Positions 1 through 48,609 are shown, numbered from the stretch's first letter. The stretch is 48,609 bases of DNA from Micrococcales bacterium (GCA_009784895.1 WQXJ01000014.1:1-48609), one strand, 5' to 3'. Translations and numbers: made by a program. Notes: generated by a model from the sequence alone, not told the origin.

Positions 1-1377
1 ACCAATATGGGCCCGGGCACCGAGTTTGCCGTTAGCCATCATGGGATACCGGTACAAGTTCCCCACCTGGTCAACCCCCAAAACCTCGCCACGACCATCA
101 CGATCCATATCTGGCGAAGCCATGATCTGGCCGAACGGCGTCACCGGCGCTGGGCCGGGGTCAACGTAGGCGGCAATTTGGATCCAGGTTGACTTCAGGC
201 CTAGTTTGGAGCGGAAGTCGGTGGTCTTGAGTGTGGCGGTTTTGCCGTTGGAAGCGGTGGCCACTATTTGGCGGGGCGAGCCGCCGGCCGTCTTGCCGCT
301 AGCACCAATCTTGGCAACATCTGGCAAACCGAAAGCCTTGGCCATGGTGGCCTGGGAAACCGTCTCGGTCCACGAACGGTAGTTGGCCGGGGTGGTTGTT
401 TTCATGGACCAGGAATCTGCCACTGACCTGGTGTGGGCCAGTGGGGTGCCTCCCCAGACGTCTTCGTTGTTTTCGGTCCGGCCGGCCGAACTGGCGTAGT
501 AGTAGGTCGTAACCAAGGCGCCGGAAGAGTTGACCACGGCGTTGCCTTGGGTCGAGGAGGTTGATGTGGCGTTGACCGCGGCCACCCACTTGCCGGCCGA
601 GGCACCAGGTTCGAGCTCTTTGTCTCGTCCGGTGTAAACCTGAGACTGGGTGGTCGAATAGACATTACAGTTGCAGGCTGATTTCAGGCTTTGCTGCAAA
701 GCGTAGGTGCGGGCGGCGACAGCCTGGGCTTGAAGGGCCGCCGGCGACCAGCTGGCCGGAACCTCGGCCACGCCGTAAATGTAGTCTCGGGCCAGCGGCA
801 AGTTGGCTACTACGTTGGTTTTACCGCCAATGTTGGTGACTTCGATCTGGCCACGACCGTAGCCTGATTTCGAAGCGGCACCGGCCACTGTTACATAACC
901 GCCTGAAGACCATTTGAAAATGGCCGTCGCCCCAGTCATCGAGCCAAAAACTGATCCTCTGGCAACCACATTCGAGCCGGACACCGACAAGCTCACCACT
1001 TCGCCTTTGACGGCGTTCCTAGTGGTGGCGCCAACTGTGACGGTGCCGGCACCACCGGTGAAGGTGATTGACGAAGACGATGTTGCCAGCTGAACCCTGA
1101 TGTTTCCGCTGGTCTTGGCCGCCACTTTGGTGCCGGTGTAGTAGTAGGCCAGGATTTGGGCCGCGCTGCGTCCGGACAGGGCCTGGGCTTGGGCGCCCCA
1201 CTGGGACATGCCAACGCCGTGGCCAAAGCCGGATCCGCTGATCTTGAAACTGGCTGGGGCAGCCTGGGCTTCGATTGGGGGCAGCGGGGGCGCGACAACA
1301 AGGCCTAGCCCTAGCGCAGTGCTGGCCAATGCGGCCAGGGCAATTCTGGGTTTGCGAATTCTTGGGGAAGTGATCAC
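1..1377 (-). CDS. Secreted SpoIID/LytB-domain protein with FG-GAP-like repeat, C-terminus cut by window edge
   Basis: The reading frame is open for 459 codons from a GTG at 1377 and runs off the left edge, so the protein is incomplete. Residues 1-40 form a signal peptide: a basic Arg/Lys stretch, an Ala/Leu core and an Ala-Gln-Ala-Ala end. Just after it comes GSGFGHGVGMSQWGAQAQ, a hallmark of SpoIID/LytB proteins. Further on, DYIYGVAEVPASWSPAALQA and QAVAARTYALQ match the SpoIID core, and VWGG lies further C-terminal. Near the edge, DMDRDGRGEVLGVD resembles an FG-GAP/VCBS repeat. SpoIID is a lytic transglycosylase of sporulation; in actinobacteria such domains occur in secreted proteins not tied to sporulation, so a cell-wall role is inferred. 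The GTG overlaps the TGA of the upstream oxidoreductase gene (GTGA), suggesting translational coupling. The start choice rests on this overlap and the signal peptide. Confidence 0.85.
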   Translation of the reverse strand, partial: MITSPRIRKPRIALAALASTALGLGLVVAPPLPPIEAQAAPASFKISGSGFGHGVGMSQWGAQAQALSGRSAAQILAYYYTGTKVAAKTSGNIRVQLATSSSSITFTGGAGTVTVGATTRNAVKGEVVSLSVSGSNVVARGSVFGSMTGATAIFKWSSGGYVTVAGAASKSGYGRGQIEVTNIGGKTNVVANLPLARDYIYGVAEVPASWSPAALQAQAVAARTYALQQSLKSACNCNVYSTTQSQVYTGRDKELEPGASAGKWVAAVNATSTSSTQGNAVVNSSGALVTTYYYASSAGRTENNEDVWGGTPLAHTRSVADSWSMKTTTPANYRSWTETVSQATMAKAFGLPDVAKIGASGKTAGGSPRQIVATASNGKTATLKTTDFRSKLGLKSTWIQIAAYVDPGPAPVTPFGQIMASPDMDRDGRGEVLGVDQVGNLYRYPMMANGKLGARAHIG

Positions 1378-2363
1378 GGTAGTAGCAGCGTCTTTCCGGT
1401 TGTTTGGCGCGCCTCCAGGTCCCGGTGGGTTTGGACAGCCTGGTTCAGGGGTCTAACCGCGCCGATCGACACCGCCAGCCTACCTGATCTGACCAGGCCA
1501 AGTAGGCGTGACGCGCGCCTATCCAACTCTCCTGGCGCGCTGACGTAGTCATTCAGCTTTGGGCGAGTTAGGTAGAGCGAGCCGTGGGAATTGAGCTCTT
1601 GAGGATCAAATGGCTCAACCTGGCCGGAACTGCCGCCAAACAACACCACCAGGCCGCGCCGTTTGGTCAGGGCCAAAGAAGCGTTGAAAGTCTCGCGGCC
1701 AATCGAGTCGTAAACCACATCGGCACCTTGTCCATCTGTCAATTCCGCGACACGGGCGGGCAGGTCCAGGCGGGGCTGTTTCATTGTGCCCATAACCACA
1801 ATGTCCTTTGGGGCAACCCCGAGCCTGGCCACCGGCTCGATTTTGGCGGCGCTGCCCACTACAGCGATCAGCCTGGCGCCGGCCGCAAGAACCATTTGGG
1901 TAACCAATTGGCCCACCCCACCGGCCGCGGCGTACAACACCACGGTGTGGTCTGGGCCAACCTTGAAGGTGTCTTCAGTCAGATAGTCGGCGGTCAAGCC
2001 TTGCAACGCCACGGCGGCAGCGGTTTGGCTGGAGACATCGTCTGGCAGGGCAAACGCCTGGTCGGCGTCAACCAGGGCGTATTCGGCGTAGGTGCCAGTG
2101 ACTGAGTCGGTCCAAGCTACCCGCTGGCCAACCCTGGCGCTGGCATCAACCCCGGCCCCTTCGACTAGGCCAGCGCCTTCGCAACCTGGCACATGTGGAA
2201 AGGGCATCTGGTAAACGCCGGCTCGGCGATAAGTGTCGATGAAGTTGACACCGGCGGCCTCGACTCGCACCAGCAGCTGCCCGCCTTTGGGCTCTGGAAT
2301 GGGGATGTCGGTAAAAACCATGACCTCGGGCCCACCGGCCCGGGCCGCCTGAATTGCCTTCAT
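1374..2363 (-). CDS. NADPH:quinone oxidoreductase (zeta-crystallin-like, MDR superfamily)
   Basis: The product has 329 residues from ATG 2363. It starts MKAIQAARAGGPEVMVF, typical of zinc-free quinone reductases. GVNFIDTYRRAGVY and PGCEGAG are conserved N-terminal features, and AAAGGVGQLVTQM is the NADPH-binding Rossmann turn. No zinc-binding Cys cluster is present, unlike the neighbouring dehydrogenase. It should reduce quinones with NADPH in the cytoplasm; the physiological substrate is unknown. A longer in-frame start at 2468 exists but would reach into the upstream gene and across the terminator hairpin at 2383-2433, and the extra 35 residues do not look like this family. No clear Shine-Dalgarno sequence precedes 2363, and the T-run of the terminator ends only about 20 nt upstream, so its own promoter is not obvious. 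Confidence 0.88.
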   Translation of the reverse strand: MKAIQAARAGGPEVMVFTDIPIPEPKGGQLLVRVEAAGVNFIDTYRRAGVYQMPFPHVPGCEGAGLVEGAGVDASARVGQRVAWTDSVTGTYAEYALVDADQAFALPDDVSSQTAAAVALQGLTADYLTEDTFKVGPDHTVVLYAAAGGVGQLVTQMVLAAGARLIAVVGSAAKIEPVARLGVAPKDIVVMGTMKQPRLDLPARVAELTDGQGADVVYDSIGRETFNASLALTKRRGLVVLFGGSSGQVEPFDPQELNSHGSLYLTRPKLNDYVSAPGELDRRASRLLGLVRSGRLAVSIGAVRPLNQAVQTHRDLEARQTTGKTLLLP

Positions 2364-2382
2364 GGCCACACAATGCCACAGG

Positions 2383-2433
2383 AAAAACGACGCGGCGTGG
2401 ACCTTTGGTGATGTTTCACCGGTCCACGCCGCG
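2383..2433 (-). terminator. Intrinsic terminator after the zinc alcohol dehydrogenase gene
   Basis: A perfect 13-bp stem (arms 2391-2403 and 2421-2433) encloses a second 5-bp stem (GGTGA/TCACC). On the minus strand it is followed by TCGTTTTTCC. It lies 22 nt past the end of the dehydrogenase gene and 20-30 nt before the quinone reductase start. Confidence 0.85.
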
Positions 2434-2454
2434 CCGGACGTAGGAAGAAAACGG

Positions 2455-3504
2455 TTACCTGTGCACAACCATCTTCAGCGCCTGGTTTTGGGCTGCGGCG
2501 CTAAAGACTTCATAGGCGTGTTCGAACTCGTCCAACGGGAAGTGGTGAGTCGCCAGGGCGTCGACCTTGAGTTGGCCGGCGGCAATTAGGTCAAGCATCA
2601 TTGGGCCTGTGGTCATGTTGACCAGGCCGGTAGTGATGACGACATTGGCTGTCCACAACTTCTCCATTGGCAAGGAGACCGGGGCGCCGTGTACGCCCAC
2701 GTTGGCCACGCGGCCGCCGGGCTTAACCAGATCCCAGCAGGCTTCGAGGGTCACCGGAATGCCGACGGCCTCGATCATGACGTCGGCGCCATCGGCCCCG
2801 ACAATAGCCTTGACCTGGGCTTGCCAGTCCGGGTCGCCGGAATTAACTGCATGGCTGGCGCCAAAGCCGGCCTTAGCACTCTCCAGGCGGTTGTCATCCA
2901 TATCAACGGCCACAACCTGCTTGGGGCCATGCAACCGGGCGGTCAGCATAGCGGCCAGGCCAACCGGGCCGGCGCCAATCACGACCACTGACTGGGCGGC
3001 GGCGACTGCGCCGTTGACCACGCCAATTTCATAGCCAGTTGACAGAATGTCTGAGCACATCACGGCCTGGTTGTCCGTGACGCCCTCTGGGAGCTTGAAC
3101 AGGGAGAGATCGGCTAAGGGAGTGCGCACCATCTGCGCTTGAGTGCCGTTGATGCGGTGGCCTAGTTGCCACGAGTCGCCGCCCATGACCTGGCACTTGG
3201 AAGTTAGGCCTTTGCGGCAGTATTCACAGGTGCCGCACATGGACATACAGCTGACAACGACGCGGTCGCCAACTTTGTGGCTACGAACTTGATCGCCGAC
3301 CTCCAACACGGTGCCCACACCTTCGTGGCCCAGGACGGTGCCGTCGGTGGTCTCCGGCACGTCGCCCTTCAAGATGTGAAGGTCTGAACCGCAAATTGTG
3401 GTGGTGTCGATCTGGACAATGGCGTCCAAGGGGTCGGCTAGTTTTGGATCTGGAACAGTCTCCCAGGCCATCTGACCAGGCCCGTGGTAGACGAGTGCTT
3501 TCAT
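2455..3504 (-). CDS. Zinc-dependent alcohol dehydrogenase (threonine/sorbitol dehydrogenase-like)
   Basis: The product has 349 residues from ATG 3504. TTICGSDLHILKG holds the catalytic zinc Cys, LGHEGVGTV the GHE motif, and CGTCEYCRKGLTSKC the structural-zinc cysteines. VVIGAGPVGLAAM is the Rossmann NAD(P) site, followed by VAVDMDD, whose Asp suggests NAD preference. It is a medium-chain dehydrogenase oxidising an alcohol; the exact substrate cannot be assigned. A start at 3522 would add six residues (MKGFSR). Start 3504 is preferred because AAAGGG lies 9 nt upstream and MKALVYHGPG is the usual family beginning. It ends in a strong terminator, so it seems monocistronic or separately controlled from the downstream oxidoreductase. 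Confidence 0.88.
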   Translation of the reverse strand: MKALVYHGPGQMAWETVPDPKLADPLDAIVQIDTTTICGSDLHILKGDVPETTDGTVLGHEGVGTVLEVGDQVRSHKVGDRVVVSCMSMCGTCEYCRKGLTSKCQVMGGDSWQLGHRINGTQAQMVRTPLADLSLFKLPEGVTDNQAVMCSDILSTGYEIGVVNGAVAAAQSVVVIGAGPVGLAAMLTARLHGPKQVVAVDMDDNRLESAKAGFGASHAVNSGDPDWQAQVKAIVGADGADVMIEAVGIPVTLEACWDLVKPGGRVANVGVHGAPVSLPMEKLWTANVVITTGLVNMTTGPMMLDLIAAGQLKVDALATHHFPLDEFEHAYEVFSAAAQNQALKMVVHR

Positions 3505-3728
3505 CCTCGAAAACCCTTTCATATGGGATGTTAGTGCTGAAATTTCTGGCGCCCGCTGGCGCCAAGGTCACAATATGCCTTTTTGTGAAAAAGGGCCAGT
3601 ATTGGTGGAAAACCCTTAGCGTTGTTTGGCTGCGGTCCCAACCGAACGGCAGCCGGGCCTTGTTTTCTAGGGCCGATGCCGCGCCGTGCGGCCCCAAAAG
3701 AAAAGGTCACCTGGGGCCGGGCACCAGC
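3505..3728. other. Intergenic region upstream of the alcohol dehydrogenase
   Basis: No gene is seen here. The stretch must hold the dehydrogenase promoter on the minus strand. A CATATTGT box on that strand is a possible -10, but no convincing -35 box was found. Two close direct copies of CTGGCGCC lie near 3546-3562. Confidence 0.3.
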
Positions 3729-3765
3729 AAAAAAGGCCCCGGTTCCCCCTGACGGGGCCGGGGCC
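3729..3765 (-). terminator. Intrinsic terminator after lsr2
   Basis: Arms 3735-3742 and 3758-3765 (GGCCCCGG/CCGGGGCC) form a GC-rich stem with an inner C/G pairing. Six T residues follow on the minus strand. It lies 14 nt past the lsr2 stop. Confidence 0.88.
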
Positions 3766-3778
3766 GGTGAGCTGGACG

Positions 3779-4108
3779 TCAGTAGCCGGCGGCGTGGTAC
3801 TTAGCCACCACCTTGGCCGGCACCCGGCCGCGGGTTGAAACCGGGATTCCGTTCGACGAGGCCCAGGCGCGCACAGCAGCTGGGTCAAAATCGTCATGCT
3901 GGCGCTTGGAGGGTCGCAAGGCGGAACGATGGGTGCCTACCTTCCTCCCGGCCGCCACGTACTTGTCCAAAAGGCCGCGCAACTCAGCTGCGTGGTCCGA
4001 GTTGAGATCTATCGTGTAGATCTTGCCGTCTAGTCCAAAGTTGACTGTGGATGTGGCCGGCGTTTGGTCAATATCGTCGAGTAGTTCGACAACTACGCGT
4101 TGCGCCAT
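3779..4108 (-). CDS. lsr2: Lsr2 nucleoid-associated protein
   Basis: This 109-residue protein matches Lsr2 along its length. The N-terminal half (MAQRVVVELLDDIDQTPA, then YTIDLNSDHAAELRGLLDKY) is the dimerisation and oligomerisation domain. The C-terminal half (VRAWASSNGIPVSTRGRVPA) carries the AT-hook-like RGR minor-groove motif. Lsr2 bridges AT-rich DNA and silences foreign genes in actinobacteria, acting as an H-NS analogue; this family places the window firmly in that phylum. It is cytoplasmic and DNA-bound. GGGA lies about 9 nt before the ATG. A strong terminator follows, so it appears to be its own unit. The AT-richer accessory island at 34 kb is the kind of target it binds, but that is inference. 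Confidence 0.96.
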   Translation of the reverse strand: MAQRVVVELLDDIDQTPATSTVNFGLDGKIYTIDLNSDHAAELRGLLDKYVAAGRKVGTHRSALRPSKRQHDDFDPAAVRAWASSNGIPVSTRGRVPAKVVAKYHAAGY

Positions 4109-4151
4109 GAAGAGGTCCCGTTCTAATTAGTTGGTCGTGTCCTAGACACCT

Positions 4152-5828
4152 TTACACAGCCAATATACCCAATAATTGGCCAAGTAAGATCTTCAGCACC
4201 ATAGCCGAGGGATAGACCATGGCGTAACCGAGTGCAACCCGGGCGTCAGCATTGGTCTTGGCGTTAGCAAATGAGAGCACGGCTGGTTGGGTTTGAACGC
4301 CGGCCACCATGCCGGAAAGGCGCGTTCCGCCAATTTTGAAGACTTGTCGCATCACAACGAACATCGAGGCCCCCATGACACTTGTGATGACCGCGCCGAG
4401 CAGCAGAATTCGCCACCATTCACCGGAAGAAAAGGCTAGGGAAATCTGAGTCCCAGCGGTCAAGCCGGCCTGGGCCAGGAACAGCAGTAAGCCCAGTTCA
4501 GAGATGGCTTGGGCCGAGCTGGTCGGCATGGTTAGGACAACTGGTCCACATCGCCGTAGCCGCCCAAAAATGAGCCCAACTATCAAGGTGCCGGCGGCCG
4601 CACCGAGTTTGAATGTGTTCGCCCCAATCGGCACCGGAATCAGGCCAATGCCCACGCCCAGAGCCAGGCCAAGGGCGAAGCCGACCGGGTTGATATCGGC
4701 CAGGCCGCGCACTGAATCTCCGAAGAATTTCGTCAATGCGTCCATTCGTTCGCGTGATGCAGTTACCCGGACTCGGTCACCGGTTTGCAGAACCAATGAA
4801 CCCCGAGCCACCATGTCGACATCGCCTCGCCGCACCCGAATGATGCGGGCCGAATACTGTTCCTCTAGGTCGAGTTCGGCAATGGTGCGGCCAGAAAGCA
4901 TTGGGTTGGACACGGTGATACGCCTAAAGTCCAAATAGCGGCGGTCTTGCTCTAGGTTGTGCGATGACAAGTGACCCAGTTCCCGAGTTATCGCAGCGGC
5001 GCAATCCTTTGACCCAACCACAGTCACAAGGTCATCGCGCCGCAATACATCATCCTCGCTGGCGGCCAGGATTGGCTGGTGTTCACCGTGGCGCACCCGG
5101 GCGAATTTGATTCGACCCTCGTAGCGTTCCTCTAAGCCGGCGATGGATGGCAGCGAGTCTGATTCGACCCTAATTGTGCGCGAAACCAACGGGGCCGGTG
5201 CGTCAGTGTCGCGGGAGGAGACCCGCAACGCCATCTGCGCCACAATCAACATCCCCAGTACGCCAAAGATGTAGGACACGGCGTAGCCAACAGTGGGTAA
5301 AGCCTGGTCAGCCAGGGGCAGGGCACCGGTGGACGCGGCCAGGGCCGGGGTGTTGGTTAGCGCCCCGGCGAAGGTGCCGGCGGCCACCCCGCCAGGCAAC
5401 CCCAGCAGCCGGCCTCCGCCAAAGGCCAGGCCAGCGCAGGCCACGAACATGACCAGAGTGGCCAGGATTGGCCGCCAGCCGTCGCGTATGGAGGCGAAAA
5501 AGTTTGATCCGCTAATCACCCCAACGGTGAAGGTGAACAGGACCAGGCCAAAGGTGCCCAGAATCTCAACCTGGTGGGATTGGCCTGCTTCCATCACAAG
5601 GCCCATTGAGGTGGCCCAGGCGGAAAAGCCGATGGCGACGAAAAGCACGGCGGCAGCCGCGATGGAGATGCCCTTGATGCGGATCTCGCCCAGAACCGAG
5701 CCCAAACCGACCATTAGCATCATGATCAGCACGGGCTGGGACATCAAAAAGCTGGCCACATCTCGCACCCTTTGTAGGATACTCTTCAGCCAGTTCGGAC
5801 CAGGTCGTCTCATAGATGGCGTCCACAT
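4152..5828 (-). CDS. AspT/YidE-type membrane transporter with two RCK_C (TrkA_C) domains
   Basis: The product has up to 558 residues. Two related membrane halves of about five segments each flank a cytosolic part (about 215-375) that holds two TrkA_C-like ligand domains. FAGALTNTPALAAS in the first half and VAGVQTQPAVLSFANAKTN in the second are the duplicated re-entrant motifs of the aspartate:alanine exchanger (AAE) family. The family includes the AspT antiporter and uncharacterised YidE/YbjL proteins, so the substrate is likely an organic anion but is unknown. The start is uncertain: ATG 5828 sits in the centre of a 9-bp-arm palindrome (5818-5838). Met codons at 5813 and 5744 are alternatives, and 5744 (MSQPVLIMMLMVGLG) best fits the family's usual beginning. 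It is divergent from the ilv operon. Confidence 0.88.
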   Translation of the reverse strand: MWTPSMRRPGPNWLKSILQRVRDVASFLMSQPVLIMMLMVGLGSVLGEIRIKGISIAAAAVLFVAIGFSAWATSMGLVMEAGQSHQVEILGTFGLVLFTFTVGVISGSNFFASIRDGWRPILATLVMFVACAGLAFGGGRLLGLPGGVAAGTFAGALTNTPALAASTGALPLADQALPTVGYAVSYIFGVLGMLIVAQMALRVSSRDTDAPAPLVSRTIRVESDSLPSIAGLEERYEGRIKFARVRHGEHQPILAASEDDVLRRDDLVTVVGSKDCAAAITRELGHLSSHNLEQDRRYLDFRRITVSNPMLSGRTIAELDLEEQYSARIIRVRRGDVDMVARGSLVLQTGDRVRVTASRERMDALTKFFGDSVRGLADINPVGFALGLALGVGIGLIPVPIGANTFKLGAAAGTLIVGLIFGRLRRCGPVVLTMPTSSAQAISELGLLLFLAQAGLTAGTQISLAFSSGEWWRILLLGAVITSVMGASMFVVMRQVFKIGGTRLSGMVAGVQTQPAVLSFANAKTNADARVALGYAMVYPSAMVLKILLGQLLGILAV

Positions 5829-5838
5829 TGTGGACGCC
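5818..5838. promoter_or_regulatory. Perfect palindrome between the transporter gene and the ilv leader (possible operator)
   Basis: Arms 5818-5826 and 5830-5838 (GGCGTCCAC/GTGGACGCC) are separated by 3 nt. The palindrome overlaps the first possible transporter start and lies about 26 bp upstream of the ilv -10 box, so a bound protein could affect both directions. Operator function is inferred. Confidence 0.5.
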
Positions 5839-5863
5839 GCTCGCGGCTGTGGCTTGTAGGCTC

Positions 5864-5869
5864 TAGGAT
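5864..5869 (+). promoter_or_regulatory. -10 box of the ilv operon
   Basis: TAGGAT lies 7 nt before the leader ATG at 5877, so transcription should begin at or next to that ATG (leaderless leader peptide). No good -35 match is visible at 17-18 bp. Confidence 0.5.
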
Positions 5870-5876
5870 TGCGGCC

Positions 5877-5918
5877 ATGGAAAAACTGACCGTGGTAGTT
5901 ACCGGGCGCGTGGTCTAA
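5877..5918 (+). CDS. ilvB leader peptide MEKLTVVVTGRVV (attenuator)
   Basis: A 13-codon ORF starts just after a -10 box. It holds five Val codons, one Leu codon and two Thr codons, with three Val codons in a row, directly upstream of a terminator and acetolactate synthase. Its last codons (GCGCGTGG, 5906-5913) can pair with CCACGCGC (5932-5939), giving the early hairpin expected in a ribosome-dependent attenuator. When charged Val-tRNA is scarce, the ribosome should stall on the Val run and alter folding so that the terminator at 5943-5978 does not form. Leader-peptide attenuation of ilvB is known in other actinobacteria (for example Corynebacterium). Assignment here rests on position, codon content and RNA pairing seen in the sequence. 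Confidence 0.8.
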   Translation: MEKLTVVVTGRVV

Positions 5919-5942
5919 CGCCGCCGGTTCGCCACGCGCTTG

Positions 5943-5978
5943 CCCTCCAGCCTAAGCTAGCCGGCCGGGGGGTTTTTT
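5943..5978 (+). terminator. Attenuator terminator upstream of ilvB
   Basis: CCCTCC (5943-5948) and GCC (5950-5952) pair with GGC (5963-5965) and GGGGGG (5967-5972) around one A-C mismatch. Six T residues (5973-5978) follow. It lies between the leader ORF and the ilvB ribosome-binding site. Confidence 0.78.
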
Positions 5979-6012
5979 CTTGTCCGCCTGGCCCATCCGA
6001 AGGAGAAAGCAG

Positions 6013-7767
6013 ATGACACCAACGCAGCCAACGCAGCGCATGACCGGCGCTGAGGGCATCGTCAAAAGCCTCGAGGCGCTCGGTGTTGAAGTAGTCTTCG
6101 GCATCCCCGGAGGCATGATCCTGCCCACCTATGACCCACTGTTTGACTCCTCGATCCGCCATATTCTGGTGCGTCACGAGCAGTGCGCCGGGCACGCCGC
6201 AGTCGGTTTTGCCGCTTCAACCGGGCGGGTTGGCGTCTGCATCGCCACCTCTGGGCCGGGTGCCACTAATTTGATGACTGCTTTGGCGGACGCCAATATG
6301 GATTCGGTTCCCGTGGTGGCTATTACTGGCCAGGTGCCGTCTGGGTCCATTGGCACTGACGCCTTCCAGGAATCTGATGTGGTTGGCGCGACCATGCCGC
6401 TGACCAAACACTCCTTCCTGGTCAAGGAGAGCGAAGACATTCCGGACACTATTGCCGCCGCTTTTCATTTAGCGAAAACTGGCCGGCCCGGACCGGTTTT
6501 GGTCGACATCACCAAATCAGCCCAAGTGGCGGAGTTTGATTACCACGAGCCGCGCCGCCCGCCGCTACCCGGTTACAGGCCCACTATCAAACCGCATATT
6601 GGACAGCTGCGTGAGGCGGCCGAGGTTCTTTCACGTGCCACCAGACCGGTGGTGCTGGCCGGTGGCGGCATTATCCGGGCCGGCGCCGGGCCCGAGCTCG
6701 AGGCTCTAATCGCCACCACCGGCCTACCTGTGGTTTCGACTCTGATGGGGATAGGTGTTCTGCCGGACCGCCATCCGAACTATTTGGGCATGGGCGGTAT
6801 GCACGGTTCTGTGCCAGCCGTGGTGGCGTTGCAGCGGGCCGATCTGATCCTGGCCGTGGGCTGCCGCTTCGATGACCGGCTAACCGGACGTTTGGATACC
6901 TTTGCCCCTGAGGCCACGGTGATCCACGCTGATATTGACCCGGCTGAAGTTGGCAAACTGGTCAAGGCCCAAGTTCCGCTGGTCGGTGACGCCAAAGCCG
7001 TATTGGCTGGGTTGAAACAGCGGGCCGAAGCCTGGGAGAAACCCCTGGACCTGGGCGACTGGTGGCGCCTCCTGGAGGACCTGCGCCAGCGCTACCCCAA
7101 GGGCTACGACCAGCCCAGTGATGGCATGTTGGCGCCCCAGAAGGTGGTCGAGCGCATCGCCGCGCTCAGCCCGGACGATTCGATTTTCGCCACCGGCGTT
7201 GGTCAACACCAAATGTGGGCGGCCCAGTTCTTGGAGCATAAGGCGCCGCGCACTTTTCTCAACTCCGGTGGCTTGGGCACCATGGGTTACGGCGTGCCAG
7301 CGGCTATGGGGGCTCAGGTGGCCAACCCGGACCGCACCGTTTGGGCGATTGACGGTGACGGCTGTTTCCAAATGACCGGGGCGGAGTTGTCGACCTGCTC
7401 AGTCGAGTCGATTCCCATCAAAGTTGCCTTGATGAACAACTCATCCCTTGGCATGGTGCGTCAGTGGCAAACCCTGTTTTATGGTTCGCGCTACTCCAAC
7501 ACCGACCTGCATACCGGCCCGGATACACGCATGATTCCAGATTTCGTCAAACTGGCCGACGCCATGGGCGCTGTCGCTCTGCGCTGCGATCGCGATGACC
7601 AAATTGACACTGTGATTGAACAGGCCTTGGCCGTGACCGACCGGCCGGTGCTGGTTGACTTCCACATTTCTCGCGATGCCATGGTCTGGCCCATGGTGGC
7701 GGCCGGCGCCTCAAATGACGACATCCAGTACGCCCGCGGCATTGCGCCCGAGTTCGACCGCGAGTAA
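6013..7767 (+). CDS. ilvB: Acetolactate synthase, large (catalytic) subunit
   Basis: The product has 584 residues from ATG 6013, with AAGGAG seven nt upstream. A TTG at 5980 is in frame but lies inside the attenuator T-run and is rejected. The enzyme joins two pyruvates, or pyruvate and 2-oxobutyrate, with thiamine diphosphate, FAD and Mg2+: the first common step to Val, Leu and Ile. [11 protein letters not shown] contains the catalytic Glu. [17 protein letters not shown] lies in the N-terminal ThDP domain. The C-terminal domain has [16 protein letters not shown] and ALMNN, the GDG...NN thiamine diphosphate motif. Length and domain order match the family. It heads the operon, 12 nt from ilvN, and is controlled by the leader attenuator. 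Confidence 0.96.
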
Positions 7768-7779
7768 AGGAGCACCTTC

Positions 7780-8301
7780 ATGTCATCACATACACTTTCG
7801 GTCCTGGTTGAAAACAAACCCGGCGTCCTGGCCAGGGTGGCGGGGCTGTTTGCCCGCCGCGGCTTCAACATCAATTCCCTGGCGGTTGGACCGACCGAAC
7901 GACCCGGGGTTAGCCGCATCACAGTGGTGGTCGATGTTGAGCAGCTTCCGCTTGAACAGGTCACCAAGCAGCTCAACAAACTAATCAACGTGCTCAAAGT
8001 GATTGAGCTGGAAGGACCAGAAGGTTCGGTCCAACGCGATTTGCTGCTGGTCAAGGTCAAAACGCCGCCGGAAAGCCGCTCCGCCGTGACCCAATTGGTT
8101 GACCTGTTCAGAGCTCACGTAGTTGACGTGGCGGCCGAGACGATGGTGATTGAGGCCACCGGCACCGAATCCAAGCTGGCGGCCATGCTGACCCTGCTTG
8201 AACCCCACGGCGTGGTTGAACTGGTCAAGTCCGGCACCGTCGGTATTTCCCGCGGCTCGAAAGCCATGTCGGAGCGGGCCAACAAGAAATCATCCAACTA
8301 G
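7780..8301 (+). CDS. ilvN: Acetolactate synthase, small (regulatory) subunit
   Basis: The product has 173 residues, the usual length for this subunit in actinobacteria. The N-terminal ACT domain is clear (HTLSVLVENKPGVLARVAGL, then FNINSLAVGPTERPGVSRIT), followed by the small-subunit C-terminal domain (about residues 85-165). It binds IlvB, raises its activity and confers feedback inhibition by valine. AAAGGAG precedes the ATG. It follows ilvB by 12 nt and ilvC starts 32 nt later with its own strong ribosome-binding site, so all are cotranscribed. Confidence 0.96.
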   Translation: MSSHTLSVLVENKPGVLARVAGLFARRGFNINSLAVGPTERPGVSRITVVVDVEQLPLEQVTKQLNKLINVLKVIELEGPEGSVQRDLLLVKVKTPPESRSAVTQLVDLFRAHVVDVAAETMVIEATGTESKLAAMLTLLEPHGVVELVKSGTVGISRGSKAMSERANKKSSN

Positions 8302-8321
8302 AGGTACCAAAACACAGTTAA

Positions 8322-9355
<1,034 letters not shown>

Positions 9356-9356
<1 letters not shown>

Positions 9357-10405
9357 TGAACAGCCAGCTCGACCTGGCCGTCATAGCCGGGGATGGCATT
9401 GGCCCAGAGGTAGTCGAGCAGGGTCTTAGGGTGTTGCGGGCGGCCTTGGAGCGCGAGTCGCTGGAGGTCAAGGCGACTGAATACGACCTTGGCGCCAAGC
9501 GTTGGCACGCCACTGGCGAGACCCTGCCGGCAGACGAACTGGCCGCCATCGGCAGGCACCAGGCCATCTTGTTGGGCGCCATCGGCGATCCGACTGTGCC
9601 CAGCGGAGTGCTCGAACGCGGTTTGCTGCTCAAGCTGCGCTTCGCCCTTGACCAGTACGTTAACCTGCGGCCGGCTAAGTTGTACAACGGCGTCTCATCG
9701 CCTTTGTACAAGCCCGGCGCAATTGACTTCATGGTTGTACGGGAGGGCACTGAAGGACCGTACGTTGGCAACGGCGGCGCTATCAGGGCCGGCACGGAAC
9801 ACGAGATCGCCACTGAGGTCTCGATCAACACTGCCTTTGGCGCCTTGCGCACTATCGAATACGCCTTCGAGCTGGCGGCCAAACGTGAGCGCCAAAAGCT
9901 CACTTTGGTCCACAAACACAACGTCCTGGTTCACGCCGGACATTTGTGGCAGCGCCTGGTTGAGCAGGTCAGCCCGGCATATCCGCAGGTCACAGTCGAC
10001 TATTTGCATGTCGATGCGGCCACAATTTTCATGGTCAACGACCCGGGCCGCTTCGATGTGATTGTGACAGACAATCTCTTTGGCGACATTTTGACCGACC
10101 TGGCCGGTGCTGTGGTGGGCGGCATTGGTCTGGCGGCCTCCGGCAACATCAACCCCGAGGGTCGCTTCCCCTCAATGTTCGAACCAGTCCACGGTTCGGC
10201 ACCAGATATTGCCGGACAATCTAAAGCCGATCCAACCGCCACCGTCCTGTCAGTTGGTCTGATGCTGCGGCATCTGGGCCATCAAGCTGCGGCGCTGCGG
10301 GTCGAACAGGCCGTTGCGGCCGATCTTGCTTTCCGCGGCACCGCCAGCCGCTCGACTGAAGAAGTTGGCGATTCACTGGTCACCTTGGCCACCTCAGCCC
10401 CCTAG
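9356..10405 (+). CDS. leuB: 3-isopropylmalate dehydrogenase
   Basis: The product has 349 residues. [20 protein letters not shown] is the N-terminal signature of the isocitrate/isopropylmalate dehydrogenase family. [15 protein letters not shown], the Lys-Asn region [18 protein letters not shown] and [13 protein letters not shown] supply substrate and metal contacts. The GNGG form after TEGPY is typical of actinobacterial LeuB rather than isocitrate dehydrogenase. It oxidises and decarboxylates 3-isopropylmalate in leucine synthesis with NAD+ and a divalent metal. The ATG overlaps the ilvC stop (TAATG), implying coupled translation. leuA, leuC and leuD are not in this window. Confidence 0.95.
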
Positions 10406-10416
10406 GAGGAAACGAC

Positions 10417-11523
10417 ATGGCAGAGCTAACTACTGCCGCCGGCCCCAGTTTCGAGCTGGAGCTAACGGCCAAACCTCTGCCCCAAGCCGAGCGAGCGGCT
10501 GTCATGACCAACCCAGGCTTCGGCTCAGTTTTCACCGATCACATGGTCAGGGTCGACTGGGACAGCCAAAGCGGCTGGGGTGGTCACCGGGTGGTAGCGA
10601 ACCAACCGATCTCGCTTTGGCCGGCGGCGGCAGTCCTGCACTACGCCCAAGAGATCTTTGAAGGCCTCAAGGCCTACCGCTGGGATGACGGTTCGATTAG
10701 AACCTTTAGGCCCTGGGCTAACGCCGAACGTTTTGGACGCTCGGCGCAGGCCTTGGCTTTGCCGGTGCTCGATCCGGCCGCATTTGTCGCCTCACTGGAG
10801 GCCTTAGTGCAGGTGGACGGGGAGTGGACACCCAGTGGCGACGGTACCTCGCTGTACTTGAGGCCGTTCATGTTCGCCACCGAGCCGTTTGTTGGAGTCA
10901 GGCCTGCCCGCCAGGTGACCTACCTGCTAATTGCCTCGCCGGTCGGAGCCTATTTTGCCGGCGGCCTGGCGCCGGTTTCGATCTGGATTGACACCGTCCA
11001 CCACCGGGCGGCCAGGGGCGGTACCGGTGCGGCCAAATGCGGCGGCAACTACGCCGCCTCGCTGGTCAGCCAGCAATTGGCAGCGGCCAACGGCTGCGAC
11101 CAGGTGTTGTTCCTAGATGCTGAGACCGAGAGCCACCTCGAAGAGCTGGGTGGCATGAACGTAATGGTGGTGACGGCAGCGGGGCAGGTGTTGACCCCGC
11201 CGCTGGACGGTTGCATTTTGGCGGGCATTACCCGCGAATCGATTATCCAGCTGTGCTGCGAGCGCTCCGTCGAGGTCCAAGAACAAGCCATTCGCCTGGA
11301 CTGGCTGCTCGAGGCGGCGGCCTCAGGCGAGGTCAGTGAGGTCTTTGCCTGTGGCACAGCGGCGGTGATCACGCCGGTGGGCCGCCTGGCCGGTGAAGGC
11401 TTCGAGATCGAAGTTGGCGGCGGCGAGATTGGGCCGCTAACGCTGTCGCTCTACCAAGAACTGACTGACATCCAATACGGCCGGCGCCCAGATACCCGCG
11501 GCTGGACCCACCGCCTGGCCTAG
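10417..11523 (+). CDS. ilvE: Branched-chain amino acid aminotransferase (fold-type IV)
   Basis: The product has 368 residues, with TAGGAGGAAACGAC just before the ATG. It performs the last step of Ile, Leu and Val synthesis, moving an amino group from glutamate to the 2-oxo acid with pyridoxal phosphate. LHYAQEIFEGLKAYRWDDGS, LYLRPFMFATEPFVGV and the PLP-lysine region GGTGAAKCGGNYAASL are diagnostic, as is FLDAETESHLEELGGMNVMV. It is the last gene of the ilv operon; the convergent ATPase gene begins only 11 nt beyond the stop, and no terminator is seen between them. Confidence 0.95.
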   Translation: MAELTTAAGPSFELELTAKPLPQAERAAVMTNPGFGSVFTDHMVRVDWDSQSGWGGHRVVANQPISLWPAAAVLHYAQEIFEGLKAYRWDDGSIRTFRPWANAERFGRSAQALALPVLDPAAFVASLEALVQVDGEWTPSGDGTSLYLRPFMFATEPFVGVRPARQVTYLLIASPVGAYFAGGLAPVSIWIDTVHHRAARGGTGAAKCGGNYAASLVSQQLAAANGCDQVLFLDAETESHLEELGGMNVMVVTAAGQVLTPPLDGCILAGITRESIIQLCCERSVEVQEQAIRLDWLLEAAASGEVSEVFACGTAAVITPVGRLAGEGFEIEVGGGEIGPLTLSLYQELTDIQYGRRPDTRGWTHRLA

Positions 11524-11534
11524 CGTCGTAGCCT

Positions 11535-12815
11535 TCACATTCCGAGAAGTGCTAGTGGAATGACGGCCACACCGTCGGAGCGCCGGTACGCGTGGGCGCC
11601 GGTGTTGATGACAATCTTGTCGGCTAGTCGGTCTCTGATTTGTTGGTGGAGCCAGTGAAGGTGGCGAACGTCGCGATCGGTGACGGTGCCAGCTAGCTTG
11701 ATCTCGATGGCTACGACCCGACGGTCATCACCCTCCACTATGACGTCGACCTCACGTGGCCCGCGTCCATTGTTAACGCGAAGGTGGCTGACGCTTGCAC
11801 GTTGGGCCTCGGCATAGACCCGAACGGATTGGACAACAAGAGACTCGAAGAGCGCGCCCAGCCAGGTGCCCGTGGCGGCCGATGGCGCGGAACCGTCACC
11901 CATGAGCAGGGCGGTCTTTTTGACGCCAACTAGCCGCGCGGCGAGGGCAGGGTCGACCAGGTGGTGTTTTGGTGCGGCTGCCAGCTTTTTCAACGGGTTG
12001 AACGACGGGTGCCAGGCTTGAAGTGGTTCAAGGATGAAGATGCGGCTGAGGTGGTCGCGGTAGGTATCGGCTGTGGTCCGGGTTGGCTTGCTGTCCTCTC
12101 CGGGCGTCGCCGCGTCAAGAATCGTCGAATACGAGGCGGTGCCTGCTGTAGCCGCCGCGTAGGCGGCAAGCCAGGAGCGCAACACGCTTGACCTGCGAAC
12201 TGTGATGCCGTTTTCGGGTAGTTCGTGGTCGGCGATCCGTGCAATGTAGGTGTCAAGCTGGTCGTCTCGGAAATCCTGGTCAGGTAAGCGCCGGATGCCC
12301 GGAAACCCCGAAGCCAAGATCTCATCGGTGTAGTCGCTCAGCGTGAGAGGCGAGGAGCCCTCCACTGGCCGGGCTTTGCCGGCAAGGAGTTCACGCAAAG
12401 ACACCGTCGGGCTGACCAATCCGCGCTCGGCGATTGACATGGGGCGCATCCGAAGGCTCACAATGCGTGCCGCGCCCGAATGGATTCGTACGCCAGGGTC
12501 TGCTGAGGCTGATCCAGCCAGGATGAACCGCCCAGGTGTCCAGTCGGCGTCGACTGCCCGCCTGACGGAGTCCCACACGCTGGGAACTAGCTGCCACTCG
12601 TCGACAAACACAGGCCCGGGGAGCGCTGCAAGTAAATCCTCATTCGCCTGCGCCGCCGCCCGCCGTTCGGTCATCGACAGGTCAACCACGGTTGCCGCCC
12701 GCTGGGACGCTGTTGCGGTCTTGCCCACACCTTTCGCCCCTTCTAGGGCAATAGCCGCATGTCCCTGCAGCCAGCGATCCAGCGTCGTATCGACCGCGCG
12801 CCGCGTGTATCTCAT
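11535..12815 (-). CDS. AAA+ ATPase with DUF4143 C-terminal domain
   Basis: The product has 426 residues. EGAKGVGKTATASQRA is the Walker A motif and PGPVFVDEWQLVPSVW the Walker B/DEWQ region. ILAGSASADPG is sensor-like. The C-terminal half has a nuclease-like fold signature (REVDVIVEGDDRRVVAIEIK), typical of DUF4143. These proteins (AAA_14 plus DUF4143) are common in bacteria but lack an established function; a role in mobile-element or stress biology is guesswork. It stands alone between the ilv operon, with which it converges, and the surface operon. Its base and codon use are less GC-rich at third positions than the neighbouring genes, and its upstream region holds AT-rich tandem repeats, which may point to horizontal gain. 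ATG 12815 is the first start. Confidence 0.85.
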   Translation of the reverse strand: MRYTRRAVDTTLDRWLQGHAAIALEGAKGVGKTATASQRAATVVDLSMTERRAAAQANEDLLAALPGPVFVDEWQLVPSVWDSVRRAVDADWTPGRFILAGSASADPGVRIHSGAARIVSLRMRPMSIAERGLVSPTVSLRELLAGKARPVEGSSPLTLSDYTDEILASGFPGIRRLPDQDFRDDQLDTYIARIADHELPENGITVRRSSVLRSWLAAYAAATAGTASYSTILDAATPGEDSKPTRTTADTYRDHLSRIFILEPLQAWHPSFNPLKKLAAAPKHHLVDPALAARLVGVKKTALLMGDGSAPSAATGTWLGALFESLVVQSVRVYAEAQRASVSHLRVNNGRGPREVDVIVEGDDRRVVAIEIKLAGTVTDRDVRHLHWLHQQIRDRLADKIVINTGAHAYRRSDGVAVIPLALLGM

Positions 12816-12831
12816 GCCTGCAATCTAGCAG

Positions 12832-12909
12832 ATTTGCGCATCCCTACTATGAAGATTTCCGCATTTCTATTAGGAACATTTCCGCATCCCTACTATGAAA
12901 ATTTCCGCA
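12832..12909. repeat. Three and a half tandem 23-bp repeats upstream of the AAA+ ATPase gene
   Basis: Units at 12832-12854, 12855-12877 and 12878-12900, then a partial unit 12901-12909. Units 1 and 3 are nearly identical (ATTTCCGCATCCCTACTATG core); unit 2 is diverged (ATTTCCGCATTTCTATTAGG). They lie 17-94 bp upstream of the ATPase start and are far more AT-rich than the flanks. They could be operator iterons for this gene. Confidence 0.8.
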
Positions 12910-12918
12910 GCCTGAGAC

Positions 12919-13692
12919 TCACGGTTTGTCTTTTCGCCTGTGCCGGGCGGCCAAGAGGAGCGCGCCTATGAGCAGTGCCGCAAGTGCGACGAGTCCCGGC
13001 AGGAGCAGATTGGAGCCGGTAAAAGGGAGAGCTCCGCGGGCGTCCCCGCGGGCTTCTGGGCAATCGCCACCTTGCAGAGTTACTTGTACGTCGTAGGTCA
13101 GGATCTTGGAGGCTTGACCCTGGTTCTTGCCGGTTGTGATGGATTTGGGGAACTCGTAGATCAACGAGAGTTGTTCGGTCTGGTTCTTGCCCAGGGGGAT
13201 GGTGACCAGGTCATACTGGCTGCGCCAGGCCAGGTCTGTGAAGCGGATGGTGCCGCTCTGCCCGGCCAACGTCCAGCGGATTAGCGACATCTGGTCGAAC
13301 GGATCGTCCGCGTGATTAACCGTGCCGCCGGCGACATCGGCCTTGGCGCCTACCAGGCTGACGGTTAGAGTCCCGCTGCAAGGCCCACAGTTTGTGATGC
13401 CTTCCTCGCGGTGGATTACATCACCGGGAACGGCCACCGGTTCCCCGTGGAACGAGCTGGTCGCCTGGCTGTACTCATAGGACCCGGACCAGTGCAGGTG
13501 CATGGTGGGCCCATCCCAGTGGGCGTCCAGCGCGGATGGAACCGGTGTTGGCGGCGGGGCCGCCAACACCGGAACAGGGGCCAGCCAACCCGCACACACC
13601 AATGCCAGCAACAAGGCGCCAAAGGAGGGTATGACGCCCCGCCAGCGCCCGCCTTTGCAGGCGGGCCTGGTCAAGGATCTGTTGCTGGACAC
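12919..13692 (-). CDS. Sortase-anchored surface protein (LPFTG signal)
   Basis: The product has 257 residues from GTG 13692. Residues 1-45 are an N-terminal membrane/signal segment ending LAAPPPTP. The body (about 50-215) has a Cys pair NCGPCSG. The C-terminus reads LPFTGSNLLLPGLVALAALL followed by AARHRRKDKP: LPXTG motif, hydrophobic helix and basic tail. It should be attached to the cell wall by a sortase, which is not encoded here. It is a paralogue of the LAFTG protein at 16080-16874 (shared VPGD-hR, NCGPC-TLTVS, DPF-QMSLI-W). Its first 20 residues (MSSNRSLTRPACKGG, then WRG) closely copy those of the SipW-like peptidase, including the GTGTCCAGCAACA start context. It is the last gene of the operon, 38 nt after its neighbour. 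Confidence 0.85.
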   Translation of the reverse strand: MSSNRSLTRPACKGGRWRGVIPSFGALLLALVCAGWLAPVPVLAAPPPTPVPSALDAHWDGPTMHLHWSGSYEYSQATSSFHGEPVAVPGDVIHREEGITNCGPCSGTLTVSLVGAKADVAGGTVNHADDPFDQMSLIRWTLAGQSGTIRFTDLAWRSQYDLVTIPLGKNQTEQLSLIYEFPKSITTGKNQGQASKILTYDVQVTLQGGDCPEARGDARGALPFTGSNLLLPGLVALAALLIGALLLAARHRRKDKP

Positions 13693-13730
13693 TGGTGTGA
13701 GCTGGGCTGCCTAAGTTCTAGTTCTAGGGT

Positions 13731-14618
13731 CTAGCGGAAGTTGCCAACAAATGGCTCGCGCGTTTGTTCCAGACTGGCCACGACCTGGTCCAGATCCAAA
13801 AGCACCGACTGGGCGTAGTCCCTGTCCTGGTGGTTGCCATCAAAGGTGACGGACATGATGAAGCAGACGTTGAAGTCGGTCCCGGTCAGCGCTGCCCTGT
13901 CAATAACTGGGATCAGTTCGCCACTGGGGTAGACATAGTCGTAACGGGCATCTGGTCCCGAACCTTTTCCGGCTTGGAGCAGAGCCACCGGCTGGCCGGT
14001 GGTGTCAACCGGCACCGGCGTGCCATCAATCAGAAGCCAGAAAACCGGGTCCGTCAGGGCCGGATCGCTCAGGTTAGGCAGGCCGTTGAGCTTCAGTTCA
14101 GCCACCATGTTGTCGCCATCCAAAGCCACCTCGAGCGGCCACACGGCCAAGACCCGGTCACCGGGAACCATGTTCCACTCATCGATGTTGGGAATGCTAT
14201 GCGCCAGGTAGTTGGTTGGGTCAACGCTTGGGTCAACGTTCGAGTCGCTGCCGCCACAAGAAAGCCTCTTGCCGGCCAAACTAGGCTCACTGTTGGCCAA
14301 CAAGAACTTGACTGGCTCGGTCTGGTCGGTCCGGCCACTGTTTTCCGGTGTTGAGGGCGCCGGCTGGCTCGGCGTGTAGTTGCCACCGGCATCGACGGTG
14401 CCGCCAGTGGAGATGTCATAGAAATAGGCGTGGTGAGCGCTGCTGATGTCCAGATTGCCGGCCGTAATGGTGCCGCCGCCAACAGTGGTTGAGGCCGACC
14501 AAAGGGCCCAAGTGCCGCCAGCAGTGAGTATTGCGGCGCCGGCGGCGATGGCGACTAGGCCTTTGATGCGGCGCTGGCGCCGTGCATTGGGGGTTTTCAA
14601 TTCCTTCTTACCTTTCAT
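13731..14618 (-). CDS. Exported protein with SipW-type signal, paralogue 3
   Basis: The product has 295 residues. The N-terminus reads RRQRRIKGLVAIAAGAAIL then TAGGTWALWSAS, the basic plus AGGT-ALWS pattern of SipW-dependent (TasA/camelysin-like) signals. Shared with its two paralogues are ITAGNLDIS, FYDISTGGT, the NMVPGDR-----WPLEVAL-GDN-VAEL block, and a C-terminal LEQTREPFVGNF. It is probably secreted and may form a surface layer or fibre with its paralogues. The ATG at 14618 has no clear ribosome-binding site. GAAAGG lies 10 nt before an in-frame TTG at 14600, a spacing also seen before the starts of the other two paralogues, so translation may begin at 14600. Confidence 0.85.
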   Translation of the reverse strand: MKGKKELKTPNARRQRRIKGLVAIAAGAAILTAGGTWALWSASTTVGGGTITAGNLDISSAHHAYFYDISTGGTVDAGGNYTPSQPAPSTPENSGRTDQTEPVKFLLANSEPSLAGKRLSCGGSDSNVDPSVDPTNYLAHSIPNIDEWNMVPGDRVLAVWPLEVALDGDNMVAELKLNGLPNLSDPALTDPVFWLLIDGTPVPVDTTGQPVALLQAGKGSGPDARYDYVYPSGELIPVIDRAALTGTDFNVCFIMSVTFDGNHQDRDYAQSVLLDLDQVVASLEQTREPFVGNFR

Positions 14619-14729
14619 TTTTGTGTTCAGGGACCAAACTGGCCGCCTGTGTAGGGCACCGAGGGGGTGGGGCGGGTGCCGGTGCCATTTTGGGTTGGGT
14701 GGCGAAGCTTGCAGCGAAGCGCCAATTGG

Positions 14730-14768
14730 GCGTCCGCATTGTGGGACCGGCGCCGATGGCGAGGCCTC
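14730..14768. repeat. Conserved intergenic element, copy A
   Basis: GCGTCCGCATTGTGGGACC, then GGCGCCGATGGCGAGGCCTC. A related copy occurs at 15743-15782 (GCGTCCACATTCTGAGATGG, then CAGCCGATGGCGAGACCCCC). Both lie about 70-170 bp upstream of an exported-protein gene on the minus strand, so they may be a shared regulatory or RNA element. Confidence 0.55.
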
Positions 14769-14803
14769 CAGCGGGGGGAGGAACCGTCATCGGGCGGGGT
14801 TAC

Positions 14804-15673
14804 TTACTGAAAGTGGCCAATCCCCGGGGTCCGTACCTGTGTCAAAGTGACAGGAGAATCCTGGATCTCCAGCAGTTTGGTCAACACCAGGTCCCTGTTC
14901 TGTGTGTCGGGGTCGAAGCGAGCGCCCAGCGCCACACAGACGTTGTATCCGGCAGCGCCCGCGCCCAAGCTGGTCTTGGTCACAACCGGGATTTCCAGAC
15001 CGGTGGCTGGATCAACATCCCTGCTGCCACCTGGTTGGCTGTCAGCCTGGAGCAGGATCGAGTACGAGCCGCCTTGGTCGGTTGGAATCTCGGTTTTGAT
15101 GCCGTCTGTCCAAACAGCAAGCTCTATGTTGTCTAGACCATTTGTGGTGTTGAGGCTAGGTAGACCCAGAGCCAACTCGGCCACCAAGTTGTCACCCTGG
15201 AGGGCCACCTCAAGTGGCCAAACAATGGTCACGCGGTCGCCGGGAACCATATTCCAGGCCTTGATGTCGTCAATCGGATGGCCGTGCCGCCAGATCGGAT
15301 CACGGTCGCCCGGAATGTGACCCCAGTGCGGGCCAGTGCCAAAGCAGGGTAGCTGGTCCTCGTTGACGCGTGATCCGGCCATCCAATGCATCACAGTTTC
15401 GGTCTGGTCCGCCCTGGGAGAGAAGCTTTCCTGGTAGACGTTCCACATGTTGTAGGCGCCGCCTCTTGAGACGTCAAAGAGCTGGGCGTCACCGCCACCC
15501 AGCTCGAGGTTGCCGGCGGCAACGACGCCTCCACCAAGACTGGCCTGATCCGACCAAAGGGCCCAAGTGCCGCCAGCCAGCAGAAGAGCCACACCGGCCG
15601 CGCCCGAGACAAAGCCTTTGACACGCCGTTGGCGCCGAGTATTGGGGGTATTCAATTCCACATGCCTTTCCAT
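14804..15673 (-). CDS. Exported protein with SipW-type signal, paralogue 2
   Basis: The product has 289 residues, with RRQRRVKGFVSGAAGVALL then LAGGTWALWSDQ as its SipW-type signal. The common core is present: VVAAGNLELGGGDAQLFDVS, NMVPGDRVTIVWPLEVAL, GDNLVAELALGLPSL and a C-terminal LTQVRTPGIGHF. It differs from its sisters mainly in the middle (about residues 75-125), which is rich in His and Asp and has one Cys. Export by the SipW-like peptidase and assembly at the cell surface are inferred. ATG 15673 lacks a good ribosome-binding site, while GAAAGG stands 9 nt before an in-frame TTG at 15655, as in paralogue 3. The gene is separated from the LAFTG gene upstream by about 400 bp of repeats. 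Confidence 0.85.
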   Translation of the reverse strand: MERHVELNTPNTRRQRRVKGFVSGAAGVALLLAGGTWALWSDQASLGGGVVAAGNLELGGGDAQLFDVSRGGAYNMWNVYQESFSPRADQTETVMHWMAGSRVNEDQLPCFGTGPHWGHIPGDRDPIWRHGHPIDDIKAWNMVPGDRVTIVWPLEVALQGDNLVAELALGLPSLNTTNGLDNIELAVWTDGIKTEIPTDQGGSYSILLQADSQPGGSRDVDPATGLEIPVVTKTSLGAGAAGYNVCVALGARFDPDTQNRDLVLTKLLEIQDSPVTLTQVRTPGIGHFQ

Positions 15674-15742
15674 CGCGCGGTCAGGGGCGGGTCAACGCCA
15701 TTGTTTGTCAGGCAGCGGCGCTCAGAGCGAAAGTGGGACCAG

Positions 15743-15782
15743 GCGTCCACATTCTGAGATGGCAGCCGATGGCGAGACCCCC
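15743..15782. repeat. Conserved intergenic element, copy B
   Basis: Second copy of the element at 14730-14768; see the sequence comparison there. It begins about 70 bp upstream of the start of paralogue 2. Confidence 0.55.
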
Positions 15783-15803
15783 AACAGGATTGCGCCAAAG
15801 CAC

Positions 15804-16085
15804 AGTGTCGCGGCAAAGAGGCTGGTGGGCGCGCCGCCCGAGTGTCGCGGTTAGGAGGTGGGTTCGCCTTCGCGGCGGGATTGTGCGAAGGCTCGGTGTC
15901 GCGGTAGATGTGTGAATGCTCGGTGTCGCGGCAAAGAGGCTGGTCAGCCATGCCATTCCAGCGAGGCCGAGGTTTGACACAGTGGGGGATTGTGCGAAGG
16001 CTCGACGTCGTGGCAGAAGTGTGTCAATGCTCGGTGTCGCGGCAAAGAGGCTGGTGGGCGCGCCGCTCGAGTGTCGCGGTTAGGC
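15804..16085. repeat. Imperfect tandem repeats in the spacer after the LAFTG gene
   Basis: The core GTGTCGCGG occurs six times (near 15805, 15842, 15896, 15923, 16034 and 16072) with a degenerate seventh near 16006. A longer unit, GTGTCGCGGCAAAGAGGCTG, is present three times (15805, 15923, 16034; spacing 118 and 111 bp), and GGGATTGTGCGAAGGCTCG twice (about 110 bp apart). One copy (15827-15878) resembles the last codons of the LAFTG gene plus its stop, so the array looks like a tandem duplication of that gene's 3' end. No coding sequence is supported here. Confidence 0.75.
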
Positions 16086-16874
16086 GGTCGGCTCGTCTTG
16101 GCGGCGCCGGCGACGGCGGGCGGCTAGGAGCAAGACTCCGGTCAACAGGAGGACCGCGGCGGTCAAGCCGGGGACCATCGGATCAGACCCAGTGAATGCG
16201 AGGGCGCCCTTACCGCCAGGGCCCCCAGGACCGCCGGGGCCCGGGCTGGTCGTGGGACTGATTGTGGGGCCGGAACAGGGTTGGCCCTGAACGACGAATT
16301 GAACGTCATAGAGCAGGATCTGCGACGGGGAACCCAGGTGCTTGCCCGTGGTCATGGCGTAGGGGAAGTCGTAAGCCAGCTTGACCTGCTCGGTGGCGTT
16401 CAGGGCAATTGGGATGGTGGCCAGGTCCATTTGGCCAGCTGCGGCCACATCGGCAAAGCTGATGGTACCGGTCTGCCCGGCCACATCCCAATGGATCAGC
16501 GACATTTCCTCAAACGGGTCACCGACGTGGTTCTTGGTGTTGAAGGCGGTAATGGTGCTGGCGCGAATCATTGACACCGTTAAGGTGGCGTCACATGGTC
16601 CGCAGTTCTGAACGTTCAGCGTGCGATGGACTAGGTCGCCGGGCACGGCGGTGACTTGACCGTGGAAGGCGTCGATCACGACGTACGTACGGCTCATACC
16701 TTGCCAATGCAGACCTTTTGTCGGGCCGTCCCAGTCAGACACGACGATTGAGGGGTTGGGCGTGGCCGCAACCGGTGCCGGTGCGGCCGTCGCAATTAGG
16801 CCGCCGGCTATCGCCAGTCCGGTTGTTAGAGCAACGACTGCCAGGGTGGTCAGTTGGCGGGTGCCGAGGCGCAT
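16080..16874 (-). CDS. Sortase-anchored surface protein (LAFTG signal)
   Basis: The product has 264 residues. Residues 1-37 are a signal peptide (basic start, Leu/Ala core, ATAAPAPVAA). A Ser-Pro-Gly linker (about 200-215) precedes LAFTGSDPMVPGLTAAVLLL and a tail with seven Arg. LAXTG is the motif of class E sortases of high-GC Gram-positives, so a class E enzyme encoded elsewhere is expected. It is a paralogue of the LPFTG protein (12919-13692): both have VPGDLVHR or VPGDVIHR, NCGPC, and a DPFE/DPFDQMSLIHW-like block. A disulfide within NCGPC is possible outside the membrane. Its ATG overlaps the sipW stop (TGATG), so the signal peptidase and this protein are probably made together. Confidence 0.87.
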   Translation of the reverse strand: MRLGTRQLTTLAVVALTTGLAIAGGLIATAAPAPVAATPNPSIVVSDWDGPTKGLHWQGMSRTYVVIDAFHGQVTAVPGDLVHRTLNVQNCGPCDATLTVSMIRASTITAFNTKNHVGDPFEEMSLIHWDVAGQTGTISFADVAAAGQMDLATIPIALNATEQVKLAYDFPYAMTTGKHLGSPSQILLYDVQFVVQGQPCSGPTISPTTSPGPGGPGGPGGKGALAFTGSDPMVPGLTAAVLLLTGVLLLAARRRRRRQDEPTA

Positions 16875-17626
16875 CAGTAGTCTCCTCCGGCTCGATGGCG
16901 CGGGCCAGCGTGTTCCGCGGGGGCGGCCGGAGGCCCTTGACCAACCAAAACCGGTGCCTCTTGTTCGGCATTGGCTTGAGGCCGGGCCTGACCCGGCGAA
17001 GCGGCAGCATCGCCAGGGCCCTGGTCATTGGCGTTGGTTGGGTCCGCACCAGTTGGTGTTGCCTGGTCATCAAGACGGTCACCGCGGCTGTCCTGACGGC
17101 GGCCAAAGAATTGCCAGGCGCCATATCCAATTAGGGCAACGCCAAACAGGACCACGGCGGTTCGTTTCTCGCCGCCGGCCCAGTTGGTCAAATAGCCCAG
17201 TTTGGGCAGTTTGAAAAGCAACTTGCCGCGAATCTGTTTTGGGTAAACTGGCGGGTCATCAGCCCCGTTATTGTCCCCCCTGGTGACGAAGTAGCTGCCG
17301 TCTTTGCCGTCACCATAGCCAATGATCCGGTGAGTGATCAGGCTCGGATCGTCAGGCTCTGGCAAGAAGGTGACAATGTCGCCCACCTTCAGCTTGTCGG
17401 GGTCATTAACGCCGCTGACAATCAATAGATCACCCGGCTTGAGGGTCGGTTCCATGGAACCAGACAAAACCGCCAGGGCCTGGCCGCCGGTGGCCGCCGG
17501 AACGGCGACCACCGTGACGGCAAGAGCACACAGCAATACCAGCAACACTGTGCCGATCACGGCGATGGCACCACGCCAGAACCCGCCCTTTGGGGCGGGT
17601 CTGGCCAGGTCGTTGTTGCTGGACAC
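16874..17626 (-). CDS. sipW: SipW-type (ER-type) signal peptidase I
   Basis: The product has 250 residues from GTG 17626. A membrane segment (about 20-46) precedes LSGSMEPTLKPGDLLIV with the catalytic Ser57. VGDIVTFLPE and ITHRIIGY follow; the residue that is Lys in common bacterial signal peptidases is His99, as in SipW and archaeal/ER enzymes. RGDNN (near 118) supplies the conserved Asp, and GKLLFKLPKLGYL is a typical downstream box. A second membrane segment lies at about 152-170, followed by a long, charged, Pro/Ala-rich tail of roughly 75 residues. It should cleave the unusual signals of the neighbouring exported proteins. It sits centrally in the operon, 24 nt after paralogue 1 and overlapping the LAFTG gene. 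Confidence 0.92.
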   Translation of the reverse strand: MSSNNDLARPAPKGGFWRGAIAVIGTVLLVLLCALAVTVVAVPAATGGQALAVLSGSMEPTLKPGDLLIVSGVNDPDKLKVGDIVTFLPEPDDPSLITHRIIGYGDGKDGSYFVTRGDNNGADDPPVYPKQIRGKLLFKLPKLGYLTNWAGGEKRTAVVLFGVALIGYGAWQFFGRRQDSRGDRLDDQATPTGADPTNANDQGPGDAAASPGQARPQANAEQEAPVLVGQGPPAAPAEHAGPRHRAGGDY

Positions 17627-17650
17627 TGCTGCTACCTGGTAGTTAGAGGA

Positions 17651-18481
17651 TCACCAGAAGTAGTGTCCGATGCCCGGTTCGCGCGTCTGCTTCAGCGTGA
17701 TGTCTACATTTTGCAGCGCACCGAGGATCCGGGTTGCGTGCATCCGGTCCTTGACAGTGTCCCCATCAAAGGTGACAGCCAGGACCACGCAGGCGTTGGC
17801 ATTGCCGGTGATCGTGGTGTTGGTAACGACCGGAATCCCGGGATCGTTTGTCCCATTGGGTTCGTTGTCCGCCTGCAGTAATGCCACCAGCTGGCCGGCA
17901 GCATTAACCGCCGAAGCCTGGTCACCGTCGACCCAGACGTCGAAAGTTGGGTCAGTGAAATACGGGGGCAGGGCGTTTAGGGCGGGCAGGCCGTCGAGCG
18001 TCAGCTCGGCCACCAAGTTGTCACCCTCAAGTGCAACCTCAATTGGCCAAATCGCCACAATCCGGTCGCCCGGAACCATATGCCAATCGGCAATAAAGGG
18101 GATGTCATGAGCGTTTTCCGTGGTGGGGTCATGGAAATACGAGTTGTAGGGGGTCCAGCAGGGCAGCTGGGCCGTGCCGCCAAGCAGGGCCTGAGACAGG
18201 AACCAACGTGGGTGGTGGGTCTGGTCTCCACGAGCTGCCGAGATCCTCGGGGTGTAGACGCCTGTTGTCGGGTCAATTGTGCCGCTGGTGGAAATGTCGA
18301 AGAAGTAGGCATCGCTGGGCGCGCTCAATTCGAGGTTGCCGGCGGTAATGATGCCACCGTTGACGCTGTCCGAGTCCGACCAGAGAGCCCAGGTGCCGCC
18401 GGCCAGGAGAAGAGCAGCGCCGGCCGCGCCGGCGATCAGGCCCTTAACGCGCCGTTGGCGCTTGTTTCGATCGGTTGTCAT
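17651..18481 (-). CDS. Exported protein with SipW-type signal, paralogue 1
   Basis: The product has 276 residues. The signal RQRRVKGLIAGAAGAALL then LAGGTWALWSDSDS is the clearest of the three. The core matches its sisters: ITAGNLELSA, YFFDISTSGTIDPTTGVYTP, HMVPGDRIVAIWPIEVAL, GDNLVAELTLDGLPAL, and C-terminal LKQTREPGIGHY. GAAAGG lies 10 nt before the ATG, which sets this start and supports the TTG alternatives in the other two paralogues. It is directly upstream of sipW, the usual arrangement of a SipW substrate and its peptidase. Function as matrix, fibre or surface-layer protein is inferred from the family (TasA/camelysin-like signals), as the mature part gives no other match I can name. 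Confidence 0.87.
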   Translation of the reverse strand: MTTDRNKRQRRVKGLIAGAAGAALLLAGGTWALWSDSDSVNGGIITAGNLELSAPSDAYFFDISTSGTIDPTTGVYTPRISAARGDQTHHPRWFLSQALLGGTAQLPCWTPYNSYFHDPTTENAHDIPFIADWHMVPGDRIVAIWPIEVALEGDNLVAELTLDGLPALNALPPYFTDPTFDVWVDGDQASAVNAAGQLVALLQADNEPNGTNDPGIPVVTNTTITGNANACVVLAVTFDGDTVKDRMHATRILGALQNVDITLKQTREPGIGHYFW

Positions 18482-18552
18482 TTGAGTTGTGCCTTTCTGG
18501 GTTATGTGCCAGGGGCCGCACCGGCCACCTGCATTTCATACGGGTGGCCGGG

Positions 18553-19227
18553 TTAGCCCGGCCGGATGAGCTCATGGCTCACCAAGATTTTCGTGTCGAC
18601 GGAGCCGGCGAGGGGGGTAATCGCGGGCCAATCCGCCCGGGCCTGCTGTGGTCCCAAAGGTGTGCCAACCTCGACCGAGGCGCTGGCGCCAAAACCGGCT
18701 GCCCGGTTGGGGTCTTTGGTGATCTCCAGGCAGTATTCGAAGCTGTCCCGCCGATCCGTCCATGAGGTGGAGACCAGGGGCACATTGGTGGTGGCTTCGG
18801 GTACCCCACTGTCCTTGCAGTATCCGCCGCGCGTTGTCCCGTTCGACGGGTACCAACCCAGGATCACGCCGGTGCCATTGAAAGCAGTGTCATCAATGGT
18901 GAATTGCAGGCCGACGTTGCCATCGGCCCTACCCCACAGTGTCACCAGCATGTAAAACGGCACACCTGTGTCTTTGACGCCGTCCAATTCCCCGACGGTC
19001 ACTACAAACCCAATTGGGTCGGCCTTGTTGGTGTTATCCACCACTTCATATGGCGCCAAGCCGTCGTATCGGGAACCGGAAAACCCCACCTGGCCCTGGC
19101 CAACGCTGGCGCCTTCCAGTTGTGTGTCGTCCTGCCACAGACCTGAGGCCAGCTGCGAAACACCCAGGGTGCCACCAAGCAACAGGGCTGCTACGGCGGC
19201 CCGAGCTGCCCACCTGCGACCGGTCAT
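18553..19227 (-). CDS. Small exported protein with SipW-like signal
   Basis: The product has 224 residues from ATG 19227, which overlaps the preceding stop as ATGA; a start at 19236 would add three residues. RRWAARAAVAALLLGGTL then GVSQLASGLWQDD is a signal resembling the SipW type (GGT...LW). The mature part has GQGQVGFSGSRYDGL, VVTVGELDGVKDTGVP and two Cys (YCKDSG and YCLEI) that may pair outside the cell. I do not recognise a named family. Its place between two other signal-bearing proteins suggests that it is a minor subunit or assembly factor of the same structure. It is followed by paralogue 1 after a 71-nt gap. Confidence 0.78.
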   Translation of the reverse strand: MTGRRWAARAAVAALLLGGTLGVSQLASGLWQDDTQLEGASVGQGQVGFSGSRYDGLAPYEVVDNTNKADPIGFVVTVGELDGVKDTGVPFYMLVTLWGRADGNVGLQFTIDDTAFNGTGVILGWYPSNGTTRGGYCKDSGVPEATTNVPLVSTSWTDRRDSFEYCLEITKDPNRAAGFGASASVEVGTPLGPQQARADWPAITPLAGSVDTKILVSHELIRPG

Positions 19228-20330
19228 GGTGCCCACCCCGCACCGGAACGCACCTGCTTGACGGTGACGGTGAGATCGGGCAAAAGCTTGGAATCCTGGG
19301 CGATAGGTAGCCGTGCCCTGGGGTCGACGTAATCAAAGCCGGTTTGGCTGTCCCAGGAAACAGTCACCACCAAATGCCATTCCAGATCCGTTGGCACGGA
19401 CCGATCAGCGGAGGATGGCCCGCGGGCGTCGGGGAAAACATGCTGAGCGGTGCCAGAGGTCCCGATCGGCTGTTCGAAGACGGTACCCGCCGCGTTCAAC
19501 GGCACCGTAACCTCGTCGAGTCCGCCACCGGCAGTCCAGCGGTAGGTCTTGACCTGGTAGGTGGCACTGACACCAGGGGGGAGCTGCGATGAATCCCAAC
19601 CGGGCTGCCAGGTGAGTTCCAGGTCAACATCAAGGTTGTCGCCGTCGATGTAGGTTTCGACGCAATAGTCGATCTCCAGGGAGTCGCCTGGACGGTCAGG
19701 ATTGTTGAGCCCACCCTGGGCCAAGAAGGTTTTCAGGCTGGGCAAATCCGGACCCTCTCTAAGGAGGCTCGCGTCTTTCTGGCCTAGATCTGCAGTAGTT
19801 TCCTGCCACGTCACGGGATCGTTGGTACAGGCCCGTGCTGCCAGGTCACCGGCCTGGATGGTGAAGCCATTGGCGTGAGTGTCATTGTTCCACAGGGCGC
19901 TGGTGGTGTAACCACCAGCCAGGGCGGTCACCAGCAGACAGGCGGCTCCTAGGCCCGCGGCCAGCCGGCCGGGACGGCGCTGGAGTGTGCGGCGATGTCG
20001 AAAGGCGGCGGCTTGCTGGATTTGGGCATCATGCCGGGTGGCGATGGTCAGTCCGCCCCAGGGGTCGCCTTGTTCTGGGACCGGCGGCGGTTGCCAGGTC
20101 AAGTTTGGTGCCGCCACCGGGGGCGGTGGGGTGGATACCACGGTCGCGGTGGGGACGGGGACCGAGCTGAGGTCATGGTCCTGGGCTGGCCTGGGCAGGA
20201 CTGGTGCCGCCGGTTTGATCGCTCTGGGTTTGGCTGGGCGAATTGTGGTGGAGCGGGGCCTGGTGCGCCAGGCTGGGGCCGCCAGAGCGACCATGCGGCG
20301 TGAGGCGTTTGCGCCCTTGGCCCCGGTCAC
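19224..20330 (-). CDS. Exported or membrane-anchored protein with long cytoplasmic Pro-rich N-terminus
   Basis: The product has 368 residues. Residues 1-120 are hydrophilic, basic and Pro-rich (PTATVVSTPPPPVAAPNLTW) with no signal. Then RRPGRLAAGLGAACLLVTAL and AGGYTTSALWNND form a SipW-like signal placed unusually deep at about 117-150. The rest (about 155-368) is exported and has a Cys pair (ACTNDP, DYCVET). The shared theme IDGDNLDVDLELTWQPG resembles the GDNLVAEL block of the three paralogues. No recognised family. The ATG overlaps the upstream stop (ATGA) and its own stop overlaps the next ATG, so it is translationally coupled on both sides. A later start is possible, but the tight overlap supports 20330. 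Confidence 0.72.
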   Translation of the reverse strand: MTGAKGANASRRMVALAAPAWRTRPRSTTIRPAKPRAIKPAAPVLPRPAQDHDLSSVPVPTATVVSTPPPPVAAPNLTWQPPPVPEQGDPWGGLTIATRHDAQIQQAAAFRHRRTLQRRPGRLAAGLGAACLLVTALAGGYTTSALWNNDTHANGFTIQAGDLAARACTNDPVTWQETTADLGQKDASLLREGPDLPSLKTFLAQGGLNNPDRPGDSLEIDYCVETYIDGDNLDVDLELTWQPGWDSSQLPPGVSATYQVKTYRWTAGGGLDEVTVPLNAAGTVFEQPIGTSGTAQHVFPDARGPSSADRSVPTDLEWHLVVTVSWDSQTGFDYVDPRARLPIAQDSKLLPDLTVTVKQVRSGAGWAP

Positions 20331-21346
20331 TGGGCGTTGCTTTCGACTGGTTGACTGGCCGTTGGGCTGAGGCAGGAGGCGGTGTAGCCATGCGGCACCA
20401 CGTCGTTGGCCAGCACCGGCACCGACGGGAATTCAGCAGTAGCCGTGGCCTTCAGCCACTTTGGCAGGCCATAGGCCCCCGCCAACTCCTTGGCGTAGTC
20501 CGGGCCTGAGTCCTGGTCCAACGCTGGGCGACATTGCCACATTGGACCGCCGGTGGTCGGATTGACCACATTGACCGTGCCACCTTGGAATTGCAGCGCA
20601 CCCCACTGGCCAGTGTTGGTAATGGTGTAGCGCCAAACCACTTTGGCATTGCGCGGCAGCCCGTTTACTTGGTCGGGATTGTCAGAGTTTTGCAGCAGAC
20701 GTCCCCGGGCTACGCATTCGGCAGGTTTGGCCTGTCCCGGCGGGCAGAGGTAACCGTCAACCTCAAGGTTAACCATCCGCTGGCCATAGCCGCCGCCGGT
20801 GGCTGGCACGGTGGCCAAAGCGGCGGCGTAGAGCTCTTCAATGGCTTGGCAGGTTTGACGCGCCCCAGAGCTGTCGGCACCCATCCAGGCGGAATCGACC
20901 GCTTGGCGCAGCTCGACCTGGGTGGACTGGGAGGTTGACCGGGCCAGGACTTCACCCATGGCCTCGATGTTGAACAAAACCCTGTCTAGGTCGCCTTGGC
21001 TAGTCACCGAATCGCAGCCAAGACCACTGGGGGGCATCTGGAAGGGCTGGTCAACCAACCCACCGACACCAGCCGAACCAAATTGGTTGTTGGTATTGGG
21101 TGTTACTGCACTTGGCGGGGGCATCCGGTTGGTGCTGTTGCTGGGTTTGGGCGCCGGCAATTCGGGCGGAGCGGGAGCGGAATTGTCGACAGGACCAACG
21201 GACTGGCCGACGGCGTCAGTGCCGTCCTGGTCGCCAGCATCGCCCATGGCCATGCCGGACTGAACCAGCAAACCCACTGCCGCCAGAACGGCAATGGCTC
21301 CAAACTTTGAGGCGGTCCAGGGGAACCGCCCCATTTCCTTGCCCAT
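20327..21346 (-). CDS. Secreted protein, first gene of the surface operon
   Basis: The product has 339 residues from ATG 21346. Residues 12-35 (SKFGAIAVLAAVGLLVQSG, then MAMGDAG) form an ordinary signal peptide. A Pro/Asn-rich linker (about 45-95) follows, then a folded region with several Cys (GLGCDSV, RQTCQAI, YLCPPGQAKPAEC, MWQCRP, ASCLSP). The segment VVWRYTITNTGQWGALQFQG resembles a beta-sandwich. I cannot name a family. A longer ORF from 21427 would begin with residues unlike a signal, and GAGG lies just before 21346; another Met four codons on (21334) has AAGG close by. It is the promoter-proximal gene and overlaps the next by ATGA. Confidence 0.75.
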   Translation of the reverse strand: MGKEMGRFPWTASKFGAIAVLAAVGLLVQSGMAMGDAGDQDGTDAVGQSVGPVDNSAPAPPELPAPKPSNSTNRMPPPSAVTPNTNNQFGSAGVGGLVDQPFQMPPSGLGCDSVTSQGDLDRVLFNIEAMGEVLARSTSQSTQVELRQAVDSAWMGADSSGARQTCQAIEELYAAALATVPATGGGYGQRMVNLEVDGYLCPPGQAKPAECVARGRLLQNSDNPDQVNGLPRNAKVVWRYTITNTGQWGALQFQGGTVNVVNPTTGGPMWQCRPALDQDSGPDYAKELAGAYGLPKWLKATATAEFPSVPVLANDVVPHGYTASCLSPTASQPVESNAQ

Positions 21347-21475
21347 CGCACCTCGGTGGGGATATAGGGGATAGTTCGCAGAGCGGTTCCGCGCTGGGCA
21401 GTTAAGCCCTGCGCCAAACGAAGACAACGCTAGCGCATTTAGGGTCTGTTGCTTAATGTGGCGCCGTTCACAGTT

Positions 21476-21500
21476 ACTCCTGCCCTACGAAAATAGGAGT
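21476..21500. other. Short stem-loop near the surface-operon promoter
   Basis: ACTCCT (21476-21481) and AGGAGT (21495-21500) can pair around a 13-nt loop. If the promoter at 21506-21533 is real, this hairpin is at the very 5' end of the surface-operon mRNA and could stabilise it or control translation. Confidence 0.35.
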
Positions 21501-21505
21501 TTCTA

Positions 21506-21533
21506 CGTATAGCTAAGGTTGAGACCAGCCCAA
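21506..21533 (-). promoter_or_regulatory. Candidate promoter of the surface operon
   Basis: On the minus strand TTGGGC (21533-21528), a 16-nt spacer and TATACG (21511-21506) resemble -35 and -10 boxes. A transcript would start near 21499, giving a 5' UTR of about 150 nt before ATG 21346. The match is moderate. Confidence 0.35.
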
Positions 21534-21606
21534 TCGCGCCTTGCCCAACCCCAAATGCGCGACTTGCTGGGGGCCGGTGGGCCGGGCCACAGCTCAACCA
21601 CTCGCC

Positions 21607-21634
21607 TTGACCGCTTGGAGACTTGGCGTATTAT
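21607..21634 (+). promoter_or_regulatory. Promoter of cimA and its leader
   Basis: TTGACC (21607-21612), a 16-nt spacer and TATTAT (21629-21634) make a good vegetative promoter. The start should fall near 21641, the first base of the leader GTG. Confidence 0.72.
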
Positions 21635-21640
21635 GACCGG

Positions 21641-21670
21641 GTGCCCATAACGGTGCTGATTATTTGCTAG
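21641..21670 (+). CDS. cimA leader peptide MPITVLIIC (attenuator)
   Basis: This nine-codon ORF (GTG start, TAG stop) begins 6 nt after the -10 box, so it is leaderless. Three of nine codons are Ile (ATA, ATT, ATT), with one Val and one Leu. It is followed by a 6-bp GC stem (21670-21675 with 21690-21695) and an intrinsic terminator (21696-21726) before citramalate synthase, the entry enzyme to 2-oxobutyrate and isoleucine. The layout fits control of cimA by Ile-tRNA charging: a stalled ribosome on the Ile codons would block the first stem and change downstream folding. I have not seen this particular leader described, but leader attenuation of amino-acid genes is common in actinobacteria. Confidence 0.7.
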   Translation: MPITVLIIC

Positions 21671-21695
21671 CGCGCTGCGGTTTGCCCCGGCGCGC

Positions 21696-21726
21696 AACCT
21701 CCTGTCGCCTTGGCGGGAGGTTTTTT
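21696..21726 (+). terminator. Attenuator terminator upstream of cimA
   Basis: AACCTCC (21696-21702) pairs with GGAGGTT (21716-21722), with an inner GCC/GGC stem. Six T residues at 21721-21726. It ends 44 nt before the cimA ATG. Confidence 0.82.
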
Positions 21727-21770
21727 GTTGCCAGGACACCCCGACAGGGCCAAGACTCAAGGATTACCTC

Positions 21771-23384
21771 ATGAGCCAGTTCCACGTCTACGACACCACT
21801 TTGCGCGACGGCGCCCAGCAAGAAGGGATGAATTTGTCCGTGGCGGACAAACTCGAGATTGCCGCGCTGGTTGACCGCTTGGGCGTGGGTTACATCGAGG
21901 GCGGCTGGCCCGGCGCCATTCCCAAGGACACTGAGTTCTTTGCCCGGGCCAACAAAGAACTGCGCTTGGCCAACGCCCAAATGGCGGCTTTTGGCGCCAC
22001 CCGTAAGGCCGGCGGCACCGCCGCCTCAGACCCACAGGTCAGGGCCCTACTTGAAGCCGAGACCCCGGTTGTCACGCTGGTAGCCAAGTCAGATATCCGC
22101 CACGTTGAGCGGGCCCTGAAGACCACGCCAGAAGAGAACCTGGCCATGATCACCGACACGGTGACCTACCTCAAGGCCCAGGACCGGACGGTTTTCCTGG
22201 ACTGCGAGCACTACTTTGACGGCTACCGTTTTGACCCGGACTACGCCCTGGCCTGCGTCGACGCGGCCACCCAGGCCGGCGCCGATGTAGTGGTGTTATG
22301 TGACACCAATGGTGGCATGTTGCCGCCCTGGATCAGTCAGGTGGTGGCCGCCACCGGCGCCAATTCCGGCGCCAAGCTGGGCATTCACTGTCACAATGAC
22401 ACTGGCTGCGCTGTCGCCAACTCACTAGCGGCCGTTGAGGCCGGCGCCATGCACGTCCAGGGCACCATCAACGGCTACGGTGAGCGGACCGGCAACGCCA
22501 ACCTGGCCGCGGTCATACCCAACTTGATCTTGAAAACCGGGGTAGACGCCATCGGGCAAGCCAAGCTGACGGAGCTGACCGGCATCTCCAATGCTGTCTC
22601 CGAAATCACCAACATCGCACCGCAGGCCAGGGCGCCCTATGTGGGCTATTCGGCCTTCGCTCACAAGGCCGGGCTGCACGCCTCGGCCATCCGAGTGGAC
22701 CCGGATATGTACCAGCATTGCGATCCGCAGCTGGTCGGCAACGATATGCGCATGCTGGTCACCGAAATGGCCGGGCGGGCCTCGGTTGAGCTCAAGGGCC
22801 GCGAGCTGGGTTTCGAACTGGCCGGCAACAACGAGGTCCTGACCCAGGTGACCAACCAGGTCAAGGACCTAGAAGCGCGCGGATACACCTTCGACGCGGC
22901 CGACGCCTCCTTCGAACTGCTGCTGCGCCGCGCCCTGGGGTTGCTGCCCAGCTATTTCGCGGTCGAGTCGTGGCGGACCATTTCTGAGGCCGCTGGCGCC
23001 ATCGGTGTGCCGCCCGATGCCGGCTCCCGCGCTTCGGCCGCAGGCGTCAGCGAGGCCACGGTCAAGTTGCATGCCGGGGATAGGCGGATTGTTGCCACCG
23101 GCGAAGGCAACGGCCCAGTCAACGCTTTAGATGCGGCCCTGAGGTTGGCCCTGATTGAGGTCTACCCGGAGCTGGCCGGGATCGAGCTGGTTGACTACAA
23201 GGTCAGGATTCTGGACACCTCTCGCGGCACCGATGCGGTCACCCGGGTTTTGATCGAATCAACTGACGGCAGCCGGGTTTGGCGGACGGTGGGGGTGGGC
23301 CCCAACATCATCGAAGCCTCTTGGGAGGCCTTGACCGACTCGGTGGTCTATGGCCTGGTCCAAAGCGGGGTCGAGGTACGCTAA
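21771..23384 (+). CDS. cimA: (R)-citramalate synthase
   Basis: The product has 537 residues. YDTTLRDGAQQEGMNLSVAD is the catalytic N-terminus of the isopropylmalate/citramalate synthase family, YIEGGWPGAIPKDTEFF is specific to the CimA branch, and GIHCHNDTGCAVANSLAAV holds the metal-binding His residues. The C-terminal part (about 390-537) is the LeuA allosteric dimer domain. It condenses pyruvate and acetyl-CoA to citramalate, giving 2-oxobutyrate for isoleucine without threonine deaminase. Its products feed the ilvBNCE enzymes encoded 10 kb away, and both units carry attenuators. No strong Shine-Dalgarno sequence is seen; AAGGA lies 9 nt before the ATG. Isopropylmalate synthase is a less likely identity given the GGWPGA motif. 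Confidence 0.9.
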   Translation: MSQFHVYDTTLRDGAQQEGMNLSVADKLEIAALVDRLGVGYIEGGWPGAIPKDTEFFARANKELRLANAQMAAFGATRKAGGTAASDPQVRALLEAETPVVTLVAKSDIRHVERALKTTPEENLAMITDTVTYLKAQDRTVFLDCEHYFDGYRFDPDYALACVDAATQAGADVVVLCDTNGGMLPPWISQVVAATGANSGAKLGIHCHNDTGCAVANSLAAVEAGAMHVQGTINGYGERTGNANLAAVIPNLILKTGVDAIGQAKLTELTGISNAVSEITNIAPQARAPYVGYSAFAHKAGLHASAIRVDPDMYQHCDPQLVGNDMRMLVTEMAGRASVELKGRELGFELAGNNEVLTQVTNQVKDLEARGYTFDAADASFELLLRRALGLLPSYFAVESWRTISEAAGAIGVPPDAGSRASAAGVSEATVKLHAGDRRIVATGEGNGPVNALDAALRLALIEVYPELAGIELVDYKVRILDTSRGTDAVTRVLIESTDGSRVWRTVGVGPNIIEASWEALTDSVVYGLVQSGVEVR

Positions 23385-23489
23385 GAGGGTGTTTGGCAGC
23401 ACGTTCGAGGACGCGGCTCAACCTTTTCACGCCACGTTTTGGCTGGTGAACGCTTCGCATCCAAGGTCCGCGATACGACTTGTGGTCAA

Positions 23490-24557
23490 ATGAGCGCTTC
23501 GAACTTTGGGCAGTACAAGGCTCCCGGCGGCAAACTGGTTTCAGTCAGCCTGATTGTGGCGGCTGGCGGCTCGACCATCGACCGGCTGGTGGTGGCTGGG
23601 GACTTCTTTCTTGAGCCCGACGAGGCCTTGGGGCGGATCGAAGGCGCCCTGGTGGGTGCTGATCTGACCGAATCCGCTGCGTCGTTGGCCAAACGGATCG
23701 AAGCCGCCCTAGACCCGGACGATGCGCTGATCGGTTTCGATGCCCGGTCGGTGGCCGTGGCTGTGCGGCGTGCCCTGGGCCAGTCCTCGACCTGGGCGGA
23801 CCACCAGTTCACCCTGATCGAGGACGGGCCGCGCCCACCGTTGATGCATATGGCCTTGGACCAGGTCTACGCCGAAGAATTGGCGGCCGGGCGGCGAGGT
23901 CCAACCCTGCGCTTTTGGCAATGGGGTGCCAACGCCGTCATCATTGGTTCCTACCAGTCTCGGTCAAACGAGGTTGACCTGGCCGGGGCCGAGCGGCATT
24001 CGGTTGAGGTGGTGCGCCGGGTTTCCGGCGGGGGAGCGATGTTCGTAGAACCTGGCAACACCATCACCTATTCGCTGGTGGTGCCCACGTCCTTGGTTGA
24101 CGGCATGAGTCTGGTCGATTCCTACGCCTTTTTGGATGCCTGGTGCCTGGGGGCGCTGCGATCACTGGGCATCAACGCCACCTACCAGCCCATCAACGAC
24201 ATTGCCTCACCGGGTGGCAAAATCGCTGGTGCGGCCCAAAAACGCTTCGCCAATGGCGCTGTGCTGCACCACGTCACCATGGCCTACGACATCGACGCCG
24301 CCAAGATGATGGAAGTGCTGCGCATTGGCCGGGAAAAGGTCTCTGACAAGGGCACCAAATCGGCCGCCAAACGGGTCGACCCGCTGCGCTCGCAAACCGG
24401 TCTGGCGCGCGCCGATGTCATTGATGCGTTCACTAGCCACTTTGACCAGCTGCACGGGCTGGAGCGTTCGGCCCCCACCGCGGCCGAGCTGGCCCGCGCG
24501 GCCGAGCTAGTCGAAACCAAGTTCGGCACCGAACAGTGGCTCAACCGCGTGCCGTGA
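23490..24557 (+). CDS. Lipoate-protein ligase A family protein (accessory domain at N-terminus)
   Basis: The product has 355 residues from ATG 23490. Residues 8-90 (YKAPGGKLVSVSL, then VVAGDFFLEPDEALGRIEGA) resemble the accessory (C-terminal) domain of LplA placed first, as in some actinobacteria. The main domain (about 120-340) is a BPL/LplA fold with QWGANAVIIGSYQSRSNEV, VVRRVSGGGAMFVEPGNTI and ASPGGKIAGAAQKRFANGAV, containing the RRxSGGGA lipoyl-AMP site and the catalytic Lys. It should attach lipoate (or octanoate) to E2 or H proteins. An in-frame TTG at 23439 would add 17 residues with no family match. A DNA spacer of about 235 bp with repeats separates it from the MATE gene. Octanoyltransferase activity is an alternative. 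Confidence 0.85.
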   Translation: MSASNFGQYKAPGGKLVSVSLIVAAGGSTIDRLVVAGDFFLEPDEALGRIEGALVGADLTESAASLAKRIEAALDPDDALIGFDARSVAVAVRRALGQSSTWADHQFTLIEDGPRPPLMHMALDQVYAEELAAGRRGPTLRFWQWGANAVIIGSYQSRSNEVDLAGAERHSVEVVRRVSGGGAMFVEPGNTITYSLVVPTSLVDGMSLVDSYAFLDAWCLGALRSLGINATYQPINDIASPGGKIAGAAQKRFANGAVLHHVTMAYDIDAAKMMEVLRIGREKVSDKGTKSAAKRVDPLRSQTGLARADVIDAFTSHFDQLHGLERSAPTAAELARAAELVETKFGTEQWLNRVP

Positions 24558-24595
24558 GCCCGGCTCTAGCCGCCGCCCCCACCAGCCCCACCACC

Positions 24596-24633
24596 CGCCA
24601 GGTTGAGCCCTGGCATGAAAAGGCCGGGACGGG
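24596..24633. repeat. Dispersed intergenic repeat, full copy
   Basis: Begins CGCCAGGTTGAGCCCTGGCA and continues TGAAAAGGCCGGGACGGG. The first 23 bp recur at 24773-24795 (21 of 23 identical) overlapping the MATE start codon. An inverted near-full copy lies at 48402-48442, directly after tsaD. Confidence 0.75.
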
Positions 24634-24655
24634 CCGCGGAGCGTCGTCGCGCGCC

Positions 24656-24691
24656 GTGTTTTGGGGCGATCCCGCGCATCGCCAAAAACAC
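24656..24691. other. Long stem-loop between the lipoate-ligase gene and the MATE gene
   Basis: GTGTTTTGGGGCGAT (24656-24670) pairs almost perfectly with ATCGCCAAAAACAC (24678-24691) around a 7-nt loop. It lies 100 nt after the ligase gene and could end its transcript, though no clean T-run follows. Confidence 0.5.
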
Positions 24692-24772
24692 ATGCCCGGA
24701 GCCAATCCCCGACTACACTCCCCGGCCCGCCCCTCAGCTCGAGGGGGTGGCCTTGGCGTCGCACCTCTAGTT

Positions 24773-24795
24773 CGCCAGGTTGAGCGTTGGCATGA
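24773..24795. repeat. Dispersed intergenic repeat, partial copy at the MATE start
   Basis: CGCCAGGTTGAGCGTTGGCA plus TGA, matching the beginning of the repeat at 24596. The ATG within it is the likely MATE start. Confidence 0.65.
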
Positions 24796-26126
24796 ATGAC
24801 GACGCCACGCAAGAGCGCGCCATCGGGCGGCGGGTTGTCGCCCTGGCGGTGCCAGCGCTAGGCGCCCTGGTGGCCGAACCGCTGTTCGTGCTGGTCGACA
24901 GCGCCATTGTGGGGCACCTGGGCAAGGACGCGCTGGCTGGACTGGCGCTGGCGGGCACCGTGCTGAACACGGTGGTTTATCTCTGTGTTTTCCTGGCCTA
25001 TGCCACCACGGCCAAAGTGGCCCGGCTCTTTGGCGCCGGGGACATTGGCGGTTCGGCCCGGCTTGGACTGGACGGAATCTGGCTCGGTTTTGGCTTGGGG
25101 CTGATCTTGATGGTGACCGGCTTTGCCACGGCCGGGCCAACCCTGCGGGCATTGGGCGCCGAAGGTCCGGTGCTCGAAGCGGCCTTGGCCTATTTGACCT
25201 GGTCGTTACCCGGTCTGCCGGCCATGTTGGTGGTATTGGCGGCGGTCGGGGTGTTGCGCGGTTGGCAGAACATCAAAGCCACTATGGCGGTGGCAGTGGC
25301 CGGCGCTGCCGGCAACGCCCTGCTCAGCTACCTGCTGACCTGGCCGTTGGGCCTGGGGATTAGGGGTTCGGCCCTGGCAACTGTCCTCACCCAGTACGCC
25401 ATGGCGGCGGTGTTGGCCTGGCTGGTCATCAAAATGGCGCTGGCGCATCAGGTCGGCTTGCCACCAAAGCTGGCCGGCTTGTGGGGTTCGATCAAGGCCG
25501 GCGCACCGCTGTTGGCGCGCACGGTCTGCCTGCGGGCCGCCATTTTGCTGACCGTCTGGACGGCCACGGCCTTGGGGCCCGTCGCCCTGGGTGGCCACCA
25601 GATCGTCAACTCTCTTTGGGCGCTGGGGGCCCTGATAGTTGATGCCCTGGCCATCGCCGCCCAGACGCTGGTTGGGGCCGCCCTTGGGGCCGGCTCCGGT
25701 AGGCAATTGGCCCAGGTCAGCCGGGCCGTGACCCGGCTCGGCTGGGTGGCCGGAGCGGGCGTTGGATTGCTGATCGCGGCGCTGGCGCCGTTCTTGCCCA
25801 AGTTGATGACAACTGATCCGTCGGTGCGTTGGGCTGCGACGGTTGGCCTGTGGGTTTGCGCCGTGGCCATGCCGATTGGCGCCTACGCTTTCATTCTTGA
25901 CGGCATTTTGATGGGCGCGGCCGATGGCGTTTACCTGGCCTTTGGCATGTTGCTGGCCCTGACGTTGTACACCCCGTTGATCATGGCGATCAGAGCTTGG
26001 GCGCCCAGCGGGGCGGCCGGGCTGGCCTGGTTATGGGTGGCCTTGGGTGGTTTCTACATGGCGCTGCGTTGCGCTTTCTACGCCCCGCGTGTCCGCTATC
26101 TCTTGCGCCGTGCCGCCGCCGCGTAG
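24792..26126 (+). CDS. MATE-family efflux transporter (DinF subfamily)
   Basis: The product has 444 residues from ATG 24792 and about 12 hydrophobic helices. The N-terminus RRVVALAVPALGALVAEPLF then VLVDSAIVGHLG is the MATE signature, and the two halves repeat (second half LGGHQIVNSLWALGALIVDA). LAIAAQTLVGAALGAGSGRQ matches the DinF group. It should export organic cations, drugs or metabolites in exchange for H+ or Na+. A TTG at 24780 would add four residues, but ATG is preferred. The start lies inside a dispersed repeat, and no ideal ribosome-binding site is visible. It converges on ybaK. Confidence 0.9.
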   Translation: MNDDATQERAIGRRVVALAVPALGALVAEPLFVLVDSAIVGHLGKDALAGLALAGTVLNTVVYLCVFLAYATTAKVARLFGAGDIGGSARLGLDGIWLGFGLGLILMVTGFATAGPTLRALGAEGPVLEAALAYLTWSLPGLPAMLVVLAAVGVLRGWQNIKATMAVAVAGAAGNALLSYLLTWPLGLGIRGSALATVLTQYAMAAVLAWLVIKMALAHQVGLPPKLAGLWGSIKAGAPLLARTVCLRAAILLTVWTATALGPVALGGHQIVNSLWALGALIVDALAIAAQTLVGAALGAGSGRQLAQVSRAVTRLGWVAGAGVGLLIAALAPFLPKLMTTDPSVRWAATVGLWVCAVAMPIGAYAFILDGILMGAADGVYLAFGMLLALTLYTPLIMAIRAWAPSGAAGLAWLWVALGGFYMALRCAFYAPRVRYLLRRAAAA

Positions 26127-26132
26127 GGCAGC

Positions 26133-26633
26133 CTATTCGCGACCAATCGAGGCAAATGTGGCGCCGGTCAGCCGGGCTAGATCATCGGCCGAGACTTCGA
26201 TATCCATGGCGCGGGCACCAGCTGAGACCAAGATGGTTGGGTATTCGCAGGCCGAAACGTCAATTACCGTGGTGTGTTGATTACGCTGGCCAATTGGCGA
26301 AATGCCACCAACGATGTATCCGGTGGCGCGCTCGGCCGCGGCCACTTCAGCCATAGTGGCGCGTTTTGTGCCAACGGCTTGAGCCAAGGCTCTTAGGTCA
26401 AGCGAACCGCTAACTGGCACAACCGCGCAGACCAAGCCCTTGGGAGTGGTGGCCATTAAGGTCTTGAATACGCGTTTTGGATCGACGCCCAAGGCTCTGG
26501 CACTTTTGACTCCAAAACTGCGTCTGGCGAGGCGGTCGGCTTCAAAGCGGCGCAGCTTGTAGTCAACGCCGGCTTCCTGTAGGGCTATTAGGGCTGGGGT
26601 GCCACTTGGACGTTTGGTCAGAACCAACGCCAA
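26133..26633 (-). CDS. ybaK: YbaK/EbsC-type Cys-tRNA(Pro)/aminoacyl-tRNA deacylase
   Basis: The product has 166 residues. TPALIALQEAGVDYKLRRFE, FKTLMATTPKGLVCAVVPVS, the KRATMAEVAAAERATGYIVG stretch and GISPIGQRNQHTTVIDVSAC match YbaK, which hydrolyses mischarged Cys-tRNA(Pro) in trans. It works in the cytoplasm with prolyl-tRNA synthetase. The start at 26633 overlaps the helicase gene end by 71 nt. The family normally begins with a TPAL box like that at residue 12, so a much later start is unlikely and the overlap seems real, or else the helicase C-terminal tail is not functional. No separate promoter is obvious. Confidence 0.9.
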   Translation of the reverse strand: MALVLTKRPSGTPALIALQEAGVDYKLRRFEADRLARRSFGVKSARALGVDPKRVFKTLMATTPKGLVCAVVPVSGSLDLRALAQAVGTKRATMAEVAAAERATGYIVGGISPIGQRNQHTTVIDVSACEYPTILVSAGARAMDIEVSADDLARLTGATFASIGRE

Positions 26634-28698
26634 CCAACTCCTCCCATTCAGTCAACAGTGACGAATCAACTCCAGTAACGACCGCTTCGAGCCAGCCGAC
26701 AATCGGTGCGAGCCCCTTTCGCGCCGTTGCGGGTGTAGAGCGGTCAAGAGCATGATACGCGTCTGTCAAGTAGCGCAAAAGACCTCCTTCGGTTCGTACC
26801 ACCCCGAATCTTGATACGAACTCGTGGAACGTCATTGCTCCTTCCCGCATTAGCCGAACAATCGACTTCGGTTCCAGTTGACTATCATCTACCCAAGGGT
26901 GGCCTTGGCGGTAGACCCTCATTGCAGCCTCTAACATATCCTTCAGCGGTTCTGGATAAGTTACCTGGTCAAGGGCGTCCATACGCTCGTAGTAATCCCA
27001 GCCTTCGGCCTTGATACGGGCCAGGGTTTCGGATTTGGCCGCCTTCTCCTGGGCGATCAGAATTGCCTTGGGTCCCTCCAAGGTGGCCTCAAAGCAGCTC
27101 ACCACATCCAAGGCATAGCTGTCCGAATCGGGGTCGAGCAGCTCAATGGCCGCCAGCGCGAATGGCGTGAGTGGCTGGTTCAATGCGAAATCGGCCGGAA
27201 GATGCGCTGTTAGGCGAATTCTGGGTGGTTCGGAGTGGGCCCCGGAGTGGGTCACCAAATCACCGGATTTGAGCGCCCGGTAAACCCTGGCGCCTTGGCG
27301 CAGTAGCTTGTTTCGCGCTGCTTTCGGTTCGTGGTTGTCACTCAGCAAGTTGTAGGCCGCTTTGACCGGATCACCCGGGCGCTCGAGCAACTGCAGGGCC
27401 ATGGCGGCGGAAAAGCGCATTTGAGAGACAAGCTTCTCCGGTTCGGCTTGTTTGAGCTTGTCGAGGGTTTGCTGTGACCAGGACACCTGGCCCTTTGGCG
27501 CGGCCGGAGTCTTTTTGGTTTTGCGGCCGGTGGCTTGAGCCTTGGCTTGGGCTTTCATTTGCTCGATGGCGTGGGCTGGGGCTTGGACAATAACGTGGCC
27601 GTCAGAGTCGTAGCCGGCCCGGCCGGCACGTCCGGCGATTTGATGGAACTCTCTGGCTTTGAGCCGGCGAAGGCGGCGACCGTCGAATTTGACCAAGCTG
27701 GTCAGTACGACCGAGCGAATCGGCACATTGATCCCGACCCCAAGGGTGTCGGTCCCACATATCACCGCCAGCAGTCCCTCACCGGCTAGGCGTTCCACCA
27801 GGCGCCGGTAGACCGGCAGCATGCCGGCATGGTGGACGCCAATGCCGCGGCGGACCAGTTTCGACAGCTGCTGGCCAAAGCCAGCTTTGAACTTGAAGTC
27901 GCCCAGGGCCTGGCCAATTTGGTCCTGTTGGTCCCGGCCAATCAACGGCAACGACAACAAGGTGCCGGCCGCCTCAACGGCCTCACGTTGTGTGAAGTGG
28001 ACCAGGTAGGCCGGTGTGCGGTAGGTCTTGATCAGCTCGGTGACCAGCTCAGGCGTGCGCAACAGCTCGTATTCGTAGCTCAGTGGCACCGGCCGGGGCG
28101 CATCAGTGATGGCGGTGACCGGCCGGCCGGTGCGGCGTTGAAGGTCTTGTTTGAAGAAGCTGACGTCTCCAAGGGTGGCGCTCATCAGCGCAAACCGGCT
28201 GTTGGTCATTTCCAGTAGTGGAACCTGCCAAGCCCAACCGCGATCTGGGTCGGCGTAGTAGTGGAACTCATCCATCACCACCGTCTCGAAACCAGTGGTT
28301 TGGCCGTGGCGTAGGGCCAGATGGGCCAGCACCTCGGCCGTGCAACAAATGATGGGCGCCTCAGGGTTGACCGAGGCGTCGCCAGTCATCAGACCCAGTT
28401 TGTCTGCTCCAAACCAACTGGCCAGGTCAAAGAACTTCTCTGAAACCAGCGCCTTGATCGGTGCGGTGTAGACCGCCCGGCCGCCTCGCTGGACCGCAAA
28501 GGCCAAGGCGCCAGCCGCCACTAGGGACTTGCCCGTGCCAGTCGGGGTCGACAAAATCAAGTTGTCATCGGTGGCCAGGGCCATGACGGCCTCATCCTGG
28601 TGCGGATAGAGCTCATAGCCCAGGTCAACCGCCCAGGCCAGGTAGGCCTCATAGAGCTGGTCCGCCGTCGCCTCTACCGGGACACCTGGCCAAATCAC
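26563..28698 (-). CDS. Superfamily 2 RNA helicase (DEAD/DEAH type, DUF3516 C-terminus)
   Basis: The product has 711 residues from GTG 28698. LSTPTGTGKSLVAAGALAFA is motif I, TAPIKALVSEKFFD Ia, VVMDEFHYYAD motif II (DEFH), LMSATLGD motif III, GVGINVPIRSVVLTSL and QIAGRAGRAGYDSDG motifs V-VI. The second half (about 420-700) matches the actinobacterial DUF3516 region. The family is related to Ski2/Mtr4 helicases and is thought to act in RNA processing or decay. TAGTCT lies 6 nt before the GTG on the minus strand, so the mRNA may be leaderless. The last 24 codons overlap ybaK; that tail (SDQTSKWHPSPNSPTGSRR) looks unconserved. Confidence 0.9.
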   Translation of the reverse strand: MIWPGVPVEATADQLYEAYLAWAVDLGYELYPHQDEAVMALATDDNLILSTPTGTGKSLVAAGALAFAVQRGGRAVYTAPIKALVSEKFFDLASWFGADKLGLMTGDASVNPEAPIICCTAEVLAHLALRHGQTTGFETVVMDEFHYYADPDRGWAWQVPLLEMTNSRFALMSATLGDVSFFKQDLQRRTGRPVTAITDAPRPVPLSYEYELLRTPELVTELIKTYRTPAYLVHFTQREAVEAAGTLLSLPLIGRDQQDQIGQALGDFKFKAGFGQQLSKLVRRGIGVHHAGMLPVYRRLVERLAGEGLLAVICGTDTLGVGINVPIRSVVLTSLVKFDGRRLRRLKAREFHQIAGRAGRAGYDSDGHVIVQAPAHAIEQMKAQAKAQATGRKTKKTPAAPKGQVSWSQQTLDKLKQAEPEKLVSQMRFSAAMALQLLERPGDPVKAAYNLLSDNHEPKAARNKLLRQGARVYRALKSGDLVTHSGAHSEPPRIRLTAHLPADFALNQPLTPFALAAIELLDPDSDSYALDVVSCFEATLEGPKAILIAQEKAAKSETLARIKAEGWDYYERMDALDQVTYPEPLKDMLEAAMRVYRQGHPWVDDSQLEPKSIVRLMREGAMTFHEFVSRFGVVRTEGGLLRYLTDAYHALDRSTPATARKGLAPIVGWLEAVVTGVDSSLLTEWEELVGVGSDQTSKWHPSPNSPTGSRR

Positions 28699-28771
28699 CC
28701 TCCCAGACTAAGGTGTCACGCCAAACCCGGGAGCCGGCATCGGGCATGGTGCCAAAGCCCGGCCCACGACG

Positions 28772-30469
28772 CTAGCTTGAGGCTTGGCGTTTTTGGATCT
28801 TGGCCCATTCGTCGCGCAGACCGACGGTGCGGTGAAACAGCCTGGGGGAGTCGGGGTCAGCGGCGAAGTAACCGAGCCGTTCGAATTGGACCACTTGGCC
28901 TGGTTCGACCTGGTCCAGGGCCGCTTCGGCCTGGCAGCTGGTCAGAATCTCGACCGAATCAGGGTTGAAATCATCGAGTACATCGCCGGTTTTGTCGCCC
29001 GGGACCTGGGCGGCGAAAAGGTGGTCGTAGCATCGGGCCTCGACCGGCACGGCGTGGCCAACCGAAACCCAGTGCATAGTCGATTTGACCCTGCGCCCAT
29101 CTGGGGCCGAGCCGCCGCGGGTGGCTGGATCGTAAGTCGCGTGGACCTCGACCACATTGCCGGCGGCGTCCTTGACCGCCGATGTCGCGGTGACAAAGTA
29201 GGCGCCGCGCAGCCTAACTTCGCGGCCGGGAGCAAGGCGGAAGAACTTGGGCGGCGGATCCTCGGCGAAATCCTCCGCTTCGATGTAAAGCTGGCCTGAA
29301 AAGGCGACTTGGCGGGCGGCATCGGCCGGGTTTTCAGGGTTGTTGGGGATTTCGAAATGCTCTACCAACCCACGCCCGTCGGGGCCTTTGGGCCAGTTGT
29401 CGATCACCAGCCGGATTGGGCGCAGCACCACCATGCGGCGCAGCGCCGTCCGGTTCAATTCCTCGCGGATGAACCATTCCAGCTGTTCGATGGCGTGGCG
29501 AGAGTTGGTTTTTGACGTGCCGATGGCGCTGCAAAAGCGCCGTATGGCGGCTGGCGGGTAACCGCGTCGGCGCAGGCCAGACAGGGTAGGCATACGTGGG
29601 TCGTCCCAACCGCTGACCTTGCCCTGATCGACCAGCTGGGCTAGCCGCCGCTTCGAAGTGACGGTGTGGGTCAGCTCCAGCCGGGCAAACTCGAACTGCC
29701 TGGGCTGGTCGTGTGGCAAGGTCAAATGGCTCAAGAACCAGTCGTAAAGCGGCCGGTGGTCCTCGAACTCAAGCGTGCAGATCGAATGGGTCACCCCTTC
29801 TATGGCATCGGATTGGCCGTGGGCCCAATCGTAGGTCGGGTAGATGCACCACTTATCACCGGTGCGGAAATGGTGGCCGCGGCGAATCCGGTACATAACC
29901 GGGTCGCGCAGCTGCATATTGTCTGCCTGCATGTCGATTTTGGCGCGCAGGACCTTGGCGCCATCGGGGAATTGCCCGGCTCTCATTTGGCGGAACAGCT
30001 CGAGTGATTCCGTTGGTGGCCGCTCGCGGTAGGGACTGTCCACCCCCGGCTGGCCAAAACCGCCACGGCCGGCGGAAATGGCTTGGGCGTCTTGCTGGTC
30101 AACGTATGCCAGGCCACGTTCGATCAGTGATTCGGCCCAGAGGTAGAGCTGATCAAAATAGTCCGAGGCGTGCAGCACCTGATGCGGCTGGTAACCCAAC
30201 CAGGCGATGTCCCGCAAAATCGATTCGGCGTAGGCGGCCTCTTCAGTGTCCGGGTTGGTGTCGTCAAAGCGGACATTGCAGATGCCGTCGAACTGTTCGG
30301 CCACAGAAAAGTCGCTGACAATGGCCTTGGCGTGGCCAATGTGCAGGTAGCCATTGGGCTCGGGCGGGAATCGAGTCTGGACGCGGCCGTTATGTGAGCC
30401 GTTGGCTATTTCGGCCCGAATCGAATCAGCTACAAAGTCGCTGGCCTCGGGTTTTGCCGGCTCGGTCAT
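28772..30469 (-). CDS. glnS: Glutaminyl-tRNA synthetase
   Basis: The product has 565 residues. RFPPEPNGYLHIGHAKAIVS is the class I HIGH region in its GlnRS form, and NVRFDDTNPDTEE and TVTSKRRLAQLV (KMSKS position) also match GlnRS rather than GluRS. The C-terminal beta-barrel anticodon domain (about 340-550) is present: YFVTATSAVKDAAGNVVEVH and VSVGHAVPVEARCYDHLF. It charges tRNA-Gln with glutamine directly. Many actinobacteria instead make Gln-tRNA by the GatCAB amidation route, so the presence of this enzyme is notable. ATG 30469 overlaps the gltX stop (ATGA), so translation is coupled; the longer in-frame start at 30511 lies inside gltX and is rejected. Confidence 0.95.
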   Translation of the reverse strand: MTEPAKPEASDFVADSIRAEIANGSHNGRVQTRFPPEPNGYLHIGHAKAIVSDFSVAEQFDGICNVRFDDTNPDTEEAAYAESILRDIAWLGYQPHQVLHASDYFDQLYLWAESLIERGLAYVDQQDAQAISAGRGGFGQPGVDSPYRERPPTESLELFRQMRAGQFPDGAKVLRAKIDMQADNMQLRDPVMYRIRRGHHFRTGDKWCIYPTYDWAHGQSDAIEGVTHSICTLEFEDHRPLYDWFLSHLTLPHDQPRQFEFARLELTHTVTSKRRLAQLVDQGKVSGWDDPRMPTLSGLRRRGYPPAAIRRFCSAIGTSKTNSRHAIEQLEWFIREELNRTALRRMVVLRPIRLVIDNWPKGPDGRGLVEHFEIPNNPENPADAARQVAFSGQLYIEAEDFAEDPPPKFFRLAPGREVRLRGAYFVTATSAVKDAAGNVVEVHATYDPATRGGSAPDGRRVKSTMHWVSVGHAVPVEARCYDHLFAAQVPGDKTGDVLDDFNPDSVEILTSCQAEAALDQVEPGQVVQFERLGYFAADPDSPRLFHRTVGLRDEWAKIQKRQASS

Positions 30470-31956
30470 GATGGCAAGCTTTCTGCCAGAGCCCGCAGCC
30501 GGGTCAGGCAAGAGTCCTGACCCAGCAGCTCCATCGACTCGAACAAGGGCGGGGAGACCTTCTGGCCGCTGATGGCGGTGCGGATTGGGGCAAAGGCAAC
30601 TCTGGGTTTGAGCTCCATAACCTCGATCAGGTCTTGGCGCAGCGCGGCCTCGATCTGGCTAGCCTGCCAGCTGGCGCTGGGGATGGCCTCAAGCGACCCG
30701 ATGGTGGCGGCCAGGATTGGCTGGAGGTCGCCTTTGAGCGAGTCGATGGCTTCCTGGGCGAAAACCAAGTCTTGGTCTGGGGTGTACAAGAACTGCAGCT
30801 TGGCGGCGGCCTGGCTCAGTGTGGTCAGGCGCTCTTGGATCAGAGGTGCGGCCCCGGTCAGCCGGTCGGCTGGGGCTGCCTGCCAGCCGGCGGGCCCCTG
30901 GCCGGCGTGGGCCCAGTGCTCGGCGATGCGCCGGGCCAGTTCCTCCGGTGGCAGTGCCCTGATGTAGTGGCCGCCGAGCCAGTTGAGTTTGTCGAGGTCG
31001 AAGATGGGGCCGGCCGGGTTGACACTGGACCAGGCAAAGCTGGTGATGAATTCTTCCAGGCTGGCCACTTCTTGGTCCGGGTGGACCGGCGGGTAGCCCA
31101 TCAGCTGAAGGAAGTTGACTAGGGCCTGGGGTAGATAGCCTTGGGCCTGGAACCAGGTCAGCGAGGCCGCCGGGTTGTTGCGTTTGGAGATCTTCGACCG
31201 GTCGGTGTTGCGAAGGAGCGGCATATGGGCGAAGGCTGGTGGCTGCCAGCCGAGCCAGCGGTAGAGCAGCAGGTGCTTGGGCGTTGAGCTGATCCATTCC
31301 TCACCCCGGACCACATGGGTGATACCCATGAGGTGGTCGTCGACCACCACGGCCAAATGGTATGTCGGGAAGCCATCGGCCTTGACGATGACCTGGTCGT
31401 CCGGCGGCGGTGCCGTCAACTGGCCTCGAATCAGGTCAGGGAATGACAGCTCGACATCGTCTGGAATCCGCATCCGGATAACCGGTCGTGGGCTAAACCC
31501 GGGTAGACCAGCCCGTTCCTCGCGGGTCCGGCCCAAGCAGAGCCGGTCGTATCCGGTTTGCGCCGTTCTCGAAGTGGCCTGTTCGACGCGCAGATTCGCT
31601 AGCCGGGCTTGCGAGCACCAGCAGCGATAGGCCTGGCCCTGTTCCAAGAGTTGATCGACAAAGGGCCAATAGGTCTCTAGGCGCTCAGACTGGCGATACG
31701 GGCCAACTGAGCCGCCGACATCGGGCCCCTCATCCCACTTCAGGCCAAGCCAGCGCAGCGTCTGGATAATCTGGGCCTCGGAGTTGGCGTCGTAGCGGTT
31801 CTGGTCGGTGTCCTCAATCCGCAAGACCAGCTGGCCGCCGCTTTTCCGGGCGAAGGCCAGGTTGAACAGGGCCATGTAGGCGGTGCCAACATGAGGGTCG
31901 CCGGTGGGCGATGGCGCCAGGCGCAGTCTTGGCGCGGTGGGATGCAGGTCAGTCAT
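30466..31956 (-). CDS. gltX: Glutamyl-tRNA synthetase
   Basis: The product has 496 residues. RLAPSPTGDPHVGTAYMALF is the HIGH region, LVLRIEDTDQNRYD and VVVDDHLMGITHVVRGEEW are GluRS-specific, and RSKISKRNNPA is the KMSKS loop. The C-terminal helical anticodon domain (about 335-490) is complete. It charges tRNA-Glu with glutamate. It is the first gene of a two-gene operon with glnS. On the minus strand TAGGCT lies 10 nt before the ATG and may be the -10 box, giving a very short leader. tRNA-Glu and tRNA-Gln genes lie 300 bp away on the other strand. Whether it also charges tRNA-Gln cannot be told, but the neighbouring glnS makes that unnecessary. Confidence 0.95.
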   Translation of the reverse strand: MTDLHPTAPRLRLAPSPTGDPHVGTAYMALFNLAFARKSGGQLVLRIEDTDQNRYDANSEAQIIQTLRWLGLKWDEGPDVGGSVGPYRQSERLETYWPFVDQLLEQGQAYRCWCSQARLANLRVEQATSRTAQTGYDRLCLGRTREERAGLPGFSPRPVIRMRIPDDVELSFPDLIRGQLTAPPPDDQVIVKADGFPTYHLAVVVDDHLMGITHVVRGEEWISSTPKHLLLYRWLGWQPPAFAHMPLLRNTDRSKISKRNNPAASLTWFQAQGYLPQALVNFLQLMGYPPVHPDQEVASLEEFITSFAWSSVNPAGPIFDLDKLNWLGGHYIRALPPEELARRIAEHWAHAGQGPAGWQAAPADRLTGAAPLIQERLTTLSQAAAKLQFLYTPDQDLVFAQEAIDSLKGDLQPILAATIGSLEAIPSASWQASQIEAALRQDLIEVMELKPRVAFAPIRTAISGQKVSPPLFESMELLGQDSCLTRLRALAESLPS

Positions 31957-32166
31957 GGTGCCAATCAGCCTAGCGAAACGTTCGCGACAGGCTTTAGGGC
32001 GGCGAGTTGGCGCCCCGGTGCGTAAGGCGCGGCGACGGCAACTGCCTCAATGCAGCGCCCAAAGCAGTGACTGATCCCGGGCGGATGGCCGGTTAGCTGG
32101 CCTTGGCTCGGTTGATTCGGTAGGGTGTCTGCCCGGTGTTGGCCCTCGAAAGAGGGCTCCCACCAG

Positions 32167-32238
32167 TGGGGTATGGTGTAATTGGCAGCACGAGTGATTC
32201 TGGTTCACTTAGTCCAGGTTCGAGTCCTGGTACCCCAG
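32167..32238 (+). tRNA. tRNA-Gln (anticodon CTG)
   Basis: 72 nt with discriminator G. Acceptor TGGGGTA/TACCCCA, D stem GTGT/GCAC, anticodon stem AGTGA/TCACT with loop TTCTGGT, T stem CCAGG/CCTGG with loop TTCGAGT. The U1-A72 pair and G73 are the features recognised by glutaminyl-tRNA synthetase. CCA is not encoded. Confidence 0.96.
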
Positions 32239-32260
32239 CGGGCAAACCACCTGCCCATAA

Positions 32261-32333
32261 GGCTCCGTTGTGTAGTGGCCTAGCACGCCGCCCTCTCAAG
32301 GCGGTAGCGCGGGTTCGAATCCCGTCGGAGCTA
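32261..32333 (+). tRNA. tRNA-Glu (anticodon CTC)
   Basis: 73 nt. Acceptor GGCTCCG/CGGAGCT (first pair a G-U wobble), anticodon stem CCGCC/GGCGG with loop CTCTCAA, T stem GCGGG/CCCGT with loop TTCGAAT, discriminator A. It follows tRNA-Gln by 22 nt on the same strand, so the two are likely cotranscribed. Confidence 0.95.
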
Positions 32334-32523
32334 CTCATGTCGAAGATGCGGTGAACGAGTGAGCCAGGAGCTGTTGACGAGGGCGAATGCCCAAGGAGCA
32401 CAGTTTTCCTGAGCGTTGTGTTTGCGCCTCAAGGCCGAGCGACAAGCAAGTTTGCTTGCTTGCCCGAGGCCGACGACGCTGTTAACGAAGCGGAGGCAAA
32501 CTTGGTAAAGGATGCGTTGTCGC
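32334..32523. other. Spacer between tRNA-Glu and the mazF-like gene
   Basis: No gene is seen. The stretch contains a perfect 7-bp stem-loop AAGCAAG-TTTG-CTTGCTT (32444-32461) and many GA/GC-rich short words (GAACGAGTGAGCCAGGAGC and similar). It has no T-run for a terminator. It may be remnant DNA at the tRNA-proximal edge of the accessory island. Confidence 0.4.
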
Positions 32524-32838
32524 TCAGAACAGGCCCATGACCAGCACGAGTGCCTGGTCCACCACAGCCAGTTCCTCGGGTAGTAGTCGCCCGGCGAAAT
32601 CACCCAACTCGGTTTCGGGATTCACAACCGTGACCTGCTCAAGCAGTACCAGTGTGGGCTGTCCACCCAATTCGATTTGGGGCCGGAACACCGTTGGACG
32701 GGCGCTAGTCGATGTCGGAGCGACCAGCAGTGTAGACAGCATCAAATCGTCCGATTGAATCACCACCGCGAACCGGGCGCCCGACTGTTTGCGTCCTCGC
32801 ACGTCGTTCGGGCGAAACCGGTAGATGTCACCACGCAC
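32524..32838 (-). CDS. MazF/PemK-type endoribonuclease toxin
   Basis: The product has 104 residues from GTG 32838. VRGDIYRFRPNDVRGRKQSG, then ARFAVVIQSDDL is the MazF start, and STSARPTVFRPQIELGGQPT and VLLEQVTVVNPETELGDFAG match the core. MazF toxins cut RNA at short motifs and are neutralised by the antitoxin encoded just upstream. The GTG overlaps the antitoxin gene by 11 nt, the usual coupled order. A longer ORF from 32886 would run into the antitoxin gene and is rejected. It is the first gene of the island, next to the tRNA pair. Confidence 0.88.
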   Translation of the reverse strand: MRGDIYRFRPNDVRGRKQSGARFAVVIQSDDLMLSTLLVAPTSTSARPTVFRPQIELGGQPTLVLLEQVTVVNPETELGDFAGRLLPEELAVVDQALVLVMGLF

Positions 32839-33061
32839 GACGTTGCTGCATCTCTTCCAACACTGCCTCGGCTTCTGCCAGATCATCCGGATCTGTGCGG
32901 ACCAGTTGAGACTCGGCTCTCATTTGATCGCGCAGAGTTGCTCTGTCAAAGGCGCTGATTGCCTGCCTCACCACATCAGACCTAGTGTGGCCAGTTCGAG
33001 CGACGAGCCGGTCAAGGGCCTGCTCGGCAGCAGCGTCAAGCCGAATTGCCAGCTGTGTCAT
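32828..33061 (-). CDS. Ribbon-helix-helix antitoxin partner of the MazF-like toxin
   Basis: The product has 77 residues. MTQLAIRLDAAAEQALDRLV, then ARTGHTRSDVVRQAISAF is a ribbon-helix-helix DNA-binding domain, and the acidic Glu-rich C-terminus (DDLAEAEAVLEEMQQRRAW) should bind the toxin. It likely represses its own operon: GTCA and TGAC half-sites (33068-33084 region) lie just upstream of the start. On the minus strand CATACT stands 6 nt before the ATG, so the mRNA may be leaderless. Confidence 0.85.
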   Translation of the reverse strand: MTQLAIRLDAAAEQALDRLVARTGHTRSDVVRQAISAFDRATLRDQMRAESQLVRTDPDDLAEAEAVLEEMQQRRAW

Positions 33062-33078
33062 GCGCCTAGTATGTCACA

Positions 33079-33516
33079 TTGCATGACGAACGTGGTTCCA
33101 AGCTGAGACTTACTCCGAGCCCAGAGGAAGTCTTTGACCGGTTGCCCGGTGCCCGCGCAGAACGGGTGGATCTAGACATCGTGCTACTGCGGGACCTACT
33201 GGGCCGTGATGTTGAAGAAAAGGCGTTGCGCACGTCGCGGCTTTTTGTTGAGGTCCAAGGCGGGTGGGCCCCGAGCAACGGTGGCGTTTTGGTTGGATGC
33301 ACTCACCTAGAGGCGTTTCTGCCTCACGCCTGGGAACAGTGCGCTCGGTTCCGCGGGCCGCGTAGGCGGGGCGTTGTCGACAAGGCCAACATTCCGAACC
33401 TTTTTCAGGATGGTTTGAGGATGGACGCCGTACCTCTCAGCCAAGACGGCGACAGGGCGCCGCTGGTGAAGTCGGCGAGCATCGCGGTCACCTCTTTGGC
33501 GCTCGTTTATGTTTGA
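33079..33516 (+). CDS. Doubtful ORF between the MazEF module and the VapBC remnant
   Basis: An open frame of 145 codons begins MHDERGSKLRLTPSPEEVFD. Its first part (to about residue 60) has a protein-like mix of charged and hydrophobic residues; the rest is less convincing. It has no recognised domain, no clear ribosome-binding site, and overlaps a minus-strand helix-turn-helix remnant (33307-33500) that looks more genuine. Treat as unproven. Confidence 0.2.
   Translation: MHDERGSKLRLTPSPEEVFDRLPGARAERVDLDIVLLRDLLGRDVEEKALRTSRLFVEVQGGWAPSNGGVLVGCTHLEAFLPHAWEQCARFRGPRRRGVVDKANIPNLFQDGLRMDAVPLSQDGDRAPLVKSASIAVTSLALVYV
33307..33500 (-). pseudogene. Helix-turn-helix fragment of a recombinase or transposase-like protein
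   Basis: The minus-strand frame reads DARRLHQRRPVAVLAERYGV then HPQTILKKVRNVG, ending at a TAG (33309-33307). The AERYGVHPQTILKK part looks like the HTH of resolvase-type recombinases or small regulators. The frame opens after a TAA (near 33522) and offers no ATG or GTG start, so the N-terminal part is missing. Family assignment is tentative. Confidence 0.4.
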
Positions 33517-33522
33517 AGTTTT

Positions 33523-33711
33523 TTAGAGCAGGCAGCGTAGGTGCCGCCTATCTCGCGGCTGCAAGGCAGGTTCAATGCGCTTGTCCAGCGTGACCAGTTG
33601 CCCGCCACGCGATGCGGCCAGACCAAGCAGGTGGAAGTCGGTTACCTGCCGGTGTCCAGTCATCCGGACAGAGGCCATATGGCATCCATTGTCTGGCCAA
33701 TTGGCAGCCAC
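33523..33711 (-). pseudogene. Deleted copy of the VapBC locus (C-terminal VapC remnant)
   Basis: The minus frame encodes MTGHRQVTDFHLLGLAASRG, then GQLVTLDKRIEPALQPRDRR, nearly identical to the end of the intact PIN toxin at 35598-36026. Its first residues (MAANWPDNGCHMASVR) match sequence upstream of the intact antitoxin (36339 downward). Comparing 33526-33815 with 35602-36580 shows that about 550 bp were lost at a junction within ATCCGGAC (near 33664), fusing DNA upstream of vapB to the end of vapC. No active toxin can be made. Confidence 0.82.
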
Positions 33712-33839
33712 TAGTCAGCCGCCGATTGCCGAGCCACCATGCAAGCCGGAGTCGCGGTTGGACTGTGCTGCGAGACCTCGGACTCGCGTGTTGGTGGAGC
33801 ATTGTTGGCTGGCCGGCTCTGTGCCTTGCCTCTAGCCGC

Positions 33840-33999
33840 CTCGACGTGGTATGCCAGTACCGCTGGTCTGTCGGCGCATTTCGCTCATCACGAGAACGCA
33901 GCGGAAACGACATCGGTTCGCCTCGCACGGTTCACTCTCGCGCATGAACTCGGGCATTCTTTGGCCTATGAATACTTATCTGACCCGTTTGCCCATTGA
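33840..33999 (+). pseudogene. Fragment of an ImmA/IrrE-like metalloprotease
   Basis: The plus frame reads VRLARFTLAHELGHSLAYEY and stops soon after. ARFTLAHELGH with the zinc-binding HExxH motif is typical of ImmA/IrrE proteases, which cleave phage-type repressors. No upstream N-terminal part is present; the frame continues back into the duplicated VapBC sequence. It is therefore a broken remnant, and the match rests on a short motif. Confidence 0.4.
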
Positions 34000-34460
34000 T
34001 CTCCAATGCCCCGCGGTTGTTTTGATCGGCCGCCACAGGGCTCAACAGGCTTGTGGCCTGCTGGTTTACGTTCTTCGACCGGGTTAGAGCACCGGCTATT
34101 CAAGTATTCTCGCCTGATTTCGGTACTTTACTGATGATATTCAGAGCACGCCAATTCCCGCTCCAAAGCCCACGACGGAGAGTCCCAACAGTGCATAATC
34201 GCATCAGTAATGAATTATCTCGCGTAATCCCCAATGTGCATCATTTGCCAGGCGGCAACGACCAATACGGTTGCATGTCAATAGTTCACTTCTTTCGCAA
34301 TCGAATACATTCTGAATTGGGTATCATCGCAGGTCACAGGTGTGATGGACCCTAGTGTTTGCACCGGAGAGGCGCGAGTTAGGGCGTCTCTGATAACAAG
34401 ATCTGGAATAGTCGAGCGCATTAGTCCCAAGTGGGTACAAAGGCAAGTTGGCCAATTGGC
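34000..34460. other. AT-richer stretch without a supported gene
   Basis: Base composition is clearly lower in GC than the rest of the window, especially at 34080-34330. Open frames on both strands are short and lack ribosome-binding sites or recognisable motifs. Together with the flanking remnants this suggests decayed foreign DNA. Confidence 0.5.
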
Positions 34461-34670
34461 ATGACGTATCACGGTCCCGCAACCGAACCCACCACTGAGC
34501 AGGGCGTTTACTCCGCGAGGGTCTTCCGTGTAACCAATTGTGAGACTTGTGCCGGGGCTGCGACCAAGAAACGCAAGGCAAGCATGCCCCCGATGCGTTC
34601 TATTCAGTGGGAGAATGGAACCCGGGAAGGGCGGTTGATCTTGTCGGATGGGCCGCCCCCTCCCGGGTAG
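34461..34670 (+). CDS. Possible small protein of unknown function
   Basis: A 69-codon frame from ATG 34461 reads MTYHGPATEPTTEQGVYSAR and contains NCETCAG, a possible Cys pair. It ends within a strong inverted repeat (34621-34667). No ribosome-binding site is clear, and I recognise no family. Confidence 0.2.
   Translation: MTYHGPATEPTTEQGVYSARVFRVTNCETCAGAATKKRKASMPPMRSIQWENGTREGRLILSDGPPPPG
34621..34667. other. Large GC-rich stem-loop in the island
   Basis: CCCGGGAAGGGCGG (34621-34634) pairs with CCGCCCCCTCCCGGG (34653-34667) with one bulge. No T-run follows on the plus strand. It precedes the 94-codon ORF and may control its mRNA, or be an end of a lost element. Confidence 0.5.
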
Positions 34671-34702
34671 ACAGAACCACCTCCAAGGGAAGGGCTCATA
34701 CC

Positions 34703-34987
34703 ATGAGTATAGGACTGTTTGTACGTGGGTTGGATGGCGGGGCAACTGGAGATTGCAGCCCGACTTTCGATCGCGTAGCAGGTAATGCCCAACGACTTGG
34801 GTTCGGTGGGTCGTTCGGCTCGTCTCCCCCGATGGCGTACGCGGGTGTTACCCGGCTGGTTCCGCGATTCGAGCAAGACCCCCTGCCGGACGGAGGTCCG
34901 GTAGGCACCGGAAATGAAAGACCTAACAGAAGTCGGTTGGTTCGGCTTACGAGTTCGATGACTGGGTGGGTGGCAACATGGGACTAG
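34703..34987 (+). CDS. Small ORF of unknown function (94 codons)
   Basis: The frame begins MSIGLFVRGLDGGATGDCSP. GGGAAGGG lies about 9 nt before the ATG, which favours translation. The product is rich in Gly, Pro and Arg and shows no membrane segment or known domain. Its end overlaps the next small ORF by 10 nt, and a terminator lies downstream at 35371, so the small ORFs could form one transcript. Confidence 0.35.
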   Translation: MSIGLFVRGLDGGATGDCSPTFDRVAGNAQRLGFGGSFGSSPPMAYAGVTRLVPRFEQDPLPDGGPVGTGNERPNRSRLVRLTSSMTGWVATWD

Positions 34988-35139
34988 GCGCGTTAGCGGT
35001 GATCGCTTCGGCTGTTGCGCCCGTAGTGTGCTTCGTTTCTCTGGTTGCCTTGTGCGCATACATTGTGAGACGGTCTGGTGGGACTAGGGGTCTGAAGGAT
35101 CTCGCGGGAGTAATCCAGGCCTGGCGACGGCACAAGTGA
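34978..35139 (+). CDS. Possible small membrane protein (53 aa)
   Basis: The frame reads MGLGALAVIASAVAPVVCFV then SLVALCAYIVRRSGGTRGLK. A single hydrophobic segment (about 3-30) is followed by a basic, possibly amphipathic tail ending QAWRRHK. G-rich sequence (GGGTGGGTGG) precedes the ATG. Such short proteins can be holin-like, toxin-like or of unknown role; nothing here decides. It is the most protein-like of the small ORFs in the island. Confidence 0.4.
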   Translation: MGLGALAVIASAVAPVVCFVSLVALCAYIVRRSGGTRGLKDLAGVIQAWRRHK

Positions 35140-35245
35140 ATCAGAGCATCAGTCAACCCATGACGCCGTCCCTGTACCGGCGCTCCGGCCTTCAAAACGA
35201 GACGCCGAAGGCTGTGGGCCGTGCAATGTCGAGTTCCTGGCGGTC

Positions 35246-35356
35246 ATGGAAGTAACAGCCAATCTGGTGCTGAGCCTGGTCGGCACCGCCAGCTCAATCA
35301 ACCGTCCGATTTGGTGCAATGCTGCGGAATCTGAAAACCGCAATCGGTCAGGGTAA
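35246..35356 (+). CDS. Possible 36-residue peptide before a terminator
   Basis: A frame from ATG 35246 reads MEVTANLVLSLVGTASSINR and ends in TAA 15 nt before a strong terminator. No clear ribosome-binding site (GGCGG at 6 nt). The placement is suggestive only. Confidence 0.2.
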   Translation: MEVTANLVLSLVGTASSINRPIWCNAAESENRNRSG

Positions 35357-35370
35357 TGCCTTCGCTCCGA

Positions 35371-35404
35371 GGGGCCCGCCATATTGGGTTATTTGGCGGG
35401 CCCC
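35371..35404. terminator. Strong stem-loop, probable terminator of the small-ORF group
   Basis: GGGGCCCGCC (35371-35380) and GGCGGGCCCC (35395-35404) form a perfect 10-bp stem with a 14-nt loop. Only a short TT follows, so it is a stem-loop with weak T-run. Confidence 0.6.
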
Positions 35405-35597
35405 TTGGCTTGCGGGATGCAGGTTGGCAATTGGTTGTCTCGCCACATCACGACGCAGCCGGGGAATGGTGCCGGTGTGGCGGCTCCTTGGGAGGTGAGG
35501 CGTCCTTTGATGCACCGGATCTCGGTTGCCTTCATGGCGTGGTCGTGCCACCACCGGGAATCAGTACGCGACGGAATCAACATCACCACGCTCATGC
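35405..35597. other. Spacer before the VapBC module
   Basis: No gene is supported. Plus-strand and minus-strand frames cross it but have no recognisable motif. The homology with 33526 onward begins only at about 35600. Confidence 0.35.
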
Positions 35598-36026
35598 TCA
35601 AAGCAGGCAGCAGAGGTGCCGCCTGTCTCGCGGCTGCAAGGCAGGCTCGATGCGCTTGTCCAGTGTGACCAGTTGCCCACCGCGCGATGCGGCCAGATTG
35701 AGCAGGTGGAAGTCGGATACCTGCCGGTGTCCAGTCATGCGGGCAGTGTCTATGCCGGGAGCATCCAGTGATGCTTGTTCGGCCCAGAACTGGTGCTGCC
35801 TCCGGCGCCGAACACGAGCTAGAGCCGCCAGTGCATCCACAATCGAGGCTCCAGAGTTGACAGCCGGATTTGACAAGAGGCGGACCAAACCTTGCTCGGT
35901 TGTTGCGCAAGTAGCGAAGTGATCAGCGGACCGCAGCCAGCCCAGAGCCAGGTCATGGTGCTGGTGGTTCGCCAGATGGGCGGCTACCAACAGGTTGATA
36001 TCAGGCAAGAACACTGCGCTAGCCAC
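35598..36026 (-). CDS. PIN-domain ribonuclease toxin (VapC-like)
   Basis: The product has 142 residues from GTG 36026. VFLPDINLLVAAHLANHQHH carries the first PIN Asp (D9), TTEQGLVRLLSNPAV the conserved Glu, and MTGHRQVSDFHLLNLAASRG the later Asp, with GQLVTLDKRI at the end. VapC toxins cut tRNA or rRNA, with Mg2+. The HxxA-W and HxLLxLA pattern is common in mycobacterial VapC. It overlaps the antitoxin stop by 8 nt. A deleted copy lies 2 kb away at 33523-33711. Confidence 0.9.
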   Translation of the reverse strand: MASAVFLPDINLLVAAHLANHQHHDLALGWLRSADHFATCATTEQGLVRLLSNPAVNSGASIVDALAALARVRRRRQHQFWAEQASLDAPGIDTARMTGHRQVSDFHLLNLAASRGGQLVTLDKRIEPALQPRDRRHLCCLL

Positions 36027-36276
36027 CAGCCTGCTCCTGGTGCAGCTCCAGATCCTCTTGCGCCAACAGGTTGGCTACATCATCGGTTGTCACGGGTGGC
36101 CCAGGCGGATGGAAGACCAAGAAATCCTCATTGGATGACTCCATAGCGTCGGCCCGTTCTACGAGCCGGGTAATGGTGGCTGCTTTTGGTTCCCCAGGCA
36201 AACCGTGTTGCTGCAGGATCACGGACAGGCGCGGTGTCTCGGTGAGGTGGATCCGACGTCGCGAGGCAGCAGGCAT
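36019..36276 (-). CDS. VapB-like antitoxin
   Basis: The product has 85 residues from ATG 36276. RRRIHLTETPRLSVILQQHG is a basic N-terminal DNA-binding part and the acidic C-terminus (TTDDVANLLAQEDLELHQEQ) should cover the toxin. Starts at 36285 or 36339 are possible. TACTAT ends 7 nt before 36276 on the minus strand and would make a leaderless mRNA, so 36276 is preferred; the 36285 ATG lies inside that box. The partner PIN gene overlaps its 3' end. Confidence 0.75.
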   Translation of the reverse strand: MPAASRRRIHLTETPRLSVILQQHGLPGEPKAATITRLVERADAMESSNEDFLVFHPPGPPVTTDDVANLLAQEDLELHQEQAGG

Positions 36277-36393
36277 GGCAGCCATAGTACACCGGACAGA
36301 GGCCAGATGGCATCCATTACTTGGCGAATTGGCAGCCATTGGTCAGCCGCCGAGGCTGCCGAGCCACCGTGCAGCCGGAGTCGCGGTTGGACG

Positions 36394-36563
36394 GTGCTGC
36401 GAGACCCCGGACTCGCGTGTGGCCAGTGTGCTGCGAAACCCCGGACTGGCGTGTGGCCAGTGTGCTGCGAGACCCCGGACTGGCGTGTGGCCAGTGTGCT
36501 GCGAAACCTCGGACTCGCGTGTGGCCAGTGTGCTGCGAAACCTCGGACTGGCGTGTTGGTGGA
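36394..36563. repeat. Five tandem copies of a 34-bp repeat upstream of tig
   Basis: Units start at 36394, 36428, 36462, 36496 and 36530 (core GTGCTGCGAAACCCCGGACT, then GGCGTGTGGCCA) with a few base differences. As 34 is not a multiple of three and all frames repeat alike, the array is noncoding. One single unit occurs in the duplicated locus near 33764. It lies between vapB (minus) and tig (plus). Confidence 0.92.
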
Positions 36564-36581
36564 GCATTGTTGGCTGGCCGG

Positions 36582-36587
36582 TAGACT
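36582..36587 (+). promoter_or_regulatory. Candidate -10 box of tig
   Basis: TAGACT lies just after the end of the sequence shared with the 33.5-kb copy (which ends GGCTGGCCGG). No good -35 box at normal distance (TTGGTG at 36556 is 20 bp away). Confidence 0.35.
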
Positions 36588-36652
36588 AGGCGGGCTCTGC
36601 CCGCGCCGTCGTGTCGCGGGCAGCAGTTGCGCCAGACCTACCGGAGGATTCA

Positions 36653-38092
36653 GTGCCAGTGAAAAGCGCCGTCGAAACCTTGGAATCGACCAAGGTGAAA
36701 CTAACCGTCGACGTGGCCTACGCCGACCTCAAGCCCGCCATCACCAAGGCCTACAAGGAAATTGCCGGCCAGGTCAACGTGCCCGGTTTCCGCAAAGGGC
36801 ACGTTCCAGCCAGGGTGATTGACGCCCGCTTTGGCCGCGGCGTGGTGATGGAGCAAGCCATTAACGACTCGCTCAGTGACTGGTACCGCCAGGCCCTGGA
36901 CCAGCACAAACTCTTCCCAATGGCGCAGCCAGAGGTCGACATCACCTCCGAACCGCCGCTTGACGCCGACGAACCGGAGATGACCTTCACCGCGGTGGTT
37001 GAGGTCCGCCCAGAGATCAAGCTGCCTAGCTTGGGCGGGATCGAGGTCACCGTACCGGTGGTCACTATCAGCGACGAGCAGGTCGAAATGGCCCTAGATG
37101 CCCTCAGAGAGCGTTTCGGCAGCCTAAAGACAGTCGACCGCCCGGCACAAGACGGCGACTTCGTCACAATCGACCTCAAAGCCGAAAAGGGCGAGCAGGA
37201 AATCGACTCGGTCAGTGGCATCTCCTACCAGATCGGCTCGAAAGACCTAGTTGACGGCCTTGATGAGGCCCTGACCGGCCTATCAGCCGACGAAACCACC
37301 AGCTTCGAAACCGAAATGGCTGGCGGCGAGCACGCCGGCGAAAACGCCTTGGTCACCGTCACACCGACGGCCGTCAAGGAACGCGAGTTACCCGACCTTG
37401 ACGATGACTTTGCCCAGGAAGTCAGCGAGTTCGACACCCTCGAAGAGCTCAGAAAAGACGCCCGCATTCGCCTAGAACAGCAGGTCGAACGCGACCAAGT
37501 GGTTTTGGCCCAAGACAAGTTGGTCGAAACGCTGTTAGAGCAGACCGACTTCGAAGCCCCCAAAGGCGTAGTAGAGCAAGACGCCAAGAACCAACTCAGC
37601 AAGGCCGGCAAAGAGGACGACGAAGAAGCCCTCGAGGCCGCGCTGAGGGATTCGGCCAAAGCCGTGCGGACTCAGCTACTGCTGGACGCCATGGTCGAGT
37701 ACCTCCAGGTCACAGCCAACCAAGGCGAGCTCACCGGCTTCATTGTCCAAACCGCCCAGCGCTACGGTATGGACCCGAACCAGTTCCTCCAGACCGCAGC
37801 TGACCATGGCGAGCTGCCCCAGTTCTACGCTGAACTGGTTCGGTCAAAGGCCTTGGTCAAGGCGTTGCGTCAGGTCAAGGTCCAAACCGAGGCTGGAGAT
37901 GTTATCGACATTGAGGCCAAACTGGGCCCGGAGCAAGTCGAAGAACCCCAAGGTGAAGGCGAGCTGGTCGAGCCGGCTGAGGAATCCGGCATCGGGCAAG
38001 AGGGTTACATCGAAGACCTAACGGCGGATCTGGGACAAGGCGAGCTTGACCAGTTGGCCATCGAAATTGGCGGCCCCGAGGAAGACAACTAA
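36653..38092 (+). CDS. tig: Trigger factor (ribosome-bound prolyl isomerase chaperone)
   Basis: The product has 479 residues from GTG 36653, with GGAGG 5 nt upstream; the longer frame from 36611 is less likely. The N-terminal ribosome-binding domain carries GQVNVPGFRKGHVPARVIDA with the GFRxGxxP motif. The middle FKBP-like isomerase domain follows (GDFVTIDLKAEKGEQEIDSV, LVDGLDEALTGLSADE), then the helical C-terminal chaperone arms. The last 45 residues are acidic (EEPQGEGELVEPAEE), a tail often seen in actinobacteria. It helps nascent chains fold. The gene begins the tig-clpP1-clpP2 cluster, a common arrangement. Confidence 0.95.
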   Translation: MPVKSAVETLESTKVKLTVDVAYADLKPAITKAYKEIAGQVNVPGFRKGHVPARVIDARFGRGVVMEQAINDSLSDWYRQALDQHKLFPMAQPEVDITSEPPLDADEPEMTFTAVVEVRPEIKLPSLGGIEVTVPVVTISDEQVEMALDALRERFGSLKTVDRPAQDGDFVTIDLKAEKGEQEIDSVSGISYQIGSKDLVDGLDEALTGLSADETTSFETEMAGGEHAGENALVTVTPTAVKERELPDLDDDFAQEVSEFDTLEELRKDARIRLEQQVERDQVVLAQDKLVETLLEQTDFEAPKGVVEQDAKNQLSKAGKEDDEEALEAALRDSAKAVRTQLLLDAMVEYLQVTANQGELTGFIVQTAQRYGMDPNQFLQTAADHGELPQFYAELVRSKALVKALRQVKVQTEAGDVIDIEAKLGPEQVEEPQGEGELVEPAEESGIGQEGYIEDLTADLGQGELDQLAIEIGGPEEDN

Positions 38093-38220
38093 CGACCCTT
38101 GGGCAGCCGGCATCACACCAGCTGCGCTTTTAGTGAAACCAGAACCGCCGGGGCCAAGACGGCCAGCGGCAAGGCATTAGGGTCATGATGGACCCGGTAG
38201 AACAACCAAGGGGGGAGCGC

Positions 38221-38877
38221 GTGAGCGGACCATTGGCGGCAGCCGCCGAGGGCGGCAACATGGGCCTAAACGATGTCATCTTCAACCGTTTGCTCAAGGA
38301 ACGCATCATCTGGCTCGGGGCCGAGGTCCGCGATGACAACGCCAATATGATCTGCGCCCAGATGATGTTGCTGGCGGCCGAAGACCCAGCGCGGGACGTC
38401 CACCTCTACATCAACTCGCCCGGCGGCTCAATCACCGCCGGCATGGCGATTTACGACACGATGCAGTACATCGCACCGGACGTGGCCACCGTGGCCGTGG
38501 GCGTGGCCGCTTCGATGGGGCAGTTCCTGCTGTCCTCCGGCACGCCGGGCAAACGCTACGCCACGCCGCACGCCCGGGTGATGATGCATCAACCCTCGGG
38601 CGGGATTGGCGGCACGGCCACCGACATCCGCATCAACGCCGAGCTGATTCTGCATATGAAACGCCAGCTAGCGGAGCTAACCGCGGCCCAAACCGGCAAA
38701 ACGGTGGACCAGATCAACGCCGATGCCGACCGCGACCGCTGGTTTACAGCCGAAGAGGCGCTGAAGTACGGCTTCATTGACCACGTCGTCACCCACACCA
38801 GCGCGATTGGCGGGCCAGGTGGAGCCGGGGCTGCGACCAGCGGTGATGGCAAAGGTCGAAAGGGGGCCGGCAAGTGA
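38221..38877 (+). CDS. clpP1: ClpP1 protease subunit
   Basis: The product has 218 residues from GTG 38221, preceded by GGGGGGAG. Met codons at 38185 and 38188 would give a 12-residue longer protein, but TAGGGT (38178-38183) could be the -10 box, which favours 38221. [20 protein letters not shown] is the oligomer/oxyanion region, [14 protein letters not shown] holds the catalytic Ser, and [11 protein letters not shown] the catalytic His. The Asp is in [12 protein letters not shown]. ClpP forms tetradecameric barrels that degrade unfolded proteins fed by ClpX or ClpC. Actinobacteria usually have two different subunits, both here. The stop overlaps the clpP2 start as GTGA. Confidence 0.92.
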
Positions 38878-39557
38878 GGCTCGACCCGGCTTCGACCTAC
38901 GGTTGGCTGCGCCCTGTGGCGGCGCGCCCCGTTTCGCCCAGTGCGCGGTACGTTTTGCCTACCTTTGAAGAACGCACTCCCTATGGTTTCAAACGGCAAG
39001 ACCCCTACGCCAAGCTGTTTGAGGATCGGATTGTTTTTCTGGGCGTGCAAATCGACGACGCTTCGGCTGACGATGTCATGGCGCAGCTGCTGGTGCTCGA
39101 ATCACAGGATCCGCACCGCGATATCACCATGTACATCAACTCGCCCGGCGGGTCGATCACGGCTTTGACCGCCATCTACGACACAATGCAGTACGTCACG
39201 CCCCGGATCCAGACGGTCTGTTTGGGCCAAGCGGCTTCCGCCGCCGCCGTGGTACTGGCCGCCGGCACGCCCGGGCTACGCTTGGCCTTGCCCAATGCGC
39301 GAGTTCTGATTCACCAACCGGCATTTGAAGGTGGTGTTTACGCTCAGGCCAGTGACATCGAAATCCAGGCCCAAGAGATTCTGCGGATCCGGGAATGGTT
39401 GGAGCAGACCATTGCCAAACACTCCAAGCGGACGCCAGAACAGGTGCGCGAGGACATCGAACGCGACAAAATCCTGACGGCTGAACAGGCTTTGGAATAC
39501 GGCATGATCGACCAGGTGTTGCAGAGCCGCAAGGCGCCGGTCGAGCCGTCCACCTAA
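38874..39557 (+). CDS. clpP2: ClpP2 protease subunit
   Basis: The product has 227 residues from GTG 38874. [40 protein letters not shown] (catalytic Ser) and [11 protein letters not shown] (His) are all present, with [18 protein letters not shown] at the end (Asp). An N-terminal stretch of about 25 residues ([15 protein letters not shown]) precedes the conserved ERTPYG box and may be a propeptide. With ClpP1 it should form the mixed ClpP1P2 particle known from mycobacteria. The 4-nt overlap with clpP1 suggests tight coupling, fitting equal amounts of each subunit. Confidence 0.93.
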
Positions 39558-39574
39558 AGCTGGTTGGTCTGGGT

Positions 39575-39925
39575 TTGTTTGTTGGGATTGGCCTCGACGT
39601 GGTCGAGGTGGCGCGGTTTGCCCGGGCCTTGAGGCGCGCTCCACGGCTGGCCGAAAAGCTCTTTGTCGAAACTGAACGTTCGCTGCCGCTGCGCTCGCTG
39701 GCGGCCCGCTTCGCCGCCAAAGAAGCGCTGGCCAAAGCCCTGGGCGGTCCCGAGGGCCTGCGCTGGCATGACTGCTGGGTCATCAACGACGAGGCCGGCC
39801 GGCCCGAGCTGAAAATCCAAGGTAGCGTTGCGGCTGCCCTAGTTGATCAGGGCATTGGCCGCCTGCATTTGTCGCTGAGCCACGACGGCGGCCTGGCGGT
39901 CGCCATTGTCGCAGCCGAGGCCTAG
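39575..39925 (+). CDS. acpS: Holo-[acyl-carrier-protein] synthase
   Basis: The product has 116 residues. [18 protein letters not shown] has the metal-binding Asp, and [15 protein letters not shown] the Glu and Lys of the second AcpS motif; [16 protein letters not shown] closes the family pattern. It transfers phosphopantetheine from CoA to acyl carrier protein. The start is a TTG at 39575, 17 nt after clpP2; no ATG or GTG is in frame near the N-terminus. The family normally begins I-GIGxD, so little can be missing. A stem-loop (39939-39956) follows the stop. Confidence 0.9.
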
Positions 39926-39938
39926 AGACCGGCTCCCT

Positions 39939-39956
39939 GACCGGCTCAGGCCGGTC
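39939..39956 (+). terminator. Stem-loop after acpS
   Basis: GACCGGC (39939-39945), TCAG, GCCGGTC (39950-39956). Perfect 7-bp stem without a T-run; terminator role is possible. Confidence 0.4.
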
Positions 39957-39970
39957 CATCCCTGGGGTGG

Positions 39971-40019
39971 GCGCATCGTGTGGCGTCGTTGTATCAAAAC
40001 GGCGCATCGAGTGGCGTCG
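39971..40019. repeat. Direct repeat in the acpS-pabC spacer
   Basis: GCGCATCGTGTGGCGTCG (39971-39988) and GCGCATCGAGTGGCGTCG (40002-40019) differ at one base and are 31 bp apart. The spacer 39926-40200 has no supported gene. Confidence 0.7.
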
Positions 40020-40188
40020 AAGTATTGTTTCAATCGCCATCACCGGAGCGTCTTCGCTGGTCCCTCGCCTGGTCACTTCGTGTGAAACGAGAAAACGACG
40101 CCATTGGATTGGGCGAAACGATAGAAGTGCCACGTTTGATGCCGGCGGGCGGGTGCGCCCCCTGACGCCGCGCCTCAGGGCTTTCGCC

Positions 40189-40194
40189 TAGGGT
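40189..40194 (+). promoter_or_regulatory. -10 box of the lyase-nnr-alr-tsaE operon
   Basis: TAGGGT ends 6 nt before ATG 40201, implying a leaderless mRNA. No convincing -35 box. Confidence 0.45.
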
Positions 40195-40200
40195 GGGGGT

Positions 40201-41061
40201 ATGAGCTTTAGTGACGGGCAAGCCATCATGTGGGTTGATGGGGATTTGGTGCCGGCCGGGCAGGCCACGATCCCGGCGCTGGACCACGGCTTGACAGTTG
40301 GAGACGGTGTCTTTGAGGCGGTCAAAGTGCGTGGCGGCAAGGCCTTTGCGTTGCGGCCGCATTTGGCGCGGATGGCTCGATCAGCTGCCGGCTTGCGCCT
40401 GCCGTTCCCGGGCGAACAGGCCGTTGACCAGGCCTGCCAGGCAGTGCTCAACGCCAACGCCAGTCTGCTGGTCAATAGCATGGCGATTCTGCGTATTACT
40501 CTGACCGCCGGTGTCGGTGAGGTCGGGTCCGGCCGGATCAGCGGGGCCAGCCCACGATTGTTGATCACGTTGACCCATCACGCACCGCGGCCGCCCACCA
40601 CCAGCTGTATCACCGTGCCGTGGCAACGAAACACCCACGGTGCCCTGACCGGTCTGAAGACTACCTCTTACGCTGAAAACGCCTTGGCCCTGGCCATGGC
40701 GCGCGAAGCCAACGCCACCGAGGCCCTATTCGCCAACAGCGAAGGCCAACTGTGTGAGGGCACCGGCTCCAATGTCTTTTTGGTGTTGGACGGCCGGCTG
40801 CTGACGCCGCCGCTGAGCGACGGCTTGCTGGGCGGCATAACTCGCCAGCTAGTTCTTGATTGGTCCAACGCGGTCGAAGAGTCAGTCCCGATGCAGGCGT
40901 TATTCGAGGCTAGCGAGGTGTTCTTGACGTCGACTGGACGTGACGTGCAGGGTGTCACAGCGATAGACTCGAAGCCAGTGTCCGATGCTGCCCTGGGACC
41001 TGTAACGGCGCAGGTCGCCCAGGTGTTTGCAGAGGGGGAGGCAAAGTTCGATGATTCCTAG
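40201..41061 (+). CDS. pabC: Fold-type IV PLP enzyme, probably 4-amino-4-deoxychorismate lyase
   Basis: The product has 286 residues. ALDHGLTVGDGVFEAVKVRG, the PLP-lysine region LTGLKTTSYAENALALAMA, and LCEGTGSNVFLVLDGRLLTP belong to the aminotransferase class IV family. The HGLTVGDGVFE start and length favour PabC, which releases pyruvate from aminodeoxychorismate to give 4-aminobenzoate for folate. A D-amino acid or branched-chain aminotransferase cannot be excluded; ilvE is a separate, longer paralogue at 10.4 kb. The stop lies 11 nt inside the next gene. It may start the operon that runs to tsaE. Confidence 0.8.
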   Translation: MSFSDGQAIMWVDGDLVPAGQATIPALDHGLTVGDGVFEAVKVRGGKAFALRPHLARMARSAAGLRLPFPGEQAVDQACQAVLNANASLLVNSMAILRITLTAGVGEVGSGRISGASPRLLITLTHHAPRPPTTSCITVPWQRNTHGALTGLKTTSYAENALALAMAREANATEALFANSEGQLCEGTGSNVFLVLDGRLLTPPLSDGLLGGITRQLVLDWSNAVEESVPMQALFEASEVFLTSTGRDVQGVTAIDSKPVSDAALGPVTAQVAQVFAEGEAKFDDS

Positions 41062-42655
41062 TTTCACCGCCGCACAGATTGAACAAGCGGAAAAAGACCT
41101 AATGGAGACGGTGCCAGAAGGCTCCTTGATGGCTCTGGCTTCCCATGCGGCAGCCAACCTGATCCTGCGTGAGCTGCGCGCCAGGCGTGGCAAAGCCGCT
41201 GGTGCCAAGGTCCTGGCACTGGTCGGTCCAGGTAACAACGGTGGCGACACACTTTACGCCGGGGCCAAGCTATGCCTGCGCGGCGTCGCCGTGACGGCAG
41301 TAGCCACCGCTAACCGGATGCATCCGGCCGGACAAGCCGCCTTCGAGGCGGTTGGCGGCCGGGTTGTCTCTCTGGCCGAACCAGGACCAGGGCCCCATAT
41401 GCCAATCGAAGATGTCACAGCCATGGCGCTGAGAGCCGATTGCATCGTTGACGGGCTGTTGGGCATTGGCGCCCGCGGGCCGCTTTCTGGCCGCGCAGCC
41501 GGCTTGGTGACCACGTTGATCGTGGAAATGGGTCTGGACGCGCCGCTGCGCTACCGCCGGCCCGGACGGCCGTTTGTGGTGGCGATCGACTTACCCTCAG
41601 GGGTCAGTGTTGACGACGGCATGGTTGACGGCCAGGTTTTGCCAGCCGATGTCACCGTCACCTTTGGCGCCTACAAGCCGGCAGCGCTGCTGCCGCCAGC
41701 CAGCTCGATGTTTGGCCGGGTCGAATTGATCGACATTGGATTGACCGAGCCGTTGGCTCGGGCCGAGGCCAAAGCCACGGCTCGGCGTTTCGAAGCCAGC
41801 GACGTGCTGGCGACCTGGCCGGTCCCCAGGCGGTCAGACCACAAGTACACCCGTGGCGTGGTTGGCATGGTGGCCGGTTCGGACACCTATCCCGGCGCGG
41901 CCGTGCTGACCACCTCGGCCGCCGTTTGCGCCGGCGTGGGCATGGTGCGCTACCTCGGCCCGGATAAGGCGATAGAGCGGGTGCTGTCACGGCGCCCCGA
42001 GGTTGTGCCTGGTGGGGGCCGGGTCGACGCCTGGGCCTTGGGTCCGGGTGTGGCACCGGGAGCGGAAAGCCAGCTGGGCCGGATCGCCTCGGCTTTGGAG
42101 TGGGCCAAAGCCAAGCGGGTACCGGCCGTGGTCGATGCCGGAGGTTTCGCCCTGCTGCCACCCTCGCCTGAGCGCTTGGATCCTTGGATCATTTTGACGC
42201 CGCATGCCGGCGAGATGGCCTCACTATTGCAGGACAGGGGAGTGTCGACCGATCGTGAATCAGTCGAGGCCCAGCCTGCCCACCATGCCCGTCTAGCGGC
42301 CGAGCTCGTTGGCGGGACAATCCTGCTCAAGGGGCCAGCCACGGTGGTGTCCGGTCAGGACGGTTCCTGCTTTGTCCAGGCCGACGGCCCGCCCTGGTTG
42401 GCCACGGCCGGTACCGGTGACGTGCTGACCGGTCTAATCGGTGCACTGCTGGCCGGCCACGGGGATTCGGTCGCCATCACCCCCGACTTGCCGACACATA
42501 TCGCCGCCCTAGGCGCACTGGTTCACGGCCGAGCCGCCCTGAAGGCATCAACCGGGTCAGTTGACCCTGGCTCGGGCCGGCTGGGCAAGCCGATTGCGGC
42601 TATGGATGTGGTCAGGGCCTTGCCCCAGACCATCCAAGAGCTGCTGCAGCAGTGA
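41051..42655 (+). CDS. nnr: Bifunctional NAD(P)H-hydrate epimerase / ADP-dependent dehydratase
   Basis: The product has 534 residues from ATG 41051, after GGGGGAGGC. The N-terminal half (1-230) is YjeF_N: KVLALVGPGNNGGDTLYAGA and CIVDGLLGIGARGPLSGRAA. The C-terminal half (245-530) is the ribokinase-like dehydratase: ILTPHAGEMASLLQD, GTILLKGPATVVSG and LATAGTGDVLTGLIGALLAG. The enzyme repairs damaged NAD(P)H hydrates. In the epimerase loop the usual NGGDG reads NGGDT, a minor change. It overlaps the upstream lyase gene by 11 nt and the alr start by GTGA. Confidence 0.94.
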   Translation: MIPSFTAAQIEQAEKDLMETVPEGSLMALASHAAANLILRELRARRGKAAGAKVLALVGPGNNGGDTLYAGAKLCLRGVAVTAVATANRMHPAGQAAFEAVGGRVVSLAEPGPGPHMPIEDVTAMALRADCIVDGLLGIGARGPLSGRAAGLVTTLIVEMGLDAPLRYRRPGRPFVVAIDLPSGVSVDDGMVDGQVLPADVTVTFGAYKPAALLPPASSMFGRVELIDIGLTEPLARAEAKATARRFEASDVLATWPVPRRSDHKYTRGVVGMVAGSDTYPGAAVLTTSAAVCAGVGMVRYLGPDKAIERVLSRRPEVVPGGGRVDAWALGPGVAPGAESQLGRIASALEWAKAKRVPAVVDAGGFALLPPSPERLDPWIILTPHAGEMASLLQDRGVSTDRESVEAQPAHHARLAAELVGGTILLKGPATVVSGQDGSCFVQADGPPWLATAGTGDVLTGLIGALLAGHGDSVAITPDLPTHIAALGALVHGRAALKASTGSVDPGSGRLGKPIAAMDVVRALPQTIQELLQQ

Positions 42656-43932
42656 ACTTGCCTTTCGCCGGGAAGCCACCAGGCGCCGGCCAGCCAAGTC
42701 CTAACGCGGCGGATGGCGGCCGCGCCTTGGCCGGTGGTCGTCTTGGGTCGACCGGCGGCGGCACGGCTGAGGCCACCTTCCTCCACCCCGCCAGCCGGGC
42801 GGTGGTCTCACTCGACGCGATTACGGCAAACACCAGGCGGTTGAAGGAATTGGCTGGTCAGGCGCAGGTCATGGCCGTGGTCAAGGCCAATGGCTACGGT
42901 CACGGCATGGTCGCCTCAGCCCGGGCAGCAATGGCCGGCGGGGCTGGCTATCTGGGTGTGGCCCAATTGGCCGAGGCCCTCGAACTGCACCGGGCATTGG
43001 CCTGGCCCCGGCCGCCAATCCTGTCCTGGATTTACCCGGCCGGTGCCATTGACCTGCTGGGCCAGGGTTTGGCGAGCCAAATTGAACTAGGCGTCTCATT
43101 GCCAGAGCAACTGGACGGCATCGGCCAGGCGGTCAAGCAAACTGGCCAAGTGGCGCGGCTGCACCTCAAGCTGGACACCGGCCTGGGGCGGGCTGGTGGC
43201 CCGGCGGCCAGCTGGGAGGCGCTGGTGCGGGCGGCGTTGGCGGCCCAGGCCGAGGGGCTGGTCGAGCTGGCGGCAATGTGGACGCACTTCGCTTACGCCG
43301 ATTCCCCCAACCACCCCACCGTGCTGGCCCAAGAGGCGGCCTTCGCCGAGGGTATGGCCCTGGCCCAGCGGCTAGGTGCGCGGTTCGAGCTGGCTCACGT
43401 GGCTAACTCGGCGGCCCTGTTGACCGGGCGGCCGTGTCGCTACGACATGGTGCGCCCTGGGTTGGCCATGTACGGGCTCAGCCCAATTCCGGACCAGGCC
43501 AGTTCAGGTGAGTTGGGCCTGGTCCCAGCGATGACTCTCGAATCGGAGTTCACGCTGGTCAAGCGGTTGCCGCAGGGGCATGGCGTGTCCTATGGCCACA
43601 TGTACCACACGCCCGGCGACACGGTGGTTGGGCTGGTGCCGATGGGCTATGCCGAAGGCGTTTTCCGGCACGCCTCCAACCGGGCCGAGGTTTGGGTGGC
43701 TGGCCGGCGAGTACCGGTGGCTGGGCGGATTTGCATGGACCAATTTGTGGTGGACCTGGGCCCGGGGGCCGGCGAGGCCGCCGGTGAGCGGGTGGTCTTG
43801 TTTGGTCCGGGGCACAATGGCGAACCAACCGCCCAGGAGTGGGCAGAGGTTGCCGGCACCATTTCCTACGAGATTGTCACCAGGATCCCGCAACATGTGC
43901 CAAGGGTCTACGTTGGCGGCGGCGCTGGCTAA
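42652..43932 (+). CDS. alr: Alanine racemase
   Basis: The product has 426 residues from GTG 42652 (overlapping the nnr stop). The PLP lysine is in VMAVVKANGYGHGMVASARA, and the second catalytic base Tyr is in GHGVSYGHMYHTPGD. MWTHFAYADSPNHP and RPGLAMYGLSPIPD also match. It makes D-alanine for peptidoglycan. Residues 1-45 form a Gly/Ala/Pro-rich extension not found in most alr enzymes; the usual family start (ASRAVVSLDAITANTRRLKE) is at about 48. A later start is possible (no good candidate ATG is seen). It is followed directly by tsaE (TAATG). Confidence 0.93.
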   Translation: MNLPFAGKPPGAGQPSPNAADGGRALAGGRLGSTGGGTAEATFLHPASRAVVSLDAITANTRRLKELAGQAQVMAVVKANGYGHGMVASARAAMAGGAGYLGVAQLAEALELHRALAWPRPPILSWIYPAGAIDLLGQGLASQIELGVSLPEQLDGIGQAVKQTGQVARLHLKLDTGLGRAGGPAASWEALVRAALAAQAEGLVELAAMWTHFAYADSPNHPTVLAQEAAFAEGMALAQRLGARFELAHVANSAALLTGRPCRYDMVRPGLAMYGLSPIPDQASSGELGLVPAMTLESEFTLVKRLPQGHGVSYGHMYHTPGDTVVGLVPMGYAEGVFRHASNRAEVWVAGRRVPVAGRICMDQFVVDLGPGAGEAAGERVVLFGPGHNGEPTAQEWAEVAGTISYEIVTRIPQHVPRVYVGGGAG

Positions 43933-44435
43933 TGGAGGTCGGCCTGCCAACTGCGGCGGCGACCCGGGCTTGGGGGCGGTTGCTGGCCGGGTTGCTAGAG
44001 CCCGGGGACCTGGTCATCTTGTCTGGCGAACTTGGGACGGGCAAAACGACCTTGGTCCAGGGCCTGGCTGGCGGCCTGAATGTGGCCGGTCAAGTGGCCT
44101 CACCAACCTTCATCATGGCTCGCCAACACCGGCCGTTGGGTGATGGTCCAGGGCTGGTACACGTCGACGCCTACCGGCTTGGTTCGCTGGACGAACTGGA
44201 CGCTTTGGACCTCGACACTTCGCTTGAGGCTGCGGTCACCGTAGTTGAATGGGGCCAAGGCTGGGTTGAGGATCTGTCCAGCGACCGGCTAGAAGTCCAC
44301 CTGACCCGCCAGCGCGGCTGGAGTTCACCTGGACCGCTCGACGAATTGGCTAACGAGCCACGCCGCGCCCAGGTGCGCGCCGTGGGGCAGCGCTGGGCCG
44401 GGATTGCCCTGCCCGGCAGTCCACGCTGGGCCTAG
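43932..44435 (+). CDS. tsaE: tRNA t6A modification ATPase TsaE
   Basis: The product has 167 residues from ATG 43932, which overlaps the alr TAA (TAATG); the upstream frame from 43839 lies inside alr. LVILSGELGTGKTTLVQGLA is Walker A, VASPTFIMARQH the switch I region, LVHVDAYRLGSLDELDALDL the middle motif and VTVVEWGQGWVEDL the conserved WGE/WGQ box. TsaE helps the TsaB-TsaD complex turn over in making N6-threonylcarbamoyladenosine at A37 of ANN-decoding tRNAs. tsaB and tsaD are encoded 2-3 kb downstream. The stop codon lies within a very long stem-loop. Confidence 0.93.
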   Translation: MEVGLPTAAATRAWGRLLAGLLEPGDLVILSGELGTGKTTLVQGLAGGLNVAGQVASPTFIMARQHRPLGDGPGLVHVDAYRLGSLDELDALDLDTSLEAAVTVVEWGQGWVEDLSSDRLEVHLTRQRGWSSPGPLDELANEPRRAQVRAVGQRWAGIALPGSPRWA

Positions 44436-44467
44436 GAAACGGTGATTATCACCAGTTTCCTAGGCCC
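44428..44467. terminator. Very long stem-loop across the tsaE stop codon
   Basis: GGGCCTAGGAAACGGTGA (44428-44445) pairs with TCACC-A-GTTTCCTAGGCCC (44449-44467) with one bulged A, giving an 18-bp stem and a 3-nt loop. It covers the last codons and stop of tsaE. No T-run, so it may be an mRNA-stability or termination element. A second perfect 10-bp hairpin follows at 44495-44516 (CAGGTGGCGC/GCGCCACCTG). Confidence 0.7.
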
Positions 44468-44494
44468 AAGACCATGCGTTCCTCCGCGTTTTCG

Positions 44495-44516
44495 CAGGTG
44501 GCGCTTGCGCCACCTG
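44495..44516. other. Second stem-loop in the tsaE-EamA spacer
   Basis: CAGGTGGCGC (44495-44504), TT, GCGCCACCTG (44507-44516). Perfect 10-bp stem. A third weaker hairpin AGCGCC/GGCGCT lies at 44550-44569, touching the next start codon. Confidence 0.7.
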
Positions 44517-44556
44517 GCGTGCAACACGGCCGGTAGCTGGTTATTCACCAGCGCCC

Positions 44557-44562
44557 TAGGCT
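44557..44562 (+). promoter_or_regulatory. Candidate -10 box of the EamA-type gene
   Basis: TAGGCT stands 7 nt before GTG 44570, implying a leaderless mRNA. It lies within a short hairpin (AGCGCC/GGCGCT). Confidence 0.4.
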
Positions 44563-44569
44563 TGGCGCT

Positions 44570-45445
44570 GTGACTGGCCAGCGCTTTGGAGCCCCACCGT
44601 GGGCTCTTGGGCTGGTGCTGGTGGCCGTGGTCAGCGCCAACTTGGGTTCGGTTTTCGCCGTCTTTGCCTTTGAGTTGGTGGGGCCCGAGGCGGTGGTGGC
44701 TTTGCGCTCGACCTTCGCGGTGCCGCTGCTGTTGTTGTTCGCCCGGCCTTCGTTGCGCGGGCACTCGCGGCAAGCCTGGGCCGTCGTGATCGCTTTTGGG
44801 CTTTCCTTGGCCGCCATGAACTCGATGTTTTCCCAGTCGATTGCCCGCATGCCGATTGGGCCGGCCGTCACCATCGAAATGTTGGGACCGCTGGTTTTGT
44901 CGGTGATCCTGGCTCGGCGGCTGAGCGGTTGGCTCTGGGCGGTGCTGGCTTTGGCTGGCGTGGTGGTAATGCAGGGCTTGGTCACCGGGCATGGCTTGTT
45001 GTTTGACCCTCTGGGCGTGTTGTTCGCCTGCGGTGCGGCCGTGGCCTGGGCTTTCTACATTCTGTTGTCGAGGCAGGCCGGCAAAATGTTCAAGTCGGTC
45101 GACGCACTGGTACTGGCCGCCATGGTGGCAGCGGTGCTGACTTTGCCGGTCGGGGTGGCGGTCGAGGCAGCTTCGATGTTCCACTGGCAGGTCCTTGGCC
45201 TTGGGGTTCTCGTGGCGTTGTTTTCCAACGCCATCTGCAATGGCACCGAACTGATCGCCTTGCGCCAGGTGCCAGCCCATGTTTTCTCAGTCATGATGGC
45301 TTTGGGGCCGGTGGCCGGTTCGCTGCTGGCCTTTGTCCTGGCTCATCAACGGCTGGGTTTGACCACTCTGGTTGGTATTGGCCTGGTAGTTGTCGCCACT
45401 ATGGGCGCCACCATTGGCGAAGGCCGCCGCCAAGAAGCGGCCTAG
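44570..45445 (+). CDS. EamA/RhtA-type inner-membrane exporter
   Basis: The product has 291 residues with about ten hydrophobic helices in two EamA halves. FAVFAFELVGPEAVVALRST then FAVPLLLLFARP and ARMPIGPAVTIEMLGPLVLS match RhtA, the threonine/homoserine exporter; PAHVFSVMMALGPVAGSLLA and FVLAHQRLGLTTLVGIGLVV are in the second half. Family members export amino acids or small metabolites, so threonine or homoserine is plausible but unproven. GTG 44570 is used. The gene sits between tsaE and the TA pair, splitting an otherwise continuous t6A cluster. Confidence 0.88.
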   Translation: MTGQRFGAPPWALGLVLVAVVSANLGSVFAVFAFELVGPEAVVALRSTFAVPLLLLFARPSLRGHSRQAWAVVIAFGLSLAAMNSMFSQSIARMPIGPAVTIEMLGPLVLSVILARRLSGWLWAVLALAGVVVMQGLVTGHGLLFDPLGVLFACGAAVAWAFYILLSRQAGKMFKSVDALVLAAMVAAVLTLPVGVAVEAASMFHWQVLGLGVLVALFSNAICNGTELIALRQVPAHVFSVMMALGPVAGSLLAFVLAHQRLGLTTLVGIGLVVVATMGATIGEGRRQEAA

Positions 45446-45492
45446 CATCGGCCTGGCAAGTCTTGAGGTAGTACATATGTCTGTCATTGGGT

Positions 45493-45498
45493 TATGAT
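45493..45498 (+). promoter_or_regulatory. -10 box of the Phd/PIN module
   Basis: TATGAT is 6 nt before ATG 45505, implying a leaderless mRNA. The region contains two similar words, TATGTCTGTCAT (45476-45487) and TATGTCTGCCAT (45503-45514), which may be operator half-sites for autoregulation. Confidence 0.5.
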
Positions 45499-45504
45499 GG
45501 CTGT

Positions 45505-45795
45505 ATGTCTGCCATCACGAAAAGGGAGCTGAACCAGCAAACGGCGAAGGTTCTCGCAAGGGTTTCCGCTACAGGTGCGGTTGTCCAGGTGACCGAGCGG
45601 GGTGTACCTAAGTGGCAGCTCATGCCCATCGAAACCGCAGAGAGTGACCGGCTGGCGGAGCTGACCAGGCAAGGCTGGGTGATTGCGCCAAAGGATGACC
45701 CGCCACCGTGGCCAGACCAAGCTGACACCGACTTGCCCATGTACTCGCCTCAAGAGGTCGATGAGCTGGTCCAGTGGATCAAGGACGACCGCTAA
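45505..45795 (+). CDS. Phd/YefM-family antitoxin
   Basis: The product has 96 residues from ATG 45505. MSAITKRELNQQTAKVLARV, then TERGVPKWQLMPIE is the Phd/YefM fold that binds operator DNA, and the acidic C-terminus (SPQEVDELVQWIKDD) wraps the toxin. An earlier frame from 45487 would begin before the -10 box and is rejected. It pairs with the PIN protein downstream (TAATG overlap). Confidence 0.88.
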   Translation: MSAITKRELNQQTAKVLARVSATGAVVQVTERGVPKWQLMPIETAESDRLAELTRQGWVIAPKDDPPPWPDQADTDLPMYSPQEVDELVQWIKDDR

Positions 45796-46205
45796 TGCGC
45801 TACTACCTGGACTCGTCGGTGGCCCTGCACGCCGTGCTACCCAAAGGCGACGCCCAGGCAGTTGGTTGGGTCAGGCAGGCAGTGGAAACCCGTGATCAGG
45901 TTTTTTCGTCAGTTTTGCTGCGCCTCGAAATGATCCGGACGCTTAGGCGCGAAGGCCTGACACTGTCCCTTGCCGAGCCCCTCTTGGCCCGGCTCAGCCT
46001 GACCAGGCTGACCGACCCCATTGTCAAAGCCGCCGAGATGATCGAGCGTCACGTCAGAGCACTCGACGCCCTCCATTTGGCGACCTTGATTCAAGTTGAC
46101 CCAACGGCCACATTGGTCAGCCATGACGCGCGCATGGCGGGCGTGGCCGGTCACCTTGGCATCCCGGTATTTGACCCGATGGCGGACCGTAGGCTTGAGG
46201 GGTGA
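45795..46205 (+). CDS. PIN-domain ribonuclease toxin partner of Phd
   Basis: The product has 136 residues from ATG 45795 (TAATG overlap). MRYYLDSSVALHAVLPKGDA carries the first PIN Asp, SVLLRLEMIRTLRREG the Glu, and RALDALHLATLIQVDPTATL and VSHDARMAG the later Asp. It should cleave RNA when the antitoxin is lost. Its stop overlaps the tsaB GTG (GTGA), so it is coupled to a housekeeping tRNA-modification operon. That is uncommon for a TA module, and a loss of this pair might change TsaB expression. Confidence 0.9.
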   Translation: MRYYLDSSVALHAVLPKGDAQAVGWVRQAVETRDQVFSSVLLRLEMIRTLRREGLTLSLAEPLLARLSLTRLTDPIVKAAEMIERHVRALDALHLATLIQVDPTATLVSHDARMAGVAGHLGIPVFDPMADRRLEG

Positions 46206-46882
46206 GTGAGCTGCCGGGTGCCGTGTTGGGCATTTCGACGGCCGATGACGTGACCGTCGGGTTGGTCCGGCCCGGCCAACCAGACGCCACGCTGCACGGC
46301 GGTGGGCCAAGGGCCCACCTCGAATCGCTGGCGCCGCTGGTGGCGGGACTGTTGGCCCAGGCCGGGCTTGAGGGTAGTGACCTGGTTGGGATCGGCGTCG
46401 GTCGCGGCCCGGCCGCCTACACCGGTCTGCGCATTGGCCTGGCCACGGCTCGAGCTCTGGGTTTGGCCTGGGGCATCCCGGTTTGGGGGATCAGTGATCT
46501 TGACGTGTTGGCTGTTCAGAGCCAGGCCAACCTCCAACTTGGAGCGGGCCAGACCATCCTGGCCACCCTAGACGCCAAACGCAAAGAGGTCTATTGGTCG
46601 CTCTACCGTGCTTCCGACCACGGCGTCGAACTGCTTCAGGGGCCGGCCGTGTCAAAGCCGGGGGACGCGGCATCGGCCAAAACCGTAGCCGGGCCAGGTG
46701 CCATGCTCTACCCCGACCAGCTGGCCCTGTCTCCTGGCGCCCCCACCACCATCGACGCGGCCGTCTTGGCACGTCAGGCGGCCAGGCTGGCCGCCGCCGG
46801 CGCCGCCACGAGCCTGGAGCCGCTTTATCTGCGCCGACCTCACGTTCAAGGGCCCGCCCCGAGCAAGTCCGTCCTACCGTGA
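46202..46882 (+). CDS. tsaB: tRNA t6A synthesis factor TsaB
   Basis: The product has 226 residues from GTG 46202. VLGISTADDVTVGL is the ASKHA-fold start, LVGIGVGRGPAAYTGLRIGL, then ATARALGLAW is the best TsaB mark, and AGQTILATLDAKRKEVYWSL the middle motif. TsaB is an inactive relative of TsaD and its partner in making t6A in tRNA. It overlaps the upstream PIN toxin and the downstream rimI by GTGA each, as in a tight operon. Confidence 0.93.
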   Translation: MSELPGAVLGISTADDVTVGLVRPGQPDATLHGGGPRAHLESLAPLVAGLLAQAGLEGSDLVGIGVGRGPAAYTGLRIGLATARALGLAWGIPVWGISDLDVLAVQSQANLQLGAGQTILATLDAKRKEVYWSLYRASDHGVELLQGPAVSKPGDAASAKTVAGPGAMLYPDQLALSPGAPTTIDAAVLARQAARLAAAGAATSLEPLYLRRPHVQGPAPSKSVLP

Positions 46883-47331
46883 AGCTACGTCCGGCCCGGC
46901 CAGGCGACATCGACCAGCTTCTGGCCCTTGAACAAGCCTGTTTTGGCGACGAGGCCTGGCCGCGCGGCGGCATTGAGGCCGAGCTGACCAGCCCTGGGCG
47001 CAGTTACCTGGTTCTTCAGGCCGGCGACCGGCTCTTGGCTTACGGTGGCATCGCCACCGGGCCGGACTTTGCCGAGGTCATGACCGTCGCCGTCCATCCC
47101 GAATTCCAAGGCCAGGGCTGGGGCCGGCGGCTAATGGAACACCTCATCAGCGCTGCGGCACAGGCCGGCACCGACCAAGTCCTGCTAGAAGTTGCGGACA
47201 ACAACTCTGTCGCCATCAGTCTCTACCAATCGATGGGTTTCGCGGCGATTGGTTCTAGGCCGCGCTACTACCAGCCCTCGGACCGGGACGCCCTGGTGAT
47301 GCGGCTGGACTTGGCCGAGCCTGGGTCATAG
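46879..47331 (+). CDS. rimI: Ribosomal-protein S18 alanine N-acetyltransferase (GNAT)
   Basis: The product has 150 residues from GTG 46879; the longer open frame to the left runs in another frame through tsaB and is a shadow. VKLRPARPGDIDQLLALEQA is the N-terminus, EVMTVAVHPEFQGQGWGRRL is the acetyl-CoA P-loop (Q-x-x-G-x-G/A), and LEVADNNSVAISLYQSMGFA the C-terminal mark. RimI usually lies between tsaB and tsaD, as here. A different N-acetyltransferase role is possible but context supports RimI. Confidence 0.9.
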   Translation: MKLRPARPGDIDQLLALEQACFGDEAWPRGGIEAELTSPGRSYLVLQAGDRLLAYGGIATGPDFAEVMTVAVHPEFQGQGWGRRLMEHLISAAAQAGTDQVLLEVADNNSVAISLYQSMGFAAIGSRPRYYQPSDRDALVMRLDLAEPGS

Positions 47332-47342
47332 CGGCGCCGCGC

Positions 47343-47348
47343 TAAGGT
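47343..47348 (+). promoter_or_regulatory. Candidate -10 box before tsaD
   Basis: TAAGGT lies 6 nt before GTG 47355, consistent with a leaderless tsaD transcript in addition to read-through from rimI. Confidence 0.4.
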
Positions 47349-47354
47349 GTCTGC

Positions 47355-48404
47355 GTGCCAAATCCGTCCCAGCCGCTGGTCCTGGGGATCGAAACCTCTT
47401 GCGACGACACTGGCATTGCGCTGACCCGCGGTTTCAACCTGCTGGCGGAGCAGACCGCCTCATCGATGGACCTGCACGCTCGCTACGGCGGGATTGTGCC
47501 GGAGGTGGCTTCACGAGCCCACTTGGAGGCCCTTTTCCCGGCCATCGAGGCGACCTTTGACCAAACTGACGTGAACTTGGCCCACCTTGACGCCATCGCC
47601 GCCACGGCCGGGCCTGGATTGGTTGGCTCGCTGGCGGTGGGCCTGGCGGCAGCCAAGTCGCTGGCCTTCGCGCTGGACAAACCGCTTTACGGTGTCAACC
47701 ACGTGGTGGCCCATGTGCTGGTGGACCAGCTGGTCAACGGGCCCTTCCGGGGTCCCGTGCTGGCTCTGGTGGTATCTGGCGGCCACACCTCGCTGATGGT
47801 CGTCGAGGGCCCGGACGTCACGACAATTGGCCAGACCCTTGATGACGCGGCTGGTGAGGCCTTCGACAAGATCGGTCGTTTGCTGGGGATGCCCTATCCC
47901 GGCGGACCGGAAATCGACCGCCTGGCCCGGTTGGGCGACCCGCGCGCCTACAACTTCCCGCGAGCCCTGACCCGGCGCCAAGACCTGGAGCGCCACCGCT
48001 ACGACTTTTCGTTCTCGGGCCTGAAAACGGCCGCCGCGCGGGTGCTTGAAGCCGCCCAAGACCGGGGTGAGAGCGTTAGCGAGGCCGATTTTTCGGCATC
48101 GTACGCTGAGGCCGTGGCGGACGTGCTGGTCTCCAAGACCATTGCCGCGGCCGGCGACCTGGGCCTCGACACGGTTGTCATGGGCGGCGGCTTCACCGCT
48201 AACTCCCAGTTGCGGGACAAGGCGGCGGCGCTGATGCCGGCCGCCGGCCTGGAGTTGCGCTTGGCGCCGTTGAAGTATTGCACCGATAACGGCGCCATGA
48301 TTGCGGCGGCCGGGGCACACGCCATCGGCCACGGGCTGGCACCCAGCGACCTGGGCATTGGCGCCGACAGCGCCATGGACGCCACCTGCCTAGTCGCCCG
48401 ATGA
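47355..48404 (+). CDS. tsaD: tRNA t6A threonylcarbamoyl transferase TsaD
   Basis: The product has 349 residues from GTG 47355. [15 protein letters not shown] is the start of the ASKHA fold. [18 protein letters not shown] and [11 protein letters not shown] hold the metal-binding His residues. [15 protein letters not shown] binds phosphate, and the FSFSGLKTA and [16 protein letters not shown] motifs complete the active site. TsaD transfers the threonylcarbamoyl group to A37 of ANN-reading tRNAs with TsaB and TsaE. It closes the cluster, 23 nt after rimI. Confidence 0.96.
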
Positions 48405-48442
48405 CGGCCCGCCCCGGCCTTTTGTGCCAGGGCTCAACCTCG
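48402..48442. repeat. Dispersed intergenic repeat, inverted copy after tsaD
   Basis: On the minus strand it reads AGGTTGAGCCCTGGCACAAA then AGGCCGGGGCGGGCCG, matching 24598-24637 with about three differences. It starts at the tsaD stop codon. Confidence 0.75.
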
Positions 48443-48609
48443 CAACAAATATGCAGGTCAAACCCCACTTTCTGCGAAACCTCAACCTCGCGGCTGAGGT
48501 TACGTTTGGTTGAGTGTGGTCGGGTGGCGGGTTTTCGGGGCCTGGCCTGTGGGTTTACTTCGAGTGGCGGCTACCGGGCTGGGTGGATGCCTGGCAACAT
48601 CAGCTGCTA
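48443..48609. other. Right-end spacer without a supported gene
   Basis: The sequence contains AACCTC and GAGGTT half-sites (48479-48504) forming a short hairpin, and further CGAGGTTGAG-like words on the minus strand. An open plus-strand frame at the far right (from about 48512) is too short to judge. Confidence 0.35.

Follow-up and report, generated by a model that had tools for sequence, protein, structure and literature searches.

A conserved SipW signal peptidase cassette of Micrococcales, enlarged by duplication, as a candidate for a wall-anchored surface fibre

Nine surface genes at positions 12919-21346 of the window, which is the whole 48,609-nucleotide stretch of Micrococcales DNA analysed here, represent one copy of a conserved five-gene cassette, X-Y-T-SipW-L, that has been enlarged by duplication. 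The five-gene cassette is the ancestral unit, and T2, T3 and L2 are extra copies. The products of this locally expanded cassette probably make a TasA-type surface fibre, a reading to which a probability of about 0.6 is assigned. The earlier note on this DNA had proposed a surface fibre or layer. A fibre is still the best reading, although as an inference, and the wall proteins L are possibly its TasA-like base subunits.

Gene content and organisation of the locus

All nine open reading frames lie on the minus strand, and each was found to be present by ORF analysis. In the order of transcription, they encode a secreted protein of 339 amino acids with an ordinary signal peptide (first gene, 20327-21346), X (368 aa, 19224-20330), Y (about 224 aa, 18553-19227), T1 (276 aa, 17651-18481), which is a SipW-substrate paralogue and the presumed fibre subunit, the SipW-type Ser/His signal peptidase (250 aa, 16874-17626) and the LAFTG wall protein L1 (264 aa, 16080-16874). 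These are followed by the T paralogues T2 (289 aa, 14804-15673) and T3 (295 aa, 13731-14618) and the LPFTG wall protein L2 (257 aa, 12919-13692). For gene Y, the ATG at 19227 is a more likely start than the GTG at 19236 chosen by the ORF tool.

Three junctions are real overlaps: four bases between the first gene and X (GTGA) and, as described earlier, four between X and Y (ATGA) and one between SipW and L1 (TGATG). The remaining junctions are gaps of 71 bp (Y/T1), 24 bp (T1/SipW), 406 bp (L1/T2), 185 bp (T2/T3) and 38 bp (T3/L2). Judged by the junction overlaps on the one hand and the gaps of 406 and 185 bp on the other, genes one to six resemble a single operon, whereas T2, T3 and L2 may be transcribed from a promoter of their own. 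The proposed nine-gene operon is therefore plausible for its first six genes, but a single transcript for all nine is not borne out. A scan of the locus for terminators and promoters gave no clear excess over chance.

Conservation and distribution of the cassette

A second cassette in the same genome (contig C35, L048:2426-7073) has the order X-Y-T-SipW-L on one strand in unexpanded form, with its own Ser/His peptidase and an LPFTG protein, and the same order is found in a relative (G009, L046). The gene set thus recurs in other actinobacteria when gene order is compared. Within the order, the T profile has matches in 35 of 198 genomes, and the L profile matches 19 distinct loci at full length. 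By our own count, 15 of these 19 loci have a T gene no more than about 5 kb away on the same contig, and the four L loci without a nearby T could be due to contig breaks. Outside the order T is rare, with 11 of 296 genomes in a phylum-wide sample, mostly as weak matches to the signal region. The named carriers include Georgenia, Oceanitalea, Leucobacter, Cellulomonas and Cryobacterium, together with several metagenome-assembled genomes labelled as Bifidobacteriaceae or Micrococcales, whose isolate codes we take to point to termite guts.

No description of an actinobacterial system combining SipW, TasA and LxxTG proteins was found in the open-access papers searched. The cassette, the anchored L family with its possible TasA fold and the shortened adhesin domain described below appear to be undescribed in the open-access literature searched, while the SipW signal is already known and is recognised by NCBI models. 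The exact gene set, of which the earlier note knew no described actinobacterial system, is not a system of its own: the nine genes are a conserved cassette with local duplications.

Duplication history

T1 to T3 are monophyletic (support 100/99). Since they form one clade and L1 and L2 are paralogues, the extra T and L copies arose within this lineage. A further trace of duplication is kept at the start of L2: 114 bp at 13705-13592 match the start of sipW at 17639-17526 with 72 % DNA identity (E 1e-11), and the start of L2 compared with the SipW protein gives a score of 112, where the highest of 2000 shuffles reached 47. Judged from these alignments, a copy of the 5' end of sipW, comprising its leader, start and first membrane segment (13592-13705, minus strand), has been fused to L2 and now makes up its beginning. 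In the simplest reading, a T-sipW-L block was duplicated and the second sipW was mostly lost, and its remaining membrane segment serves L2 as a signal sequence. The 406-bp gap between L1 and T2 consists largely of imperfect direct repeats of 86-90 % identity, which were detected by self-BLAST and extend into the very end of L1 (15674-16110, minus strand).

The dedicated signal peptidase and its cleavage site

The peptidase had been described as a Ser/His enzyme with the motifs SGSMEP and THR, and this description holds: it reaches 100.9 bits with TIGR02228, above the curated cut-off of 51.85, and the catalytic Ser and His lie in these two motifs. It stays below the cut-off of the Bacillus-only SipW equivalog NF046067 (87 vs 190 bits). 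Three ordinary signal peptidases are encoded elsewhere in the genome, two on contig C48 and one on C29. In one C48 enzyme, examined over its whole length, Lys (LIKRVIG) takes the place of the His of the window enzyme (ITHRIIG). Because these three ordinary enzymes are present, the window SipW is regarded as a spare, dedicated enzyme, and this result, like the recurrence of the gene set in other actinobacteria and the presence of a class E sortase, speaks for the fibre system proposed in the earlier note.

The predicted cut site of T1 to T3, AGGTWA|LWSD or similar (the bar marks the cut), matches that of Bacillus subtilis TasA, for which peptides indicate GGTWA|AF (PMC10269814). In an alignment of 23 T proteins, the Ala at P1 and the Trp at P2' are invariant. 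For Escherichia coli LepB, Trp at P2 slows cutting, and aromatic P2' residues, which occur in none of 143 verified sites, go along with poor cleavage (PMC10269814). X and Y have SipW-type signals as well, A|LWNND in X, where it follows a 144-residue N-terminal extension, and G|LWQDD in Y, whereas the signals of the first gene product and of the L proteins are of the ordinary kind. T, X and Y share a conserved strand right after the cleavage site, the LW-motif counts, which contain some false anchors, being indicative only. In TasA, the donor strand comprises residues 28-38, immediately past the cleavage site (PMC9674648), and by homology the T residues just past the cut would occupy its position.

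Family membership and predicted fold of the T proteins

T1, T2 and T3 score 73.5, 64.6 and 61.5 bits with TIGR04089 (exp_by_SipW_III), all above its cut-off of 60, and all three also exceed the cut-off of TIGR04088 (T1 with 32.4 bits). T2 and T3 are 46-51 % identical to T1. The proposal of three paralogues with SipW-type signals and a GDNLVAEL core is thus well founded, with the core written more precisely as GDN[LM]VAEL. In contrast, T1 reaches 15.4 bits with the TasA family model NF046066, for which the cut-off is 450, and this match covers the signal and strand region only. We do not assign T to the TasA family in the strict sense.

A predicted model of T1 (pLDDT 76, pTM 0.73) gave no Foldseek hit at E<=0.001. 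In a second look with VIA, the best among the matches listed were CanA of the Pyrodictium cannulae (Z 6.2) and several pilins, and the TasA fibre 8aur had a Z of 3.8; monomeric TasA structures did not appear among the listed matches. A PDB sequence search with the T and L profiles returned no meaningful match, and a comparison of the two profiles revealed no sequence homology outside the signal region.

Wall proteins and sortases

L1 and L2 are about 51-53 % identical, and both C-termini consist of an LxxTG motif, a membrane stretch and a basic tail, which agrees with the earlier description of two paralogous wall-anchored proteins with LAFTG and LPFTG motifs. With TIGR01167 (cut-off 15.9), the L proteins gave 17.4 and 16.7 bits in the genome scan and 13.3 and 12.4 bits in the whole-protein scan. 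The model of L1 has a mean pLDDT of 71.6, with most of the ectodomain core above 80. Its best Foldseek match is TasA 5of2 (E 6.7e-4), which VIA aligned with Z 8.7 over 139 residues, but unrelated beta-sandwiches tie with it in Z, several such chains equalling the value for TasA over about 100 residues. Another TasA entry reached Z 8.2 over 143 residues in VIA. The model is suggestive of a TasA-like fold of the L ectodomain, and since L may carry such a domain, it is suggested that L proteins are base subunits of the fibre.

The search for sortases elsewhere in the genome, which is 96 % complete, revealed three sortase-domain proteins: a complete class E sortase above its cut-off on contig C25, a class-F-like sortase below its cut-off on C17, and a membrane protein without the catalytic Cys or His on C79 (L006:1177-2268). 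The last is probably a non-catalytic sortase homologue. Its gene adjoins a gene for a phosphate-type ABC ATPase. None of the three is a class C sortase by NCBIfam cut-off. The L proteins are probably anchored to the wall by one or both of the remaining sortases, the class E and the class-F-like enzyme. Class E sortases prefer LAXTG (PMC5148588). The second motif residue varies freely between species in the L family, where LA, LP, LQ, LE, LS and LV occur, and the LA/LP difference is a weak sign of two pathways. The idea of two kinds of wall anchoring is not supported, since the search gave a single complete class E sortase above its cut-off and no class C enzyme; both wall proteins belong to one paralogous family. 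The C-termini of T1 to T3, X and Y have neither an LxxTG motif nor a membrane segment. Sortase polymerisation is unlikely because of this and the lack of a class C enzyme among the three proteins.

X, Y and the first gene

Two further proteins with similar signals had been noticed, and these are X and Y, which score 38.8 and 15.9 bits with TIGR04089, both below the cut-off of 60. The X family is kept in the cassette, including the C35 copy of the same genome, and a profile search with the Y family found members in C35 and in relatives. Y may be an accessory subunit. An N-terminal extension before the SipW signal of X, about 80-260 residues long, also occurs in L036, L037, L038, L050 and L051; that of the window protein is rich in Pro and Arg, and the start codons of X proteins are uncertain.

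The first gene does encode an ordinary secreted protein, as had been stated, and it has no Pfam or NCBIfam match. The gene that precedes T in free-living relatives codes for a protein of 620-800 aa, mostly with vWA and SpaA-type domains and with a DUF7507 domain at the end. The C-terminal region of the window protein weakly resembles this Ig-like (DUF7507-type) end, but hhalign against the C-termini of the relatives covers 19 columns only (prob 54), and for this reason homology to the vWA/SpaA first genes is not claimed. In all seven relatives' proteins with a clear DUF7507 match (L026, L028, L029, L031, L032, L050 and L051; for example L026:5649-7874, L028:5391-7706, L031:5591-7732 and L032:5744-7921), the match reaches no further than position 76-78 of 105, a few residues short of the end of the protein. 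An Ig-like domain without its last part is what a donor-strand acceptor would be expected to look like.

Proposed assembly and alternative explanations

In the proposed mechanism, the dedicated Ser/His peptidase would cut T and X at A|LW and Y at G|LW. The freed N-terminal strand, LWxDxxxxxGGxI in T, would then enter the beta-sandwich of a neighbouring subunit by donor-strand exchange, so that T subunits could polymerise without a sortase. The L proteins, with a TasA-like domain and an LxxTG tail, would be exported by their ordinary signals and fixed to the wall by a sortase, for which the class E enzyme is the best candidate, and would form the base of the fibre. X and Y may be minor subunits that start or cap it, and duplication would have provided three T subunits and two bases. 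The fibre reading is favoured by the match of the cleavage site to that of TasA, by TasA as the first-ranked hit of the L ectodomain model and by the lack of a pilus-type sortase, and the vWA/SpaA adhesin-like protein encoded by the first gene of the relatives would also fit a fibre. Against it stand the T1 model, which has no clear TasA match, the tie between TasA and unrelated beta-sandwiches for L1, and the lack of sequence homology between T and L outside the signal region. A more specific form is possible, but we hold it to be doubtful: a hybrid Gram-positive fibre with a SipW-processed donor-strand shaft and a sortase-anchored base of TasA fold. In free-living relatives, the tip of such a fibre would be formed by a vWA/SpaA adhesin, and the first shaft subunit would supply the final strands that are missing from the last Ig-like domain of the adhesin.

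Alternatively, the SipW substrates could act as single proteins, for instance binding proteins, that are secreted or associated with the wall and form no polymers, and the L proteins could be separate surface antigens sharing the operon. The weak fold match of T would fit this explanation, as would the nearest Pfam family being a sub-threshold camelysin match in the signal region. We consider it unlikely given the conserved strand that T, X and Y share just past the cut, the conserved T-SipW-L linkage, the TasA-like L model and the adhesin-like first gene in relatives. In addition, the studied SipW systems that are cited here all yield fibres or polymers (PMC9674648, PMC4292775, PMC7395162). 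A surface enzyme system with the T proteins as camelysin-type proteases is very improbable. A weak match to PF12389 (Camelysin metallo-endopeptidase) occurs in 18 of the 23 T proteins, but in T1 it is confined to the signal and strand (residues 13-55) with a score of 17, below the Pfam cut-off of 22.5, and CalY of Bacillus cereus, the camelysin, is itself a fibre subunit (PMC13082335, PMC4292775). This explanation was rejected.

The sorting motifs raise two further alternatives. A distinction between LAFTG and LPFTG proteins, sorted by two different sortases into two distinct surface structures, is suggested by motifs that differ at the residue read differently by class A and E sortases (PMC5148588) and by the class-F-like sortase on C17. 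It is quite improbable and was rejected, as the second motif residue drifts across the L family, the C35 cassette uses LPFTG, the third sortase-domain protein lacks the catalytic Cys and there is a single complete class E sortase. A classical sortase-polymerised pilus with SipW-processed pilins would account for the LPFTG and LAFTG proteins and for the vWA and SpaA domains in the first gene of the relatives, which occur in pilus tip proteins. Such a pilus is very improbable: it was rejected because the genome has no class C sortase and the presumed shaft subunits T have no sorting signal, which is found in L alone. Moreover, polymerisation of the SipW client BsaA of Clostridium perfringens does not require the sortase encoded nearby (PMC7395162).

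Relation to known systems

The tapA-sipW-tasA system of Bacillus subtilis (PMC9674648, PMC10151520) resembles the TasA-type fibre proposed here in its dedicated SipW encoded in the operon, its GGTWA| cleavage pattern, and its combination of a fibre subunit with a minor initiating subunit, and TasA ranks first for the window L model. The two differ in that no sortase-anchored member is described in Bacillus, whereas the window L proteins are probably wall-anchored, and in that the window T proteins fail the TasA model and the window has three T and two L proteins in addition to X and Y. In the sipW-tasA-calY-CapP system of Bacillus cereus (PMC13082335, PMC4292775), SipW is likewise accompanied by two TasA paralogues, whose co-assembly needs no sortase, and by an accessory protein in the wall. 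This CapP is, however, chaperone-like and described as sortase-independent, there is no LxxTG base, and no X/Y pair is described in the passages considered. In the sipW-bsaA operon of Clostridium perfringens (PMC7395162), which also encodes further secreted proteins, a beta-rich filament protein needs SipW both to be exported and to polymerise, but the neighbouring sortase is dispensable, BsaA is not tightly bound to the wall and no LxxTG base is described. T1 to T3 are members by score of the NCBIfam families TIGR04089 and TIGR04088, and such proteins are already labelled by NCBI as alternate-signal exports; the families cover signal and export only and say nothing of X, Y or L partners, of anchoring or of a fibre.

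TasA-type donor-strand fibres have been studied mainly in Bacillus, where their attachment to the cell is unclear. If the proposed reading is true, a cassette whose base is sortase-anchored and possibly TasA-like would answer directly, and in a testable way, how such fibres are attached, and it would join two routes of surface assembly that have so far been treated as separate. The presence of the cassette in culturable genera such as Georgenia, Leucobacter and Cellulomonas makes this testable.

Genomic neighbourhood

By eye, branched-chain amino-acid genes appear to flank the surface genes (9356-11523 and 21771-23384), with leuB and ilvE to one side and a citramalate-synthase-like gene to the other, as if the surface genes had been inserted between them. 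Directly downstream of L2, at 11535-12815, lies a gene that by eye appears to encode an AAA+ ATPase of the DUF4143 type, and a short repeated motif, ATGCGGAAATnTTC, is located between this ATPase-like gene and L2 at 12819-12920.
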